DNA from: Peptococcaceae bacterium | Lineage (GTDB): Bacteria; Bacillota; Peptococcia; Peptococcales; Peptococcaceae | DNA length: 64,000 nt | NCBI GenBank assembly: GCA_017399005.1 | Contig: JAFQEO010000011.1 | Span: forward strand, 1-64,000 | Direction of reading: 5' to 3' | In this document: positions 1-64,000 of the stretch, in pieces | How positions within the stretch are numbered: position 1 is the first letter of the stretch | Layout: each line of letters starts with the position of its first letter | The notes under the pieces: generated by a model | Told to the model about the DNA's origin: nothing | What the model saw: only the letters and a program-made list of their open reading frames with translations | Databases searched by the model: none | Translations under genes and position numbers: made by a program

Positions 1-365
1 AATATATAGATAATTCTGTCATCTCGTCATCCTGTCATCAAAACATGAAAACACCTGAAAACATTTAAAACACAGAAAACCTTAAAACATTCTTCACGGG
101 GTTCCACCCCATACCCCGAAGCTCTGGAGATTATAAAAATTCCCCGTCGCCGGAATCTCTTTTAGCAGAACCGAAACAGACTGTCAAGGGCATATGTGCC
201 GTAAAACGGCATGCTGCGCACCCTTAGACAGGCTGCCTTCGGCTTCTGCTTTAAGAAGTTCAAGCGACGGGGATTTATTGATTCTCCAGAGCCAGATATT
301 TTTTTGTACGCTTAAAATTACCTGCCTGACCATGCAAAGTTTTTATTCTATCCAACCGAAATATA
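1..365. other. Window edge, non-coding
   Basis: No credible protein gene is visible. Positions 1-100 are A-rich without a clear signal. A short hairpin (about 95-118, CTTCACGGGGT with ACCCCGAAG, one strand shifted) sits immediately before the rod-shaped RNA candidate. A 60-codon open frame crossing 194-376 lies inside that palindrome and has no family resemblance. Confidence 0.5.
121..292. ncRNA. Rod-shaped structured RNA candidate, 6S RNA-like
   Basis: The segment folds on paper into one long interrupted hairpin. A 10-bp closing stem (121-130 with 283-292) leads to a 10-bp GC-rich stem (141-150 with 264-273). A symmetrical internal loop of 14 nt on each side follows (151-164 and 250-263), then a long distal rod (165-190 with 221-249) capped by TGCCGT-AAA-ACGGCA (197-211). 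A closing stem, central bubble and distal rod in about 170-185 nt is the plan of 6S RNA, which binds RNA polymerase as an open-promoter mimic. Because the shape is symmetrical I cannot fix the strand, and I found no convincing promoter on either side. It could instead be a palindromic repeat. The identity is inference; the base pairing is directly visible. Confidence 0.4.
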
Positions 366-477
366 TTGACGAATAAATGTTTGTATGGTAACATATACTC
401 AATAAATGGAGTTGCCGCTTCTCCAAGGCGGTCGGTCCAAATTAATTGGTATAGCCGTCCTTACCGGGCGGCTTTTT
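366..477 (+). ncRNA. Antitoxin RNA of a par/fst-like type I system
   Basis: A plus-strand promoter is visible: TTGACG at 366-371, then TAACAT at 389-394 (17-bp spacing) or TATACT at 394-399. A short transcript of about 75 nt would begin near 403 and stop at a hairpin with a T-run (454-477). Its 5' part carries GAGTTGCCG (409-417) and GGCGGTCGGTC (427-437). Both blocks recur at the 5' end of the opposing toxin transcript (603-611 and 589-599 on the minus strand). Two convergent RNAs sharing direct repeats and meeting near a terminator is the layout of par/fst of pAD1, where the small RNA blocks toxin translation. The function is inferred from that layout. Confidence 0.6.
454..477 (+). terminator. 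Terminator of the antitoxin RNA
   Basis: GCCGTCC pairs with GGGCGGC (one G-U pair) around a short loop and is followed by CTTTTTC. On the plus strand this is a rho-independent terminator. It lies just past the 3' end of the toxin gene, so both RNAs of the locus probably overlap here. Confidence 0.65.
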
Positions 478-486
478 CATTGCTTA

Positions 487-561
487 TTACTTGTTTTTGA
501 ACAAGGAAGCAATTCCTATCAAAACGAGACAGAATGTTAATAACTCCATCCATGTAATCAT
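487..561 (-). CDS. Small hydrophobic toxin peptide, type I TA
   Basis: This 24-codon frame encodes a peptide that starts MITWMELLTF, has a hydrophobic core (CLVLIGIASL) and ends with the basic tail FKNK. That makes one short membrane-spanning segment, as in Fst-like and holin-like toxins that damage the inner membrane. GGGGGTG stands 5-6 nt before the ATG. A minus-strand promoter TTGACG (648-643), 17-bp spacer, TATACT (625-620) gives a leader of about 50 nt. The leader carries the two repeat blocks shared with the antitoxin RNA and can form a GCCG/CGGT hairpin upstream of the ribosome site. The peptide is not obviously Fst itself, so the family is left open. Confidence 0.65.
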   Translation of the reverse strand: MITWMELLTFCLVLIGIASLFKNK

Positions 562-619
562 AGGCGTCACCCCCTTACATTAGAGAGTGACCAACCGCCA
601 AACGGCAACTCTAAAATAG

Positions 620-648
620 AGTATATCATGCGAACAGATATTCGTCAA
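620..648 (-). promoter_or_regulatory. Toxin promoter
   Basis: TTGACG at 648-643, a 17-bp spacer and TATACT at 625-620, read on the minus strand. The sequence TTGACGAATA plus the -10 and the following GAGTTGCCG are mirrored at the antitoxin promoter (366-417), so the two promoters look like inverted copies of one ancestral unit. Confidence 0.65.
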
Positions 649-687
649 TCAATATCTGTAAATTTATGAAATATACTTCCAGTTAAC

Positions 688-732
688 AAATATCGCCTCC
701 GGAAAGATATCTCTCCAGAGGCGATATTTTTG
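688..732. terminator. Bidirectional-looking terminator hairpin
   Basis: A perfect 12-bp stem (AAATATCGCCTC at 688-699, complement at 718-729) has an 18-nt loop, with a T-run on the plus-strand side. It separates the toxin locus from the small minus-strand gene that ends at 793. Confidence 0.55.
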
Positions 733-792
733 TGCATGGTTTAAAAAGTTATCAGCAGCATTCAACGGCTACCAGTTACATACCCATTAATG

Positions 793-978
793 TCAATATG
801 AGAAAAAAACTATGCCTACAGCAGCACCGCAGCCTATAGCACAACCCCTGTCATCATCCGATGAAGCAGGCCGTTTCCCGCCCTTTGGCGGATACCGGTT
901 TAAATCATCATCCAGAAGCGAATGAAAGATGGCATCATCAAATACATCATGTTTCCCGTTTCCGTTCCAGTCGTACAT
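793..978 (-). CDS. Small acidic protein with DWNGNGKHD motif
   Basis: Hypothetical protein of 61 residues if started at the ATG at 978, chosen because AGGAGC lies 6 nt upstream; a longer frame reaches 999. The N-terminus has DWNGNGKHDVFDD, an EF-hand-like Asp/Asn-rich loop common in small proteins of gut Firmicutes. A charged linker follows, then a hydrophobic C-terminus with CAIGCGAAVGIVFF that looks like a weak membrane anchor. I do not know the function. It sits between the toxin locus and the defence genes in an AT-rich accessory stretch and has no clear partner. Confidence 0.5.
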   Translation of the reverse strand: MYDWNGNGKHDVFDDAIFHSLLDDDLNRYPPKGGKRPASSDDDRGCAIGCGAAVGIVFFSY

Positions 979-1010
979 AAAAATGCTCCTATTCATCAAA
1001 AAAGATGGTA

Positions 1011-2873
1011 TTATTTGAATTTCATTTCATAATATTGTTTTAAAAGTTGTTTCATCTGCTCAATAGAATCATACAAATCTCTACTCGTGCTATCACCATC
1101 TAAGAGTTTTGCCGAAGCATGAGATACAGGATTTTCATTGCGTAAGGTATGAGCTTTCTTTATTACATCACTGCTGCCAGGAACACTGTCATAAAAACTC
1201 TTTAAATATTTTTCTTGATATAATTTCCCAATTTTAAATTTTCTATTTTCTTCATGGCAGGAAAACCATGCTGTAACTCTATCAAAAAAATTCTTAAAAT
1301 ACGCGAATGCTTGCATATTATTGTTTTTTTCTCTTTCCATCAAATACATAAAATATAGATAGAACGTTTTCATATCATCGCCAATAATTTTATAATAACC
1401 TCTTATTTCATCATCACTCATGCTCTTAACAAAACTAATTTGACAATATTTTTCATAATAATAATACAATGCAGGACAAGTTTCATGCAAAACTGACAGC
1501 AAGTCCGCATGACAAAAACCACGTTGAATTAAATAATTAATGGCAATTGTTGTATCATAGGAATTCCATTTGCCTACCTTATAGCGTGCAAAAAGTTCAT
1601 TTAAAAATGCTTTTATTACATTTTCATTTTCAGTTGCAAGCAACATAACCGTTAACCGTTTCGGATCTAGACTTATAAACGAAATATCCATTTTTATTAA
1701 ACTTAATATCCAGGAAATAATTTCTTCATCTTTGAAAATAGAATTTTCTTCATATACATAATAATTAAATACCTCATTAGGTGTAAATTCTATTCCCTCA
1801 ATCGTGAAACATTTTTCTATTATCATATTATATTTTTCAATTGTAAGATAATCTAGAAACATTTCCATATCAAGTTCTATCAAAAAGTCATTAACTTTTT
1901 CTTCATATAACGTAGAAATCTCAAATTTTTTGCTATTAAAGCGTTCATCATACAATGATTTTTTTAATTCGTCATTTAATTTGTCTACTGTTTTTAGACA
2001 ACATTTCTGTGAATTTAATGCCAAGCCATATTCTTTTAAAATCGAGGAATACTCACGTCTTATGTCTGAATACACTTTTTGTAATTCATCTAACTCGCCA
2101 TCTGATGCTAACAAAATATACAAATCATCAACATATCGTACCATCTTGAATTTATTAAACAATTGCAAACTTTCTATATATTCAAATAAAGAAACATCGC
2201 ACCCATCTAAATAAATTACAGTTGCTAAATAAGACGAAGCTATGCTATTTTCAATTAACGGAAATTTTCCATTCCCACAATATGATAGTAATTCCTTATA
2301 TAAATTTAACTGTAATTGAGAAATTTCAGACTCATCCTGATTACAAATATCGTCAATTCTTTTTATTAATTTATCTAAATTTATACCCGCAAAAAAATTA
2401 GTAATATCCGTTTTTATAAAGTATTGGTACTCTTCAATATTGGTATAGATTTCTTTAAAATAATCATCATAATCCTGTTTATATGATGGTCGCATACATT
2501 CATAATTTCCTGCATAAAACACAGCAACATCTTCATTCCGTTGCGATACATATTTCATAGATACCTCTTTACCAATTGCTTGTAACACAAGATACAGTAT
2601 TGGCGCTACCAAAGAAGAGTCACGAAAACTGCCATCACTTTTTTGTAAAAAATTTTTTGTTCGATGCATCATTTCTGGCAACATGACAAATGCACCATTT
2701 TGTATATAACTCAAAAAAAATTGTTCACTTTTCAAAAACTGTTTCTCTTTTGAAGTTAGTTTCGATAATGGGAACCATTGTAAATATGCTTTTAACGAAT
2801 TTTTCTTTATTCTCTTAAAATCAAAGTACATATCACATACCGCTTTCCAGCAATCATATGTAATTCCGAACAT
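1011..2873 (-). CDS. abiA-like: AbiA-type antiphage reverse transcriptase with HEPN motif
   Basis: About 620 residues. The start at 2873 is preferred over 2900 because GGGAGG stands 7 nt upstream. Reverse-transcriptase motif A is seen as KTDITNFF (near residue 156) and the catalytic YVDD as RYVDDLYILL (near 247), so the polymerase site looks intact. Near the C-terminus RNENPVSH (near 578-585) has the R-X6-H form of HEPN RNases. Length, RT-first order and C-terminal HEPN match the lactococcal abortive-infection protein AbiA (about 630 residues). Such RTs make untemplated DNA and stop phage growth. It is very AT-rich compared with genes right of 10 kb, as expected of transferred defence genes, and lies downstream of a restriction-modification pair separated by a terminator. 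Confidence 0.75.
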   Translation of the reverse strand: MFGITYDCWKAVCDMYFDFKRIKKNSLKAYLQWFPLSKLTSKEKQFLKSEQFFLSYIQNGAFVMLPEMMHRTKNFLQKSDGSFRDSSLVAPILYLVLQAIGKEVSMKYVSQRNEDVAVFYAGNYECMRPSYKQDYDDYFKEIYTNIEEYQYFIKTDITNFFAGINLDKLIKRIDDICNQDESEISQLQLNLYKELLSYCGNGKFPLIENSIASSYLATVIYLDGCDVSLFEYIESLQLFNKFKMVRYVDDLYILLASDGELDELQKVYSDIRREYSSILKEYGLALNSQKCCLKTVDKLNDELKKSLYDERFNSKKFEISTLYEEKVNDFLIELDMEMFLDYLTIEKYNMIIEKCFTIEGIEFTPNEVFNYYVYEENSIFKDEEIISWILSLIKMDISFISLDPKRLTVMLLATENENVIKAFLNELFARYKVGKWNSYDTTIAINYLIQRGFCHADLLSVLHETCPALYYYYEKYCQISFVKSMSDDEIRGYYKIIGDDMKTFYLYFMYLMEREKNNNMQAFAYFKNFFDRVTAWFSCHEENRKFKIGKLYQEKYLKSFYDSVPGSSDVIKKAHTLRNENPVSHASAKLLDGDSTSRDLYDSIEQMKQLLKQYYEMKFK

Positions 2874-2935
2874 ATATCTATCCTCCCTACATTCCCACAT
2901 TCCTAATATAAGATTATAGAAAAAATTAGATAATC

Positions 2936-2964
2936 AAAAAGTTCAGCTCAACAGCTGAACTTTT
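2936..2964 (-). terminator. Terminator after the Eco47II-like gene
   Basis: AAAAGTTCAGC pairs with GCTGAACTTTT around TCAACA. On the minus strand it is followed by TTTTTGATT, directly after the stop codon at 2967. The downstream RT gene therefore probably has its own promoter. Confidence 0.65.
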
Positions 2965-2966
2965 CA

Positions 2967-3779
2967 TTATTGATCAAACCCCATATAGCTACTAAACCCT
3001 AACAAATATACGGCCATTGCGACTGATAACTCTTTCGATTCAATATTCTGTTCATCTGCAATTGCCTGTAATTCTTCCATAACCGTATCATTTGGAACAA
3101 AAGTAGCATCCATTTCTTTCACAGCTTCTTGAATCACTTTTGGCAGCACCATACACATCTGATAAAAAGCATCATCTTGCCCTGTTACTAAAGCATAAAA
3201 CTGGTCGATACTTACACGGCGAATCAGCTTGTGACCGACCCTCACTTTATCAACCGTAGTTTCCCATTTAATATTCTGTGAACGCTGGGCTATAGCTTCT
3301 ACCAGAAAACAGGCACAATCATCGTCTTTCAACAACTGATTCTGCATTTTAATAAACGTTTTTCCCGCAGATGCAGAGTTCATCGTATTATGTTTGTTTT
3401 TCATTTCCACATAAATTCTACTCACAACACTGCCATCCGGTAACGCAATCCCTTTTTCATTCTGATAAATAACATCCCAGCCACCTTCTTCACCGTTATC
3501 TGGCACCGTGCAGTTGTCCATATACTGAAAAATACGCTGATGGAAATAACCAATATCATTATTATTGGATTTATCACGCTGTCTGAAAATTTCATTGCTT
3601 ACAATTTCCGGCCAACTTAACTGATATACCGTTTTATCAAAAATTAATTTCACCGGGTCAATCAAATTTTTATTAAACCGTTTTAAATCGAAGGCTTCTA
3701 ATTTTTCACCATATTTCTGAATGGTATTCTGTACATGCGCTTTAAAATTTTCTTCACTGATAAATGTTAGTGGCCACAT
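2967..3779 (-). CDS. Type II restriction endonuclease, Eco47II/Sau96I-like
   Basis: 270 residues, resembling the Eco47II family, whose members cut GGNCC. Residues around 95-150 include EEGGWDVIYQN and YVEMKNKHNT, plausible PD-(D/E)XK-type residues (D then E-x-K). The length fits the family. It overlaps the end of the upstream methyltransferase gene by 13 bp, the usual translational coupling in restriction-modification pairs where the methylase is made first. The exact recognition site cannot be read from sequence; GGNCC is inferred from the family. Confidence 0.8.
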   Translation of the reverse strand: MWPLTFISEENFKAHVQNTIQKYGEKLEAFDLKRFNKNLIDPVKLIFDKTVYQLSWPEIVSNEIFRQRDKSNNNDIGYFHQRIFQYMDNCTVPDNGEEGGWDVIYQNEKGIALPDGSVVSRIYVEMKNKHNTMNSASAGKTFIKMQNQLLKDDDCACFLVEAIAQRSQNIKWETTVDKVRVGHKLIRRVSIDQFYALVTGQDDAFYQMCMVLPKVIQEAVKEMDATFVPNDTVMEELQAIADEQNIESKELSVAMAVYLLGFSSYMGFDQ

Positions 3780-5014
3780 TCCAGTTCCTCCAAACTTTCA
3801 CGGATTTTTAATGCAATTTCATATGCTAAATTAACAGGAACTGCATTACCCACCTGTTTGTACTGCTGCCCTACACTTCCGCAAAATTGCCATTCATCAG
3901 GAAAGCTCTGGCATCTTGCATTTTCACGAATGGTAAACGGTCTTGCCTCTAATGGATGGCACCGATCAGTCTGTTTCTGGCTCGGTGAAGTAAGTACTGC
4001 TAACGATGGCTCATCTAAACTTAACCGGCGTAAAATACCAGTACGGCCACCGCCCATATACCAGCAACTTTTCATATATTCTTTCGCAATTTCTTCTGGA
4101 ATATCTCTCCAGTAACCACCAGGAGGCACCAGTTCAAAAATTTTCTGCTTATATTCGGAATATGGAGACCCTTCGCTTTCCGGACAGTCCAGTAAAATAT
4201 CTCTTAAAACCGGTTTATACTGATGCGGCTCTGGAAATGCAAATTCTGTTTTATCCACTAAATCATTACGAATTCCGATAGTAATTAAACGTTCCCGTTT
4301 CTGCGCAACGCCATAATCCCATGCATTTAATACTTTTTTCTGATGGTCAGCAATCGTGTAGCCAGCCTGTTCAAAAATTTCTAAAATCGTCTGATAGGTT
4401 CTGCCCTTATCGTGAGATAGCAGCCCTTTCACATTTTCAAACAGGAACATTTTCGGCCGTAATTTTTCCAGAAACTTTGCGTAATGATAAAACAGTGTAC
4501 CTCTAGCATCTTCCAGCCCTAATCGCTTCCCTGCATAAGAAAAAGACTGACACGGCGCACCTCCAGATAATAAATCCAGCTCTCCTTTTTTGATATTAAA
4601 ATATTCCTCTAAATCCAAGCAGCTAATATTTGCGATATCGTCATGAATTACATTCCATTCTGGACGATTCCGCTTTAATGTATCTGCTGCATCTTTATCA
4701 AATTCAATCAGGCCAATGGCTTCAAAACCAGCTTTTTCAATTCCTAAAGCTAAACCGCCTGCACCTGCAAACAGTTCAATACAGGTGAATTTTTTATTAT
4801 GAACCTTTACAGATTCTTTTGTAATATTCATCATATCACCAATATCACAATTTAATGCAACACAAATCTTTTCAACACTCTCAATCGAAATCGTTTCATT
4901 TTTTCCCATTTTCGCTAAAACATTAAAACTGATACCGGCGATATCTTTTAAATCCGTTTTTTTCATGTTACGATTATCTAATAAATCCCACAATTTATCA
5001 TAACAAACTGGCAA
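3767..5014 (-). CDS. DNA cytosine-5 methyltransferase with N-terminal HTH
   Basis: 415 residues. Residues 1-65 form an XRE-type helix-turn-helix like that of small restriction-control proteins (MKKTDLKDIAGISFNVLAKM). The methyltransferase follows: FAGAGGLALG (SAM binding), the catalytic GGAPCQSFSYAG and, near the end, QVGNAVPVNLA. It methylates cytosine C5, protecting sites cut by the adjacent Eco47II-like enzyme. The start is TTG at 5014 with a G-rich ribosome site 6 nt upstream; the first ATG lies inside the HTH. The fused HTH suggests that the enzyme represses its own promoter, as known for some 5mC methyltransferases; this is inference. Confidence 0.88.
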   Translation of the reverse strand: MPVCYDKLWDLLDNRNMKKTDLKDIAGISFNVLAKMGKNETISIESVEKICVALNCDIGDMMNITKESVKVHNKKFTCIELFAGAGGLALGIEKAGFEAIGLIEFDKDAADTLKRNRPEWNVIHDDIANISCLDLEEYFNIKKGELDLLSGGAPCQSFSYAGKRLGLEDARGTLFYHYAKFLEKLRPKMFLFENVKGLLSHDKGRTYQTILEIFEQAGYTIADHQKKVLNAWDYGVAQKRERLITIGIRNDLVDKTEFAFPEPHQYKPVLRDILLDCPESEGSPYSEYKQKIFELVPPGGYWRDIPEEIAKEYMKSCWYMGGGRTGILRRLSLDEPSLAVLTSPSQKQTDRCHPLEARPFTIRENARCQSFPDEWQFCGSVGQQYKQVGNAVPVNLAYEIALKIRESLEELECGH

Positions 5015-5051
5015 GAATACCCCCCCTAAACCTTCTTTTTATATCGGTTGT

Positions 5052-5080
5052 ATTATAGCATATATGTTCGCATAAATCAA
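5052..5080 (-). promoter_or_regulatory. Promoter of the RM operon with repeat
   Basis: TTGATT (5080-5075), a 17-bp spacer and TATAAT (5057-5052) on the minus strand, about 40 bp before the TTG start. The spacer contains TATGCGAACAT and the -10 region repeats TATGCTATAAT. This direct repeat could be bound by the HTH of the methyltransferase. Confidence 0.6.
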
Positions 5081-5138
5081 GAAATCTCACGAAATCGTTA
5101 GATTAATAATTTACAAAAAGCTATATATCCCTATCTAT

Positions 5139-5882
5139 TCACAGACAAATGTTTGTTTGGTTCATGTTATTTTGTTTTTCTTCTACTTGCTTTATATTTT
5201 CTGCTAGACGTTGAACAGTTTCTTCAACTACTTCTGACGCACTGAACTCTATAGCAATTTCCGCAAAAGCATTTATCAAATCTTCATAAAAATGTTCATC
5301 CCCTGTTAAATGTGTCCAAAATTCATCACCTACAAAAACTGGATAATCCTCGTCAATTTTTTTATAATGTTCATTTAATTCTGAACGATTTCCATAGCAA
5401 ACTCCTACTATACAATCCATTGGTGAAATTGCAATTCCATTAGTTCTTGCTAAATTAATCATCCCTCGAAAACTATCTTTTATTGGTTTTATATCACCTT
5501 TATTAACCGTCTCTGGCCCTGCTTTTAATTGGCAATACTTTTTTCGACCATCAATTGCATCAATAAACTCAATATCCATACCTGAAGTAGTTGAACCATA
5601 TGATTGTTTTAATTCATTTATCACTTTCTTTTGAATAAACGTTCCAAATCCCGTTGTTAAGGATGTCCCAAATGCACGTGGATAAATTAGCGCCTTTGCT
5701 CTGTTTTCATAAGTATATTCACCAAAAGCAAATATTGTCAGATACTTATGCAAAAACGGATTTATTTTAAAAGCCTTCAATTTATTTAGTTTTTTAGTAT
5801 TATTTAAATGATTTTTTGCGTAATCTTCTCTAAATAGTTTCTTTGCAGTTTCAAGCAACTCAATCTTTTCTTGTTCGTTCAT
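5139..5882 (-). CDS. Type II restriction endonuclease, PmeII-like family
   Basis: 247 residues. The pattern of INPFLHKYL, ALIYPRAFGTS, GSTTSGMDIEFID, KKYCQLKAGPETVN and DEFWTHLTGDEHFYED matches the PmeII family of type II endonucleases as I recall it. DIEFID...KKYCQLKAG holds the likely D...(E/Q)-x-K catalytic residues. The length is normal. No second methyltransferase lies beside it, so it either shares specificity with the 5mC enzyme upstream, is inactive, or is protected from elsewhere. It follows the AspBHI-like gene by about 100 bp on the same strand and is probably co-transcribed. The ribosome site is weak (AGAAGTGA). Confidence 0.7.
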   Translation of the reverse strand: MNEQEKIELLETAKKLFREDYAKNHLNNTKKLNKLKAFKINPFLHKYLTIFAFGEYTYENRAKALIYPRAFGTSLTTGFGTFIQKKVINELKQSYGSTTSGMDIEFIDAIDGRKKYCQLKAGPETVNKGDIKPIKDSFRGMINLARTNGIAISPMDCIVGVCYGNRSELNEHYKKIDEDYPVFVGDEFWTHLTGDEHFYEDLINAFAEIAIEFSASEVVEETVQRLAENIKQVEEKQNNMNQTNICL

Positions 5883-5978
5883 TCACTTCTACTCTACTTT
5901 CTTTGTTATTTGTATAACATGAATTATTTGAAAATTGTTAATATTAATAATATATCTCCTATCGAAACAGTTTTTTTG

Positions 5979-7253
5979 CTACTCTGCATCATTCTCCGCA
6001 GCATACAACGCTGTAGAACAATCACTAACTTTACTTGTATAATACACATTACCATTATCAATTGTTTGCAAATATTTTTCAATGTTAGACGAATTTATTG
6101 CATTTCTACGCAAAATCCCTGCAATATCCGACGCAGTTATTATCAAAATAGGATGTCCATCTTCTACAACTTCTTTATATGCTTGGCTGTCTACATAACT
6201 GGTGGTCACCATAATACCAAACTGTCTATAGCGAATTCTAGAGATTAATCTAGACATTTGACGTACTCCAACAGAATTATCAGGGCTATAGCACTTTGCT
6301 TCTAATGCACACTCAATTTTAAGTGGTGCATTTACTTTTCCACCTTGTGTAATTGCATAGTGACCAATTGCATCTCTGCCACCATCACGCCAAGGTTTGG
6401 TTAAATCAAAGCTAATAAAATTAGGATCCATCATTTTAACAATGTCTGCTGCACACGCTTCAAATCCAGTCGGATTGCTTGCATAATGTTTGCGAATAAT
6501 TTCTAAGCACTTATTCCCTTCTACATCACTTTGTAGTTGGTCATATTTGGTTGGTATCGTAACGATACGTGGTGCTTTTAAAGCTTTAATACCATTACGA
6601 CCTTCTTTTATAAACCGTTTCCATACTTCTGGTGCATAGTCCAAATTATTGTCATGGTCAAAAATAAGTGCTTCTAGCCATTTTCGGCTAATAGGTTCTT
6701 CACCAGTATCCAGAATCGTAAAATGTGCTTCATAGTTCTGAAAACGTTTATCTTTTATTGTACGCCAAAAAGCAACCAAATCTTTATCTGGAGATAAATG
6801 AGGATTTCCTGGCGCAGCTAAACCTAAAAACTGAATATCTCTGCCATTACCAGTTTTCTTAAACACAAAAAATGGTGGAATTTCTTCTAGTTTTACACCT
6901 TCATTTAATAAAGCAAATGTCGTTTCTAATATTAAATTACCTTTTTTGCTTGTATCGGTTAATGCTCGTCCTGGTTCTCTATTATCTCCATAATATCGAA
7001 ATACACCTGTTTCCTCGTCTAAGTAATCAGGCCATTCCAACTCTTCCATAGATGTATATAACACCACATATGCCCATTTATTTGAGCCATCTTTTCGCTT
7101 TACTTTTCGAAAGCCAGAGGAATTTGAGCAACCTGGCATTAACTTATTAAGTGGTTCTGCCGACATATTTGGAGCAGTACCACCTTTATAAATACAATCC
7201 ACATATAAATCTGAATTTTCTAATTTATCAAATGCTATTTCTTTTTGTGCCAT
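5979..7253 (-). CDS. Modification-dependent endonuclease, AspBHI-like
   Basis: About 424 residues; the ATG at 7253 is preferred because AAAGGTGAT stands 4 nt before it. The N-terminal part (LYVDCIYKGGTAPNM, then GCSNSSGFRKV) resembles the AspBHI N-terminal domain, an SRA-like reader of 5-methylcytosine. The C-terminal half (residues about 260-390) looks like an Mrr-type catalytic domain with DGGRDAIGHY and IECALEAKCY, giving D...E-x-K, and a later QFGIMVTTSYV strand. Known AspBHI relatives cleave DNA near 5mC in a YSCNS context. Its presence next to a 5mC methyltransferase raises a self-cutting question treated in the findings. Confidence 0.75.
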   Translation of the reverse strand: MAQKEIAFDKLENSDLYVDCIYKGGTAPNMSAEPLNKLMPGCSNSSGFRKVKRKDGSNKWAYVVLYTSMEELEWPDYLDEETGVFRYYGDNREPGRALTDTSKKGNLILETTFALLNEGVKLEEIPPFFVFKKTGNGRDIQFLGLAAPGNPHLSPDKDLVAFWRTIKDKRFQNYEAHFTILDTGEEPISRKWLEALIFDHDNNLDYAPEVWKRFIKEGRNGIKALKAPRIVTIPTKYDQLQSDVEGNKCLEIIRKHYASNPTGFEACAADIVKMMDPNFISFDLTKPWRDGGRDAIGHYAITQGGKVNAPLKIECALEAKCYSPDNSVGVRQMSRLISRIRYRQFGIMVTTSYVDSQAYKEVVEDGHPILIITASDIAGILRRNAINSSNIEKYLQTIDNGNVYYTSKVSDCSTALYAAENDAE

Positions 7254-7328
7254 AGTTATCACCTTTATTATTTACTACATTGTTTGCTACGATTATTAAT
7301 GTGTTTACTATGAAATTATATTTTAATT

Positions 7329-7562
7329 TTAAATTATTAAAATTTTCTTCTCGTAATCTTTCTTCACATGCCGTGAAATATAAGAATTAAGACCACACCC
7401 TTGTATAGCCAATTGTTTCATTTGTTCTACGCGTTGTTCACCCGTACTTGTATAAGAATAACGATATTTACCATATTCCCGAAATGCTACATCAATATAA
7501 TCTTTTCCGATTTCGTAGGCTAAAATACCAGAATTGCCATTCTTATTTTGATACTGCTGCAC
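7329..7562 (-). CDS. Small conserved protein, KTSC-like
   Basis: 77 residues with a GTG start; GGAGG lies 8-9 nt upstream. The middle (YIDVAFREYGKYRYSYTST) resembles the short KTSC-type beta-hairpin proteins. The end (QLAIQGCGLNSYISRHVKK) is a pattern seen in many small hypothetical proteins of Firmicutes. It leads the AspBHI/PmeII gene pair at a spacing of about 75 bp and may be co-expressed with it. No function can be assigned from sequence. Confidence 0.5.
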   Translation of the reverse strand: MQQYQNKNGNSGILAYEIGKDYIDVAFREYGKYRYSYTSTGEQRVEQMKQLAIQGCGLNSYISRHVKKDYEKKILII

Positions 7563-7703
7563 CTCACAACCTCCTCCGTGCCATTACTTCATTTTTAGTA
7601 TATTCATCTTTTATCCAGCTTCATTATTCCAGAGAAATATACTCTGTCATATATGTAACACCCTGTTTTTGTTTTCATTGTATCATATCTTTGTCTACCA
7701 CCC

Positions 7704-7739
7704 AACAAAAAAAGATATGCCCCTCTCAGAAGCATATCT
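7704..7739 (-). terminator. Terminator of the SAM methyltransferase gene
   Basis: AGATATGC (7713-7720) pairs with GCATATCT (7732-7739). On the minus strand a long T-run follows (7706-7713). It lies 8 bp past the stop codon at 7747. Confidence 0.75.
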
Positions 7740-7746
7740 CATAAAA

Positions 7747-8358
7747 TTATTCTCTTTTCCTCGCTATGGCATTGAGCCACAGTTCATGTTCTCTGCCCGG
7801 GCGTACATCTCCGGTTATCCACATTGTTTCCAGATGCAGTTCCGGTACGGTGTTTATCAGTTTCTGCAAGGTCTGTTCTGTTAGGTTTGTAAAATATCTG
7901 CCGTTTCGCCATCCGGCAAAGTCACCGTATTTGAATGACAGATACAGCACACCGCCCGGTTTTAAGCTGTCTGATACTTTCTGCAGAATACCGGGCAGAT
8001 CTTCCATGGTGCAGTGCAATAGCGATGCACATGCCCATACGCCGTCAAACTGGTTCTGCCAGATGATTTCATCAAACAGCATATGATATACTTTCTGCCC
8101 GGTATGTGCTTCTGCAATACGGCATAATTCCTCTGAGCCATCCACAGATGTCACCTTATAGCCTCTGGCTAAAAACTGTGCGCTGTCACGTCCGGAACCG
8201 CAGCCCAAATCCAGAATATGCCCACCCGGTTTTACCCGGCTTAAAAACGGAGCATACCGTTCCGTCATATCACTGGATTGCGTATCTATTGTGAAGCTAT
8301 CTGCATGTTCATTGTAATATAATAAGGTATTGTTCATAAGCTGATTATTCTTCCCCAT
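7747..8358 (-). CDS. Class I SAM-dependent methyltransferase
   Basis: 203 residues with the SAM-binding motif ILDLGCGSGRDSAQF (about 47-61), then VTSVDGSEE, WACASLLHC and LKPGGVLYLSFKYG, a standard Rossmann methyltransferase fold of the UbiE/Tehb type. The substrate is unknown; the lack of DNA-target motifs argues against a restriction partner. A second ATG 7 codons in (MNNTLLYYN) is an alternative start, as neither has a strong ribosome site. It is flanked by two similar minus-strand terminator hairpins (7713-7739 and 8427-8453), marking the edge of the defence island. Confidence 0.75.
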   Translation of the reverse strand: MGKNNQLMNNTLLYYNEHADSFTIDTQSSDMTERYAPFLSRVKPGGHILDLGCGSGRDSAQFLARGYKVTSVDGSEELCRIAEAHTGQKVYHMLFDEIIWQNQFDGVWACASLLHCTMEDLPGILQKVSDSLKPGGVLYLSFKYGDFAGWRNGRYFTNLTEQTLQKLINTVPELHLETMWITGDVRPGREHELWLNAIARKRE

Positions 8359-8426
8359 ATTTTTAAATGCTTTTCTGCATTCAGTTTATCATATTTCTAT
8401 CTGTTTGTGAAATCAGCACAACAAAA

Positions 8427-8459
8427 AGATATACCCTATGCAAAGGTATATCTGTTTTT
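8427..8459. terminator. Hairpin resembling the terminator at 7713
   Basis: AGATATACC (8427-8435) pairs with GGTATATCT (8445-8453), with A-run and T-run on opposite sides. It works as a terminator in either direction. The sequence AACAAAAAGATAT-CC also occurs at the terminator of the methyltransferase gene, so it looks like a diverged copy whose own gene has been lost. Confidence 0.5.
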
Positions 8460-8534
8460 CTTATCGGTAGCAAAAAACTAAGTTTATCATACCTGGGTTA
8501 TTTCGAGCCTGATGTGGATATTTCGGCAAATTTA

Positions 8535-8576
8535 GGGACGTCCAGCTGGCGCGCTTTTCTGCGCCGATGCCGTCCC
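8535..8576. repeat. GC-rich palindromic element
   Basis: GGGACG (8535-8540) pairs with CGTCCC (8571-8576). Inside, GGCGC pairs with GCGCC around GCTTTTCT. It is much more GC-rich than its surroundings and has no T-run, so it is not a typical terminator. A REP-like dispersed element is possible; only a genome search would show copies. Confidence 0.4.
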
Positions 8577-8653
8577 CTACGATGTTTCGACATTTTTTTC
8601 ACGCTGAATCATATTTTGTTGAATATAGCATCCATTTGTTTCCAGACTCATTC

Positions 8654-8682
8654 TTTACAAGTAGAAGTGCACATCGTATAAT
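8654..8682 (+). promoter_or_regulatory. Promoter of the PD-(D/E)XK gene
   Basis: TTTACA (8654-8659), a 17-bp spacer and TATAAT (8677-8682) precede the GTG start by about 90 bp. The rest of the gap from 8359 to 8771 holds only the two hairpins already listed. Confidence 0.6.
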
Positions 8683-8771
8683 AGATATATACAAGAATCA
8701 ATGGTACTCACAGCGCGCGTCACACTACTCCATTGTACACAATTTCATATGCATAAGGAGTTGATATATTT

Positions 8772-9551
8772 GTGAAAACACTTGCGGAACAAAAGGCTCT
8801 GGTTTCTCAGTTGAATCTGATGGACGATTTGTTTTTCCACAAAGTAGCAGAAGATAGCAAAGCCTGTGAAGAGATTCTTCGCATTATTCTGAAAAAACCG
8901 GATTTAAAGGTAAACGATTGCCAGCCTCAGCGGTATCTGCGTAATATTGAGGCACATTCGGTGATTCTGGATGTACTTTGCACCGATGAATCGGGCAGAA
9001 TCTTTAATATTGAAGTACAGAAAGAAGATAACGATGCCCATCAGCGGCGTGTACGGTTTAATATTTCCAATGTGGATACAGCTTTTATGGAAAAAGGGCT
9101 GCATTACAGAGATTTTCCTGATGTATGCGTGGTGTTTATATCAAAGTTTGATATGTTTGACATGAATCAGACACTGTATCATGTATGCCGTGTGGTGAAA
9201 GGGACCGATAAATATGTAGAAAACGGCACTCATGAGGTATATGTAAACACTATGATTAATGATGGCTCGGATATTGCAGAGCTGATGCAGTATTTTGCAG
9301 ACAGCAATGGATATCACGAGAATTTTAAAACAGTATGTAATCGTGTAAATTATCTGAAACATTCAGACAAGGGGGTTCAGTCTATGTCCAGTGTTATTGA
9401 AGAATATAAAAATAAGTGTGTTCAGGAAGAACAGCTTGTTGCCGCAAAAAATATGTTTAAAGAAGGGCTACCATTAGAAGTAATTTCTCGTGTATTACCT
9501 TCTCTGTCTAGCGAAACACTTTTGCAGTTACAGAAAAATATATCTGCATGA
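8772..9551 (+). CDS. PD-(D/E)XK nuclease-family (Rpn/transposase-like) protein
   Basis: 259 residues with a GTG start 11 nt after AAGGAG. It begins with LMDDLFFHKVAEDS, typical of the Rpn/PDDEXK_2 group. VILDVLCTDESGRIFNIEVQ gives the D...E-x-Q/K nuclease core (about residues 64-83), followed by RRVRFNISNVD. RpnA-like members promote recombination and are common as multicopy genes in gut anaerobes; some act in abortive infection. The last 60 residues (EEYKNKCVQEE onward) form a helical tail repeated, in decayed form, directly downstream. No catalytic lysine is obvious after IEVQ (Q replaces K), which is usual in this group. Confidence 0.75.
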   Translation: MKTLAEQKALVSQLNLMDDLFFHKVAEDSKACEEILRIILKKPDLKVNDCQPQRYLRNIEAHSVILDVLCTDESGRIFNIEVQKEDNDAHQRRVRFNISNVDTAFMEKGLHYRDFPDVCVVFISKFDMFDMNQTLYHVCRVVKGTDKYVENGTHEVYVNTMINDGSDIAELMQYFADSNGYHENFKTVCNRVNYLKHSDKGVQSMSSVIEEYKNKCVQEEQLVAAKNMFKEGLPLEVISRVLPSLSSETLLQLQKNISA

Positions 9552-9561
9552 GGCTACACTT

Positions 9562-9765
9562 GTAAATTTTAAAGAATCGCAAAAAGCAGTGAGCGAGATG
9601 GGAAATGTATTTGAAGAATATGCAGAAGAAAGATTACTGGAAACTGCTATCAATATGTTGAAAGAGGATTTTTCAATTGATACAATTCTAAAAATCATAC
9701 CATCTGTTTCCAGGGATCAAATTCTTGCTTTAGAAGAACAGATTAAAATGCAGGCAGCTATATAG
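9562..9765 (+). pseudogene. Duplicated 3' tail of a PD-(D/E)XK gene
   Basis: Starting 10 bp after the intact gene, in another frame, the translation VNFKESQKAVSEM...VFEEYAEERL...MLKEDFSIDTILKIIPS lines up with the last 65 residues of the intact protein (VNYLKHSDKGVQSM...VIEEYKNKC...MFKEGLPLEVISRVLPS). It has no start codon or ribosome site and lacks the nuclease core. It is either the remnant of a second gene copy or an exchanged tail left by recombination. Confidence 0.65.
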
Positions 9766-9775
9766 TCGTAAAACA

Positions 9776-9812
9776 AACGGAAGCGATTTCTTGCATTCGC
9801 TTCCGTTATTTT
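9776..9812. terminator. Bidirectional terminator
   Basis: AACGGAAGCGA (9776-9786) pairs perfectly with TCGCTTCCGTT (9797-9807), followed by ATTTTT on the plus strand. It lies between two converging genes and can serve both. Confidence 0.75.
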
Positions 9813-9837
9813 TAATATGCAGTTCTTTTACCGCAAA

Positions 9838-10860
9838 TTATAAATTATCATGCTCTCCGTAAAAGGCGTTTTTTAATGCTTCACAGCGTTTTGTTATCAT
9901 CTGTTTTACCAGCGGATGGTCATTAAAGAAATCAAATCCGTGGAAGGTACCTTTTACATCCTCCAGCTGTACGGAACCTCCTGCATCACGCAGAGATTTT
10001 GCGTATTGAGCGCCTTCATCATGCAGGCAGTCAAACTCCTCCACTTCCACATAAGCAGGCGGCAAACCGGCAAAATTTTCAGCCAGAGCCGGTGATGCAT
10101 AAGCCGGTGTATTACAGTCGCCTTCGCGCAGATAAATCTCCCACATGCGTTTATTCAGTCTGCTGTTCCACAATGGGCTGTCGGGATATTTTTTCATTGA
10201 TTCTGTTTCCATGCGGCTGTCGGTTACCGGATAAATCAGCAGTTGAAAACACAGCGGAATATGGGCCTCATCCCGCGCCCACAATGTGCAGGCACCGGCC
10301 AGAGCGCCCCCGGCACTGTCTCCGCCAATTGCCAGGCGCTCCCGGTCAATTCCCAGAGCATCGGCATTGTCCCACACATACTGCAGAGCGGTACGGCAGT
10401 CCATAAATGGTGCAGGAAACGGTGCAATATCCGAGGTGCGATAATGCACAAACACCACTTTGCAGGCTGCATCCTGCGCATACTGTGCCGCAATCTCGTG
10501 CAGATACCAGGCTTCCTCAAAAAAGAATCCGCCGCCATGCAGATACACCAGACATGGCATCTGTTCCCCACTCTCAGCCGGTTCATAAACAGTGAGCCGT
10601 AATTCATTACCATCACTGCCCGGTATCATCCATACGCTTTTTTCTACCGAATCAGGGATAACCGGTTTGCGCATATGCCGCATGGTATGATTGCCGATTG
10701 TAATCAGCGGTATATTTGCTGTGCATTCCGGCACACAAAATTTATTGACCGGGCCAAACCCTTCAGCCAGCGGATATTTTTTATCCCGATGAACCGCCCA
10801 TCCTCCTGCGGCCAGTGTTATGAATGCCGCACCAATTGTTCGTTTTTTCATTGGATTCAC
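9838..10860 (-). CDS. Alpha/beta hydrolase, HSL-type esterase
   Basis: 340 residues. YLHGGGFFF is the oxyanion-hole HGGG motif (about residue 106), GGDSAGGALA holds the nucleophile serine (about 182), and FDCLHDEG and GTFHGFDF give the Asp and His. This is the hormone-sensitive-lipase family of esterases acting on short acyl esters. The first 25 residues (KKRTIGAAFITLAAGGWAV) look like a membrane anchor or signal peptide, so the enzyme is probably exported or membrane-bound. The substrate is unknown. It is monocistronic, with a terminator behind it. Confidence 0.85.
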   Translation of the reverse strand: MNPMKKRTIGAAFITLAAGGWAVHRDKKYPLAEGFGPVNKFCVPECTANIPLITIGNHTMRHMRKPVIPDSVEKSVWMIPGSDGNELRLTVYEPAESGEQMPCLVYLHGGGFFFEEAWYLHEIAAQYAQDAACKVVFVHYRTSDIAPFPAPFMDCRTALQYVWDNADALGIDRERLAIGGDSAGGALAGACTLWARDEAHIPLCFQLLIYPVTDSRMETESMKKYPDSPLWNSRLNKRMWEIYLREGDCNTPAYASPALAENFAGLPPAYVEVEEFDCLHDEGAQYAKSLRDAGGSVQLEDVKGTFHGFDFFNDHPLVKQMITKRCEALKNAFYGEHDNL

Positions 10861-11025
10861 TTCCTGTTATCATGCTGTTTTTTATAGGATTTTTTATCAG
10901 TATATCATACAAACCAGAGTGCTATCTATACGCATTTTTTGCACATTGTCCAGAATATACAAAAATGCTGCCGCAGGTTTGCGACAGCACTGGATTATTT
11001 GTTTTCTTATAACTTGTAGGAATCT

Positions 11026-11523
11026 TTACACCAGATTCTGTACGATTCCTACACAGCTTGGATGGTTTTCCAGCAGCGATACGAAATGATTCGGGAAATA
11101 AAGGTTCGGTTTCTTTTTCAGTTTCACAGCACCGGAGTGTTCCAGAGTTTCTGCAACAAATTCGGAACAGAAATAATGTTTCTCCCGTTTCAGTATCGGC
11201 AGATGGATAATACACAGAAATACGCCAATGCGATTGTACTGGTATTCTTTCCGGTGTGCCTGGAATTTATCAATGCGGGATTTGATTTTATTATATGCTT
11301 CTTCACTAATCTGCAGCTGGTAACACCGGCTGTATTTTACTCCGCGGTCACGGTGTTTCTCCAGAGTTTCTCTGGTAAAGCCGCGATAATTAAAACTATA
11401 GTAATGTTCCGGCTCATCTTCCAGCGCAATGGACACATGCGTGTAATTTCGGCCGCTAATCCAGTATACAAACTGGGACATACGGTCGTTATATCTTGTC
11501 AGCAGTACGGAAACCTGTTTCAT
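11026..11523 (-). CDS. Permuted papain-like (NlpC/YiiX-type) protein
   Basis: 165 residues from the ATG at 11523, chosen because GGAG lies 6 nt upstream; a longer frame reaches 11568. YTHVSIAL near the N-terminus supplies a conserved His and YFCSEFVAETL near the middle supplies a Cys in a CSEF motif. This His-first, Cys-second order is that of circularly permuted papain-like (YiiX/YaeF) enzymes, which hydrolyse amide or ester bonds of peptidoglycan or lipids. There is no signal peptide, so a cytoplasmic role is more likely. The exact reaction is unknown. Confidence 0.6.
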   Translation of the reverse strand: MKQVSVLLTRYNDRMSQFVYWISGRNYTHVSIALEDEPEHYYSFNYRGFTRETLEKHRDRGVKYSRCYQLQISEEAYNKIKSRIDKFQAHRKEYQYNRIGVFLCIIHLPILKREKHYFCSEFVAETLEHSGAVKLKKKPNLYFPNHFVSLLENHPSCVGIVQNLV

Positions 11524-11710
11524 ATGGTATTCTCCATTTCCTGATTCATTCTTGCAAAAGGCTTTCAAAACAAGCTTACAGAATGATATGATTCCAAAAC
11601 GCTGCTGTGCTGAATATTCTGTCCAATTTCAGAAACATACATACTAAACTATACTGTTTATTATATACTACCTCTTAGCATTAATCAAACAATTTTTAAG
11701 ATTTGGTAAC

Positions 11711-11752
11711 AAAAAAACAGACCGTTTCTAAATTTCAGAAACAGCCTGTTGT
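11711..11752 (-). terminator. Terminator of the stalk-domain gene
   Basis: On the minus strand AACAGGCTGTTTCT pairs with AGAAACGGTCTGTT (one internal mismatch) around GAAATTT and runs into a T-run. It is placed just after the stop codon at 11774. Confidence 0.7.
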
Positions 11753-11773
11753 ATTCTTTTCAGGTTTAACGGG

Positions 11774-13177
11774 TTATGCAGCGTTCTGCGTCATGTCTAA
11801 AATCACAGCGCCGGATGGAGGTGCGCTCTGCGGTTTTTCCTGTGCTGCGCTATAGGTAATATCGCCGTTCACTTTCATAGTCAGCAGCCCCTGCACGTTC
11901 ATTGTCATATCCATAGATGCCCGGCTGCCGCTCTGGTCGGTTTTCATTGTCATAAGCGGAGCGGTGCCCATATATATAGCAGTGGCTTCCTGATAGCCGG
12001 TTACGGCGCTGCCGTTTGTTTTTAATGTAATACTCATAGACACGGTCATACCGTTCAGATTATATTTCGTGGACGACATATACTGGCTGCCCACCTTCTG
12101 AAATGCATCATCGCGGTACATATCCAGTGTTTTCAGCATAATTTCGCAGGTTAGAGCATTTTCCGGCGTCAGACTGTCAATCATCTGCAGTACCGATGCC
12201 TCATAGCTGTTTAACCCGGCAGCGGCTTCGCTCTGCTGCAAAGCCTGTACATTCATACCCGATCCGGCTGCCATCTGGCTCAGATTCATTTTATACCAGG
12301 CAGAGCCGTCCATACCGGCCATGGCAAAAATGTCAGACTGCACATATGCTGTACCTTTTTCATTATCCAGCAGCATCTTCATGCTGATATTTTTCAGTGC
12401 ATCCATAACTGCCTGGTCCTCGGCTGTTACTTCTCCATTCTGTTGTAATGCCGCATTCAAATCATCCAGATTCATCGCAACAGCCAGTTCCATATCTGCC
12501 TTTTCTGCAGAGCTGATACCACTCAGTTTCATGGTTCCATTAACAGGAACCATCACTGCGTCCGGCCCGCTGCCGTCTGCTATCTGCATTTCAAATTTCA
12601 GATTACCGTTTGCTTTCACCGGCCCGGTCAGATTCTGCATTTTTGCAAATTTCAGATAGTTATCCATCAGTGTATACTGGCCTTTTGCCGCTTCTTTCAG
12701 TTCGGCCTTATCCAGCATCACCACGGTAGAAGATGCCGAATCCCAGCCCACTTCCAGCCCCAGAGTCTGAGCTGCAAAGCGAACCGGCACATAGGTGCGG
12801 CCGTCACGAATAAATGGAGGGGCATCAATGGTAATAGTATTAGCATTGCCATTATCTACGGTTACCGTATTCTGCTGTACTTTAAAAATGACATTTGTTC
12901 CGTCTTTTTCCGCCATAATCTGCCCGTCGTCCGCACGATAATCCACTTTGGCATCCAGTGCTTCAAATACGGCACGGAACGGTACATACACACGGCCATT
13001 TTCATTCACCGGTGCGGCATCGGTAAATTCCACTGCCTCTCCGTTCAGCTGTACGCCGATTTCCGGAGAGTCTGCCGCCAGCGCCTGCCCCGGTACCAGC
13101 AATAGAACCAGCAAAAGACAAATCATACCAAGGTATCCCCGGTATTTCAAATAATTCTGTTTCATGTTCATAATCAT
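11774..13177 (-). CDS. Secreted stalk-domain (copper amine oxidase N-terminal-like) protein
   Basis: 467 residues. A signal peptide (LGMICLLLVLLLVPGQALAAD) is followed by a Cu-amine-oxidase N-terminal-like repeat domain (about 40-150) with RVYVPFRAVFEALDAKV and RTYVPVRFAAQTLGLEV. Such stalk domains are common in surface proteins of Firmicutes and carry no copper chemistry themselves. The rest (about 165-455) is a beta-rich region with MKMLLDNEKGTAYVQ and lipoprotein-like lipid-carrier character similar to DUF6612-type proteins. It is probably exported and associated with the envelope. The function is unknown. GGGAGG precedes the start, which could be either of two ATGs six bases apart. Confidence 0.7.
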   Translation of the reverse strand: MIMNMKQNYLKYRGYLGMICLLLVLLLVPGQALAADSPEIGVQLNGEAVEFTDAAPVNENGRVYVPFRAVFEALDAKVDYRADDGQIMAEKDGTNVIFKVQQNTVTVDNGNANTITIDAPPFIRDGRTYVPVRFAAQTLGLEVGWDSASSTVVMLDKAELKEAAKGQYTLMDNYLKFAKMQNLTGPVKANGNLKFEMQIADGSGPDAVMVPVNGTMKLSGISSAEKADMELAVAMNLDDLNAALQQNGEVTAEDQAVMDALKNISMKMLLDNEKGTAYVQSDIFAMAGMDGSAWYKMNLSQMAAGSGMNVQALQQSEAAAGLNSYEASVLQMIDSLTPENALTCEIMLKTLDMYRDDAFQKVGSQYMSSTKYNLNGMTVSMSITLKTNGSAVTGYQEATAIYMGTAPLMTMKTDQSGSRASMDMTMNVQGLLTMKVNGDITYSAAQEKPQSAPPSGAVILDMTQNAA

Positions 13178-13282
13178 CCAGCCTCCCTTATGTCTGCATA
13201 GCGGTTCTGCGTTTGACCTGCAGTTCCAGTTTTATCATAGCAGATTCTGCCCGGTCAGTCCATATACTTTAATTGATGAAAA

Positions 13283-13314
13283 TAAAAAAAGCAGACTCCG
13301 TAGAATCTGCTTTT
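13283..13314 (-). terminator. Terminator of the tRNA cluster
   Basis: AAAAGCAGA pairs with TCTGCTTTT around a 10-nt loop, followed by a T-run on the minus strand, 4 bp after the tRNA-Gly gene. Confidence 0.75.
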
Positions 13315-13317
13315 AAG

Positions 13318-13392
13318 TGGAGCGGAAGACGAGATTCGAACTCGCGACCCTCGCCTTGGCAAGGCGATGCTCTACCACTGAGCCACTTCCGC
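13318..13392 (-). tRNA. tRNA-Gly (anticodon GCC)
   Basis: 75-nt cloverleaf on the minus strand with acceptor GCGGAAG/CTTCCGC, anticodon loop TTGCCAA and T-loop GTTCGAATC. The 3' CCA is encoded. It is the last of three tRNA genes in one transcript. Confidence 0.95.
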
Positions 13393-13395
13393 ATA

Positions 13396-13471
13396 TGGTG
13401 GAGATAAGCAGAATCGAACTGCTGACCCCCTGCTTGCAAGGCAGGTGCTCTCCCAGCTGAGCTATACCCCC
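13396..13471 (-). tRNA. tRNA-Ala (anticodon TGC)
   Basis: 76-nt cloverleaf on the minus strand starting GGGGGTATAGCTCAG, anticodon loop CTTGCAA, CCA encoded. It lies 3 bp upstream of the tRNA-Gly gene and is clearly co-transcribed. Confidence 0.95.
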
Positions 13472-13478
13472 ATATAAG

Positions 13479-13551
13479 AGCCGGTGATGGGACTCGAACC
13501 CGCGACCTGCTGATTACAAATCAGCTGCTCTGCCAATTGAGCTACACCGGC
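13479..13551 (-). tRNA. tRNA-Thr (anticodon TGT)
   Basis: 73-nt cloverleaf on the minus strand with acceptor GCCGGTG/CACCGGC, anticodon loop TTTGTAA and T-loop GTTCGAGTC. Unlike its two neighbours it does not encode the 3' CCA (the sequence after the discriminator is CTT), so CCA must be added by the nucleotidyltransferase. Confidence 0.93.
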
Positions 13552-13626
13552 CTGTGTTCTAGAGCGTTTGCTCTCGAGCACGTTTGATAGTATATCAGAG
13601 ATTTTTAATTTTGACAAGCCCTTTTT

Positions 13627-14502
13627 TTAATTTTTTTCGTTATTTTTTAAAATTTTTTCATCAATGCGGGCTCTCTCTTCCATTTTCCTCATTCGCTCGG
13701 CATCATCCAACTCCGTACGATTTCCATACAGTTCACTGAGAGGGCGGAATGTCATGCGGTGAATGGCGCACGGGCCCTGCTGCTGAACAGCCTGCATATG
13801 TTCCTCGGTAGGGTACCCCTTGTTTGCGGCAAATCCATAACCCGGATACAGTGTGTCGTATTCATCCATCAGCTTGTCACGATACACTTTGGCAATAATA
13901 GAGGCTGCTGCAATGGATATACTGCGGTTATCGCCTTTCACAATGGCCTCGGAAGGCAGTGTAATCCGTGGATTTGGCAGCCCATCCACCAGCACAAAAT
14001 CGGCAGGCTGTGATAATCCTTTGACCGCATTCTGCATAGCCTGACGGCTTGCTTCTAAAATATTTAAACGGTCAATCTCCTCTTCGTTCAGCGATGCAAT
14101 ACACCAGGCAACGGCCTGTTCTTTAATCAGACGATCCAGATGTTCCCGCTGCTTTTCACTCAGTTTTTTGGAATCTTTAATTTCAGGCAGGTCGGCATCT
14201 TCCGGCAAAATAACGGCTGCTGCCACTACCGGTCCGGCCAGAGGCCCCCGGCCTACCTCATCGGTGCCTGCAATCCACTGGAAGCCTTTTGCTTTCGCCC
14301 GTTTCTCAAATTCCCACATAGCTGCAATACGCTGACGCTCTTTTTCCCGTTTTTCCATCTGACGCAGATATTTTGCCGCCAGATTCTGTACCGCCTTGCG
14401 GGAATCCTGCTGCAGCATCTGTACAAGTTCCGGCAGAGCCGTATCGTCAGTCTGCTGAAGAATGATTTCAATTTCTTTTGTTTTCATCTGTGAGAAATCC
14501 AT
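13627..14502 (-). CDS. rnhB: Ribonuclease HII
   Basis: 291 residues. RNase HII removes ribonucleotides and RNA primers from RNA-DNA hybrids. The catalytic motif GTDEVGRGPLAGPVVAAAV lies near residue 79, followed by IKDSKKLSEKQRE, and the later Asp residues sit around FVLVDGLPNP and VYRDKLMDEY. An N-terminal extension of about 70 residues (MQKREKERQRIAAMWEFEK region) matches the longer Bacillus-type enzymes. The C-terminal tail of about 35 charged residues is unusual in length. The tRNA genes upstream of it on the sequence are downstream in transcription. Confidence 0.95.
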   Translation of the reverse strand: MDFSQMKTKEIEIILQQTDDTALPELVQMLQQDSRKAVQNLAAKYLRQMEKREKERQRIAAMWEFEKRAKAKGFQWIAGTDEVGRGPLAGPVVAAAVILPEDADLPEIKDSKKLSEKQREHLDRLIKEQAVAWCIASLNEEEIDRLNILEASRQAMQNAVKGLSQPADFVLVDGLPNPRITLPSEAIVKGDNRSISIAAASIIAKVYRDKLMDEYDTLYPGYGFAANKGYPTEEHMQAVQQQGPCAIHRMTFRPLSELYGNRTELDDAERMRKMEERARIDEKILKNNEKN

Positions 14503-14526
14503 ACTCTGTTCCTCGCTTTTTGTTAT

Positions 14527-14558
14527 GTAAAAAAGAGCTCATGCATAACATGAGCTCT
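14527..14558 (-). terminator. Terminator of the efp-side operon
   Basis: AGAGCTCATG pairs perfectly with CATGAGCTCT around a 5-nt loop and is followed by TTTTTT on the minus strand. It closes the transcript that ends with the CD1247-like gene, leaving rnhB to start separately. Confidence 0.8.
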
Positions 14559-14583
14559 CAGATATCACTTGCTGCGCAACGAA

Positions 14584-15138
14584 TTATTCTTCGTCGTCTT
14601 CTTCCTCGTCGATAATTAAATCTCTTTCGAAGGTATATACTACAGCATCACATTTTGGACACAGAATTTCAACAACTTCTGCTTCTTCGTCCTCGTCCAG
14701 CATGGTGTCAAAGAAACATACGGATTCACCGCATTCAGGGCATTCTACTTCGATGATGTCATCTTCATCGTAGTCTTCGTCGAATTCAAATTCGCAATCA
14801 CATTCACATTCGTCACAGTCGTCTTCGCAATCGCATTCGTCACAGTCTGTTCCGCATGTGCAGCCAAAATCTTCATCTTCGATGCCGATAATTTCTTCCA
14901 CCAGGCTTAAATCTTCGTCAATAATATCCAGCAGTTCTTCTGCGTCTTCCAGATCACTGTCAAGAGATTCCACATATTCCTGCATTTCATCCATCTCTTC
15001 ATCCAGATCGTCAACGGCTTCTACCAGTTCTTCCAGAATGTCCAGCATTGCAGCAAACAGTTTTTTCTCTTTTTTATCTTCAAAATCCATGCCATCCAGC
15101 ATGCCTTTCAGATAAGCCATTTTTGTATAGATATCCAT
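14584..15138 (-). CDS. CD1247-like acidic, Cys-rich protein
   Basis: 184 residues. The N-terminal 60 residues (MDIYTKMAYLKGMLDGMDFE, then a heptad helix EELVEAVDDLDEEMDE) match the CD1247 N-terminal domain known from Clostridia. A run of acidic Cys motifs follows (CTCGTDCDECDCEDDCDE), then a zinc-ribbon-like pair CPECGES and CPKCDAV. The Cys-rich acidic stretch could bind metal. The protein is highly acidic throughout. The function is unknown. It follows efp by about 75 bp and is probably read with it. Confidence 0.65.
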   Translation of the reverse strand: MDIYTKMAYLKGMLDGMDFEDKKEKKLFAAMLDILEELVEAVDDLDEEMDEMQEYVESLDSDLEDAEELLDIIDEDLSLVEEIIGIEDEDFGCTCGTDCDECDCEDDCDECECDCEFEFDEDYDEDDIIEVECPECGESVCFFDTMLDEDEEAEVVEILCPKCDAVVYTFERDLIIDEEEDDEE

Positions 15139-15213
15139 ACGCGAAAAACTCCCTTCAAATCACAATTTTAATCGGACAGATTCCTGCCCGTTCGGATAAT
15201 GTCTAAGTTTTCC

Positions 15214-15771
15214 TTATGCTCTTTCGATGTAGGAACCGTTTCTGGTATCAATACGCAGAACTTCGTCAACTTCGATGAACATAGGAACCTGAACTACAGC
15301 ACCTGTTTCCATTACAGCAGGTTTGTTACCGCCTGTTACAGTACCGCCTTTGATAACTGGTTCAGTTTCAACTACACGCAGTTCAACAGTGTTAGGCAGT
15401 TCTACTTCCATTACTTCGCCTTTGAAGTAGGTTACAACACATTCCATGTTTTCCAGCAGGAATTTTTCTGCACCGCTCATCTGAACTTCGTTCAGCATTT
15501 CCTGGTCAAAGCTTGTGTTGTCCATGAATACATAAGATTCACCGTCGAAATACAGATACTGCATCTGTCTGCGTTCCATGATAGCATCCTGGAATTTTTC
15601 ACCTGGACGGAATGTACGTTCAATGGATGCACCTGTTTTCAGGTTTTTGATTTTTGTTCTTACGAACGCTGCACCTTTCCCTGGTTTTACGTGCTGGAAG
15701 TCCACGATTTTACATGGGTCACCATCCAGTTCAATTGTTAAGCCTGTCTTGAAATCGCTTGTATCGATCAT
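15214..15771 (-). CDS. efp: Elongation factor P
   Basis: 185 residues, the normal length. It relieves ribosome stalling at proline runs. The N-terminal KOW-like domain carries KPGKGAAFV, with the lysine at about 32 at the tip that enters the peptidyl-transferase centre. The OB domains follow ([19 protein letters not shown]) and the end is NGSYIERA. No modification enzyme (EpmA, YmfI type) is seen nearby. It follows the Xaa-Pro peptidase gene by 12 bp, the classic pepP-efp pairing in Firmicutes. Confidence 0.97.
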
Positions 15772-15783
15772 ACAAAAATCCTC

Positions 15784-16857
15784 CTATAAAATAATCAGTT
15801 CTTTTGGTGAATGGGTTAAATTAATACAGCCATCCTTTTTCACGACAACCAGATCCTCTATTCTGACACCGCCCCAATTCGGCAGGTAAAGCCCCGGTTC
15901 CACTGTAATAACCGTGTTTTCCGGAATTACCTCCTCCGCTTTTGGAGAAAATCTAGGTTCTTCATGAATTTCAAGCCCTACGCTATGCCCGAGGCCATGC
16001 CCAAAAAAGGAACCATATCCCGCATCCTGAAACACATTCTGCGCCACTGCCTGGATTTCTTTTCCGGTAACCCCGGCTCTGATTGCCTGCAGTGCATCTT
16101 CCTGTGCTTTTCTTACTAGATTATAAACCGTTTCTTGCTTTTCGTCAACTTTTCCCAATGCAATTGTACGAGTAATATCAGAACAATATCCCTGATATAC
16201 ACATCCAAAGTCCATTGTGATAAAGTCGCCCACTTCCACTTTTTTATCGGTGGCCACACCGTGCGGCATGGAGGAGCGTTTTCCGGAAGCAACGATGGTT
16301 TCAAAACTTACGCCGGATGCCCCGCTGCGGCGCATCTGGAATTCCAGTTCCATAGCGATTTCCCGCTCGGTCATACCCGGTTTGATTACTTTCAGTACAT
16401 GGGCAAATGCCTCATCGCTGATTTCTTCAGCCCGTGCCAGCAGCGCAATCTCATCATCATCTTTCACACGGCGGATTTCATCTACAAAGCCTTTCAGCGG
16501 TGTAATTGCCTTGCGACGCACCTGATTAGCCAGCAGTTCAAATTCCTCCACAGTGATGCGGTCGCTTTCGATGCCCAGAGTAATTACTTCCAGGTCCTCC
16601 ATCAGCATACGCAGAGTCACCACAGGAGCATGATGCTGGAACTGTACCAGTTTACATCCTCTTGCCTGCTGCTGCGCCTGTTCGATATACCGGAAGTCTG
16701 TCATCAGATACACATTGCTCTGTGTTACCAGAACCCAGCCAAATGTGCCGGTAAAGCCGGTCAGATACTGACGATTTTCTTTACTTGTTACCAGAAAGCT
16801 GTCCAGGTCCAGCTCTTTCATTTTTGCCTGTATTTTTTCAATTCGTTTCCACTTCAT
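15784..16857 (-). CDS. pepP-like: Xaa-Pro aminopeptidase/dipeptidase (M24B)
   Basis: 357 residues. A creatinase-like N-terminal domain (1-125) precedes the pita-bread catalytic domain with metal ligands in FITMDFGCVYQGYCSDITRT (D and D), FFGHGLGHSVGLEIHEEP (H) and TVEPGLYLP (E). It cleaves the bond before or after proline in small peptides in the cytosol. It begins 4 bp after the aroQ stop and ends 12 bp before efp, so aroQ, this gene and efp form one operon, a common arrangement in low-GC bacteria. Confidence 0.93.
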   Translation of the reverse strand: MKWKRIEKIQAKMKELDLDSFLVTSKENRQYLTGFTGTFGWVLVTQSNVYLMTDFRYIEQAQQQARGCKLVQFQHHAPVVTLRMLMEDLEVITLGIESDRITVEEFELLANQVRRKAITPLKGFVDEIRRVKDDDEIALLARAEEISDEAFAHVLKVIKPGMTEREIAMELEFQMRRSGASGVSFETIVASGKRSSMPHGVATDKKVEVGDFITMDFGCVYQGYCSDITRTIALGKVDEKQETVYNLVRKAQEDALQAIRAGVTGKEIQAVAQNVFQDAGYGSFFGHGLGHSVGLEIHEEPRFSPKAEEVIPENTVITVEPGLYLPNWGGVRIEDLVVVKKDGCINLTHSPKELIIL

Positions 16858-16860
16858 GTC

Positions 16861-17292
16861 CTATTTCTCCATTTCCGCCACATAGTGTAATGCCAGCAGG
16901 TAGCTTTTCGCACCAAAGCCGCAGATCTGGCCCACACAAACCGGGGCAATCAGCGAGTTATGCCGGAACTCCTCTCTGGCATGAATATTGCTCAGATGGA
17001 TTTCAATGGTTGGAAGCTCCACTGCCTCAATGGCATCACGAATCGCTATACTGGTGTGTGTATATGCAGCTGCATTGAGAATCAGATACTGATATCTGCC
17101 CTTTGCCTTCTGGATTTGTTCTACCAGTTCGCCTTCATAGTTGGACTGCATAAAGTCCATCTCAATTCCCAGCTCCTCCGCACGCTGACGCATCATCTGC
17201 TCAATATCAGCCAGGGTAGTTGTGCCGTAAATTTCAGGCTTTCTGGTACCCAGCAGGTTCAGGTTTGGTCCATTTAATACTAAAACGCGCAA
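16861..17292 (-). CDS. aroQ: 3-Dehydroquinate dehydratase, type II
   Basis: About 143 residues. It makes 3-dehydroshikimate in the shikimate pathway as a dodecamer. [22 protein letters not shown] (with the catalytic Tyr), [21 protein letters not shown] and [14 protein letters not shown] are the type II hallmarks. I place the start at TTG 17292, since GAGGTG stands 6 nt before it and the family starts at the VLVLNGPN strand; the ATG at 17313 would add seven foreign residues. It is first gene of the aroQ-pepP-efp operon. Confidence 0.93.
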
Positions 17293-17473
17293 TATACTCA
17301 CCTCGCCTTTCATAATACCATATTATTCCTATCACATACAAGACGGAAAACCGGATTTATCCAATTATTTTACGGTTTTGCTTCTGTTTTTCTCTATTGT
17401 TTCTATAGTTTTATCGTTCTGCTTAACAATCTGTTTTCTGCATCGTAAACCACGCGATGCCCTTTATCGTTTT

Positions 17474-18817
17474 TTATGTGCCGCTGACAGAAATTTCGGC
17501 AATGCGGATTGTCGGAGCGCCCTGGCTTCCATAGAACACCAGATCATTGCCCACACCGCAGACTTTCTGCAGCAGCTGCTGGAAATTTCCCGCAATAGTG
17601 ATGCCGCGCACCGGGCGGCTAAACTTGCCGTGTTCAATTAAAATCCCCGATGCGCCAAAGGAAAAGTCGCCAGAAACCGGATTGGCCGTATGGGCACCTA
17701 AAATCTCGGTTACATAAATGCCGCGCTCCACCGCACCAATCAGCTGTTCCGGAGTCTGTTCACCAGCCTGCAGATAATAATTGCTGGTGCCGATATGCGG
17801 TGTCCCTTTATAGGAGCCTCGCATCCCGTTGCCAGTGGAAACCGTTCCGGCCTTTTCTGCCGAGAGGCAGTCATACAGATACTGTTTCAGTATGCCGTTT
17901 TCCAGTAAAACGGTGCGCTGCATAGCCGTACCTTCACCGTCAAATTCACCGGAGCCTAACCGGTTTGGCAAAGTACCGTCGTCAATTAGAGTCAGTTCCG
18001 GACTAGCCACCAGCTGCCCTGTTTTTCCAGCCAGAAATGATTTGTTTTTCAAGACTGCTTCACCGGAAAAACAACTGCTGATAATACCCAGAATCTGTGC
18101 AGTAATCAGAGGCTCCAGTACCAGATCCATCACACCGCTTTCCACAGGCGATGCCCCAAGCTGTTGAACTGCTCTTCGCCCGGCCATGCGGCCTGCCTTC
18201 TCTGCTGAAAGTTCACGCAGTGCAATACAGGAATGCATCCCGTAACCGCTCTGCTGTTCACCTTCTTTTTCACCGATTGCCAGACAGAACAGCCCGCAGT
18301 AGTTTCCCTGCTGATGCAGAGCTACACCATTGCTGTTCGCCAGCCACATCTCCACATCGCCCTCTTCATATCCGGACCGCTCAATGCGCTGCACCCGTTC
18401 ATCATAGTTCATGGCATACTCCGCCGCATCGCGGGCCAGGTCAATTTTTTCCTCAAGAGAGTGATTTCCCATATCCTCATCAAACAAGTCCAGTTTTGGA
18501 TACCGTGCACTGCGCTGTGCAAAACGGAGTGCCGGTTCTTCATCGTTGTAACTGCTGTTTGTAATGGCCTGGCTCACCATTTTGTCCAGTGCGCTGCTGC
18601 GAAAATCCGACGAAAAGGAAAAACCCTGCCGGTTTCCTTTGATTACACGAAGGCCAACGCCCTGGCTTTCCGACTGTTTAATCTGATCCAGGCTGTCATC
18701 CTTTATTTCTACTTCCAGGGCACGGTTTCGCACCACAAACAGCTCAGCATGGTCTGCACCCATCTGCCTTGCTTTCTGTAATCCTGTTTTTGCAAACTCC
18801 AGAAAATTATCTCCCAT
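17474..18817 (-). CDS. tldE: TldE/PmbA family metalloprotease partner
   Basis: About 447 residues; the ATG at 18817 is preferred because AAAGG lies 9 nt upstream. The TldE (PmbA) subunit pairs with TldD to form a cylinder that degrades unfolded peptides and matures peptides such as microcin B17. VEIKDDSLDQIKQSESQGVGLRV and the C-terminal VRGITIAGNFQQLL...VGNDL are typical. It lacks HExxxH, as TldE does. It is the last gene of the pseudopilus operon, 147 bp after a GspK-like gene, with tldD two genes upstream. Confidence 0.9.
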   Translation of the reverse strand: MGDNFLEFAKTGLQKARQMGADHAELFVVRNRALEVEIKDDSLDQIKQSESQGVGLRVIKGNRQGFSFSSDFRSSALDKMVSQAITNSSYNDEEPALRFAQRSARYPKLDLFDEDMGNHSLEEKIDLARDAAEYAMNYDERVQRIERSGYEEGDVEMWLANSNGVALHQQGNYCGLFCLAIGEKEGEQQSGYGMHSCIALRELSAEKAGRMAGRRAVQQLGASPVESGVMDLVLEPLITAQILGIISSCFSGEAVLKNKSFLAGKTGQLVASPELTLIDDGTLPNRLGSGEFDGEGTAMQRTVLLENGILKQYLYDCLSAEKAGTVSTGNGMRGSYKGTPHIGTSNYYLQAGEQTPEQLIGAVERGIYVTEILGAHTANPVSGDFSFGASGILIEHGKFSRPVRGITIAGNFQQLLQKVCGVGNDLVFYGSQGAPTIRIAEISVSGT

Positions 18818-18856
18818 TCTTTTCATCCTTTCTGCAAAAATTCTATCGTATCATGT

Positions 18857-18895
18857 GCTGTGTCTCATGCATCCGGCACGACACAGCATCTTTTT
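18857..18895 (+). repeat. Hairpin between the gspK-like gene and tldE
   Basis: GCTGTGTC (18857-18864) pairs with GACACAGC (18880-18887). The T-run follows on the plus strand, although no plus-strand gene lies upstream. On the mRNA strand it would form a stable hairpin in the leader before tldE, possibly for mRNA processing. Confidence 0.35.
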
Positions 18896-18964
18896 ATTTT
18901 CAGCTTATTTTCAGCGCTGCAACTTCAATATTGCAACGGTTATTCTGCGCATTGCGCTGTATGG

Positions 18965-19672
18965 TCATACACTGCGCGCTATTACCTGCACCCGGTAATC
19001 CATCGTACCGGTATAATTCTCTGCGATACAGTCACTGATTATCTGCTCTGCTCCATTAATCTGTCCGCTTACATAAACAGCCTCTGCCTCCAGCGGAGCC
19101 TCCACATTCAGGTTTCCACTGATATAAAGCACATCACAGTAAACGGGCTCCGTCACGGAGACATTCACCGGCTGATTAAAGCTATTCTGTATCGCCAGTG
19201 GTACATTTACAGACTGATTCAGTATCATCTGGCTTTCCCCGGTACAGTAAACCGATGGTTCCTCGATATCGTTCAGTGTCCCGGTCAGCTGCCATTCCGC
19301 CATATTGTCCCATGGCAGGCAGAGCAGACGCACACTGCCTTCAACCGTTCGCAGATAGCCGCCTGCATTAGAAACCGAAGAAACTGCAATCTCATTCGAT
19401 GCTTCACGCTGCTCCATCGTTACCTCGGCAAACCCGCTCCTTTTTTCTATCTGGAGCGGTTCCAGACTTCCATCGGTATCCAGCTGCTGCAGAGCCAGAT
19501 TCCATCCGCTATAAGCCAGCAATCGGCTCTGTTCAGTGTAAATAATGCCGTTATCTGCTTCATACTGACTGGTCAGAGTCTGCAGCAGAACACTGCCCCA
19601 CAGAAGCACGCAGGATAATAAAAACAGCGTAACCGGCAGAATAAAACCGCTTTGGCTGTTTTGTTTCTGCAT
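18965..19672 (-). CDS. GspK/PilX-like minor pseudopilin
   Basis: 235 residues. The N-terminus SQSGFILPVTLFLLSCVLLW is a type IV prepilin signal: Gly before the cleavage site, then a hydrophobic helix. It lacks Glu at position +5 (Val instead), a hallmark of the tip pseudopilins GspK and PilX. The rest is a variable beta-rich exported domain with little similarity. It begins 8 bp after tldD and so belongs to the operon. It probably caps a short pseudopilus. The assignment to GspK rests on the missing Glu+5 and on gene order. Confidence 0.7.
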   Translation of the reverse strand: MQKQNSQSGFILPVTLFLLSCVLLWGSVLLQTLTSQYEADNGIIYTEQSRLLAYSGWNLALQQLDTDGSLEPLQIEKRSGFAEVTMEQREASNEIAVSSVSNAGGYLRTVEGSVRLLCLPWDNMAEWQLTGTLNDIEEPSVYCTGESQMILNQSVNVPLAIQNSFNQPVNVSVTEPVYCDVLYISGNLNVEAPLEAEAVYVSGQINGAEQIISDCIAENYTGTMDYRVQVIARSV

Positions 19673-19679
19673 AATCGTT

Positions 19680-21071
19680 TTATCTCGCCTTTCCGGTGCC
19701 GCCTACAGTCAATCCGCGGATTTTCAACGTTGGCTGAGCATCTGCCACAGGGGCACTCTGTCCGTTTTTGCCACAGGTTCCAATGGCATAGCCAAAATCG
19801 TCGCCAACCATTTCCACATTGCGCAGGCTTTCCGGCCCGTTGCCCGCCAGAGTTGCACCCCGCACTGCTTTTGTGATTTTTCCGTTTTCGATTAAATACC
19901 CTTCGGCTACATCAAATACATAATCACCGTTTAAAGTATTAACCTGGCCGCCACCCATTCGTTTTACATAAAGCCCATATTCAGTGGATGCAATAATATC
20001 CTCCACTTTATCGGTACCCGGCGCAATATAGGTATTGCTCATGCGGGTTACCGGTTTTTCTTTATAAGATTCGCGCCGTCCGTTGCCGCTTAATGCAGCC
20101 CCCGTTTTCTGCGCGGTTTCGTAATCGTTCATGTACTGCTTCAGAATACCGTTTTCAATTAACACAGTTTTCTGCGCAGGATTCCCTTCATCATCATATC
20201 GATAGCTTCCGTATTTTCCTGGAATGGTTGCATCGTCTACCACAGTAATTTTTTCCGATGCCACCTTCTGACCGATTTTTCCGGCATAAGCCGACAGCCC
20301 TTTGCGTACCAGATCACCTTCCAGCCCGTGTCCACATGCTTCATGCACCATAGTGCCTCCGGCCTCACTGCTTAACACCACTGTCATCTGACCGGCAGGG
20401 CATGGTTCGGCATCCAGCAGAGTTAAGGCTCTCTGTGCCGATTCCCGACCCAGTTCAGCAGCCGATTTTTCTTCAAACAGTTCAAATCCGCAGGTGCCGC
20501 CCATAGAGGCAAACCCTGTCTGAATCTGTCCATCACGCTGGGCGATACTGTTGCATGCCAGACGGATACGCACCCGTTCATCCTCCACGCATGTACCAAG
20601 GCTATTGGCAATTGTTACATGCTGCACCACATCACTGTATCCTACCGACACCTGGCGAATCGCATCGCTCATAGCTCTAGCTTCCCGGTCAGCTGTGCGC
20701 AGCAGGCTGATTTTTTTATCAAACTCCACCGATTCCGGCCGTATTTTAACATCTATAGACTCTGCAGCTTTCGGCTGATGAAATTCCTGTACCGTTTCCT
20801 TCGGACCATTTTCCCGGGTAATCTGACCGGCCAGTTTTGCCATTTCCATACCGCTGTGAAACGATACATCATTGCTGTGCACATAAGATGTGCTTTCTCC
20901 AGCCATAACCCGAATCCCCATTCCCTGGTCGATACCGGTGTTGATTTTTTCTATTTTTCCATCTTCGCAGCTGATAGCAGTGCTTTCCTTCTGTTCGATA
21001 TAAATCTCTGCAAAATCAGCACCCGACCGCAGTGCGGTATTCAGAATCTCCTGTAATTCGTGTTTCTGCAT
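19680..21071 (-). CDS. tldD: TldD metalloprotease
   Basis: 463 residues, the active subunit of the TldD/TldE protease. TMVHEACGHGLEGD contains the HExxxH zinc motif (near residue 236) and the C-terminal GTCGKNGQSAPVADAQPTL holds the third-ligand Cys region. The N-terminal DFAEIYIEQKESTAISCEDGK matches the family. It lies inside a pseudopilin operon, after the GspJ-like gene (13 bp) and before the GspK-like gene, an unusual place that suggests a role in processing secreted or pilus peptides. Confidence 0.95.
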   Translation of the reverse strand: MQKHELQEILNTALRSGADFAEIYIEQKESTAISCEDGKIEKINTGIDQGMGIRVMAGESTSYVHSNDVSFHSGMEMAKLAGQITRENGPKETVQEFHQPKAAESIDVKIRPESVEFDKKISLLRTADREARAMSDAIRQVSVGYSDVVQHVTIANSLGTCVEDERVRIRLACNSIAQRDGQIQTGFASMGGTCGFELFEEKSAAELGRESAQRALTLLDAEPCPAGQMTVVLSSEAGGTMVHEACGHGLEGDLVRKGLSAYAGKIGQKVASEKITVVDDATIPGKYGSYRYDDEGNPAQKTVLIENGILKQYMNDYETAQKTGAALSGNGRRESYKEKPVTRMSNTYIAPGTDKVEDIIASTEYGLYVKRMGGGQVNTLNGDYVFDVAEGYLIENGKITKAVRGATLAGNGPESLRNVEMVGDDFGYAIGTCGKNGQSAPVADAQPTLKIRGLTVGGTGKAR

Positions 21072-21084
21072 AGGGCATTCCTCC

Positions 21085-21684
21085 TTATAAATACGCTGTG
21101 CCGGCCAGGCGGATAATCTGTTCCTGTTTCAGTGTCCGGTTTTTCCAGACACCGGTTATTTTTACATGAACAGCATAAACATCTTCTGCCTTCTGTGCAG
21201 GCAGCCCCTGCCGGTTCAGACAGGATATCGTCAGCGTATCTATAAAATTAGCAATCGGCTGACGCACCCTTTGAGTACTTTCGAGACGATAGAGAATTTT
21301 TCCTTCCAGAGCATAAAAATGTTCTTCGGCCTGCCCATCTTTTCCAAGAGACCAGGCAACCGTTTCCTTTTCGTGATAGCCTGACAAAAGCGTGATGCTT
21401 TCCTGTTCCCATGTTAAAATTCCCGTACTCCGCCCAATATCCTGCGCCATACTTTCTATAGCAATCAGCAGATTATCCTCCAGTTCCTCAAGAGCACTGC
21501 GATTCTGATACTGTTCTGACCAGAAGAAAAAACACTGTAGAAAAAACGTGAACAGCATAGAGGTCAGGCATAAAACCACCAGCACCTCCGGCAGCGTAAA
21601 TCCGCCCTGTCGATTTTTATTCCGCAGATGTTTCCTCGCCTGCGTAATAAAAGGTCCAGCTCTGCGTGTTTGTCTGATTTGCAT
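21085..21684 (-). CDS. GspJ/PilW-like minor pseudopilin
   Basis: Up to 199 residues. RQGGFTLPEVLVVLCLTS is a prepilin cleavage motif with Glu+5, followed by a long helix and a soluble domain. The ATG at 21684 gives a leader of 28 residues, long for the family, and overlaps the previous gene by 68 bp. A shorter leader could begin at CTG near 21630 with GAGGA just upstream, so the true start is uncertain. Size and position after GspI-like suggest GspJ or ComGF. Confidence 0.7.
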   Translation of the reverse strand: MQIRQTRRAGPFITQARKHLRNKNRQGGFTLPEVLVVLCLTSMLFTFFLQCFFFWSEQYQNRSALEELEDNLLIAIESMAQDIGRSTGILTWEQESITLLSGYHEKETVAWSLGKDGQAEEHFYALEGKILYRLESTQRVRQPIANFIDTLTISCLNRQGLPAQKAEDVYAVHVKITGVWKNRTLKQEQIIRLAGTAYL

Positions 21685-21997
21685 GTGTGATAGTCAGCTC
21701 CTGTTCTGTGAGAAATAATCCGGCCGGTCTGGTTTCCTTCTGTACTGACCAGCCTTCCGGAAGTTCCGGTTCAATACCGGCCAGTACCGACTGGGCAATC
21801 AGAACGGCCTGCCGGTTCTCTGCGCTTCTAGCATGGCTCTGACTGCTCAGCACACTCCACTGCCCGGCACTGTGCAGCAGAAGTGCACAAATTACCAGAC
21901 TTATCAGAAGTTCCGGCAGGGTAAATCCTCTGTTATCCCGTTGGCGCTTTGGTGATGCGTGTACGCCCTGTCTGATAATAATACACATAGCGCTCAT
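21617..21997 (-). CDS. GspI/PilV-like minor pseudopilin
   Basis: 126 residues. DNRGFTLPELLISLVICALLL is a clear type IV prepilin signal with Glu+5. AAAGGAG lies 3 nt before the first ATG and 12 nt before a second, so the leader is 23 or 20 residues. The soluble part is short, as in GspI/ComGE. It overlaps both neighbours in an operon of pseudopilins. Confidence 0.7.
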   Translation of the reverse strand: MSAMCIIIRQGVHASPKRQRDNRGFTLPELLISLVICALLLHSAGQWSVLSSQSHARSAENRQAVLIAQSVLAGIEPELPEGWSVQKETRPAGLFLTEQELTITHANQTNTQSWTFYYAGEETSAE

Positions 21998-22373
21998 GTT
22001 CTCCTTTCTGCAGCAGAATATGCCCGTTTTTATTGATGGATTTATCAGGCTGAATGGTCAGAGTTGCCGCCGAAAGCTTATCCACATAGCAGGGCAGTGT
22101 CTGATAACGCAGCGTCTGGTTGATTTTGGGATAGGCAATTTTATACCGGTACGGCTGCCTGTCGCGATAAAAGGTAACAACCGTTTGTCTTTGTTCTCTG
22201 GCTGCCTCACGCTGCGCCCATCGGATATCCCGATGAATCTGCTGGGCAGCTGCATCCAGCTGAGCCTGATGCCAGCCGTCCAGAAGCGAAGGAACCGCCA
22301 TACTGCAAAGCAGACCGGTTAACAGAAGCACCACAAGCATTTCCACCAGCGTAAAGCCTTTCTGTTTTCTCAT
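21933..22373 (-). CDS. GspH/FimT-like pseudopilin
   Basis: 146 residues. KQKGFTLVEMLVVLLLTGLL is a canonical prepilin N-terminus, followed by RDIRWAQREAAREQRQTVVTFY, the alpha-to-beta junction usual in GspH/FimT. The rest is a beta-rich domain ending in YYYQTGRTRITKAPTG. It corresponds in position to ComGD. It directly follows the platform gene, where the major pilin gene (comGC/gspG) would be expected, but its sequence is of the minor type. Confidence 0.8.
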   Translation of the reverse strand: MRKQKGFTLVEMLVVLLLTGLLCSMAVPSLLDGWHQAQLDAAAQQIHRDIRWAQREAAREQRQTVVTFYRDRQPYRYKIAYPKINQTLRYQTLPCYVDKLSAATLTIQPDKSINKNGHILLQKGEHERYVYYYQTGRTRITKAPTG

Positions 22374-22411
22374 ATCCTTCTGCCTCCTTGCACCACTTCA
22401 TCTGCAACCTG

Positions 22412-23491
22412 TTACAGCAGATACTGATAAGACTGCACCATAGGCAGAAACAGGCTTCCCGCCATCAGCAGAATTCCGATGCCAAGAATCAGCACAAAAC
22501 CCGGCTCCAGAAGGCTGGTCATACGCTGAAGGCGCTGTTGAACCTGCTGCTGATAATACTGACTCAGCTGAATCAGAGTTTCTGGCAGAGCTCCGGTCTG
22601 TTCACTGACAGCCAGCATCTGCCTTGCCATAGACGGAACAAAAGTACAGTTTCGAATGGCTGCGTCGAATGAGTATCCTTCCTGCAGTGCAGCTTCCAGC
22701 ATCTGAAGCTCCTGCGCAAAAAGGCTTCGACGGTAAATCTGACGCACAGCTTCCAGACAGGAGGACAGCAGCATTCCGCTGGAAAGCATCAGCCCCATCG
22801 CCTGACCAATCTGTACAAACCAGTACTGCTGATACAGTTTGCCAGCCACAGGAAGATGCAGAACAGCTGTTGTAATTCGCTTCTGCCAGACGGGAATCGA
22901 GCGGATATGCCGCCATATACAGAAAAGAATCAGGCATCCTGCCGCAAGCAGACTGCCTGCCAGCATCCAGTTTTTTCTGACCCATCCGCTGACCTGAATC
23001 AGATGTTGCGTCATAGCCGGCAACTCCGCCTGAAATGTTTCATAGGTCTGTACTACAGTAGGAACCACAAAACAGAACATGGCGCCAAAAGCTGCCAGCA
23101 TCAGAAGCAACAGCACCGCAGGATAAAACATGGCGGAAAACAGCATCTGTCTGGTTCGATTCTGTCGTTCAAAATAATCGGCTGCCTGTTCCATGGCTTT
23201 CTGCATAGTGCCGTTCTGTTCACCGGCCAGCACAAATTCCAGAAACACCGGCGAATATCCGATATCGCTTTGTTTTAATGCTTCTGCCATAGTCTGCCCC
23301 TGCTGCAGCGATTCGCTGATTTTCAGCAGAAATCTGGCGCATATAGCCGGATGAATCTCACTGCCCACCAGCTGAACAGCCCCGGGAAGCGGCAAACCGC
23401 CTGCCAGTGCAAAAGAAAGCTGCTGGCATAAAAAGCGCTGCTGCTGTAAAGAAAGTTTTTTCTTAAATCGAAATGTATTTTTAATTTTCAT
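22412..23491 (-). CDS. Type II secretion/type IV pilus platform protein GspF/PilC
   Basis: 359 residues. The inner-membrane platform protein passes the ATPase motion to the growing pseudopilus. Two GspF domains are seen, each with cytoplasmic helices and the motif SFALAGGLPL near residue 28 and SSGMLLSSCLEAVRQ near 235. There are about three membrane segments (LLLMLAAFGAMFCFVVPTVV and MTSLLEPGFVLILGIGILLM). It overlaps the ATPase gene by 4 bp, so the two are coupled. Confidence 0.92.
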   Translation of the reverse strand: MKIKNTFRFKKKLSLQQQRFLCQQLSFALAGGLPLPGAVQLVGSEIHPAICARFLLKISESLQQGQTMAEALKQSDIGYSPVFLEFVLAGEQNGTMQKAMEQAADYFERQNRTRQMLFSAMFYPAVLLLLMLAAFGAMFCFVVPTVVQTYETFQAELPAMTQHLIQVSGWVRKNWMLAGSLLAAGCLILFCIWRHIRSIPVWQKRITTAVLHLPVAGKLYQQYWFVQIGQAMGLMLSSGMLLSSCLEAVRQIYRRSLFAQELQMLEAALQEGYSFDAAIRNCTFVPSMARQMLAVSEQTGALPETLIQLSQYYQQQVQQRLQRMTSLLEPGFVLILGIGILLMAGSLFLPMVQSYQYLL

Positions 23492-24585
23492 AACTCAGGT
23501 CCCAGCACAGCATCCAGTTCCGCCTGTACTGTTTTTCCTTCCTCTGCTTTTCTGCGTCCATCCTCCGCCAGCGACAGATAGCCGGCTGCAATCTGCTCCT
23601 GTGCGTCCAGAAAATTATCGTAGCGGCTTATCAGCTGCTTTACATTCCGGTCACAGACCAGCACCTCCTGAATGGCAATGCGGCCTCGTACCGAAGCATC
23701 CTGGCTGCACCGCACAAGGCGCTGTGCTACCACACCGTTTAAACAGGAGGCCAGCAGATGCGGTGCAATACCCATCTCCACCATACGTTTTACGGCTCCA
23801 ATGGCATTACCGGTATGCAGAGAAGCCAGCACCAGATGTCCTGTATAGGCAAGCCGTATTGCAATTTCTGCCGACTCTAAATCACGGATTTCTCCCACCA
23901 TGATAATATCCGGGTCCTGGCGCAGAACACTGCGTAATCCACGGGCAAATGTCAGCCCTGTCCTCTCGTTAATCTGCACCTGATTAATCCCCGGCATCTC
24001 ATATTCTACCGGGTCCTCCAGTGTTACAATGTTCTGCCCCCGGCTCTGCAAAGCAGCCAGCATACTGTAAAGCGTGGTAGTTTTTCCGCTTCCGGTAGGT
24101 CCGCAAACTAAAATCATACCACCGGGCATTTTCAAAAGAGTCTGCACCTTTTTCAGATTTTCTTCGGAAAATCCAAGCTGTTCCAGCGTCATCATCTGTT
24201 CCCTCTGCCCTAAAATGCGAAGTACCAGTTTTTCGCCCTGATACAGCGGCAGGCTGGAAATACGCAAATCATAAAGCTGTTCCTGCCAGACAACCGCCAG
24301 ATGACCATCCTGCGGCAGACGTTTTTCGGTAATATCCATTTCTGCCATCACTTTCAGACGATTTAAAATAAGATTCTGTAAATCCGATTGCAGCACGGCC
24401 TGTTTTTTCAGTTGTCCGTCACATCGAAACCGGATAACTAGCCCTTCCGTGCCGGGCTCCAGATGAATATCGCTGGCATTCTGTTTTAACGCCTCCTGCA
24501 AAAGCCTGTTAATTACCCCAGCAGCAGTATGTTCTTCGATACAATCATCATCAATACGATAACTTCTGTGTTGTACTGGTACCAT
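23488..24585 (-). CDS. GspE/PilB assembly ATPase
   Basis: About 365 residues from the ATG at 24585, where GGAAGGGGG stands just upstream; a longer frame to 24714 runs into the leader hairpin. Walker A is GPTGSGKTTTLYSML, the Asp box ends in LEDPVEYEM, Walker B is DIIMVGEIRD and the His box ends in LVLASLHTGNA. It hexamerises to power pseudopilus assembly. The protein is short (no N1 domain) as in ComGA. The four-Cys zinc motif of longer PilB proteins is absent. First gene of the operon. Confidence 0.93.
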   Translation of the reverse strand: MVPVQHRSYRIDDDCIEEHTAAGVINRLLQEALKQNASDIHLEPGTEGLVIRFRCDGQLKKQAVLQSDLQNLILNRLKVMAEMDITEKRLPQDGHLAVVWQEQLYDLRISSLPLYQGEKLVLRILGQREQMMTLEQLGFSEENLKKVQTLLKMPGGMILVCGPTGSGKTTTLYSMLAALQSRGQNIVTLEDPVEYEMPGINQVQINERTGLTFARGLRSVLRQDPDIIMVGEIRDLESAEIAIRLAYTGHLVLASLHTGNAIGAVKRMVEMGIAPHLLASCLNGVVAQRLVRCSQDASVRGRIAIQEVLVCDRNVKQLISRYDNFLDAQEQIAAGYLSLAEDGRRKAEEGKTVQAELDAVLGPEL

Positions 24586-24678
24586 AGAATCCCCCTTCCT
24601 GTTGTTTGCAGAAATTACCATAGCACCAATCTTCTTACATAGCAAGAAAATACTTTCGACAAATTTCGCCTGTACACA

Positions 24679-24729
24679 AAACGAGCAGAGATTTGTGCTG
24701 CCAGATTCAGACACATTCTCTGCTCGTTT
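24679..24729 (-). promoter_or_regulatory. Leader hairpin upstream of the pilus ATPase gene
   Basis: AAACGAGCAGAGA pairs perfectly over 13 bp with its complement, and the loop adds TGTG/CACA. On the minus strand it is followed by TTTTGTG. It lies about 95 bp before the ATPase start and could be a terminator for the upstream gene (ending 24827) or an attenuator for the operon. I see no c-di-GMP riboswitch core in it. Confidence 0.5.
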
Positions 24730-24826
24730 CCCAACATCTTTTCTTTTTTCTGTTTTTCGACAAATATCTCTACGAATTTCATACCGTTTCTTAAAATTTT
24801 CTACTGCACTTCTATAAAAATTTCTA

Positions 24827-25150
24827 TTATACTTCCGGCAAATAATACCCCAGTATCAGTTCCAGTGCCTCCTCGGCATGCAGACTGTCATGAATATTTC
24901 CTGCACAACGCAACTCCAGAAGTGCCGCATCCCCTTTCGCCAGCACATCGGCTTTTATCTGAATAATCTGCATATCTCTGCGGCTGCGAAACCGGATCCA
25001 GTGATACCGGTCATCATGGTCCACAACAAAAAAGATATCCTTTGCCTTCAATAACTGCTTTAATTTGTCCAGTTCTTTACGTCCTTCGGTAGAACCGGCA
25101 CCGCCAGTCAGCATATTCCAGACCTGTTCATCGGGATTGGTAAGAATCAT
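24827..25150 (-). CDS. Hypothetical protein of 107 residues
   Basis: The start at ATG 25150 (MILTNPDEQVWN) is preferred, with AAGGAG 10 nt upstream; the open frame extends to a GTG at 25171. Charged and soluble, with a central RYHWIRFRSRRDMQIIQI and an acidic C-terminus AEEALELILGYYLPEV. No signal peptide, membrane span or known motif is seen. It precedes the pseudopilus operon on the same strand, but a hairpin separates them, so linkage is uncertain. Confidence 0.5.
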   Translation of the reverse strand: MILTNPDEQVWNMLTGGAGSTEGRKELDKLKQLLKAKDIFFVVDHDDRYHWIRFRSRRDMQIIQIKADVLAKGDAALLELRCAGNIHDSLHAEEALELILGYYLPEV

Positions 25151-25614
25151 CGTATCTGCACTCCTTTTCACTTCAGCATTTATTAATTTTATATTTGTTC
25201 CACTGCCAGTATCGTTTCATAAATCTACAAATCATTATAGCATACTTTTATTCTCTGTAAACGATATTCCATGTTCTGCTCTAATAAACACCATGCTGTA
25301 TAGAAACTGTTTCAATTTCGTATATTTATGCAGAACATCCTCATCACAAGTACACAACCTGTTTTTGTCCACTTGCTATACACAATCAACATTTGTTTAC
25401 TATATGCGGACTCTTATGCAATTTGTTCATACTACAAAAACAATTGTGTATAATTGATAGAATCGTCTTTTTTATTCAAAAAATAAAGCAGACTGTAATC
25501 TGTCGAAAAAAATATATAAATATTAAAAAAATGCAAAAACGCTCTTTCTTTTTCCTGTATCCTGTATTATACTAGAGAGGTTGTAAAATTATCATTTTAG
25601 AGGAGGACTTTTTC
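25151..25614 (+). promoter_or_regulatory. Upstream region of the symporter gene
   Basis: This 464-bp gap holds no convincing gene. A perfect 10-bp inverted repeat, TATACACAAT (25377-25386) and ATTGTGTATA (25443-25452), overlaps a TATAAT at 25449-25454 with a weak TTCATA 17 bp upstream. A transcript from there would have a leader of about 150 nt before the GTG start. A second -10-like TATACT stands near 25570. A regulator binding the two half-sites is plausible. Confidence 0.4.
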
Positions 25615-26817
25615 GTGTCTACTGAAAAGAAAGGTCTGGGCCTTGTCCCAAAACTTATTATCGGGATTATTGCCGGTATTTTAATTGGTGCGTTCTTACC
25701 TGAAGTACTGGTTCGTATCTTAGTAACAGTTTCTTCTATTTTCTCTCTGTTCCTGAAATTCGTAATCCCATTCATTATTTTAAGCTTCGTTGTATGCGGT
25801 ATCGCCGATTTAACACAGGGTGCCGGCAAACTGCTGGGTATCACCACAGCCATTGCCTACGGTTCCACCATTCTGGCAGGTACTATTGCTTACACCGTTG
25901 CCACCACACTGTTCCCTAAATTCCTGGGCAGCAGCATGGCAAGTGAAGTTGGCGACCCAAGTGCAGGTATGTTATCTTCCTACTTCAGCATTCCGCTGGC
26001 ACCAATGATTGATGTTACCGCTGCTATTGTTCTTGCCTTTATCATGGGGATTGGTATCTCCTATCTGCGCAGCCAGGGCAAAGGACAGACTCTGTACAAT
26101 CTGTTTAACGAATTCCAGCAGATTATCCTGAAAGTGCTGAACAGCATCATCATTCCTTTCCTGCCAATCTACATCGCAGGTACATTCGCAAACATTGCAT
26201 ATGCAGGTCAGATTGTTTCCATCATGAACCTGCTGTGGAAAGTATTCGTAACTGCTATTCCACTGCAGCTGTGCTATCTGCTGGTTCTGTACATCATTGC
26301 AAGTGTTTTCGGTAAAAAGAATCTGTTTATGATGATTAAAAACCAGGTTCCTGCATATTTAACTGCTATTGGTACACAGTCTTCCGCTGCAACAATTCCA
26401 GTAAACGTTGCAAGCGCTGAGAAAAACGGTGTATCCAAACAGATTCGTGAATTCGTTGTACCTCTGTGTGCAACCATCCACCTGGCTGGTTCCATTACAT
26501 CCTTAACCTGCTTCTCCGTTGCTCTGCTGTACATCAATGGTCTGGACTACTCCTTAGGCGTATTCATGCCATTCCTGTTAACACTGGGTATTGCAATGGT
26601 TGCAGCTCCAGGGGCTCCTGGCGGCGCTGTTATGAGTGCTCTGCCATTCCTGCCAATGATCGGTATTGCTGTTGACAGCCCTATCGCAACTCTGATGATT
26701 GCTCTGTACCTGACTCAGGACAGCTTCGGTACTGCAGCGAACGTTTCCGGTGACAACGCAATCGCAGTTATCATCGACGAAATCAACAACAAAATGCATA
26801 AAAAAACCAGAGCTTAA
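25615..26817 (+). CDS. Dicarboxylate/amino acid:cation symporter (DAACS)
   Basis: 400 residues with a GTG start after GAGGAGG. Secondary transporter of the GltP/SstT/DctA family that imports acidic amino acids, serine/threonine or C4-dicarboxylates with Na+ or H+. About eight membrane helices plus re-entrant hairpins are visible. Typical motifs are KFVIPFIILSFVVCGIADL, IGTQSSAATIPVNV (the hairpin 1 serine-rich motif) and APGAPGGAVMSALPFLP. The substrate cannot be fixed from sequence. It is monocistronic and ends at a strong terminator. Confidence 0.92.
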   Translation: MSTEKKGLGLVPKLIIGIIAGILIGAFLPEVLVRILVTVSSIFSLFLKFVIPFIILSFVVCGIADLTQGAGKLLGITTAIAYGSTILAGTIAYTVATTLFPKFLGSSMASEVGDPSAGMLSSYFSIPLAPMIDVTAAIVLAFIMGIGISYLRSQGKGQTLYNLFNEFQQIILKVLNSIIIPFLPIYIAGTFANIAYAGQIVSIMNLLWKVFVTAIPLQLCYLLVLYIIASVFGKKNLFMMIKNQVPAYLTAIGTQSSAATIPVNVASAEKNGVSKQIREFVVPLCATIHLAGSITSLTCFSVALLYINGLDYSLGVFMPFLLTLGIAMVAAPGAPGGAVMSALPFLPMIGIAVDSPIATLMIALYLTQDSFGTAANVSGDNAIAVIIDEINNKMHKKTRA

Positions 26818-26839
26818 TTGTATCTGAATCATGCAAATA

Positions 26840-26870
26840 ATCCCGGAATGGTAATCCATTCCGGGATTTC
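26840..26870 (+). terminator. Terminator of the symporter gene
   Basis: ATCCCGGAATGG pairs perfectly with CCATTCCGGGAT around TAAT, followed by TTCTT. Confidence 0.8.
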
Positions 26871-26903
26871 TTATATCCTCATTTATATCAGCATCTATAT
26901 GCA

Positions 26904-27575
26904 TCATCCAAAAAACCGCTTCGCAGTATCTTCTAACGCACGCCGTTCTTCCACATCATCATAGGATTTCTCTTTTCCGTCAATCGCCTTATGCACTTTC
27001 ACCTGAAACAGACCATCCCGGTTGCAGTAAAACAGAATCTGCCTCACCCCTCGCATTTCAAATCTGGCTTCGGCATTCCCTTCCGGATACAGCTTCACCA
27101 TTTGAATTTTGTCAGACGATAAGGCGGCAATAAACGAAATATAATGCTGTTTTGTCATATCGTGTTCAATCTGCACATAATAGTCATCTTCCACCCGCTC
27201 AATAAAGATTTTATGATGTTCATCGGTTTCCTCCGCCTGACATGGTGTGAGCGATACCCCATGACAGTGAATCACCGCTTCCCCCATGCTGTGAATGCTA
27301 TTTCCGCAGACAGGACATACATAAAATTTAGACCGCATAATATTGGCTGATACATTTATATTCTGAACTGCATTGCCCGAAAGAAGTTCCGCTACCGATA
27401 CCTCAAACACCTTTGCAAGAGGCTCCAGCATAGAAATATCCGGATACCCCTTCCCCGTTTCCCATTTTGATACGGTTTTATCGGAAACATTCAGTTTTTC
27501 CGCAAGTTCCGCCTGCGTCAGCTGGTTTTTCTCCCGCAGTTCTTTAATAATTGTACCTGTAATATACTGATTCAT
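26904..27575 (-). CDS. XRE regulator fused to a desulfoferrodoxin-like domain
   Basis: About 223 residues from the ATG at 27575 (AAGGAG upstream). Residues 5-60 are an XRE HTH (LTQAELAEKLNVSDKTVSKWE). Residues 80-205 resemble desulfoferrodoxin/superoxide reductase: CPVCGN and a later HCHG in place of the desulforedoxin four-Cys site, then EHHKIFIER, HDMTKQHYISFI and FYCNRDGLFQV. These align with the iron site H...HxxxxxH...C-N-x-H, but the last His is Asp here. It is probably a redox- or metal-sensing repressor rather than an enzyme. Fusions of this kind occur in other Firmicutes. Confidence 0.75.
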   Translation of the reverse strand: MNQYITGTIIKELREKNQLTQAELAEKLNVSDKTVSKWETGKGYPDISMLEPLAKVFEVSVAELLSGNAVQNINVSANIMRSKFYVCPVCGNSIHSMGEAVIHCHGVSLTPCQAEETDEHHKIFIERVEDDYYVQIEHDMTKQHYISFIAALSSDKIQMVKLYPEGNAEARFEMRGVRQILFYCNRDGLFQVKVHKAIDGKEKSYDDVEERRALEDTAKRFFG

Positions 27576-27647
27576 ATACCCCCACGCTCCTTTGCCTCTA
27601 TCATACACACAAAAGTAGATTTGCGCTACCTACGAAACGTAGAGAAT

Positions 27648-27680
27648 AGAAAAAAGCCCTCCGCTTTCCAGCAGAAGGCC
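27648..27680 (-). terminator. Terminator of the thioesterase gene
   Basis: On the minus strand GCCTTCTGC pairs with GCGGAGGGC (G-T pairs allowed) around TGGAAA and is followed by TTTTTT. Confidence 0.7.
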
Positions 27681-27694
27681 TGTAACATTTAAAT

Positions 27695-28114
27695 TTATTC
27701 TTCTCCTGCATGCTGCAGTAACAGCTCATGCCATTCCGGCTTTGCTTTTTTGATGGATAGCGGGCGTCCTGCCATAGTCATAAAGCAGTGCCCGGATTCG
27801 CCGGTGCAACGCAGCTTTCCATCTTCACCGATAACTTCGTAGACAACCGAGAACCGTAAGCCGGTATAAGATTTCATCCGTACACGGATAGTGACGGTTT
27901 CACCAAAGGTCACTTTGCTTTTATACTGGCAGTGCATTTCCAGCACGGGGCTGCCGATGCCTTCTTCCTCCATCTGTTTATAGGGAAGGCCGATGGCGTC
28001 TAAATAATCGACTCTCGCTTCTTCAAACCAGCGGATATAATTGGAGTGATGCACCATACCCATCTGGTCGGTTTCATAATACTGCACTTTGTGTTTATAA
28101 CAATGTTCTGCCAT
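27695..28114 (-). CDS. ybgC-like: Acyl-CoA thioesterase, YbgC/FadM type
   Basis: 139 residues of a hotdog-fold 4-hydroxybenzoyl-CoA thioesterase family protein. YYETDQMGMVHHSNYIRWFEEAR near the N-terminus contains the catalytic Asp and the conserved HxxY pair. It hydrolyses acyl-CoA esters; the chain length is unknown. It starts 9 bp after the isochorismatase-like gene and is probably co-transcribed with it. Confidence 0.88.
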   Translation of the reverse strand: MAEHCYKHKVQYYETDQMGMVHHSNYIRWFEEARVDYLDAIGLPYKQMEEEGIGSPVLEMHCQYKSKVTFGETVTIRVRMKSYTGLRFSVVYEVIGEDGKLRCTGESGHCFMTMAGRPLSIKKAKPEWHELLLQHAGEE

Positions 28115-28123
28115 TATAACTAT

Positions 28124-28636
28124 TTAGATAATTTCAATCTGGCACTGTTTCATAGCTTTCAGTGCGTTTTCGTGGTTTTCCGGTGTAGTACCTGCACAGC
28201 ATGCACTGTTTACAGTAATTTTTAATTCAGGCAGGTATGCTTTGATTAACAGTGCGTTGGAGATAACGCAGATATCGGTGCATACGCCAACCAGTTCCAC
28301 TTCATCGTATGGAGTCACCAGCAGATGATGTGCCAGATCCAGGCTGCCGAAAGTATCTTTGTTAAATACATGTGCGTTTGGAATCTGCAGAGATTTTTCA
28401 ATTTCCCAGCCGTTTGTATGGCGGATACAATGTTCTACCGGCAGATTTTTGCCTTCCTGTGTATTCATATAATTTGCGCTGTGAGTATCACGGGTAAATG
28501 CAACGGTTTCACCGTTTTTTGCAGCCTGGCTGATTCTTGCTTTTACTTTTTTCAGAACAGCCTGTGCTTCTGGAGTCCCAAGCGGGCCGGTAATAAAATC
28601 GTTCTGCATATCAATGACTACTACTAATTTGTTCAT
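28124..28636 (-). CDS. pncA-like: Isochorismatase-family cysteine hydrolase, nicotinamidase-like
   Basis: 170 residues. VVVIDMQNDFITGPLGTPEA gives the catalytic Asp, the Lys sits in EIEKSLQIPNAHVFNKDTFGS and VGVCTDICVISNAL carries the Cys nucleophile. This is the nicotinamidase/isochorismatase fold; FxxD of the N-terminus and the overall length fit nicotinamidase-like enzymes that deamidate nicotinamide to nicotinate for NAD salvage. The substrate remains a best guess. GGAGG lies upstream of the start. Confidence 0.8.
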   Translation of the reverse strand: MNKLVVVIDMQNDFITGPLGTPEAQAVLKKVKARISQAAKNGETVAFTRDTHSANYMNTQEGKNLPVEHCIRHTNGWEIEKSLQIPNAHVFNKDTFGSLDLAHHLLVTPYDEVELVGVCTDICVISNALLIKAYLPELKITVNSACCAGTTPENHENALKAMKQCQIEII

Positions 28637-28804
28637 TTTTTATTTCCTCCTGCTGCTGAATAATGCCGCAATCCGGCGTTATCCACAAATTTTATTATGT
28701 TACTATATTACGCAATCTGCCGGTAAAATGCAAGATTATTTTCCCAGGTGCATGTCTACGCAAACTTCTTTTGTCGTTATATTATAATATTTTATGAAAA
28801 AGCA

Positions 28805-28833
28805 TTGACAAATTTCCTTATTTATGAAATAAT
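28805..28833 (+). promoter_or_regulatory. Promoter of the Mn2+ riboswitch-terC unit
   Basis: TTGACA (28805-28810), a 17-bp spacer and AATAAT (28828-28833), placed just before the riboswitch. The upstream part of this gap (28637-28800) shows nothing else clear. Confidence 0.7.
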
Positions 28834-28840
28834 AACGATA

Positions 28841-28966
28841 TTAAGGGGAGTAGCTTACAAGTGATGTTGCCGTCAACCGACTGATAAGCAGTCCGGCACA
28901 TTCTCCAGTATTCGGATAGCAAGACCTTGATATTTGTTCCGTAAACAGATATCGGGGTCTTTTTTG
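28841..28966 (+). promoter_or_regulatory. yybP-ykoY manganese riboswitch
   Basis: TTAAGGGGAGTAGC at the 5' end is the signature of the yybP-ykoY family. It is followed by paired segments and, at the 3' end, a long hairpin (AGACCTTGATATTTGTT with AACAGATATCGGGGTCT, about 28922-28960) running into TTTTTT. That is an intrinsic terminator, so Mn2+ binding would be expected to prevent termination and allow expression of the TerC-type transporter. The family and its ligand are established knowledge; the switch mechanism here is inferred from the terminator. Confidence 0.85.
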
Positions 28967-29026
28967 TTTTCTGTTTTACGGTTCAGCAAACACACCCTAT
29001 TACGGAAAACAGAGGAGGTTTTCATT

Positions 29027-29872
29027 ATGGATCAGGTTACCAAAACCGCATTTAAAAAAGTTGCTTTGCTTGTAGCTTTAGCAATGGCAGCATGTGTTGG
29101 CGTATACTTTGTTATGGGGCAGCAGGCAGCGTTTGAATTCTTAGGCGCTTATCTGATTGAATTCAGTTTAAGTATCGACAATCTGTTTGTATTTATCACT
29201 GTATTTACCGCATTCCGTGTACCGGTTGACTATCAGCACCGCGCACTGGCATGGGGGATCTGGACAGCCGTTGTATTGCGTTTCATCTTTATCTTCCTTG
29301 GTGTAAGTATTGTTGAGAAATTCACATGGGTACTGTACATCTTCGGTTTCATTCTGATTTTCAGCGGTTATAAAATGTTCAAAGGCGAAGACGATGAAGA
29401 AGAAGAAAAAGATGTAACCGATAACATGGGGTATAAACTTCTGGCAAAATTCATGCCGATTACCAAAGATTTTGTTGGCAATCATTTCGTTACCAAAATC
29501 GATAACAAGTGGCACGCAACTCCACTGCTGGCTGCTCTGATGGTTATCGAAGCATCCGATATCATGTTCGCAATTGACTCCGTGCCTGCAGCGTTATCGG
29601 TATCCACCAATATGTTTATTGTTTACACATCTAACATTCTGGCTATTTTAGGTTTACGACAGCTGTACTTTGTACTGGAACACTTACAGGAACGTTTCGC
29701 ATATGTTCGTTACGGTGTAGCTATCATTCTGGCTTTCACTGGTGTGAAACTGGCGATTCTGATGTTCCACATTCACATTCCAATCCTGGCTTCTATCGGT
29801 TTCATCTTCTCCGTACTGGTTGGCAGCATTATCCTGTCTATCTACAAAACCAAAGATACAACACACGCATAA
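29027..29872 (+). CDS. TerC/Alx-family integral membrane protein
   Basis: 281 residues from the ATG at 29027 (GAGGAGG 8 nt upstream); the frame is open further into the riboswitch but that part is leader. Seven to nine membrane helices. The conserved acidic motifs FSLSIDNLFVFITVF and IEASDIMFAIDSVPAAL are TerC hallmarks and line a metal path. Family members Alx and YkoY export Mn2+. The Mn2+ riboswitch in front supports manganese efflux, perhaps during secretion of metalloproteins. A terminator follows directly. Confidence 0.9.
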   Translation: MDQVTKTAFKKVALLVALAMAACVGVYFVMGQQAAFEFLGAYLIEFSLSIDNLFVFITVFTAFRVPVDYQHRALAWGIWTAVVLRFIFIFLGVSIVEKFTWVLYIFGFILIFSGYKMFKGEDDEEEEKDVTDNMGYKLLAKFMPITKDFVGNHFVTKIDNKWHATPLLAALMVIEASDIMFAIDSVPAALSVSTNMFIVYTSNILAILGLRQLYFVLEHLQERFAYVRYGVAIILAFTGVKLAILMFHIHIPILASIGFIFSVLVGSIILSIYKTKDTTHA

Positions 29873-29886
29873 GCGCATAAAAATCT

Positions 29887-29916
29887 GCCTCCTGCAAACT
29901 GCAGGAGGCTTTTTTC
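29887..29916 (+). terminator. Terminator of terC
   Basis: GCCTCCTGCA pairs perfectly with TGCAGGAGGC around AAC, then TTTTTTC. Confidence 0.85.
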
Positions 29917-29932
29917 TTGCATGTTGGCCTGT

Positions 29933-30715
29933 TTATTCATCACTGTTTTCTGCTTTTGGCTTTATCTGCATACCCTGCTGATTCACCTGATAACCCTCAC
30001 GATAAATCAGTTCACCTACCGGCACAAACTGATACCCTTCCTGCTGTGCGTAAGGAATAATCTGATTAATAGCTTCTGCCGTGTATGTTCCATTGTTATG
30101 ACAGAGAATAATGGCTCCCGGATGCAGCCCAAGTGTTACCCGGTCGATAATATCCTCCGCTGTTTTGGATTCCATCCAGTCCAGACTGTCAATTGACCAC
30201 TGAACCGGATAATAGCCACGTTCCCGAAGTAAATTAATGCTTTTGTTATCATACTCACCGAAAGGGAACCGGAACAAAGTCGGCTCATAACCGGTAACAT
30301 CCACAATAGTCTGCCGGTTTCCATCGATTTCCTGTGCAGCTTCTGCTTCACTAATCTGGCTCATATGCGGATGTGTCACACTGTGCATAGCAATTTCATG
30401 GCCCCGTTCTGCGATTTTACGCGCCATTTCCGGATAATCCTCCAGCCAGATATCGGTCAGAAAAAATGTAGCTTTTACATCGTACTTCTGAAGCGTATCC
30501 AGAATCTGTTCCGTATGCTCACATCCCCAGGCTGCATCAAAAGATATGGCCAGCTTTTTCTCCTCCGTCTCCACAAAATAAACAGGCACCTGTTTTTCGG
30601 CAGCTGCAGCAGTACGAATACTGTCCTCTTCGCAGGCCTGCATCAGAAACCCTGTAAAAAACCCGGCTGCCAGCGTCATCAAGGTCAGCCCTCTGGTAAT
30701 CGTCCTGTAGTTCAT
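29933..30715 (-). CDS. Polysaccharide deacetylase, NodB/PdaB-like
   Basis: About 260 residues from the ATG at 30715 (GGAGGG upstream). A signal peptide or anchor (LTLMTLAAGFFTGFLMQAC) is followed by a NodB domain. Its motifs are LAISFDAAWGCEHT (the usual second catalytic Asp of TFDDG is changed to Ala), HEIAMHSVTHPHM (the HxxxH metal ligands) and FRFPFGEYD. The FDAAWG variant is typical of the PdaB/sporulation-type group. It probably acts on peptidoglycan or another extracytoplasmic glycan; activity is uncertain because of the altered motif. Confidence 0.85.
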   Translation of the reverse strand: MNYRTITRGLTLMTLAAGFFTGFLMQACEEDSIRTAAAAEKQVPVYFVETEEKKLAISFDAAWGCEHTEQILDTLQKYDVKATFFLTDIWLEDYPEMARKIAERGHEIAMHSVTHPHMSQISEAEAAQEIDGNRQTIVDVTGYEPTLFRFPFGEYDNKSINLLRERGYYPVQWSIDSLDWMESKTAEDIIDRVTLGLHPGAIILCHNNGTYTAEAINQIIPYAQQEGYQFVPVGELIYREGYQVNQQGMQIKPKAENSDE

Positions 30716-30826
30716 CGGCACACCCTCCTCTGCTTCAGTTTATGCCGTATGACATCTGAATGTGCCGACAGTACACAAATTCCATGCGCTTTGTTATATT
30801 TTTCTTTTACACCTGCATGCACATAG

Positions 30827-30864
30827 AAAAAGGCTGTTCCTCTGTAAAAGAGAAACAGCCTTTT
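30827..30864 (-). terminator. Terminator of groESL
   Basis: On the minus strand AAAAGGCTGTTTCTC pairs with GAGGAACAGCCTTTTT around a short loop. It lies directly after the groEL stop codon. Confidence 0.75.
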
Positions 30865-30869
30865 CGTTA

Positions 30870-32513
<1,644 letters not shown>

Positions 32514-32553
32514 TCATGTTCTTATCAAAGGGTTCTGAACAACGACCCGGTTC

Positions 32554-32844
32554 TTATTCAATAACAACCAGAATTTCGTTTTCAGTTAACAGAATCAGCT
32601 CTTCGCCGTCAAATTTTACATCAATACCAGCATGTCTGCCGTATACAACTTTGTCGCCAACTTTAACTTCCAGTGGAATTCTCTGACCGGTTGCCTGAGA
32701 AACATAGCCGCTGCCAACTGCAACAACTTCGCCCTGATGCGGTTTTTCCTGTGCAGAGCCAGGCAGTACAATGCCGCTCTTTGTTTTTTCTTCCACCGCT
32801 ACAGGTTTTACTGCAATTCTGTCACCAATTGGTCTGATACTCAT
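32554..32844 (-). CDS. groES: Co-chaperonin GroES
   Basis: 96 residues, the lid of the GroEL chamber. RPIGDRIAVKPVAVEEKTKSGIVLP includes the mobile loop (EKTKSGIVLP) and the C-terminal ENEILVVIE is typical. First gene of the operon, preceded by a CIRCE operator about 70 bp upstream. Confidence 0.99.
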   Translation of the reverse strand: MSIRPIGDRIAVKPVAVEEKTKSGIVLPGSAQEKPHQGEVVAVGSGYVSQATGQRIPLEVKVGDKVVYGRHAGIDVKFDGEELILLTENEILVVIE

Positions 32845-32914
32845 AATAAAAAAGCCTCCTTAAAATTATAGAACTATGAATCAATCATATTTGTTAACGG
32901 TTAATTTCGATTTG

Positions 32915-32941
32915 TTAGCACTCAAACCTTCTGAGTGCTAA
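32915..32941 (-). promoter_or_regulatory. CIRCE operator (HrcA binding)
   Basis: TTAGCACTC, a 9-bp spacer and GAGTGCTAA form a perfect consensus CIRCE element. It lies in the leader between an AT-rich promoter region (about 32945-32975) and groES. HrcA represses groESL here in unstressed cells; hrcA itself is outside the window. Confidence 0.97.
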
Positions 32942-33133
32942 CATTATATATAATATCATTTTGTAAAAAAAATGCAAGTGATTTTACAAAAAAAATTGCC
33001 AAAACGGAAAATTAATTTATAATGATGTTATATCGAAAAAATGCCGTAATTACCGCTTTTCAAGTTTATCCGCAGTACCATGATTTTGTTCTCGTCTGTT
33101 GGTAAAAAATCCTGCTGAAAGGAATGTTTTTCT

Positions 33134-33730
33134 ATGGAAAATCCGATAAAAAACAAAAAAAATGAACTGCGCTGCAATTATAAACAGCTTCGCAATCAGT
33201 TAAGCGCAGAACAGGTTGCTGTGTACAGCACACGCATCGCAGAAAAACTGTTTGCATCGTCTTACTGGCAGGAAAGTAAAACGATTATGCTTTACCTCTC
33301 CTTTCAGAATGAAGTATGCACACGGGCTATTTATCAGCGAGGCTGGCAGGAAGGCAAAACTATGCTGCTTCCAATCTGTGCACCATCTGGCGGCTTAATG
33401 GAAATGAGTGTGTTGACCTCTTTTAACCAGCTGATTCCAAACCGTTACGGCATTGGTGAACTGCCCGATGCTCTGCAGAAAATTATCAATCCTGCAGAAA
33501 TTGACTTGTGTATTATTCCCGGTATTGCCTTTGACCATACCGGCACCCGGCTGGGCTTTGGCGCCGGATATTATGACCGCTATCTGGCACGAGTAAAGCC
33601 TTCTGCCAGACGCATCGCTCTGGCTTATGAATGTCAGATGCATAATAAACCTCTTCCTGCTGATGTATATGATTTGCCGATGCAGGATATTCTCACGGAA
33701 GAACACTGGTATCAGATAGACAAAAAATAG
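33134..33730 (+). CDS. fau: 5-Formyltetrahydrofolate cyclo-ligase
   Basis: 198 residues (ygfA/MTHFS family). It converts 5-formyl-THF to 5,10-methenyl-THF with ATP in one-carbon metabolism. KKNELRCNYKQLRNQLS at the N-terminus, TIMLYLSFQNEV and GTRLGFGAGYYDRYL near residue 145 (substrate and ATP loop) are the family motifs. AAAGGA lies upstream of the ATG. Single gene running opposite to its neighbours and closed by its own terminator. Confidence 0.93.
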   Translation: MENPIKNKKNELRCNYKQLRNQLSAEQVAVYSTRIAEKLFASSYWQESKTIMLYLSFQNEVCTRAIYQRGWQEGKTMLLPICAPSGGLMEMSVLTSFNQLIPNRYGIGELPDALQKIINPAEIDLCIIPGIAFDHTGTRLGFGAGYYDRYLARVKPSARRIALAYECQMHNKPLPADVYDLPMQDILTEEHWYQIDKK

Positions 33731-33758
33731 CAGCCGATACTGACTGCTATTTTTTATT
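33725..33758 (+). terminator. Terminator of the cyclo-ligase gene
   Basis: AAATAGCAG pairs with CTGCTATTT around a 10-nt loop and runs into TTTTTATTT. The stem overlaps the stop codon. Confidence 0.7.
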
Positions 33759-33785
33759 TCTGCTGTATTCTATTTCGAAATTTTG

Positions 33786-34289
33786 CTATTTGGTTTCTGC
33801 ATCTGTATTTTCGCCTTTAAAGGCTGTGTAATCGTACTCAGCACCTCTGATATTGTTTATATCAATCCGGCAGTCTAAAGGCTGATATACAGGCTCCAGC
33901 TGAATTGGGCTGTTGAGCCTGTAATAAAATTCTGATGCGCCTTCCAGTGTGCGTCCGCTGAACCAGGTGCGCAGCTCATAGCGGTTTTCAAAATAAATCA
34001 CATCGGCAAAAATTCCAATCTGTCCGCTGATTCCGTCGGCAAATTCCACTGTTTCCTCCCCAGTAATGCCGATATTCCGGCACCACTGCGGCATATCTTC
34101 TGCGGTTACCGTTACAGTGCCGCTGTGTTTTTCATCATCCACATATCCCAGAAATTCCTCTATATAAACTTCCCGTTCCAGTTCATTATGAAGTTCCACT
34201 CTGCCAAGGCCAATCACCGCCCCGCCTGCAAGAAACAGAAGGGCAATCAGGCACACAATCCGCTCATTGGTTTTCAGCCATTCTCTCAT
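33786..34289 (-). CDS. Membrane-anchored protein of unknown function
   Basis: 167 residues from the ATG at 34289 (AAGGTGG 5 nt upstream). One N-terminal membrane helix (IVCLIALLFLAGGAVIGLG) anchors an extracytoplasmic domain of about 130 residues with aromatic-rich strands (FADVIYFENRYELRTWFSG) and a single Cys pair spread over MPQWCRNIG and LDCRIDI. No known domain is recognised. It lies between the cyclo-ligase and the terminator of the Flx-Hdr operon and has no evident partner. Confidence 0.55.
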   Translation of the reverse strand: MREWLKTNERIVCLIALLFLAGGAVIGLGRVELHNELEREVYIEEFLGYVDDEKHSGTVTVTAEDMPQWCRNIGITGEETVEFADGISGQIGIFADVIYFENRYELRTWFSGRTLEGASEFYYRLNSPIQLEPVYQPLDCRIDINNIRGAEYDYTAFKGENTDAETK

Positions 34290-34449
34290 TTCATCCACCT
34301 TCTTTATTATTCCCCTATTCAATGTTTCAGATTATCAAATCTGCTGTATGTGCTGTATGCTTGTTTTATCTCTTCTTTTATCATAACAGAGTATGCAGGC
34401 AGATACCAGTCTGCCCTGTTAATTTTATGTACTATCACAAAAAATCATA

Positions 34450-34480
34450 GAAAAAAACAGAGCGGGCATATGCCCGCTCT
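34450..34480 (-). terminator. Terminator of the hdr-flx operon
   Basis: A perfect 22-bp palindrome (34459-34480, AGAGCGGGCAT and its complement) followed by GTTTTTTT on the minus strand, about 50 bp after flxA. Confidence 0.85.
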
Positions 34481-34528
34481 ATTCAGCAAAGTTTTAGCAA
34501 AGTTTGTAAAGCAATTAGATTCAAAAGA

Positions 34529-35377
34529 TTAATATTCTTTTGGCATATTATTCAGCTGTGCCTGGCTGAATACAGGACCGTCTAAGCAAACATAGCTGGA
34601 GCCGATGTTGCAACGACCGCATTTACCGATACCGCATTTCATACGCAGTTCCAGTGTTGTGATAATTTCTTCGTCTGGCAGACCCATCTGAGACAGGATT
34701 GGCAGAGTCAGTTTAATCAGAATTGGAGGACCGCAAACTGCAGCAATCTGAGCATTTGGTGCGATTTCTTTAACATAGTCAGGTACGAAACCTACATGAC
34801 CATCCCAGCCTTCCTGTGGACGGTCGATAGTTACGAACACTTCTGTGTTAGGAACTTTTGGCCAGTTTTCGAACAGGTCTTCTTTGAAGCACAGGTCTTC
34901 TTTGGAACGACCACCATAGATAATGGTCAGTTTACCGAAGTCTTCTCTGTTTCTCATGCAGTACAGAATCAGGCTTCTTACTGGAGCCAGACCGATACCA
35001 CCGGCAACAAACACGATGTCTTTGCCTTTGAACTGTTCAATAGGGAAACCGTTGCCGTATGGCCCACGGATACCTACTTCCTGACCAGCTTCCAGACCAT
35101 GCAGAACGCTTGTCAGTACACCATCATTGTATTTTTTGATGGACATATCGATGTAATCTTCACCATAGTTGGTTACGGAGAACATTGCTTCCCCAACTGC
35201 AGGCATGGAGTACATCCCCAGCTGACCTGGCATTGGAGTGAATGGTCTTTCGCCTTCCGGTGTGGAAATACGGAAGGTTTTTACGTCTGGAGTTTCGTCC
35301 AGAATTTCTTTGATAACGCCAACTTTTGGAACCAGATTGTTCAGTTTATTAACGTCACTTGCAGAAGCTACTTTCAC
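34529..35377 (-). CDS. flxA: FlxA-like FAD/NAD(P)H-binding subunit
   Basis: 282 residues of the ferredoxin-NADP reductase-like family that includes PyrK, AsrB and hydrogenase gamma subunits. An FAD domain with GIRGPYGNGFPI, an NAD domain with VFVAGGIGLAPVRSLI, and a C-terminal [2Fe-2S] motif KCGIGKCGRCNIGSSYVC. In the flavin oxidoreductase-heterodisulfide reductase complex this subunit takes electrons from NADH. It is last in a seven-gene operon whose order, hdrCBA-flxDCBA, identifies it better than sequence alone. Confidence 0.85.
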   Translation of the reverse strand: MKVASASDVNKLNNLVPKVGVIKEILDETPDVKTFRISTPEGERPFTPMPGQLGMYSMPAVGEAMFSVTNYGEDYIDMSIKKYNDGVLTSVLHGLEAGQEVGIRGPYGNGFPIEQFKGKDIVFVAGGIGLAPVRSLILYCMRNREDFGKLTIIYGGRSKEDLCFKEDLFENWPKVPNTEVFVTIDRPQEGWDGHVGFVPDYVKEIAPNAQIAAVCGPPILIKLTLPILSQMGLPDEEIITTLELRMKCGIGKCGRCNIGSSYVCLDGPVFSQAQLNNMPKEY

Positions 35378-35392
35378 AAAAAACCCTCCTTC

Positions 35393-36394
35393 TTAGCCGA
35401 TTACCTGTTTCGCAAATTTTGTAATATCCAGATTTACTGGACATTTTGCTACGCAACGACCACAGCCGATGCACAGGAACATATCGTGTTTTTCATTGAA
35501 GTACTGCAGTTTGTGCAGGAAACGGTTACGAACACGTTCTTTTTTACCTACACGTGGCTGATGACCGCCAGCCATTAAGGTATATTCACCAAACATGCAG
35601 CTGTCCCATGTACGCATTTTCATACCAACTTCGCCACGGATTTTGTTGTTGATATCGAAGCAGTGGCAGGTTGGGCATACATAAGTACATGTACCGCAGT
35701 TTAAGCATTTGAAGCTGTATTCATCCCAGATTGGGTCTTCGAACATACCAGCCAGTTTTGCAGGCAGACCGGATGGATCAAATTTATTGCTCTGTGGTTT
35801 CTGTTCTGGCAGTTTATCTGCAGCTTCGCCTAAACCGCTTACTGCATCCAGACATGCTTTCCCTTTATCGGAGATTGCTACGAAACCGTAGGTATCGCCG
35901 AAATCATAAACCTGAACATCCGCTACGCTTGCTTCAGCGTGAGCACGGTCAACGCCCATGGATTCACAGAAGCATGTAGCTTTTGGATTGTTACAAGCCA
36001 GAGAGAACACGATGGTGTTATCTCTTTTATCTTTATACTGAGGATCTTCAAATTTTTCATCCAGGAATACTTTGTCCAGGCACTGGATAGCTTTTGTATC
36101 GCAGTGACGAACACCAAATACTACCTGCTGTTTATCCATAGCTGGCATTTCTTCGATAGCCAGTTTTTTGCCCTGAGCACGGAATTTGTACATAGCTTCG
36201 GACTGTGGCAGATAAACAGTTTTTGGAGATACGGTTACGTTACCGTCCAGATATAATTTGGATACGCCTTCCTGTACCTGACTGTATGGTGCAAACTGGG
36301 TCAGGCCATTGTAGTCAACTGGAACCAGAACACTGTATTTCTGAGCCAGCTGTCCTAAAAATCCATCTAATTTTGCTTTTTCAACAGTTTTCAC
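35393..36394 (-). CDS. flxB: FlxB-like iron-sulfur subunit (AsrA/HydB type)
   Basis: 333 residues. The N-terminal two thirds match the AsrA-like family (RHCDTKAIQCLDKVFLDE, TCFCESMGVD). Near the C-terminus are two [4Fe-4S] motifs, CLNCGTCTYVCPTCHCFDI and CIGCGRCVAKCP. It should pass electrons between FlxA and the heterodisulfide reductase part. Spacing to both neighbours is about 15 bp. The subunit letter rests on resemblance to Desulfovibrio FlxB and gene order. Confidence 0.8.
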   Translation of the reverse strand: MKTVEKAKLDGFLGQLAQKYSVLVPVDYNGLTQFAPYSQVQEGVSKLYLDGNVTVSPKTVYLPQSEAMYKFRAQGKKLAIEEMPAMDKQQVVFGVRHCDTKAIQCLDKVFLDEKFEDPQYKDKRDNTIVFSLACNNPKATCFCESMGVDRAHAEASVADVQVYDFGDTYGFVAISDKGKACLDAVSGLGEAADKLPEQKPQSNKFDPSGLPAKLAGMFEDPIWDEYSFKCLNCGTCTYVCPTCHCFDINNKIRGEVGMKMRTWDSCMFGEYTLMAGGHQPRVGKKERVRNRFLHKLQYFNEKHDMFLCIGCGRCVAKCPVNLDITKFAKQVIG

Positions 36395-36409
36395 AATAAC
36401 CGCCTCCTT

Positions 36410-37294
36410 TTACATAAATTCTTCAGGGTCAGCAACCTGATAACTGTTCAGAGGTGTTGTCCCTTCGGTCACCAGACCAGCTTCGTAGTTACCGAACAGA
36501 GTGTCGATATCTTTAATGAATTTTTTGTTCATCAGCATGATTGGAATGTCGGATGGACATACTGCTTCACACTGACCACATTCGATACAACGACCAGCAA
36601 CATGGAATGCTCTGGTTACACCGTAGAACTGGTTTTCGGAAGCGTTAACATCTTTACTGCACCAGCCGGATGCACTCTGATCAAAGATGCAGTTTGTGCA
36701 GTTACATGCTGGACAGATGTTACGACATGCATAGCAGCGAATGCATTTGCTGTACTGTTCTTTCCAGAATGCAGCTTTTGCATCTGCATCCATGGCTTCA
36801 ATAGCTTCTACATCGGAGAAGTCTTTTGCAGTACACCAAGGTGTTACATCAGAACCGATTTTCTGGTCACACGCAACAGGGTTTGGATAACGGCATTCTT
36901 TACATGCATTTGCCATCGGCACTTCAGCGCCTTCAGGTGTTTTTGCAGCAACTTTCGGATTTTTCATGCCGGAGCATGGTACACCGATTACAATGCTGTT
37001 TTTAGGATTGATGCGTCTGTCATGAACCAGGCGGTTGTATGCTCTGGTATCGCAGCCTTTTGCAAAGATTGCAACTTTATCTTCAGTATTGATAAAGTCA
37101 ATCAGATAGGTGCTCAGGTTCTGCAGACAGTATTCGTCCCAGATTAATTTATCTACATCAGCAGCGGAACGAATCATAACAGGAGTAGAGTCGTATGGCA
37201 TGGTACCTTTTTCCCAGCCCAGTACAACAGTAGCTTTACCAGATTCCAGCAGTTCTTTTGCAACAGCTCTCATTTCATTCTGGATGTTACTCAT
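36410..37294 (-). CDS. flxC: FlxC-like iron-sulfur subunit
   Basis: 294 residues. KATVVLGWEKGT and FAKGCDTRAYNRL resemble the FrhB/FdhB-like electron-transfer family. Iron-sulfur motifs are CKECRYPNPVACD, CIRCYACRNICPACNCTNC and CIECGQCEAVCPSDIP. It is an electron-relay subunit of the Flx module. It overlaps no gene but starts within 8 bp of the flxD end, and flxB follows by 15 bp. Confidence 0.8.
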   Translation of the reverse strand: MSNIQNEMRAVAKELLESGKATVVLGWEKGTMPYDSTPVMIRSAADVDKLIWDEYCLQNLSTYLIDFINTEDKVAIFAKGCDTRAYNRLVHDRRINPKNSIVIGVPCSGMKNPKVAAKTPEGAEVPMANACKECRYPNPVACDQKIGSDVTPWCTAKDFSDVEAIEAMDADAKAAFWKEQYSKCIRCYACRNICPACNCTNCIFDQSASGWCSKDVNASENQFYGVTRAFHVAGRCIECGQCEAVCPSDIPIMLMNKKFIKDIDTLFGNYEAGLVTEGTTPLNSYQVADPEEFM

Positions 37295-37754
37295 TTGTTT
37301 CCACCGCCTTTACTTCGATTTTCGCATCGTCACGGAATTTATCGTTTGGACCGATTGCTTTTACTTCGTTAATCATTTCGGTAACTACCTGCTGGAATTT
37401 AGGACCTTCTGCACCGGAAATCCATCTGGTGTGGAAACGACGAGAGTCGATGCCCATGTAATCCATCATACGGGTAATTAACAGGAAACGACGTCTGGTA
37501 TAGTAATTACCAGTTGTGTAGTGGCAGTCACCAGGGTGACAACCTGCTACCAGAACACCGTCGATACCTCTCTGGAATGCGCGCAGAACGAACTGCGGGT
37601 TAACACGGCAGGAGCAAGGAACGCGCAGTACGCGAACGTTCGGCGGATACTGCAGACGGCTTGTACCAGCTAAGTCAGCACCTGCATAAGTGCACCAGTT
37701 ACATGCGAAAACCAGAATTTTTGGTTCAAAATTTTCTACTGCATTGTTTGACAT
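37287..37754 (-). CDS. flxD: FlxD/MvhD-like hydrogenase iron-sulfur subunit
   Basis: 155 residues from the ATG at 37754 (GGAGGTGG upstream), overlapping the end of hdrA by 19 bp; the longer frame is spurious. FACNWCTYAGADLAG, VLRVPCSCRVNP and VAGCHPGDCHYTTGNYY are the MvhD/FrhD [2Fe-2S] motifs. It bridges the electron donor module to HdrA, as MvhD does between hydrogenase and Hdr in methanogens. Confidence 0.9.
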   Translation of the reverse strand: MSNNAVENFEPKILVFACNWCTYAGADLAGTSRLQYPPNVRVLRVPCSCRVNPQFVLRAFQRGIDGVLVAGCHPGDCHYTTGNYYTRRRFLLITRMMDYMGIDSRRFHTRWISGAEGPKFQQVVTEMINEVKAIGPNDKFRDDAKIEVKAVETNE

Positions 37755-39742
37755 AATGCATCCACCTCCGCTAAGATCTGAGCGTTTGTAAAGTGTTTCA
37801 GGTTTGCAGAACCGGAACGGCAAGTAACGGTACAAGCACCGCAACCCTGACACAGACTGCTGTTAACATTTGCAACCTGACGTTCAACAGTTTTGCCGCC
37901 TTTTCTTTCCTGGATTGTTTCCAGAGTGATAGCTTTGTATGGGCAAACTGGAACACACAGACCACAACCAGAACACAGTTTTGTATCAACAACGGATACG
38001 GTTGGTTCTGTTTCCAGCTGATCTTTGCTCAGCAGTGCGCAAACTTTAACAGCTGCAGCACCAGCCTGTGCAACGGAGTCTGGAATATCTTTAGGACCCT
38101 GACAAGCACCAGCCAGGAATACACCTGCGGTATGGGTTTCAACTGGACCCAGTTTTGGATGGGATTCAGTGAACCAGCCGTCTTTATCGTAACCGATACC
38201 AACGGTCTGAGCCATTTTTTCAGAGTCTGGGTTTGGAATCATAGCGTTCGCCAGAATTACCAGGTCTGCAGCGATTTCAACCTGCTGACCTAACAGGGTG
38301 TCTTCCCCTTTAACAATCAGCTGTTCGCCTTCCTGATAAATTTTGGATACACGACCGCGGATGTAGTCTACGCCGTATTCTTCTCTGGTACGGTTGTAGA
38401 ATTCATCGTACAGTTTACCTGGAGTACGAACATCCATGTAGAATACATAAACTTTTGTATCCGGGCAATGGTCACGAATCATGGTAGCCTGTTTAGCAGT
38501 GTACATGCAGCATGTTCTGGAGCAGTAGCTTTTACCATGTTCCGGATCACGGGAACCTACACATTTAACCATAACAACAGTTTTTGGTTCTTTGTGGTCG
38601 GATGGACGTACGATGTGACCCTGGGTAGGACCGGAAGCGTTTACTAAACGTTCGAAATGCAGACCGGAGATTACATCTGGATATTTGCCATAGCCGTATT
38701 CACCGTATACACTGTGGTCGAACTGTTCATAACCGGTAGCCATTACGATCGCACCGTATTTTTCTACAAACAGTTCATCTTCCTGTTCGTAGTCGATTGC
38801 GCCAGCAGGGCACATTTTTGCACAGATACCGCAAACATCTTTCCCTTCTTTTCTGCTTTTGAATTTCAGGCAGCTTTCACGGTCGATTACCGGTTTGTTA
38901 GGAATCGCCTGTGGGAATGGTGTATAAATTGCGGTACGTTTACGCAGTTTCATGTTGAATTCGTCGTCGGCTTTCCCTGGACATTTTGTCATACAGGTAC
39001 CGCAGCCTGTACATTTGCTCATATCAACGGAACGAGCTTTGGAACGGATGGTAACATCGAAGTTACCTACGTAACCTTCTACTTTTTCCAGTTCAGCAAA
39101 TGTGATTAATTTGATATTTGGATGGCTGCTTGCCTCTACCATTTTTGGTGTCAGGATACAAGCGGAACAGTCGATTGTAGGGAAGGTTTTATCGATCTGA
39201 GACATTTTACCACCGATAGATGGTGTACGTTCCAGAATATCAACCTGATAACCGTTGTTCGCGATATCCAGCGCACACTGAATACCAGCGATGCCGCCGC
39301 CTACTACCAGTGCACGTTTGGTTACAGGCGCATGACCTTTCTGTAACACTTCATTTTTGCATACTTTGGAAACAGCCATTTTAACTAAGTCAATAGCTTT
39401 TTCAGTAGCTTCTTCGTTTTTGCCGGCATGTACCCAGGAGCAATGCTCACGGATGTTTGCCATTTCGAACATATATGGGTTCATCCCAACTTTTTCTACG
39501 CAGGCACGGAATGTTTTTTCATGCATACGAGGAGAACAGGATGCTACAACCACACGGTTCAGATTGTGTTCTTTAATAGCGTTCTGAATCATTTCCTGAC
39601 CAGGTTCGGAACACATATATTTATAGTCTGTGCTGTAAGCAACGCCTGGGTAGTTTCTTACTGCTTCGGCTACTCTTGCACAGTCAACAACGGCACCAAT
39701 GTTAGAACCGCAGTGACAAATAAATACCCCTACTCTTTCCAC
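37736..39742 (-). CDS. hdrA: Heterodisulfide reductase subunit A-like
   Basis: 668 residues with a GTG start that overlaps the hdrB stop by one base. HdrA holds the bifurcating FAD: the nucleotide-binding fold GGGIAGIQCALDIANNGYQV, then the Cys-rich IDCSACILTPKM. Ferredoxin-type motifs CTGCGTCMTKCPG, CGICAKMCPAG, CSGCGLCVPVCPY and CQGCGACTVTC give four [4Fe-4S] clusters; the N-terminal ICHCGSN with CSEPG and SCSPRMHE adds another. It splits electron pairs between ferredoxin and the HdrB disulfide site. Confidence 0.93.
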   Translation of the reverse strand: MERVGVFICHCGSNIGAVVDCARVAEAVRNYPGVAYSTDYKYMCSEPGQEMIQNAIKEHNLNRVVVASCSPRMHEKTFRACVEKVGMNPYMFEMANIREHCSWVHAGKNEEATEKAIDLVKMAVSKVCKNEVLQKGHAPVTKRALVVGGGIAGIQCALDIANNGYQVDILERTPSIGGKMSQIDKTFPTIDCSACILTPKMVEASSHPNIKLITFAELEKVEGYVGNFDVTIRSKARSVDMSKCTGCGTCMTKCPGKADDEFNMKLRKRTAIYTPFPQAIPNKPVIDRESCLKFKSRKEGKDVCGICAKMCPAGAIDYEQEDELFVEKYGAIVMATGYEQFDHSVYGEYGYGKYPDVISGLHFERLVNASGPTQGHIVRPSDHKEPKTVVMVKCVGSRDPEHGKSYCSRTCCMYTAKQATMIRDHCPDTKVYVFYMDVRTPGKLYDEFYNRTREEYGVDYIRGRVSKIYQEGEQLIVKGEDTLLGQQVEIAADLVILANAMIPNPDSEKMAQTVGIGYDKDGWFTESHPKLGPVETHTAGVFLAGACQGPKDIPDSVAQAGAAAVKVCALLSKDQLETEPTVSVVDTKLCSGCGLCVPVCPYKAITLETIQERKGGKTVERQVANVNSSLCQGCGACTVTCRSGSANLKHFTNAQILAEVDALCQTMQ

Positions 39743-40623
39743 TATGCTTCACCGCCTTCACTAGTTTTACCGATTTTACCTAATGTGGATTCAGCTTCAA
39801 CGAAATGTCTGTTGATGCACAGATCTTTCGGATTCATACCCATTGCTACACCCATCATTTCAGTTACAAAGTATACTGGAATGTTGTAAGCACCGTATTT
39901 TTTGCTCAGCTGATCCTGACGCATATCCAGGTTGGAATGACACATTGGACATGCGGTTACGATACAGTCAGCACCGGATTTTTTCGCAGCATCCATGATT
40001 TTTTTAGTCATATCCAGACCAACCTGTGGACGACATGCTGTTAAGCTGCCGCCGCAGCATTCGGTTTTGAAACCCCACTGCAGAACTTCTGCGCCTAAAG
40101 CGGTCATAATATCATCCAGCATAATTGGATCTTCAATATCGTCACAAGCGATTTCTGGTGGACGGCTCATTAAGCAGCCGTAGTATGTCAGAACTTTCAG
40201 ACCTTTTAAAGGTTTTACTACTTTTGCTTTAATTGCGTCAACGCCCAGGTCGTTGTGCAGAATTTCGGTCAGGTTTCTTGCTTTGCTTTTGCCAGTGTAA
40301 GGACGACCGATAATTTCTTCGATTTTTTCTTTTGCTTCTTCAGATTCAGTTACTTCTAACTCAACCTTTTTACTTCTTGCATAGCAGGCAGCACATGGAA
40401 TAGCAACATCTAAACCAGCAGCTTCTGCAATTGCCATATTACGAGCTGGCAGAGCCAGAGAAATCCAGTGACCTCTTGCATGGGCACTACTTGCACCACA
40501 GCAGTTCCAGTCTGGAATTTCAATCAGATTGATGCCCAGTTCTTTTGCAACTGCTTTTGTAGATGCATGGAATTCAATGCCTGTGGATTCCAGAGAACAT
40601 CCAGGATAGTATGCGTAATCCAT
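39742..40623 (-). CDS. hdrB: Heterodisulfide reductase subunit B-like
   Basis: 293 residues with two complete CCG domains: YYPGCSLEST...WNCCGAS...PCAACYARS and YYGCLMSRP...ECCGGSLT...TACPMCHSNL. These bind the two non-cubane [4Fe-4S] clusters that reduce a disulfide in HdrB. In a non-methanogen the acceptor is unknown; in sulfate reducers a DsrC-type thiol protein is discussed. No dsrC-like gene is in this window. Confidence 0.92.
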   Translation of the reverse strand: MDYAYYPGCSLESTGIEFHASTKAVAKELGINLIEIPDWNCCGASSAHARGHWISLALPARNMAIAEAAGLDVAIPCAACYARSKKVELEVTESEEAKEKIEEIIGRPYTGKSKARNLTEILHNDLGVDAIKAKVVKPLKGLKVLTYYGCLMSRPPEIACDDIEDPIMLDDIMTALGAEVLQWGFKTECCGGSLTACRPQVGLDMTKKIMDAAKKSGADCIVTACPMCHSNLDMRQDQLSKKYGAYNIPVYFVTEMMGVAMGMNPKDLCINRHFVEAESTLGKIGKTSEGGEA

Positions 40624-41246
40624 TATTTATTGCCCCTTTCTTCTCTATCCATAGCTTCCGCTTTGGCAATCAGAGATTTGATTTCGTCCATGTTTTTGCA
40701 TTTGTATGGAACCAGTTTCAGTTTCTGTTTAGCGATGTAAGGAACACCGTACTGGGTATCCTGCAGGATTTTACCTGTGGAGAAGTTACGACCAACGATT
40801 AAGCCTGGTTCGTACATTCTACCCATTGTACCTACGATAGTCATCCATACGCTGTGGAATTTATCCACATTTTTCTCTGCAACATAGCCATGTTCTTTTG
40901 CCATGATGCGCAGAGTTTCCATTACTCTAGCCACGTCAACCCCTTTTGGACAACGGGTTGTGCATGTAGAACAGGTAGCACACAGCCAGATTGCAGAACT
41001 CTTCATAGCATCTTCAATCAGGCCCATCTGTGCCAGACGCATTACCTTGTTTGTAGGAATGTCCATATGGTCGCCTACAGGACAGCCTGCAGAACATTTA
41101 CCACACTGGTAGCATTTCGATACATCAACGCCGCTGCGTCTGAGGAACTCTTTGTTCAGTTCTTCATTTTGAATCTGTTTTTCATTCAGCAACAACAGTA
41201 CCACTCTCCCTTTATATTTATTACATTTACCTGAACCTTGCTTCAA
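40623..41246 (-). CDS. hdrC: Heterodisulfide reductase subunit C-like
   Basis: Up to 207 residues. Two [4Fe-4S] motifs, CYQCGKCSAGCPVGD and CATCSTCTTRCPKG, feed electrons from HdrA to HdrB. The stop overlaps the hdrB start (TAATG). The N-terminus is uncertain: the ATG at 41246 adds a Lys-rich leader, whereas an AAAGGGAG ribosome site near 41215-41208 suggests a TTG start near 41197-41192. First gene of the operon. Confidence 0.9.
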   Translation of the reverse strand: MKQGSGKCNKYKGRVVLLLLNEKQIQNEELNKEFLRRSGVDVSKCYQCGKCSAGCPVGDHMDIPTNKVMRLAQMGLIEDAMKSSAIWLCATCSTCTTRCPKGVDVARVMETLRIMAKEHGYVAEKNVDKFHSVWMTIVGTMGRMYEPGLIVGRNFSTGKILQDTQYGVPYIAKQKLKLVPYKCKNMDEIKSLIAKAEAMDREERGNK

Positions 41247-41269
41247 GTAAATAGTTTTACCTACGATTC

Positions 41270-41298
41270 ATTATATAGTACCGATAAATAAAAGTCTA
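41270..41298 (-). promoter_or_regulatory. Promoter of the hdr-flx operon
   Basis: TAGACT (41298-41293), a 17-bp spacer and TATAAT (41275-41270) on the minus strand, about 25 bp before the first hdrC ATG. Confidence 0.6.
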
Positions 41299-41304
41299 GC
41301 GTTG

Positions 41305-41348
41305 TTCGTGAACGTCAGCACAAAATTTCTTGTTCACGAAATTTCGTG
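41305..41348. promoter_or_regulatory. Palindromic operator candidate upstream of hdr-flx
   Basis: TTCGTGAAC (41305-41313) is repeated inverted as GTTCACGAA (41332-41340), and the latter overlaps a perfect 14-bp palindrome CACGAAATTTCGTG (41335-41348). Three TTCGTG half-sites thus stand just upstream of the -35 box, where an activator would bind. The regulator is unknown. Confidence 0.5.
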
Positions 41349-41361
41349 GCTCTATTGAGCC

Positions 41362-41640
41362 ATTTTCGCAATCTTAAACAAATTTAATTTCTGACATTAA
41401 GTTCGTTTATTTATTGCATTTATGCCGATATAGTTTTTATTTATAACCATTTTTCCTCTTTTCGCCGCAGTTTGTCTATGCTAATTATTTCGGTATTTTT
41501 CGGCTGTATCCACTGCTGATACACTCGCAGAGATTTCTATAAAACAGAATTATTTATTCTATTTTTTGAGTCAGCAGGTTTGCGTCCGCTAACAGTTTGT
41601 GAAATATTTTTCAAGTGCATTGGCAATTCTTCTGCGCAAA
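41362..41640. other. Non-coding gap between hdr promoter and Rrf2 terminator
   Basis: AT-rich sequence with no credible gene, promoter or structured element that I can support. Confidence 0.5.
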
Positions 41641-41680
41641 TAAAAACTGCCGAATCGCTGTATAACAGCAACCCGGCAGA
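41641..41680 (-). terminator. Terminator of the Rrf2 gene
   Basis: On the minus strand CTGCCG pairs with CGGCAG and, inside, GCTGT pairs with ACAGC; TTTTTA follows. Confidence 0.7.
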
Positions 41681-41726
41681 ATGTTTCCGTCTGTCTCTAT
41701 ATAATGTTCAGGATACCAGCCAGACC

Positions 41727-42191
41727 TTACTGTCTGTGTGGTGTCCAGTTACCTTCATCTTCAATTGCATTACTCTGTGCCAGCTGTTTTTCCAGTAAAT
41801 CCTGTAGTGTGATGTTATCGATAACACTGTTTACTGCATCGTTAATCTGCTGCCACACTTCCAGTGTTACACAGTTATTACATCTCCGGCATTTGTTCGG
41901 GCTCTCCTCCAGACAGCTTACAGTGGACAGATTGCCTTCAATCTGGCGCAAAATCATACCAACAGTATATTCCTGCGGAGAACGTGCCAGACAGTAACCA
42001 CCCTGAGCGCCGCGGGCACTGTTCACAAAACCGGAGCGACTCAGCTGCGCCACAATCTGTTCCAGATATTTTTCAGAAATATCCTGACGCTGCGATACTT
42101 TTTTAATCGATACATAGTCCTGTTCCATACCGTACTGAGCCAGATCCAGCATCAGACGCAGGGCATAACGACCTTTTGTAGAAATTTTCAT
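41727..42191 (-). CDS. Rrf2-family (IscR/CymR-like) regulator
   Basis: 154 residues from the ATG at 42191 (AGGTG 7 nt upstream). MKISTKGRYALRLMLDLAQ and the winged helix KYLEQIVAQLSRSGFVNSARGAQGGY are classic Rrf2. CLEESPNKCRRCNNC places Cys residues where IscR and NsrR hold an Fe-S cluster, with one extra Cys. It probably senses Fe-S status, NO or oxygen, or Cys supply. An operator palindrome covers its own -10 box. It is upstream of the Fe-S-rich hdr-flx operon on the same strand but ends at a terminator. Confidence 0.9.
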   Translation of the reverse strand: MKISTKGRYALRLMLDLAQYGMEQDYVSIKKVSQRQDISEKYLEQIVAQLSRSGFVNSARGAQGGYCLARSPQEYTVGMILRQIEGNLSTVSCLEESPNKCRRCNNCVTLEVWQQINDAVNSVIDNITLQDLLEKQLAQSNAIEDEGNWTPHRQ

Positions 42192-42205
42192 ATAAATACA
42201 CCTCG

Positions 42206-42242
42206 ATATTCCCATTATATACTAGGAATATAAAAAATACAA
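42206..42242 (-). promoter_or_regulatory. Rrf2 promoter with overlapping operator
   Basis: TTGTAT (42242-42237), a 17-bp spacer and TATAAT (42219-42214) on the minus strand. A perfect inverted repeat ATATTCC-N12-GGAATAT (42206-42231) encloses the -10 box, a typical place for autorepression by a dimeric Rrf2 protein. Confidence 0.7.
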
Positions 42243-42270
42243 TACCTGTCTGCTCTGAATTCTATCAACA

Positions 42271-42300
42271 AATTACCGCCGGCAAATTTATACCGGCGGT
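42271..42300 (-). terminator. Terminator of glmS
   Basis: ACCGCCGG pairs perfectly with CCGGCGGT around a 10-nt loop; on the minus strand TAATTTG follows, a weak T-run. It lies 18 bp after the stop. Confidence 0.6.
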
Positions 42301-42317
42301 ATAGCATTTCTGTCAGA

Positions 42318-44144
42318 TTATTCCACGGTTACACTCTTCGCCAGATTTCTTGGCTGGTCGATTTCGCATCCTCTTGCTTTTGCTGTATAGTAGCTGATTA
42401 ACTGCAGCGGAATAACTGCCAGCACCGGTGCGATAAAGTTGTTGATTTTTGGAATTGCCAGTGTCTGATCCACAAATTTCTGTGCCTGGTCATCACCTTC
42501 GTTGATAATTGCCAGCACGTTTGCCTCTCTGGCTTTTACCTCTTTGATATTGGACGCTGTTTTATCATAAGTGCTTTCCTGCACACAGATTGCAATTACC
42601 GGTGTTTCCCCGGTTACCAGTGCCAGAGTACCGTGTTTCAGTTCCCCTGCCGCATAGGCTTCCGCATGAATGTAGGAAATCTCTTTTAATTTCAGCGAAC
42701 CTTCCAGCGCAATAGCCCAGTCCAGGCCGCGACCGATAAAGAAGATATCGTTTGCATCTTTAAAGCCTTCTGCCGCATTCTGAATCTGTGCCAGATATTC
42801 TTCGGTCAGCACCTGTTCGGTGATTTCCGGCAGGTTCTGCAGCCCTTCCAGAATGGCTGCACGTTCTTCCGCATTGTTCATGCCTTTCTGCTGTGCCAGA
42901 TATACACCCAGCAGATATTCGGCAATCAGCATAGTAGTATATGCTTTGGTGGATGCCACAGAAATTTCCGGACCCGCCCAGATATAGATAACATAGTCAC
43001 TTTCACGGGCAATGGCACTGCCTACCACATTTGTGATAGCCATTACCTTACAGCCGTGATTTTTGGCTTCACGCAGTGCTGCCACGGTGTCTGCAGTTTC
43101 GCCGGACTGACTGATTACAATTACCAGAGTATCTTCATCCAGCATCGGATCACGATAGCGGAACTCCGACGCAATCTCCACTTCCACTGGAATACGCGCC
43201 AGTTTCTCGATAACCTGTTTGCCTACCAGCCCCGCATGGTATGCAGTACCGCAGGCTACAATATAGATTTTTTTCCATTTCTGCACCTGTTCCGGTGTCA
43301 GTTCAAATTCATCAAAGCTTACATTGCCGCCATGGATTCGGCCCGCAATGGTTTTCTTGAACACGGTTGGCTGTTCGAAAATTTCTTTCAGCATGAAGTG
43401 TTCAAAACCTTCTTTTTCTGCCGCTTCCGCATCCCATTCAATGGCATGGATTTCTTTTTCGATGACTTCCAGCGCATGATTTTTGATGGTAATGCCGTCA
43501 CGGGTTAACACACACAGCTCGCCTTTTTCAATATACATGCAGTTTCTGGTGTATGCCAGCAGTGCAGGCACGTCCGATGCGATAAAGCTTTCGCCTTCGC
43601 CAACACCCAATACCATCGGGCTGTCTTTGCGGCATGCAATAATTTTATCCGGTTCATCGGCGCAAACCATTACCAGTGCATACGCGCCTTCCAGTACATC
43701 CAGCACTTTCACAACAGTTTCTTCAAAACTGCCGTTATAAAATTTTTCTAACAGATGTGCTACTACTTCCGTATCGGTTTCCGATGTGAAATGTTCCCCT
43801 GCCAGATAAGTTTCTTTCAGTGTTAAATAGTTTTCCACAATACCGTTGTGAACCACTGCAAACCGACCGTTCTGGCTGGTATGCGGATGGGCATTGTAGT
43901 CACTTGGACGCCCGTGCGTTGCCCAGCGGGTATGACCAATCCCGATGTTGCTGTTTAAATTGTACTCTTTAATCTGTTCCTGCAGATTTACCAGTTTGCC
44001 TTCTGCTTTCTGAACATTAATACCATCATGTTCGATAATGGCAATCCCGGAAGAATCATAACCGCGATATTCCAGTTTCCGTAATCCATCAATCAGGATA
44101 TCTACCGCATTCTGTTTTCCGATGTATCCTACGATTCCGCACAT
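42318..44144 (-). CDS. glmS: Glutamine-fructose-6-phosphate aminotransferase
   Basis: 608 residues from the ATG at 44144 (GGGGGAAG upstream), so that Cys2 of MCGIVGYIG is the N-terminal nucleophile. The glutaminase domain is followed by two SIS sugar-isomerase domains (IVACGTAYHAGLVGKQVIE, VISQSGETADTVAAL). The end DQPRNLAKSVTVE is diagnostic. It makes glucosamine-6-phosphate for peptidoglycan and lipopolysaccharide. I see no glmS ribozyme core in the 150-bp leader. Confidence 0.98.
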   Translation of the reverse strand: MCGIVGYIGKQNAVDILIDGLRKLEYRGYDSSGIAIIEHDGINVQKAEGKLVNLQEQIKEYNLNSNIGIGHTRWATHGRPSDYNAHPHTSQNGRFAVVHNGIVENYLTLKETYLAGEHFTSETDTEVVAHLLEKFYNGSFEETVVKVLDVLEGAYALVMVCADEPDKIIACRKDSPMVLGVGEGESFIASDVPALLAYTRNCMYIEKGELCVLTRDGITIKNHALEVIEKEIHAIEWDAEAAEKEGFEHFMLKEIFEQPTVFKKTIAGRIHGGNVSFDEFELTPEQVQKWKKIYIVACGTAYHAGLVGKQVIEKLARIPVEVEIASEFRYRDPMLDEDTLVIVISQSGETADTVAALREAKNHGCKVMAITNVVGSAIARESDYVIYIWAGPEISVASTKAYTTMLIAEYLLGVYLAQQKGMNNAEERAAILEGLQNLPEITEQVLTEEYLAQIQNAAEGFKDANDIFFIGRGLDWAIALEGSLKLKEISYIHAEAYAAGELKHGTLALVTGETPVIAICVQESTYDKTASNIKEVKAREANVLAIINEGDDQAQKFVDQTLAIPKINNFIAPVLAVIPLQLISYYTAKARGCEIDQPRNLAKSVTVE

Positions 44145-44297
44145 AGTGCTTCCCCCCGATTTCAACAAATCTATCTAATATCAGCCCGAAAGGCTGGTTT
44201 CTATCTATTCTGTTATTCTTTCAAAAATCTATCAGCATTTATTTATATGCAAATTAAATCATTTTATTATACTATTTCTGGCAGAAAAAAACAATAT

Positions 44298-44876
44298 CTA
44301 TCGTTCCATTTCTAATAATTCCAACTCGTCTGCCACCAGCGATTCCGCTTCGGCAGGGTCCAGATGCAGCATTTCGTTCACCGGCAGCTGGTCCAGACTT
44401 TCAATATTGAAATACTGCAGGAATTTACGGGTGGTTCCGTATAAAATCGGACGGCCCGGTGCATCCTTGCGGCCTTTCTCTTCAATCAATTCTTTTGCAA
44501 TTAAATTCTGTACAATTTTATCCGCCTTCACACCGCGAATCAGTTCCACTTCCCCGCGTGTTACCGGCTGTTTATACGCAATAATAGCCAGTGTTTCCAG
44601 AGCCGCCATAGACAATGTACTAATCTGCGGGCGGTACAGTTTTTCCACATAAGGCAGATAGTCCTGTTTAATCGCCATAATATAGCCATCGCCCAGCTTC
44701 ATCACGCCGATGCCTTTGGAATCATCGCTGTAATCTTCCTGCAGCCATTCCAGCACGTCCAGCACATCATCTTCTTCCATTTCCGCCAGTTCAGCAATCT
44801 GAGATGGCATCAGCGGTTCATTTGTTATAAAAAGCAGACTTTCTACCGTTGCCCGCAGTTTCTCTACATATTGCAA
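44298..44876 (-). CDS. scpB: Segregation and condensation protein B
   Basis: 192 residues. The winged-helix kleisin partner in the SMC-ScpAB condensin. VESLLFITNEPLMPSQIAEL and AALETLAIIAYKQPVTRGEVE are family motifs, as is RPILYGTTRKFLQYF. It overlaps scpA by 13 bp, so the two are translationally coupled. Confidence 0.96.
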   Translation of the reverse strand: MQYVEKLRATVESLLFITNEPLMPSQIAELAEMEEDDVLDVLEWLQEDYSDDSKGIGVMKLGDGYIMAIKQDYLPYVEKLYRPQISTLSMAALETLAIIAYKQPVTRGEVELIRGVKADKIVQNLIAKELIEEKGRKDAPGRPILYGTTRKFLQYFNIESLDQLPVNEMLHLDPAEAESLVADELELLEMER

Positions 44877-45628
44877 GTGTTTTCACCTCGTTTTGGAAAA
44901 ATCCACAAAGCACCAAAATTATTCTGCTGCTGAAAGGTCAGTTCCCCTAAGCGGCAAAGTTCCAGCAGTGCCATAAATACAGTAATGATTTTTCGTTTCC
45001 GGTCGCCTTTCCGGAACAGCGTTGTAAATTCAATGCTGTTTTCTCTGTGCAGTCTCTGTCGGATATCGGCAATGCTGTCTTCCACCAGATACTCCTCTTT
45101 TGCCAGTATAAGCTGATGCTCCTCCTCCACAGTTTCTGCCTGTTCCATCACCTGCATAAAAGCTTTCATCAGCTGATCCAGTGTCACATTTTCCACCGGA
45201 TTGCCCGGTTCCAGCTCGCTAGTCATCTGTTCAATATCATGAGGTTTCAGCATATAGGTGCTCTCATGCTGTTCTCTTGTCTGCAGCATCTGAGCCGTCT
45301 CTTTGTAAAAACGATACTCAATCAGTCGCTGCACCAGCTCTGCACGAGGATCTTCCTCCTGTTCCAGTTCACCATCGGCATTTTTACGTTTTGGCAGAAG
45401 CATTTTCGCTTTGATATTCAGCAGTGTAGCCGCGGTCAGCAGAAACTCGCTGGCTACTTCTAAATCCATTTCCCTGGCTTCGTCCAGATAAGCCAGATAC
45501 TGCTCGGTAATCACTGCGATAGGAATATCATAAATGTCCATTTTATTTTTATCAATTAAATGCAATAACAAATCCAGCGGGCCGTCAAAATTGTCCAGAT
45601 GGATTTCATATTTTTTACCGTCTGACAT
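44864..45628 (-). CDS. scpA: Segregation and condensation protein A
   Basis: 254 residues from the ATG at 45628 (GGAGG upstream). The kleisin subunit that closes the SMC ring. YEIHLDNFDGPLDLLLHLI at the N-terminus and LLTAATLLNIKAKMLLP are diagnostic; the C-terminal winged helix ends in LCRLGELTFQQQNNFG. It lies between a site-2 protease homologue (24 bp) and scpB. Confidence 0.96.
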   Translation of the reverse strand: MSDGKKYEIHLDNFDGPLDLLLHLIDKNKMDIYDIPIAVITEQYLAYLDEAREMDLEVASEFLLTAATLLNIKAKMLLPKRKNADGELEQEEDPRAELVQRLIEYRFYKETAQMLQTREQHESTYMLKPHDIEQMTSELEPGNPVENVTLDQLMKAFMQVMEQAETVEEEHQLILAKEEYLVEDSIADIRQRLHRENSIEFTTLFRKGDRKRKIITVFMALLELCRLGELTFQQQNNFGALWIFPKRGENTCNM

Positions 45629-45652
45629 AGACAGCCTCCGTATCATAAAAAC

Positions 45653-46282
45653 TTAAAAAATCGCAAACAGAATCAGTTCCATCAGATTTAGCACCCAATT
45701 TGCTGCCGGCACCAGAATCACATCCGTGATATTAAAAATAATCAGCACCATCAGAATCAGAAAACCGTACTGTTCAACAGTTGTCAGATATTTATATGCC
45801 ACAGCTTTTGGCAGGAACCCTGCCAGAATTTTTGAGCCATCCAGCGGTGGAATTGGAATCAGATTAAAGATTGCCAGATAGATGTTCAGCAGAATCATCT
45901 GTGTTAAAAATACCTGTAAAAACGGAATAGTCATAAAACCGTTTCCAGCAATGTAAATAAAATACGAAATAAAGGACAAAACAAGATTGGTTACAGGCCC
46001 TGCCACAGAAACCAGCATCATGCCTTTTGTGCGGTCACCGTTAAAATAAAACGGATTCACCGGCACCGGTTTCGCCCAGCCAAAGCCGGCTACAAACATC
46101 AGTAAGGCACCCACCGGGTCTAAATGCGCCAGCGGATTTAAGGTTAAACGGCCCTGATTTTTAGCCGTAGGGTCTCCCAGTTTATATGCCACAAAACCGT
46201 GTGCGGTTTCGTGGAAGGTGATAGCAAGCAGTACGGCCAGCAATGTTGCGACCATAGTTGTAATAGAACTTCCGAAAAACAT
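45653..46282 (-). CDS. Site-2 protease family membrane metalloprotease (M50)
   Basis: 209 residues. LAITFHETAHGFVAYKLGD holds the HExxH zinc site in a first membrane helix, GRLTLNPLAHLDPVG follows, and NLIPIPPLDGSKIL contains the third ligand Asp. Five or six membrane spans. This compact form (YwhC-like, no PDZ domain) often lies beside scpA/scpB in Firmicutes. It should cleave a membrane substrate; the target is unknown. Confidence 0.9.
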   Translation of the reverse strand: MFFGSSITTMVATLLAVLLAITFHETAHGFVAYKLGDPTAKNQGRLTLNPLAHLDPVGALLMFVAGFGWAKPVPVNPFYFNGDRTKGMMLVSVAGPVTNLVLSFISYFIYIAGNGFMTIPFLQVFLTQMILLNIYLAIFNLIPIPPLDGSKILAGFLPKAVAYKYLTTVEQYGFLILMVLIIFNITDVILVPAANWVLNLMELILFAIF

Positions 46283-46658
46283 TGATGCACTCTCTCCTTT
46301 TCCAGTAAACTGCCTGACGAAATATTATATCACAGAATTGTATTCTGCGAAAGCAATCAAGGCAGATTTTTCATTTATTTGCTAACAGATATGAAAATAT
46401 TTCCGTTCCGAAAAAGAAAAGTCCTGCCTTCTTCATGTACTCTATTGTTATTATGGACAGAAAGCCTTTTCCTGGATTTTCCGAATTTCGACTATAGATG
46501 GCAGGCCGAATGTTGTGTCCAGATATGTAGAGAGAGGAAATGGAAGGAATATGGATTTCTGTCTTCACAAGATATATCTATAAATAACAAAAACGGCTGC
46601 CTGTTCAGACAGCCGCAGATAAGCGCCAGAGCTCAAAATAGAACTCTATAAAATAACT
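46283..46658. other. Gap with a terminator only
   Basis: 376 bp. A 65-codon minus-strand frame (46371-46568) has no ribosome site or family resemblance and I do not accept it. The only clear element is a terminator at 46588-46617: GCGGCTGTCTG pairs with CAGGCAGCCGT with small mismatches, then TTTTTG on the minus strand, belonging to the TetR gene. Confidence 0.6.
46588..46617 (-). terminator. Terminator of the TetR gene
   Basis: CGGCTG pairs with CAGCCG around CCTGTTCAGA; on the minus strand TTTTTGTT follows. It stands about 40 bp after the TetR stop. Confidence 0.7.
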
Positions 46659-47264
46659 TTATTTTTCAAATTCACTAAATTCGCCAGAAAGTCCTTTTGA
46701 AATAGTTCTTAAATAAAACATAAACATATCCACATATTCATCAGGAGATACCGGATTATCAGAAAAAATCCACCGCTGCAATCCTCCAATGAACGCATCC
46801 GAAAAATTTTCTACTGCAAAATCCATATATCGCTTTGGTACATTCCCGGCATTGTCATTATAAAAAATCTGTTTCATGCGAATCTGAAAAATCGGTTGTA
46901 AAAATTCCCGGAAATGCTTCGAAAAAGAATTCTGCCCTTCCACCTGTAGTACCGTTTTATAAAATGCCTTATTTGCATAAAAATATCGTACTAGAAGTGT
47001 CAGCCAGTTTTTATAATCCTCCAGCCGATATTCCTGCATTTTTAAACCGTTGTTCTCCATTTTATCCATCAGTATAATTATTTCCGTATCGAAAAGCCAG
47101 TTCATCAAATCATATTTATCCCGAAAATGATAATAAAAACTTTTTCGATTAATATCGCACTGTTCACAGATATCCGCTACTGTAATCTTCTCGAATTTCA
47201 TCGTTTCCGCCAGATTTTTCAGAGCCACGGCCAGCTTCTGCTTTGTTTTAATCGCTTCCCCCAT
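46659..47264 (-). CDS. TetR/AcrR-family regulator
   Basis: 201 residues. The N-terminal HTH is complete (KITVADICEQCDINRKSFYYHFRDKYDLMNWLF). The C-terminal domain resembles the TetR_C_7/DhaS-like ligand domain (FRRTISKGLSG-like tail LRTISKGLSGEF). It follows the giant activase gene on the same strand by about 75 bp. A palindrome on the degV promoter (51768-51781) is a candidate binding site, making it the likely local repressor of the activase/DegV pair. Confidence 0.85.
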   Translation of the reverse strand: MGEAIKTKQKLAVALKNLAETMKFEKITVADICEQCDINRKSFYYHFRDKYDLMNWLFDTEIIILMDKMENNGLKMQEYRLEDYKNWLTLLVRYFYANKAFYKTVLQVEGQNSFSKHFREFLQPIFQIRMKQIFYNDNAGNVPKRYMDFAVENFSDAFIGGLQRWIFSDNPVSPDEYVDMFMFYLRTISKGLSGEFSEFEK

Positions 47265-47339
47265 CGTATCATCCCCTCAAATGAATTCACAGGAAACATT
47301 CTATTCTTCACTTATAATTCTTTCATTTTCATTATACCA

Positions 47340-50300
47340 TTACCAGGCATTCTCCAGCATGAGTTTAATTCGATTCAGCTGATTGGCTCTGCTTGCTCCC
47401 GGGTCATAATCGACTGCAATCATATTCGCCTGCGGATGCATTCGTCGAATCTGTTTCATAATGCCTTTGCCAACAATATGATTCGGCAGACAGCCAAAAG
47501 GCTGTACACAGACAATATTTTTCACGTTATGTTCCAGCAGATCTATAATTTCTCCTGCTAAAAACCAGCCTTCTCCACATTGATTTCCAGCCTGAAGGAC
47601 TGGTTTTGCTTTTTCCTGAAGCGCAAACACGGCGGAAGGAGCCTCAAAATGACGGCTTTGTTTCAGCATTGCAAATACAGGCTCCTGAATGCGCTTCAGC
47701 AGATATAAACCGGTTTTAGAAAGCAATGCTGTGCGTTTAGAGCCGCCCAGATATCGCGCACGAAAAATACTGTTGGAAAAGCAATATTCCAGAAAAATCA
47801 TCAAATCAGGCATAACAACCTCCGCCCCCTGTTCCTCAAGGAGCTCCGCAAGATTATTATTAGCCATCGGCATAAATTTTACAAGTACCTCACCCACGAT
47901 TCCAACACGAGGTTTTTTCAATGTTTCGTGAATCGCAATCCTGTCAAAATCCTGAATCATATTCTGACAGTTCTGATAAAATGCTTTCATGGAATGTTGA
48001 AGACCTTTTTGCGAAAGCTGCTGCATACAGATACTGCTCCATCTCTGATGCAGCTTTTGAATACTTCCGTTTACGATTTCATACGGCCTCATTCGATACA
48101 CCATACGCATCAGCAAATCCCCATAAATAATACCTTGTACACATTTTACAAGAAGCTCCGGTGTAAAATAAAAGCCTTCGTTTTTTTCCATGCCGTTTGC
48201 ATTTACCGATATTACTGGAATATACCCGTAACCAGCGTCGTGCAAAGCTTTCCGAATAAAGCCGACATAATTCGAGGCACGGCATCCTCCACCGGTCTGC
48301 ACCATCGCTACTGCAAGATGGTTTGTATCATATTCACCGGATTGCACCGCATCAATAATCTGTCCTGTCACAATCGTAGCCGGATAACAGGCGTCATTGT
48401 TCACATATTTCAGCCCCATGTCTACAGCACGCTGGTTTTCATTTTGCATCATTACAAGACGATACCCGCAACTTTGCATCGCAGCTTCAAGAAACGGAAA
48501 ATGAAATGGAGCCATATTGGTACACAGAATGGTATACTGCTCTTTCTTCATTTTTTTCGTGAACTGCACACGTTCATAGTTCAGACTGCAGCCTGTTTCG
48601 TTTGCTGATTTTGTATTTCGCATATGCATCGCCGCAATCAGAGAGCGTACTCGAATCCGTGCTGCACCAAGATTATTTACCTCATCAATTTTTAATAGTG
48701 TATACATTTTTCCGGCCGCAGCAAGAATCTCCTGTACCTGATCAATCGTTACTGCATCCAGACCGCAGCCAAACGAATTCAGCTGAATGTATTCCAGATT
48801 CTTCTGATGGCTGACAAATTCAGCAGCTCTGTATAAACGAGAATGATAGGTCCACTGATTGGTTACACGAAGCCGCATATCACTTCGGCCTTTGTCAGCA
48901 ATACTGTCCTCGGATAATACCGCAAAGCCATAGCTTTGTATCATCTCCGGAATTCCATGATTAATTTCTGGATCAATATGATAGGGTCTGCCTGCCAGAA
49001 CAATGCCTTTACACTGATGTTCCTCCATCCACTGCAATGCGTTTCTGCCTTCATTCTGAATATCCCTGCGATATTGCTGAAGCTCTCTCCATGCAAGTTC
49101 CGCCGCATGTTTTACAAGATTCTTCACAATGCCGAATTCTTCACACATGATTTCGCAAAGCCGTTTGGATAAAGTCTCTTTGTCGGCAAAGGAAAGAAAC
49201 GGATTCAGGTAACGAATCTGCTGTTTTTCAAGATTCTCTACGTTATTTTTAATATTTTCCGGATATGAAATAACCATTGGGCAATTAAACTGATTCTGCG
49301 CATGCACATCCTCTTTGCACTCATACGTCACACATGGATAAAAGATTGTATCCACATGATTTCGAATCAGCCATTCGATATGTCCATGAGCTAGCTTTGC
49401 AGGATAACACTCCGACTCACTTGGAATACTGTCCATCCCGGCCTGAAGTATCTGCTGACTGGAAAAAGGCGATAATACAACACGAAAACCAAGTTCCCGA
49501 AAAAATACCGCCCAGAACGGATAGTTTTCATACATATTCAAAACACGCGGAATCCCGATAGTTCCTCGTGCGGCTTCCTCTTTTGCAAGTGGTTTATACT
49601 GAAACAGTCGTTTTTGTTTATATTGAAACAGATTCGGCGGCTTCATCATGTTTTTTCTATCCAACGCAAAATCCATAGAATAGTTTGTCTCGGCACCTTT
49701 TTCACATCGATTGCCAGATGTATACGTTCTTCCATCAGAAAATTCTGTAACGGTCAGTCTGCAATGATTAGAACAGCGCGGACAACGAACGGTTTTCGTC
49801 TGATACTTCAGTGTAAGAATTTCATTTATCGAAAGCATTCCGGATTGCTGCCTCTTGCGCTCTTTTGCAATCAAAGCTGCGCCAAAGGCACCCATTAATC
49901 CTGCAATATCAGGACGAATTACCTGATTGCCGGATAATAATTCCATACTTCGCAATACCGCATTGTTATAAAATGTACCACCCTGTACAACAACAGTATT
50001 TCCAAGCGATGCGGTATCTGTCAGTTTCAAAACCTTGAAAAGCGCATTTTTGATTACGGAATAGGCCAGACCCGCCGCGATATTTTCAACCGTTACGCCT
50101 TCTTTTTGTGCCTGTTTTACATTCGAATTCATAAATACAGTACATCGGGTTCCCAGATCCACCGGTTTCTCGGCTTTGCAGGCAAGCTCCGCAAAAGCCT
50201 CTGCCGTGTACCCCAAAGAATTCGCAAAAGTTTCCAGAAACGAACCACAGCCGGAAGAACACGCCTCATTCAGTATAATCGAATCCACATATCCATTTTT

Positions 50301-51635
50301 AATTTTGATGCACTTCATATCCTGGCCGCCGATATCCAGCACACAGTCAACATCCGGTGCAAAAAAACGGGCCGCATAATAATGTGCGATGGTTTCCACT
50401 TCGCCCTCATCCAGCTTCAGTGCATGTTTCATCAAAGATTCTCCGTAACCGGTCGCACAGCTCGAGGCAATGACTGCTTTTTCCGGAAGGAGTCTGCTTA
50501 TTTCCTGAAATGCTTCCTGTATAACCGCGAGCAGTTCCCCCTTATTACTACTGTAAAAGGTATACAGCAACTCCCCCTTTTCCGAAATCAAAGCCAGTTT
50601 TGTTGTAGTAGACCCTGCATCAATTCCAAGATAAACATTCCCCTCATATTTTTCCAGAGGATATACAGCTAATTGATATCGGCTTTGCCGTTCTATAAAT
50701 CCCTCATATTCCTGATTCGATGCAAAAAGTGCCGGCAGACAGTTTATTGCCGAAAAATCTCCATCCAGATGTTTTAGCCGCTCTAATACATCTTCCAAAA
50801 CATAGCTATCTCCCTCCCGGCTTCGCAAAGCTGTACCATACGCCGCTATCAGATGGGCATTTTCCGGAACGATTACTTTTTTCGGCTGTATCGTGCGAAT
50901 AAAGGCCTCCCGCAATTCAGAAAGAAAATACAGCGGTCCACCCAGAAAGGCAACATTTCCAGAAATTTTACGCCCGCAGGCAAGTCCACTAATAGTCTGA
51001 TTTACAACAGCCTGAAAAATACTTGCTGCTAAATCAGAACGAGAAACACCATCATTTACTAACGGCTGTATATCACTTTTTGCAAAAACACCACATCTGG
51101 CTGCTATTGGATAAAGTTCCTTATACGTTTTCGCACATTCGTTTAACGCTTCTGCATCCATCTGCAACAGAGACGCCATCTGATCAATAAAAGCGCCCGT
51201 TCCTCCGGCACAAATCCCGTTCATACGCTGTTCCAGACCATTTTTGAGAAAAATAATTTTAGCATCTTCACCGCCAAGTTCAATAATAACATCGGTTTCC
51301 GGCTCAACCTGACGCATTGCATTGGTTACCGCTACAACTTCCTGAATAAAATTAAGGTGCAGTTTTCCGGATAATGTCAGACCTCCGCTGCCGGTTATGG
51401 AAATTGTACAGCGATTGCATCCTGTCTGCTGCCGGATATCTCGAAGCATCATTGCAACTGTCTCTCTGATATTGGCATAATGCCGCTGATAATTCCGATA
51501 ACAGATTTCATTCTGTTCATTTAGCACAATCATTTTTACCGTTGTTGATCCAATATCAATCCCGACTGCATATTCCTGCTGTGTCATTATTGTCTCTATC
51601 ATGATAGGCATTACACTCTGCTGATTGTTATCCAT
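47340..51635 (-). CDS. Giant 2-hydroxyacyl-CoA dehydratase-type activase (BadF/BcrA tandem, DUF2229)
   Basis: 1431 residues, AAGGAG 8 nt before the ATG. Two ASKHA ATPase domains in tandem: VGIDIGSTTVKMIVL (about 24) with ICAGGTGAFIDQM and AARCGVFAKSD, and LGIDAGSTTTKLALI (about 338) with EACSSGCGSFLET and GTRCTVFMNSN; the Cys residues suit a bridging [4Fe-4S] cluster as in HgdC. A Cys motif CPRCSNHCRL and a DUF2229 domain (about 700-900) follow, then a dehydratase-like C-terminal half with ACYPATIVTGQ. Activases of this family energise electrons by ATP to start radical dehydrations. The large fused form is common in gut anaerobes, but its substrate is not established. Confidence 0.8.
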   Translation of the reverse strand: MDNNQQSVMPIMIETIMTQQEYAVGIDIGSTTVKMIVLNEQNEICYRNYQRHYANIRETVAMMLRDIRQQTGCNRCTISITGSGGLTLSGKLHLNFIQEVVAVTNAMRQVEPETDVIIELGGEDAKIIFLKNGLEQRMNGICAGGTGAFIDQMASLLQMDAEALNECAKTYKELYPIAARCGVFAKSDIQPLVNDGVSRSDLAASIFQAVVNQTISGLACGRKISGNVAFLGGPLYFLSELREAFIRTIQPKKVIVPENAHLIAAYGTALRSREGDSYVLEDVLERLKHLDGDFSAINCLPALFASNQEYEGFIERQSRYQLAVYPLEKYEGNVYLGIDAGSTTTKLALISEKGELLYTFYSSNKGELLAVIQEAFQEISRLLPEKAVIASSCATGYGESLMKHALKLDEGEVETIAHYYAARFFAPDVDCVLDIGGQDMKCIKIKNGYVDSIILNEACSSGCGSFLETFANSLGYTAEAFAELACKAEKPVDLGTRCTVFMNSNVKQAQKEGVTVENIAAGLAYSVIKNALFKVLKLTDTASLGNTVVVQGGTFYNNAVLRSMELLSGNQVIRPDIAGLMGAFGAALIAKERKRQQSGMLSINEILTLKYQTKTVRCPRCSNHCRLTVTEFSDGRTYTSGNRCEKGAETNYSMDFALDRKNMMKPPNLFQYKQKRLFQYKPLAKEEAARGTIGIPRVLNMYENYPFWAVFFRELGFRVVLSPFSSQQILQAGMDSIPSESECYPAKLAHGHIEWLIRNHVDTIFYPCVTYECKEDVHAQNQFNCPMVISYPENIKNNVENLEKQQIRYLNPFLSFADKETLSKRLCEIMCEEFGIVKNLVKHAAELAWRELQQYRRDIQNEGRNALQWMEEHQCKGIVLAGRPYHIDPEINHGIPEMIQSYGFAVLSEDSIADKGRSDMRLRVTNQWTYHSRLYRAAEFVSHQKNLEYIQLNSFGCGLDAVTIDQVQEILAAAGKMYTLLKIDEVNNLGAARIRVRSLIAAMHMRNTKSANETGCSLNYERVQFTKKMKKEQYTILCTNMAPFHFPFLEAAMQSCGYRLVMMQNENQRAVDMGLKYVNNDACYPATIVTGQIIDAVQSGEYDTNHLAVAMVQTGGGCRASNYVGFIRKALHDAGYGYIPVISVNANGMEKNEGFYFTPELLVKCVQGIIYGDLLMRMVYRMRPYEIVNGSIQKLHQRWSSICMQQLSQKGLQHSMKAFYQNCQNMIQDFDRIAIHETLKKPRVGIVGEVLVKFMPMANNNLAELLEEQGAEVVMPDLMIFLEYCFSNSIFRARYLGGSKRTALLSKTGLYLLKRIQEPVFAMLKQSRHFEAPSAVFALQEKAKPVLQAGNQCGEGWFLAGEIIDLLEHNVKNIVCVQPFGCLPNHIVGKGIMKQIRRMHPQANMIAVDYDPGASRANQLNRIKLMLENAW

Positions 51636-51767
51636 ACGAAGTTCTCCTTGCTTAATCGTCTGTTATTACCTATTTTATTTTCCCGATTCTCTATTTTCAA
51701 ATGACACATAGCATCATTTGTCCCAAAAACGCCCCATTTTATAAAAAAACCTGACAATCCATTTTAA

Positions 51768-51803
51768 TTGTCCCATGACAACTGCCGTTTTCATTTTTAT
51801 AAT
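51768..51803 (+). promoter_or_regulatory. degV promoter with overlapping palindrome
   Basis: ATGACA (51775-51780), a 17-bp spacer and TATAAT (51798-51803). The palindrome TTGTC-CCAT-GACAA (51768-51781) covers the -35, and a related inverted repeat GACAAT...ATTGTC spans 51753-51772. A further pair CATTGCA/TGCAATG (51834-51865) stands in the leader. This fits TetR-type control in a divergent region of 250 bp. Confidence 0.55.
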
Positions 51804-51888
51804 CAATGTTAATCATTATTAATAATGCGGCCATTGCAAGCTGTTTCATCATGACATGCAATGACCGTATCAGAAAGGAATTATTTAT

Positions 51889-52779
51889 ATGTCTGCAAAA
51901 AATTATCACATTTTTACCGATGCCACCATGGATCTGCCGCAGGAACTTATGAAAGAGCTATCCAGCATTACCATCATTCCTATGCAGATTACTGTCTCGA
52001 ATACAGAAACAGGGGAATGCTACGACTGGGAAAGCAATCAAATACAGGTCAACAAATCGTTCTGTCATTTACAGCGAAACGGCTTTCAGGCAAAAACATC
52101 CCAGATTTCGCCGGCAGTATATACACAATATTTTGAATCCGTTCTGAAACAGGGGAGCGATATCATCTATCTTGGTTTTTCTTCTGGTTTATCCGGCAGT
52201 TTTCAATCAGCACTGCTTAGTGCAGAACAGCTTCAGATCCGATATCCAGAACGAACCATTCTCTGTATAGATAGTCTCTGTGCCTCTGTAGGACTCGGTT
52301 TTCTGGTGTTGGAAGCCACAAGACTCCAAAAAAGCGGAGTATCCATCGAAGACCTCGCACAGTGGGCAGAAGCATATCGCATGAATATCAATCACTGGTT
52401 CACCATTGACACCTTTGAATATCTTCGCAGAGGCGGCCGCATTTCTGGTTCTTCCGCAACACTGGGATCTGTATTAAATATCAAGCCCGTTCTGAATATC
52501 GACCACGCTGGAACGCTTCAGACAGATGAAAAAGCCCGTGGACGCCGCAAAGCGCTATCCGTTCTTATGAACCGGCTAAATAAACAATGGCTGCCGAAAA
52601 CATCATCACAGATTATAATCGGTCACGGTGACTGCATAGAAGATGCAGAAAATCTGAAATCACTGATTCTGAATCATTATCCAAATGCAGAAATTTATCT
52701 TTCTGAAATCGGTCCGGTTATCGGAGCCCACACCGGCCCGGGTGTACTGGCTCTGATTTTTTACGGAATCAGCCGTTAA
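51889..52779 (+). CDS. fakB-like: DegV-family fatty-acid-binding protein
   Basis: 296 residues. FTDATMDLPQELMKEL at the N-terminus, YLGFSSGLSGSFQSALL (fatty-acid carboxylate site), TFEYLRRGGRIS and IGPVIGAHTGPGVLAL at the C-terminus are the DegV signatures. FakB proteins of this family present a fatty acid to the kinase FakA to make acyl-phosphate. It is divergent from the giant activase gene and shares its regulatory region, so a link to acyl-CoA or fatty-acid handling is suggested. Confidence 0.9.
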   Translation: MSAKNYHIFTDATMDLPQELMKELSSITIIPMQITVSNTETGECYDWESNQIQVNKSFCHLQRNGFQAKTSQISPAVYTQYFESVLKQGSDIIYLGFSSGLSGSFQSALLSAEQLQIRYPERTILCIDSLCASVGLGFLVLEATRLQKSGVSIEDLAQWAEAYRMNINHWFTIDTFEYLRRGGRISGSSATLGSVLNIKPVLNIDHAGTLQTDEKARGRRKALSVLMNRLNKQWLPKTSSQIIIGHGDCIEDAENLKSLILNHYPNAEIYLSEIGPVIGAHTGPGVLALIFYGISR

Positions 52780-52830
52780 GAAAGTTTCGCAAGTCAGCTT
52801 GTATATCTCCACCGGTCTGTGGATTGATCC

Positions 52831-52900
52831 CTCCTCTCTTTCTTAAAATCCACAGACTCCCCCTTTACGGTTTCTGTCTATGTTCAGCCAGACAGAAACA
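52831..52900 (+). terminator. Paired hairpins after degV
   Basis: Two stems follow the degV gene: GTCTGTGGAT with ATCCACAGAC (about 52831-52851 and 52842-52870 region, long loop) and GTTTCTGTCT with AGACAGAAAC (about 52870-52899). Neither has a strong T-run on the plus strand; the second runs into A-residues and would be a terminator only for the minus strand. Their role is unclear. Confidence 0.4.
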
Positions 52901-53028
52901 AAAAAGAGGCTGAAACAAAACTATTTTAATGCAACAAAATAGCACCATACACAGTGATCAGAATTATTGTTTCACTATATACGGTGCTTATTTGAAGCTT
53001 AATTTCGTTTTTGTCTCAGTCTCTTTTT
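52901..53028. repeat. 128-bp palindromic element (MITE-like), overlapping the mog stop
   Basis: The ends are imperfect 21-bp inverted repeats (AAAAAGAGGCTGAAACAAAA and its near complement, with two G-T pairs). Nested inside are AGCACC/GGTGCT (52941-52946, 52983-52988), AGTGA/TCACT and a side hairpin CTATTTT/AAAATAG. The right arm overlaps the mog stop codon and gives it a T-rich terminator. It has the size and form of a small non-coding mobile repeat. Confidence 0.5.
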
Positions 53029-53518
53029 ATTTTCGTGCACATTCGCCTGCTTCGCCGCGCAGAATTTCTAATCCGTGTGCCAGTTCAGTAATCACATATT
53101 CCAGATTTTCACGCACCGCTTTCGGGCTGCCCGGCAGATTGATAATCAGCGTCTGTTTGCGGATACCTGCCACTGCCCGGCTCAGCATTGCCCGTTTTGT
53201 AATCTGCAGGCTGGCATATCGCATAGCTTCTGGAATCCCCGGTACCAAACGTTCTGCAACATCCAGCGTGGCTTCCGGTGTCCAGTCTCTCGGAGAAAAT
53301 CCAGTGCCGCCTGTAGTTAAAATCAAATCTGCTTTTCCTTTATCACAGATGGCTCGCATTTCATCGGCCAAAAGAGTGCGATCATCCGGCAAAATTACCT
53401 GATGCACAATTTCATAACCGTTTGCTTCTAAAATTTCACGAATTACCTGGCCGCTTACATCCTCACGCTGCCCCTGTGCACCTTTATCGCTGGCTGTAAT
53501 AATAGCTGCCTGAAACAT
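53027..53518 (-). CDS. mog: MogA/MoaB-family molybdopterin protein
   Basis: 163 residues. TTGGTGFSPRDWTPEAT is the molybdopterin-binding motif near residue 70, and IINLPGSPKAVRENL follows. MogA adenylates molybdopterin before molybdate insertion. It is the third gene of moaC-moaA-mog, 20 bp after moaA. Molybdoenzyme genes are not in the window. Confidence 0.9.
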   Translation of the reverse strand: MFQAAIITASDKGAQGQREDVSGQVIREILEANGYEIVHQVILPDDRTLLADEMRAICDKGKADLILTTGGTGFSPRDWTPEATLDVAERLVPGIPEAMRYASLQITKRAMLSRAVAGIRKQTLIINLPGSPKAVRENLEYVITELAHGLEILRGEAGECARK

Positions 53519-53538
53519 GAATGACTCCTCCTTTATGA

Positions 53539-54519
53539 TTAGCCTCCCACCTGAAACATCTGGCGAGAATCCGTATCGTTCTGGTCTTCTTCATAAAAAT
53601 GATGCGCCAGCGGTTTCTGATAAATGAGCTGCCGCATAGCCTCTGTAAGTTCCTCATCACTAGCATCGCTTCGCAGAATCGGTGCCAGATCGCCGCCTTT
53701 ATTCTGGTTCAGACACAATTTTAGAAATCCGCTGGATGTCAGCCGGATGCGGTTGCAGTGTCCGCAAAATTTATTGTGAATCGCTCCAATAAACCCGATA
53801 TGCCCTTTAAAACCCGGCAGCGAATAATATTCAGCCGGACCGTTTCCCAGTGTGCCTTCATATGGCATCATCTCACCAAAGTCTTCGGTCAGCATATCCA
53901 TAATTTCTTCCCGGCTTACTGCAGTATATTCCTGTGCCAGACCAATCGGCATCAGTTCAATAAAGCGCACAGCCAGAGGATAATCCTTAGCCTGTGCAGC
54001 CAGTTTTACCAGTTCGTTTTTATTAAATTGCGCAATCGGCACACAGTTTATTTTCAGATTTTTAAACTGCAGCGACTTTACTTTCTCAATGCCGGCCATT
54101 ACTTTATCAAAATAATCGCGACGGGTAATTTTTGCAAAAATGTCCCGCTCTACTGTATCCAGACTCACATTGATGCCATCAATTCCGGCGCTGATTAAAT
54201 CTTCTGCCAGTTCCTCCAGCAAAACACCATTGGTGGTAATCGTCACCTGTTCAATACCGTCAATGGCTTTCAGTTCCCGCACCAGATCTGCACAGCCAAG
54301 CCGTACCAGAGGTTCTCCGCCAGTCAGCTTGATTTTTTTGATACCAAGGGATGCAAGACAGCGCACAAGCCGCAGAATCTCTTCGTAAGAGAGAATATCC
54401 GTGTGGCTAGTATAATGTTCAATGCCTTCCTCCGGCATACAGTAGGTGCATCTTAAATTACAGCGGTCTGTGATAGAAATTCGCACATAATCAATCTCTC
54501 TCCCATACTGATCCTGCAT
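53539..54519 (-). CDS. moaA: GTP 3',8-cyclase MoaA
   Basis: 326 residues, radical SAM enzyme for the first step of molybdopterin synthesis. ITDRCNLRCTYCMPEEG is the SAM-cluster motif (CxxxCxxC) and CGHCNRIRLTSSGFLKLC holds the second [4Fe-4S] cluster. The chain ends with the conserved Gly-Gly (MFQVGG) needed for catalysis. It lies 4 bp after moaC. Confidence 0.97.
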   Translation of the reverse strand: MQDQYGREIDYVRISITDRCNLRCTYCMPEEGIEHYTSHTDILSYEEILRLVRCLASLGIKKIKLTGGEPLVRLGCADLVRELKAIDGIEQVTITTNGVLLEELAEDLISAGIDGINVSLDTVERDIFAKITRRDYFDKVMAGIEKVKSLQFKNLKINCVPIAQFNKNELVKLAAQAKDYPLAVRFIELMPIGLAQEYTAVSREEIMDMLTEDFGEMMPYEGTLGNGPAEYYSLPGFKGHIGFIGAIHNKFCGHCNRIRLTSSGFLKLCLNQNKGGDLAPILRSDASDEELTEAMRQLIYQKPLAHHFYEEDQNDTDSRQMFQVGG

Positions 54520-54523
54520 ATAG

Positions 54524-55018
54524 TCACCCCCGGTTTACATTCGGGTTGATAAAGGTACCGCTTTTCCCGCCTGTTTTTTCTTCCAGATGAATGTCTGTCA
54601 TTTCCATGGTTTTATCGATGGCCTTGCACATATCATAAATGGTTAAGAGTGCTACATTAACTGATGTAAGTGCTTCCATTTCCACACCGGTCTGGCCGTT
54701 TACTTTTACGGTAGCAATGGCCTTTACCGCCAGTTCCTCCGGCAGCAGTTCAAAATCCACAGTGCATTTGGTTAACAGCAGCGGATGACACATGGGAATC
54801 AGCTCATGGGTTTTCTTGGCTGCCATAATGCCTGCAACGCGAGCCACACCCAGCACATCCCCTTTTTTTACACTGCCTTCCACAATAGCATCGTATACTG
54901 CCTGATTTACTTTAATTTTGCCGCTGGCAACAGCAGTGCGATGGGTCGCAGCCTTTTCGCTTACATCCACCATCACAGCATTGCCCTGACTGTCAAAATG
55001 GGTTAATCCGTTGTCCAT
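54524..55018 (-). CDS. moaC: Cyclic pyranopterin monophosphate synthase MoaC
   Basis: 164 residues. Acts with MoaA to form c[21 protein letters not shown] near the N-terminus, [16 protein letters not shown] and [21 protein letters not shown] are diagnostic. First gene of the moaC-moaA-mog operon. The leader in front of it contains a long palindrome (55113-55263). Confidence 0.97.
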
Positions 55019-55112
55019 ACATCTATCTCCGTTTCAAAATATCTTTGACTTCTATGTTACCTGTCCGAGAGAGAAAATGCAATAAAATAAAAAGAAAAGA
55101 TAAAATAAAAAT

Positions 55113-55263
55113 GAAACCCTGCAAGCAAATTTCTGCCACCCTCGTAAAATGGACATCTGCTCGTCCCGTCTTTTGCTTTGTGGACTTCGTCCACAGCAAA
55201 AAGAACGTGACATCGCATCTGTTCATTTTAATCTCGACACGCAGAAAATTCTTGCAGGGTTTC
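55113..55263. repeat. 151-bp long palindromic element upstream of moaC
   Basis: GAAACCCTGCAAG (55113-55125) and its perfect complement (55251-55263) close a structure whose two 74-nt arms match over most of their length. Further pairs include ATTTCTGC/GCAGAAA, AAAATG/CATTTT, GTGGAC/GTCCAC with flanking AGCAAAA and its complement at the tip. It could be a MITE-type repeat or a structured leader RNA of moaC; I do not recognise the Moco riboswitch core in it. Confidence 0.5.
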
Positions 55264-55276
55264 TGAATTTTATAAG

Positions 55277-55939
55277 TTATACTTCAATTTCAATATTTTT
55301 ATACTGATTGGTTTCATTAAATGTCGCTGTTACTAAAATATCCAATGTATTCTCCGATTCAATCTCTTTATGTATCTCATCGGAAAAAATATCGATGTTA
55401 TACATTTGTAAATTATGACCTTCATTAAACGCCAGCAGCATAACCGGTATCTCTCTACCAGTCTGAACAATCCAGTAACTATCCATAAAATGCTGTCCCC
55501 AGCTCATTAACTTCATTTCCTGTACTTCTTCCAACGTTACCGGAAAATACATATTTCCAGCACAGTTAATCTGAAATTCAATTTTTGACGGTTCCTTTCG
55601 CTGAATTGTCATTATGCCACTCAAACGATCAACGGGCTCCCGTTCTTCACCGATAGAGATACCGAATTTATCCCGCAGCTGCCAGCGATTATTTTCCACC
55701 TGATATACACGCACTAGAAGCTCTGTTGCCTCTTTCGGTGCATTAAATTGATACATCATCGCATTACTGCCCACATTCAGCCCGAAATCACGCAAAAGGG
55801 ATTTATCCCTCTCGGTAAATTCATAAGGCCAGATGCCCTCACGCAGCGCAACCTGTGTAGTCGGAGTCTGACTAAATGCACAGAAACACATGGAGATAAT
55901 TAATATTACAACACAAACTGGAATACTGTATTTTTTCAT
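55277..55939 (-). CDS. Secreted protein of unknown function
   Basis: 220 residues from the ATG at 55939 (GGGAGGG 5 nt upstream). A cleavable signal peptide (SIPVCVVILIISMCFCAFS) leads a soluble domain with repeated beta motifs (LLVRVYQVENNRWQLRD, GIMTIQRKEP, IVQTGREIPVMLLAFNEG). No family is recognised. It stands alone between the moa operon and deoC, framed by two long palindromic elements. Confidence 0.55.
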   Translation of the reverse strand: MKKYSIPVCVVILIISMCFCAFSQTPTTQVALREGIWPYEFTERDKSLLRDFGLNVGSNAMMYQFNAPKEATELLVRVYQVENNRWQLRDKFGISIGEEREPVDRLSGIMTIQRKEPSKIEFQINCAGNMYFPVTLEEVQEMKLMSWGQHFMDSYWIVQTGREIPVMLLAFNEGHNLQMYNIDIFSDEIHKEIESENTLDILVTATFNETNQYKNIEIEV

Positions 55940-56008
55940 AGGCACCCTCCCTGCTGCAGATCAATACAAAATATACCTACGTATATATCTATTACCAAAC
56001 GCGACGGA

Positions 56009-56109
56009 AAAATTTCGCAGAACAAGGCGGCTTTTGATTTTTTGCGCGACGCGTACTCAAGGTACGCAAGGCGTGAAAAATCAAAAACAACGCTGTTATG
56101 CGGAATTTT
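56009..56109. repeat. 101-bp palindromic element next to deoC
   Basis: Arms of about 48 nt: AAAATT-CGCA-AACA at the ends, TTTTGATTTTT in the middle and GCGTAC around TCAAG at the tip, each repeated inverted with few mismatches. The element ends 12 bp from the deoC stop codon. It resembles dispersed intergenic hairpins of the REP/MITE type and could also terminate deoC transcription. Confidence 0.55.
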
Positions 56110-56120
56110 GCCTAGCGTTT

Positions 56121-56759
56121 CTAGCGTTTTAATAATGCACTGCTTCCTAACCGATCCGCCCCCGCTGCAATCATCTTCTCTGCATCTTCCTGGCTTCGGA
56201 TGCCTCCTGCTGCTTTGATTTTTACATCGGCTCCGCATTCTCTGCGGAATAATGCCACGTCTTCAGCCGTGGCGCCGGCAGAGCCAAAGCCTGTGCTGGT
56301 TTTGATGTAATCGGCACCTGCTTCGGTTACGATATGGCACAGTTTTACTTTTTCTTCTTCGGTTAAAAAGCAGGTTTCCACAATCACTTTTAATACCCGA
56401 TTGCCGCAGGCCTGTTTCAGCGCTTTGATTTCATGCGCCACACGGGCAAAGTTTCCGTTTTTTACATCACACAGGTTAATCACCATATCGATTTCCTCGG
56501 CGCCATCGGCTAAAGCTTCTTTTGTTTCCACCAGTTTCACAGTTGTTGTCTGATATCCGTTTGGAAATCCGATTACGGTACAGATTTTCATTCTGCCCTG
56601 CACATAATCAGCTGCCTGTTTTACATAGCAAGGCGGAATACATACCGATGCAGCACAGCCTTCCATTGCTTCCTCACATAATTTCTGAATGGATGCCCAG
56701 TCGGCAGTCTGTTTCAGCTGGGTATGGTCAATATGTTTATAAATTTCGTTTAACTCCAT
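56121..56759 (-). CDS. deoC: Deoxyribose-phosphate aldolase
   Basis: 212 residues. Splits 2-deoxyribose-5-phosphate into glyceraldehyde-3-phosphate and acetaldehyde. HIDHTQLKQTA at the N-terminus, KVIVETCFLTEEEK and YIKTSTGFGSAGAT (Schiff-base lysine near 150), then KAAGGIRS. Length and motifs are standard. It is 22 bp downstream of the pseudouridine synthase gene and probably co-transcribed. Confidence 0.96.
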   Translation of the reverse strand: MELNEIYKHIDHTQLKQTADWASIQKLCEEAMEGCAASVCIPPCYVKQAADYVQGRMKICTVIGFPNGYQTTTVKLVETKEALADGAEEIDMVINLCDVKNGNFARVAHEIKALKQACGNRVLKVIVETCFLTEEEKVKLCHIVTEAGADYIKTSTGFGSAGATAEDVALFRRECGADVKIKAAGGIRSQEDAEKMIAAGADRLGSSALLKR

Positions 56760-56781
56760 AACATTTCTCCCCCACTTTATC

Positions 56782-57486
56782 TTAAATCTGCTGCTGCAGT
56801 AATTTCAGTTCTGCTTCTGTCAGTTCCCGGCAGGTTCCTGGCTCTAAATCATCAGGCAGATACAAATCGCCCATGGCTAAACGATGCAGTTCCACCACTT
56901 TGGCCCCGTAGCAGCCAAACATTCGTTTAATCTGATGATAACGACCTTCTTTTAATGTGACCGTAGCCGTTTTTTCACCGGTGATTTCAAGCCCTGCCTC
57001 TTTGCAGACACCGTCATTCAGTTCCACACCGGCTTTAAATCCATCAGCCATCTGCTGTGTAACTGGAATATCCAGCTCCACATGATAAATTTTCTGCACA
57101 TGTTTTTTTGGAGCCAGAATATTATGAGCCATCACACCATCATCGGTAATTATCATCAACCCTGTGGTATCCCTGTCTAAACGACCTGCAGGAAACATTC
57201 CTCTGCCCTGATATTCTTCGGGTACCAGTTCTAAAACAGTCTGATGCTCCTTATCCTCAGTGGCCGACACATACCCCTTTGGTTTATTCAGCATTAAATA
57301 GACATTCTTTTTAATGCTGATATCTACACCATCTACCGTAATACGGCTTTTTTCAGGATCAGCTTTTACGCTGGATGATTTTATGACTTCCCCATCTACC
57401 ATAACACGACGTTTTGCTATTAATCCTTTTACATCATTACGGGAATATTTTCCCTGTGATGCAATAATTTTATCGATTCGTTCCAG
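56782..57486 (-). CDS. RsuA/RluB-type pseudouridine synthase, CTG start
   Basis: 234 residues if started at CTG 57486. The ATG at 57402 would cut the S4 domain, whose codons continue in frame upstream (RIDKIIASQGKYSRNDVKGL). No ATG, GTG or TTG lies further up, and GGGAGAGG stands 6 nt before the CTG. The S4 domain (1-60) is followed by the catalytic domain with PAGRLDRDTTGLMIITDDG (catalytic Asp) and GRYHQIKRMFGCYG. It makes pseudouridine in small- or large-subunit rRNA; the exact site is unknown. Confidence 0.85.
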   Translation of the reverse strand: MERIDKIIASQGKYSRNDVKGLIAKRRVMVDGEVIKSSSVKADPEKSRITVDGVDISIKKNVYLMLNKPKGYVSATEDKEHQTVLELVPEEYQGRGMFPAGRLDRDTTGLMIITDDGVMAHNILAPKKHVQKIYHVELDIPVTQQMADGFKAGVELNDGVCKEAGLEITGEKTATVTLKEGRYHQIKRMFGCYGAKVVELHRLAMGDLYLPDDLEPGTCRELTEAELKLLQQQI

Positions 57487-57618
57487 ACAGAACCTCTCCC
57501 TTCCTGTTTGTATCTTCTATTTCAATCTCACTCACAGTTGTTCTATTATTTCAGTATATATTGTTTTATTATACCCCATTAGCCAGCGCTTGCCAATGAT
57601 ACTTTGCGTTAAAAGATG

Positions 57619-57648
57619 TGGACAAGTTGTTCTGGAAAGTGCTATAAT
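57619..57648 (+). promoter_or_regulatory. Promoter of the NSS transporter gene
   Basis: TGGACA (57619-57624), an 18-bp spacer and TATAAT (57643-57648), about 40 bp before the ATG with AAGGAG in between. Confidence 0.65.
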
Positions 57649-57686
57649 ATCCGGGTTATTGATTTTCACAACATAAGGAGATTATT

Positions 57687-59009
57687 ATGCAGAAACGTGA
57701 TTCTTTTGGAACCCGTCTGGGCTTTATTTTAGCCTGTATCGGTTCTGCAGTAGGGATGGGCAACCTGTGGATGTTCCCGACCCGTGTGTCCCTTTACGGC
57801 GGCGGTTCGTTCCTGATTCCCTACTTTATTTTTGTTGTGCTGATTGCATCCACCGGTGTAATCGGCGAAATGGCTTTTGGCCGCGCAACCCGTTCCGGTT
57901 CGATTAATGCATTCGGCACTGCCGCAGAACGCAAAGGTATGCGAAAACTGGGCGAGGTTTTAGGCTTTATCCCTACCATTGGCTCCCTGGCAATGGCTAT
58001 CGGCTACACCGTTGTTATGGGCTGGATTTTAAAATATGCGGTGGGTAGCTTCACCGGTGCCACCCTCTCCTCTACCGATGTAGACGGCTATGCCGCAGCA
58101 TTTGGTTCTATGGCAAGCGCATTCGGCAACAATGCATGGCAGATTGCAGCACTGGCACTCTGCATCGCCATCATGATGCTGGGTATCGGCAAAGGGATTG
58201 AAAAAGCCAATAAAATCATGATGCCGTTATTTTTTGTTCTGTTTGTGGGCCTGGGTATTTATATTTTTACGCTGCCTGGTGCATCGGAAGGCTATCAGTA
58301 TATTTTCCGTGTGGACCCTGTGGCTCTGCGTGACCCTGCCACCTGGATGTTTGCACTGGGGCAGGCATTCTTCTCTCTGTCTATTGCAGGGAACGGCACT
58401 ATCATTTACGGTTCCTACCTGAGCGATAAAGAAAACGTTCCGGCATCGGCAGCTCGTGTAGCGCTGTTTGATACCATGGCAGCCTGTCTGGCGGCTCTGG
58501 TAATCATTCCAGCCATGGCAACTGCTGGTACTCAGCTGAATCAGGGTGGCCCCGGGTTAATGTTTATCTTCCTGCCGAATCTGTTCCACAGCATGCCTGG
58601 AGGTTCGCTGTTTGCCGTTATTTTCTTTGTGGCTGTTCTGTTCGCAGGTATGACTTCGCTGTTAAACCTGTACGAAACACCAATTGCAGCTCTGCAGGAA
58701 AAACTGGGCTTCAGCCGCAGTAAAGCATGTCTCTCTGTAGGTATTTTCGGTGCGGTGGTTTCCATCTGCATTCAGGGTATCGTATCTGGCTGGATGGATG
58801 TGCTTTCCATCTACATCTGCCCATTAGGCGCAGGCCTTGCGGCTATCATGTTCTTCTGGTTCTGCGGCAGAGAATTTGTAGAGCGCGAAGTAAACAAAGG
58901 CCGCACAAAACCTATCTTTTCATGGTTCTTCCCTATCTGCAAATATCTTTTCACACCTGTCTGCTTCCTGGTACTGATTTTAGGTGCCTTAAACGGCGGT
59001 ATTGGTTAA
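57687..59009 (+). CDS. Sodium-dependent transporter, NSS/SNF family
   Basis: 440 residues, eleven or so membrane helices. FGTRLGFILACIGSAVGMGN is the first-helix Na+/substrate motif, WMFPTRVSLYGGGSFLIPY follows, and FSLSIAGNGTIIYGSYL lies in helix 6. Relatives such as LeuT, TnaT and MhsT import amino acids with Na+. The gene is monocistronic with its own promoter and terminator. The substrate is not determined. Confidence 0.92.
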   Translation: MQKRDSFGTRLGFILACIGSAVGMGNLWMFPTRVSLYGGGSFLIPYFIFVVLIASTGVIGEMAFGRATRSGSINAFGTAAERKGMRKLGEVLGFIPTIGSLAMAIGYTVVMGWILKYAVGSFTGATLSSTDVDGYAAAFGSMASAFGNNAWQIAALALCIAIMMLGIGKGIEKANKIMMPLFFVLFVGLGIYIFTLPGASEGYQYIFRVDPVALRDPATWMFALGQAFFSLSIAGNGTIIYGSYLSDKENVPASAARVALFDTMAACLAALVIIPAMATAGTQLNQGGPGLMFIFLPNLFHSMPGGSLFAVIFFVAVLFAGMTSLLNLYETPIAALQEKLGFSRSKACLSVGIFGAVVSICIQGIVSGWMDVLSIYICPLGAGLAAIMFFWFCGREFVEREVNKGRTKPIFSWFFPICKYLFTPVCFLVLILGALNGGIG

Positions 59010-59022
59010 TCCACTAATAAAG

Positions 59023-59077
59023 AATCCCTCAGAAAAGGCTGCACTTTAAAAGCTGCTCTTCTCTGAGGGATTTTTGC
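59023..59077 (+). terminator. Terminator of the NSS gene
   Basis: AATCCCTCAGA pairs with TCTGAGGGATT across a loop that itself holds AGGCTGC/GCTGCTC-like partial pairs, then TTTTTG. Confidence 0.7.
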
Positions 59078-59097
59078 GTTTGTTCTATATTATTCTA

Positions 59098-59805
59098 TTA
59101 TTCTGCTGCGCCTTCTGCGTTGTTTTTTTCTTCTTCCGCCAGACGTGCCTCTTCTTTTCTGGTATCGTTGCAGGCTCTTTCCATCTGCTCCAGAATTTCA
59201 CGTTCCAGCGGCATAGGTTCTGCTGTTCCCGGATTGATTACAATACCGGTAAAGCCGGTTTTCGCAGTTGCCAGCAGCACCATCATTTCCAGGGCTGCAG
59301 GACGCATTTCGGCATCATCCGGCCATGCTTTCGCATGTTCCGCACTGGTATATACTGCAATCCACTGACCGCTTTCTTCATCATCCAGAAGCGGCATATC
59401 CACTCTGCCTTCATGCTGAACAGTTGGAACCAGCACAGCGCCATCATTCATCATGCACCAGCCGATTTCCATAATGACAGCAGCAAAGGTATCTTCCCCT
59501 TCATTCTGATAGTATGCATGCAACAGATCCGCAACATTTTTTGCATCGGTAAAGTCTGCTTTATCCTCCGGCATCAGCATGTCTTCCAGATTGCCTTTCT
59601 GGATAACCAGGATTTTTTCTGCTGTACTCTGAGGATTTGCTTCTGCATAAGACTCCATTGCAGTTGTCAGACGACGGTTCATTTCCTCCAGCCCGATTTC
59701 CTGTTCCAGTTCTTTTAACATTGCTTCCAGTTCCTCTACGCTTAACGGCGCTTCCGCTTCTGCATTTACATCCAGAATATCTTCTACTCTTTCTTCATTT
59801 GTCAT
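59098..59805 (-). CDS. SseB-family protein
   Basis: 235 residues from the ATG at 59805 (AAAGGAAG upstream); the frame is open to 59874. Acidic N-terminal helical part (SVEELEAMLKELEQEIGL), then an SseB N-terminal-like domain with VLVPTVQHEGRVDMPLLDD, WIAVYTSAEHAKAWP, and GFTGIVINPGTAEPMPLERE. SseB-like proteins occur in many bacteria; outside Salmonella, where SseB is a secretion translocator, their role is unknown. The C-terminus is a charged helix. Confidence 0.75.
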   Translation of the reverse strand: MTNEERVEDILDVNAEAEAPLSVEELEAMLKELEQEIGLEEMNRRLTTAMESYAEANPQSTAEKILVIQKGNLEDMLMPEDKADFTDAKNVADLLHAYYQNEGEDTFAAVIMEIGWCMMNDGAVLVPTVQHEGRVDMPLLDDEESGQWIAVYTSAEHAKAWPDDAEMRPAALEMMVLLATAKTGFTGIVINPGTAEPMPLEREILEQMERACNDTRKEEARLAEEEKNNAEGAAE

Positions 59806-59970
59806 GTTGGTTTCTTCCTTTCTGCCATATAGATTTTTCTGACACACTCCATTAATTCCAAATCCATTTACCATTTTCCTTCTGTTTCAGAACTTTATTT
59901 CTGTTTAAATTATTCTGTATATCCACTTTTTTTCCCGCTATTCCCCACAGCTTATAACATAAATCTATAT

Positions 59971-60723
59971 TTATCCCAGCAGCACATCTGAAATCAGCAT
60001 TACGCAGAATCCCACCAGCAGGGCATAGGTAACGCCCGGTGTGTTACTGTGATGCGTTTCGGGAATCATTTCGTCGCTGATAACATAAAGCATCGTGCCT
60101 CCTGCAAATGCCAGAGCAAAAGGCAGAATGGCCGCAGAAAAGCTGACCGCAAAGTAACCCAGCAGGGTGCCTGCCACTTCCACCAGACCAGTAAACATAG
60201 CACATAGAAATGCCTTTTTTAAGCTGATACCGCAGCTTAACATAGGCCCGATAATAACCATACCTTCTGGAATGTTCTGCAGGGCAATGCCCCCTGCAAT
60301 CATTATGGCATCGGCAATATTTCCAGAGCCGAACCCCACACCGGCAGCAATACCTTCCGGCAGATTATGAATTGCGATTGCTGTAACAAAAAGAAGTACT
60401 TTGCTCAAATCTGCATTGTATTCATGATTTTCAATGTCATCACCCACAATCCTGTGCAGATGAGGCACCAGACGGTCAATAAGATTCAATGCCAGCGCAC
60501 CAATGAAAATACCTGCAACCGTCACAATAATTCCATATTCTCCGCCATACTCCAGTGAAGGCAGAATCAGCCCCAGCACAGCAGCTGCCAGCATAACACC
60601 TGCCGCAAACGATAATACAATATCACTGAATTTGTGCGATATATCTTTGAAAATAACACCTAAAAGCGCACCGATTACAGTCGCACCGCCTACCCCCAGA
60701 GCCGTTAGTAAAACCATTCCCAT
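59971..60723 (-). CDS. ZIP-family metal transporter
   Basis: 250 residues, eight membrane helices. AIHNLPEGIAAGVGFG in helix 4 and ALQNIPEGMVIIGPML in helix 5 are the metal-binding HNxPEG pairs, and a His-rich loop separates them from helix 3 (LVPHLHRIVGDDIENHE). ZupT-like importers carry Zn2+, Fe2+ or Mn2+. Monocistronic. Confidence 0.9.
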   Translation of the reverse strand: MGMVLLTALGVGGATVIGALLGVIFKDISHKFSDIVLSFAAGVMLAAAVLGLILPSLEYGGEYGIIVTVAGIFIGALALNLIDRLVPHLHRIVGDDIENHEYNADLSKVLLFVTAIAIHNLPEGIAAGVGFGSGNIADAIMIAGGIALQNIPEGMVIIGPMLSCGISLKKAFLCAMFTGLVEVAGTLLGYFAVSFSAAILPFALAFAGGTMLYVISDEMIPETHHSNTPGVTYALLVGFCVMLISDVLLG

Positions 60724-60798
60724 GATTAGTCCCTCCCGGTTATTTTTCTTTATTATACATGAGTTTATCCAGACTGTGCAATGCCTTTGACGACTGAT

Positions 60799-60837
60799 AA
60801 AAAAGACCTCATAGAAGATTACTTCTACAAGGCCTCT
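60799..60837 (-). terminator. Terminator of the pyrBCF operon
   Basis: AGACCTCATAGAAG pairs with CTTCTACAAGGCCT (small mismatches) and runs into TTTTTT on the minus strand. Confidence 0.75.
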
Positions 60838-60855
60838 AAATTTTGACGCTGTTAC

Positions 60856-61572
60856 TTATTTCATTGCGCTGTTGATTTCTTCAATGATTTTTAACGCCGC
60901 TTCATGCGGGTTTTCCGCTTTGGTAATTGGACGACCGACTACCATATGGTCTACACCGATACGGATAGCATCAGCTGGTGTCGTAATGCGTTTCTGGTCA
61001 CCTGCAGCAGCCCATGCCGGACGGATACCCGGGCATACGGTGATAAAATCACTGCCGTAGGTTTCTTTAATGTTCGCCGCTTCATGCGGAGAACATACAA
61101 TCCCGCTCATGCCGGATGTTTTGCACAGCCCTGCCAGATTTAACACAGTATCGGCAATGTTGTTTTTGTAACCCACTTTTGCGATACCTTCTTCATCGAA
61201 ACTGGTCAGGATAGTTACACCTACCATGTTTGGACGTTTAATATTCAGACGTTCGCATACCTCGTTCACAGTTTCCACGCTTTTGCGCATCATTTCCTCA
61301 CCGCCGGAGGAATGCAGTGTGAACATATCCACACCCAGAGATGCTGCCCAGGCTACTGCCTGCGCCACGGTATTCGGAATATCATGGAATTTTAAATCCA
61401 GAAATACTTTTTTGTTCTGCGCTTTGATTAAATCTACCACGCTGCCTCTGGTGTTTAAAAACAGCTCCAGACCTACTTTGTAGTAGCTTACTGCATCGCC
61501 CAGCTGATTTACCAGTGCCATGGCATCCTGTTCTGTTGCATAGTCCAGTGCTACGATTAATTTATCGTTCAT
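60856..61572 (-). CDS. pyrF: Orotidine 5'-phosphate decarboxylase
   Basis: 238 residues. KLIVALDYATEQDAM, then VFLDLKFHDIPNTVAQA with the catalytic Asp-x-Lys-x-x-Asp group, and VGRPITKAENP near the C-terminus. Catalyses the last step to UMP. It lies 22 bp after pyrC and ends the operon. Confidence 0.96.
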   Translation of the reverse strand: MNDKLIVALDYATEQDAMALVNQLGDAVSYYKVGLELFLNTRGSVVDLIKAQNKKVFLDLKFHDIPNTVAQAVAWAASLGVDMFTLHSSGGEEMMRKSVETVNEVCERLNIKRPNMVGVTILTSFDEEGIAKVGYKNNIADTVLNLAGLCKTSGMSGIVCSPHEAANIKETYGSDFITVCPGIRPAWAAAGDQKRITTPADAIRIGVDHMVVGRPITKAENPHEAALKIIEEINSAMK

Positions 61573-61594
61573 TGCAGCTTACACTCCTCTTAGC

Positions 61595-62878
61595 TTAGCA
61601 TAATGCTCCCTGATTCAGTACAATTCTACCGCCTTTTACAACCAGTTCCGGCCAGCCTTTCAGCACAGTGCCGTGGAATGGTGTGTTTTTGCCTTTGGAA
61701 TAAAACTCGTTGCGGTCTACAGCTTTTTCTGCATCCGGGTTCAGTACTACGATATCCGCCATGCGGCCTGCTTCCAGAGTACCTTTTTCGATGCCCAGAA
61801 TTTCTGCAGGACGTTTGCACATTGCAGTTACCATCTGTTCCATAGTCATCTGCCCGGTTGCCACAAAATTGGTCCAGATTAACGGAGCAGCTGTTTCCAG
61901 CCCGCTGATACCGTTGGCTGCAAATGCATATTCCACATCTTTATCCTGAATGGTATGTGGCGCATGGTCGGTTGCCACACAGTCGATAATGCCGTCTTTT
62001 AATGCCTGGAACAGAACCGTTCTGTCTTCTTCACGACGCAGAGGCGGATTTACTTTTGTATTAGTATCATAGCCGCGTACGGCTTCTTCGGTTAAGCACA
62101 GATGATGCGGTGTAGCTTCTGCAGTTACTTTTACGCCTTCTTCTTTTGCTTTTTTAATCAGTTCCACGCCGCCTTTTGTACTCACGTGTGCAATGTGGAT
62201 ACGGCAGCCTGTTAATTTTGCCAGCATCAGATCGCGTGCGATGATTAAATCTTCCACTTCGTTTGGAATCCCGCCTAAGCCCAGCTCGGTACTAACGATA
62301 CCTTCGTTCATTACCCCGCCGCCTAACAGGTCTTCATCCTCACAGTGAGAAATCAGTAAGCCGTTCAGCGCTTTGCTGTAATCCATTGCACGGCGCATTA
62401 CACCGCTATGCTGTACAGTACGTCCGTCATCGCTGAATGCAATGGCACCTGCACGGTTTAACAGCAGCATTTCGGTTAATTCTTCGCCTTTCTGGCCTTT
62501 TGTGATGCATGCGATTGGATATACATCTGCCAGGTTTGCTTTCATTGCTTTGTATAATACGGATTCCACTACGGTTTCATTATCAGCCACCGGTGTAGTA
62601 TTCGGCATACATGCGATGGAGGTAAAACCGCCATGGATAGCAGCCTGTGTACCGGTTAATACGGTTTCTTTATCTTCACGGCCCGGTTCTCTTAAATGCA
62701 CATGCATATCGATAAACCCCGGCATTACTACTTTACCTTCTAAATCAATTACCTGCGCGCCTTCTGCCTGCAGATTTTCACCTACAGCCTTGATGGTCTG
62801 CCCCTCGATGAGGATATCGGCTTTGCCGTTCAGATTCTGCGCAGGGTCCACTACGTGACCGTTTTTCAGTAAAATCAT
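61595..62878 (-). CDS. pyrC: Dihydroorotase, class I
   Basis: 427 residues. MPGFIDMHVHLREPGREDKET holds the HxH zinc site, HIAHVST the further His ligands, and TDHAPH the catalytic Asp. KVNPPLRREEDR gives the substrate site. Converts carbamoyl-aspartate to dihydroorotate. It overlaps pyrB by 4 bp. Confidence 0.97.
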   Translation of the reverse strand: MILLKNGHVVDPAQNLNGKADILIEGQTIKAVGENLQAEGAQVIDLEGKVVMPGFIDMHVHLREPGREDKETVLTGTQAAIHGGFTSIACMPNTTPVADNETVVESVLYKAMKANLADVYPIACITKGQKGEELTEMLLLNRAGAIAFSDDGRTVQHSGVMRRAMDYSKALNGLLISHCEDEDLLGGGVMNEGIVSTELGLGGIPNEVEDLIIARDLMLAKLTGCRIHIAHVSTKGGVELIKKAKEEGVKVTAEATPHHLCLTEEAVRGYDTNTKVNPPLRREEDRTVLFQALKDGIIDCVATDHAPHTIQDKDVEYAFAANGISGLETAAPLIWTNFVATGQMTMEQMVTAMCKRPAEILGIEKGTLEAGRMADIVVLNPDAEKAVDRNEFYSKGKNTPFHGTVLKGWPELVVKGGRIVLNQGALC

Positions 62879-63798
62879 TCTGCTGCACCTCCCATAATTG
62901 CTAACAGTGCCATGCGGATTGCCAGCCCGTTGTGTACCTGCTCTTCAATAACAGCCTGCACACCGTCGGCAACTTCCGGTGTAATTTCAACGCCGCGGTT
63001 GATTGGACCCGGATGCATTACCAGACAATCTGGTTTCGCCAGTTTCAGACGCTGTGCGTTCAGACCGTAAAATGCAGCATATTCACGAATAGATGGGAAC
63101 ATACCAGATTTCTGACGTTCCAGCTGGATACGCAGCATAATGATAACGTCTGCATCTTTAATGGCTTCATCCATATTGTAGCTGATTTTTGCACCCAGCT
63201 GATCTGCTCTGGACGGCATCAGAGTTGGAGGAGCACATAAGGTTACATCGGCACCTAATGCCTGCAGCCCCCATACATCGGAACGTGCTACACGGCTGTG
63301 CAGAATATCGCCTACAATGGCAATTTTTAAACCTTCAAAACCGCCTTTATGTTCATAGATTGTCAACATATCCAGTAATGCCTGGGTAGGGTGCTGATGC
63401 TGCCCGTCACCGGCATTGATAACTCTGGCTTTTACATGGCTTGCCAGAATTTCATGGGCACCGCTGGCACCATGACGCATTACAATAACGTCCGGATTCA
63501 GACGGTCCAGGGTCAGCGCTGTATCTTTCAGCGATTCCCCTTTCATTACAGAGCTGCTGCTTGTGTTGATATTTACAACGTCAGCGCCCAGATATTTCCC
63601 TGCAAACTCGAAGGACGATCTGGTTCTGGTGCTGTTTTCATAAAACAGATTGATTACGGATTTCCCGCGCAGAATTGGATGTTTTTTGTCATCCCCTGCC
63701 AGCACCTGTTTCATTTCCTGTGCTTTTTTGAAAATCTGATAGATTTCATCCACAGTCAGATCGCTGAGGTGAATCAGGTCTTTCTTTGCGATTGGCAT
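62875..63798 (-). CDS. pyrB: Aspartate carbamoyltransferase catalytic subunit
   Basis: 307 residues. YENSTRTRSSFEFAGK is the carbamoyl-phosphate loop, NAGDGQHQHPTQALLDMLTI binds aspartate, and VMHPGPINRGVEI closes the site. No pyrI regulatory subunit is adjacent. First gene of pyrB-pyrC-pyrF, with AGGAGG 5 nt before the ATG. Confidence 0.97.
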   Translation of the reverse strand: MPIAKKDLIHLSDLTVDEIYQIFKKAQEMKQVLAGDDKKHPILRGKSVINLFYENSTRTRSSFEFAGKYLGADVVNINTSSSSVMKGESLKDTALTLDRLNPDVIVMRHGASGAHEILASHVKARVINAGDGQHQHPTQALLDMLTIYEHKGGFEGLKIAIVGDILHSRVARSDVWGLQALGADVTLCAPPTLMPSRADQLGAKISYNMDEAIKDADVIIMLRIQLERQKSGMFPSIREYAAFYGLNAQRLKLAKPDCLVMHPGPINRGVEITPEVADGVQAVIEEQVHNGLAIRMALLAIMGGAAE

Positions 63799-63880
63799 AT
63801 AATAACCTCCTTGAAACCGAACACTTGGATTTTATAATCGTTCACAGCAGAAATTTATCGATTTCGCTGTACAAGACAAT

Positions 63881-63910
63881 AAAAAAACCGGACACAACGC
63901 GGCCCGGCTT
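63881..63910 (-). terminator. Leader terminator of the pyr operon
   Basis: In the transcript AAGCCGGGC pairs with TCCGGTT around the sequence CGCGTTGTG, followed by a run of seven T. It lies between the promoter and pyrB, so it must act as an attenuator. A small upstream hairpin AAGGC-AATAGA-GCCTT (63914-63929) could compete. I do not see a PyrR-binding consensus. Confidence 0.6.
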
Positions 63911-63937
63911 AAAGGCTCTATTGCCTTATCGACTATC

Positions 63938-63966
63938 ATTATACCAACTCCATACATAGTTTTCAA
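63938..63966 (-). promoter_or_regulatory. Promoter of the pyr operon
   Basis: TTGAAA (63966-63961), a 17-bp spacer and TATAAT (63943-63938) on the minus strand. The leader to pyrB is about 130 nt and includes the terminator above. Confidence 0.8.
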
Positions 63967-64000
63967 GAAAAAAGTAACAGCTGGCATTAATTACATACCA

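Follow-up and report, generated by a model that had tools for sequence, protein, structure and literature searches.

The window (the whole 64,000-nucleotide stretch of DNA analysed) carries, all on the minus strand and in this order, genes for an assembly ATPase, a platform protein and H-, I- and J-like pilins, followed by tldD, the gene for a K-like pilin and tldE (Table 1). This is the order and strand that a sequence-only reading of the locus had given, and both the open reading frames and the profile matches bear it out. All reading frames of the operon are intact. The platform and ATPase genes overlap by 4 bp and the H, I and J genes, whose products carry an N_methyl motif above or near the cut-off, also overlap; the remaining spacers measure 13 bp (J to tldD), 7 bp (tldD to K), 138 bp (K to tldE) and 160 bp (tldE to aroQ). 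In four congeners there is instead a 4-bp overlap between tldD and the K gene, and the gap between K and tldE ranges from 18 to 138 bp among congeners. As the spacing is tight and partly overlapping, a single transcript is likely in the window's genus; promoter and terminator scans of the locus gave counts at chance level. Comparison of the congeners revealed no conserved small ORF in the gaps of the operon. The slot of the major pilin, described in the sequence-only reading as empty, holds exactly 38 bp between the platform gene and the H-like gene. Upstream of the ATPase gene, positions 24827–25171 encode a protein of 114 amino acids without family matches, which is found in the same place in congeners (63% identical in locus L048 and 83% in L049).

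Table 1. Features of the pilus and tldDE locus and its conserved flank in the window
Feature	Position	Strand	Evidence or remark
GspE/PilB/ComGA-type assembly ATPase; GTG start called, shorter start possible	23488..24714	-	PF00437 8.4e-114
Platform protein, GspF/PilC/ComGB type (T2SSF)	22412..23491	-	PF00482 1.9e-44
38-bp gap, slot of the major pilin gene in other genera	22374..22411		Pilin in slot in L052, L072, L073, L055, L062
ComGD/GspH-like minor pilin	21933..22373	-	N_methyl 3.7e-9; best NCBIfam ComGD 61.3 bits, below cut-off of 70
GspI-like minor pilin	21617..21997	-	N_methyl 1.9e-6
GspJ/ComGF-like minor pilin; start may be internal	21085..21684	-	N_methyl 3.2e-4, just below cut-off
tldD	19680..21071	-	PF01523/19290/19289
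PilX/GspK-like minor pilin without Glu5 (SG|FILPVT)	18965..19672	-	Family profile matches PilX proteins in related operons
tldE (PmbA)	17474..18826	-	PF19289 8.2e-78
aroQ, flank of conserved block	16861..17313	-	PF01220 4.1e-63
pepP-like Xaa-Pro peptidase gene, flank of conserved block	15784..16857	-	ORF; orthologue in same place in relatives; name from sequence and neighbourhood
efp, flank of conserved block	15214..15771	-	ORF; orthologue in same place in relatives

Predicted products of tldD, tldE and the K-like gene

TldD has three PmbA_TldD domains and scores 372.6 bits against the TldD model. Residues 243–248 (HEACGH) form an HExxxH zinc motif, with Cys433 as the likely third ligand; H243, E244, H248 and C433 are invariant in an alignment of TldD with 16 homologues, and these residues match the zinc ligands of E. 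coli TldD/E (PMC5810440). TldE also has PmbA_TldD domains and by alignment does not contain the HExxxH motif. The pair thus shares with the heterodimeric metalloprotease TldD/TldE (PmbA) of E. coli its three-domain architecture, an HExxxH motif in TldD only and an invariant cysteine near the C-terminus of TldD (PMC5810440), although here the genes lie inside a pilus operon with a pilin gene between them. Judged by these motifs the two proteins belong to TldD/E, and they would be expected to have its peptidase activity.

Neither Pfam nor NCBIfam gives a match to the K-like protein on its own. In hhalign, a profile of the nine-member K family does align with PilX-like pilins from related operons (probability 97, E 8e-11). 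GspK-type pilins lack Glu5, as does the K-like protein here.

The major pilin and the class of pilus

Beyond H, I and J the genome encodes one more N_methyl protein, on contig 9 (C9:59085), with matches to GspG (3.6e-11) and ComGC (1.2e-8) that both fall below the curated cut-offs. Its gene stands alone, encodes a GFTLVEL motif and adjoins a gene assigned by Pfam to aldehyde dehydrogenase. The orthologous pilin beside the same dehydrogenase gene is present in four congeners (G036, G039, G040 and G041), by which we rejected contamination as its source, and two further genera of the window's family have related pilins that also stand alone. A pilin in the operon slot is retained in genus g2 (L052), where it is present besides the stand-alone type, and in g3 and g6 (L072 and L073); the empty slot is common to the window's genus and g5 (L054). 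The sequence-only reading had left two options, that the pilin was encoded elsewhere or that the GspH-like protein served as the main subunit. The former is borne out by the ComGC/GspG-like gene on another contig. The latter was rejected given this conserved stand-alone pilin: the scores of the H-like protein place it with the ComGD-type minor pilins, and it need not be the main subunit.

A search of the rest of the genome for comGC, pilD and a secretin had also been proposed. It returned the ComGC/GspG-like pilin, at the sub-threshold scores given above, and one prepilin peptidase (C36:19455; PF01478 1.3e-15); no secretin (PF00263) was matched in the genome, which is rated 99.8% complete, and none scored over the cut-off in 46 genomes of the host's class. 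A type II secretion reading therefore fails, since without a secretin there is no type II secretion route. ComEA and ComEC are both present. The only T2SSE protein over the cut-off in the whole genome is the operon's ATPase, and hence there is no PilT retraction ATPase. PilM was rejected, as the sole match to its profile is EutJ, and PilN and PilO are absent from the locus, where they were sought.

The gene inventory is that of a ComG-type competence pilus: an ATPase and a platform protein, a ComGC/GspG-like pilin, a prepilin peptidase and ComEA with ComEC. A type IVa pilus would call for PilM, PilN, PilO and PilT, the first and last of which are missing from the genome and the other two from the locus; PilM/N/O have been tied specifically to type IVa pili (PMC6916266). 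With the ComG pilus of monoderm Bacillota (comGA–comGG) the locus shares a single ATPase, a single platform protein and overlapping minor-pilin genes, as well as the absence of PilM, PilT and a secretin and the placing of ComEA and ComEC elsewhere in the genome; it differs in having its major pilin gene outside the operon and tldD and tldE interspersed among the minor pilin genes. The likely ancestral form is the type IVa operon of monoderm Clostridia (pilB, pilC, pilA, pilD, minor pilins, pilX, pilM, pilN, pilO), which in related families and orders still stands directly upstream of tldD, whereas here PilM, PilN, PilO and PilT are wanting as described. Loci L081, L082 and L083, from congeners and a sister genus, represent a second locus with genes for a platform protein and a PilT-like ATPase, which is absent from the window's genome.

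The host had been assumed to be a member of the Negativicutes. This was mistaken: the nearest named records are Peptococcaceae MAGs from the ruminant gut (TldD 87 and 84% identical), and PilQ was found in all Negativicutes examined in published work (PMC5007114), so the lack of a secretin in the genome and the class argues against a Negativicute. The host is a Gram-positive gut bacterium of the Peptococcaceae type within the Bacillota.

The tldDE neighbourhood in related genomes

The sequence-only reading would have been undermined had the arrangement occurred in no other genome. The same operon order was seen again in a second genus of the family and in all congeners with an assembled locus. 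We surveyed 97 non-redundant tldD loci, annotated by blastp against a small labelled reference set; labels are therefore approximate, and several of the genomes are incomplete MAGs. With that reading of the counts, aroQ, pepP or efp lies downstream of tldE in 66 of the 70 testable loci. For the upstream side of tldD, a strict count finds pilus genes in 37 of 68 loci and a wide count in 45 of them. In other families full pilus operons with PilX, PilM, PilN and PilO stand directly upstream, and relatives of Moorella, Heliobacterium, Pelotomaculum and Desulforamulus, like other families of the order, have a pilus operon that ends at or nearly at tldD on its upstream side. Only PilT, PilD and ComFB genes occur in this position in other families of the class, and some loci (e.g. 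L112 and L113) have no pilus operon, their upstream genes being aroC, aroK and aroB. The TldD tree broadly follows taxonomy and pilus linkage requires at least 11 changes on it, from which we conclude that the linkage is old and was repeatedly gained or lost. The position of TldD/E beside pilus genes is thus old synteny of Clostridia-grade Bacillota. A literature search for tldD or pmbA together with type IV pili yielded no title or abstract describing a link.

tldD directly adjoins tldE in 49 of 76 loci. Elsewhere the two are separated by an endonuclease III-like, transporter or prepilin-peptidase-like gene or, in the window's family, by a K-like pilin gene, which lies between them in all three genera that have both. 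The K-like and prepilin-peptidase-like cases indicate that pilus genes entered the slot more than once. The prepilin-peptidase-like gene was seen in four loci of Desulfallas/Desulfotruncus/Desulfoscipio type (L108, L110, L120 and L135), and the endonuclease III-like (HhH-GPD) gene in L056, L058, L059, L065, L066 and L067, from several other families of the class. In Desulfotomaculum-type loci (L118, L130, L137, L145, L151, L159 and others) tldD follows a pilus operon and there is no same-strand tldE within eight genes.

The two parts also occur singly. In two genomes of the window's family (G033 and G043) the pilus operon is contiguous and leads directly into pepP–efp; the locus lacks tldD, tldE and aroQ, and neither genome encodes TldD/E. 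The PilMN-, PilO- and K-type genes of this operon were recognised by position, size and alignment and have no Pfam match. In L072 and L073 tldD, tldE and aroQ are gone from between otherwise conserved neighbours and the K-type pilin gene adjoins pepP. Conversely, in G034, a 100% complete genome of the family, tldDE adjoins an M29 aminopeptidase gene and no platform protein (T2SSF) is matched, and family f11 of the same class (nine genomes) has T2SSF matches and no TldD/E. Since each of these lineages keeps one part alone, neither needs the other, and tldDE keeps to aroQ–pepP–efp more faithfully than to pilus genes.

Relationship between TldD/E and the pilus

We consider it probable that the locus is a ComG-type competence pilus operon set in an old neighbourhood, and that TldD/E is a separate, general cytosolic peptidase present there by inheritance. 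The old block of Clostridia-grade Bacillota would have comprised aro genes, a pilus operon, tldD, tldE, aroQ, pepP, efp and spoIIIA, the ancestral pilus operon being a complete type IVa set with the major pilin, PilM, PilN and PilO whose end lay close to tldD on its upstream side. The PilX/GspK-like pilin gene would have come to stand between tldD and tldE in the family of the window; in its genus, PilM/N/O and PilT would have disappeared and the major pilin would be encoded at another place, so that tldD and tldE remained within a minimal set. The ATPase and platform protein may polymerise the distant ComGC/GspG-like pilin, presumably processed by the sole prepilin peptidase, on a priming tip made up of H, I, J and K, and the pilus would pass DNA to ComEA and ComEC. 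TldD/E would act separately as a cytosolic zinc peptidase trimming unfolded peptides, as in E. coli, and would share the transcript because the gene order was inherited. Against this explanation stand a linkage that extends across several classes, so that selection for co-regulation is possible, and the entry of pilus genes into the tldD–tldE slot on more than one occasion. The arrangement is a variant of known parts, not a new system, and is mostly ordinary; it does provide a clear case of a pilus operon with its major pilin at another site and PilM/N/O shed, in which a housekeeping peptidase is still embedded.

The best rival is a quality-control role for pilins, in which TldD/E would take part in pilus biogenesis by degrading prepilin leaders after their cleavage or unfolded pilins that have stalled. 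Such a role would account for the long linkage to pilus operons (the wide count above) and for the tight coupling to the K-like pilin, both in the 4-bp overlap of the four congeners and in the occupation of the tldD–tldE slot by pilus genes in two lineages; the E. coli enzyme, moreover, takes unfolded peptides independently of their sequence (PMC5810440). However, pilus operons in G033 and G043 and platform genes across f11 do without TldD/E, G034 has tldDE without a platform gene, and TldD/E is widespread in bacteria and archaea without pilus linkage (PMC5810440), so that we regard the role as unlikely. It is slightly more doubtful that TldD/E is a dedicated quality-control peptidase of competence and type IV pili in Clostridia-grade Bacillota, clearing prepilin leaders or failed pilins, with the operon tying its production to that of the priming pilin. 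There may be a direct pilus role, but it is unsupported; if the peptidase did serve the pilus, a protease that is widely conserved, and whose function is still described as elusive, would gain a physiological role in these bacteria.

The operon might instead be decaying, its major pilin lost, its minor pilins remnants and the stand-alone pilin part of something else. The empty slot and the absence of PilM and PilT from the genome would fit; however, the intact frames, the conservation of both the arrangement and the stand-alone pilin across the genus, the presence of ComEA, ComEC and a prepilin peptidase, and the fact that the operon's ATPase is the only pilus ATPase in the genome make this very unlikely. 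Least probable is the proposal of the sequence-only reading that the protease acts in the maturation or clearance of a small peptide secreted through a pseudopilus machine: although E. coli TldD/E cuts the leader of the modified microcin B17 precursor (PMC5810440), the gaps hold no conserved small ORF and that between K and tldE varies widely among congeners, the secretin needed for type II secretion is missing, no peptide-modifying gene was noticed in the operon, and within the family tldDE and the pilus are each kept alone, tldDE being truer to aroQ–pepP–efp.

Elsewhere in the window, positions 47340–51635 encode a protein of 1431 amino acids with BadF/BcrAD ATPase and DUF2229 domains (CoA enzyme activase type).
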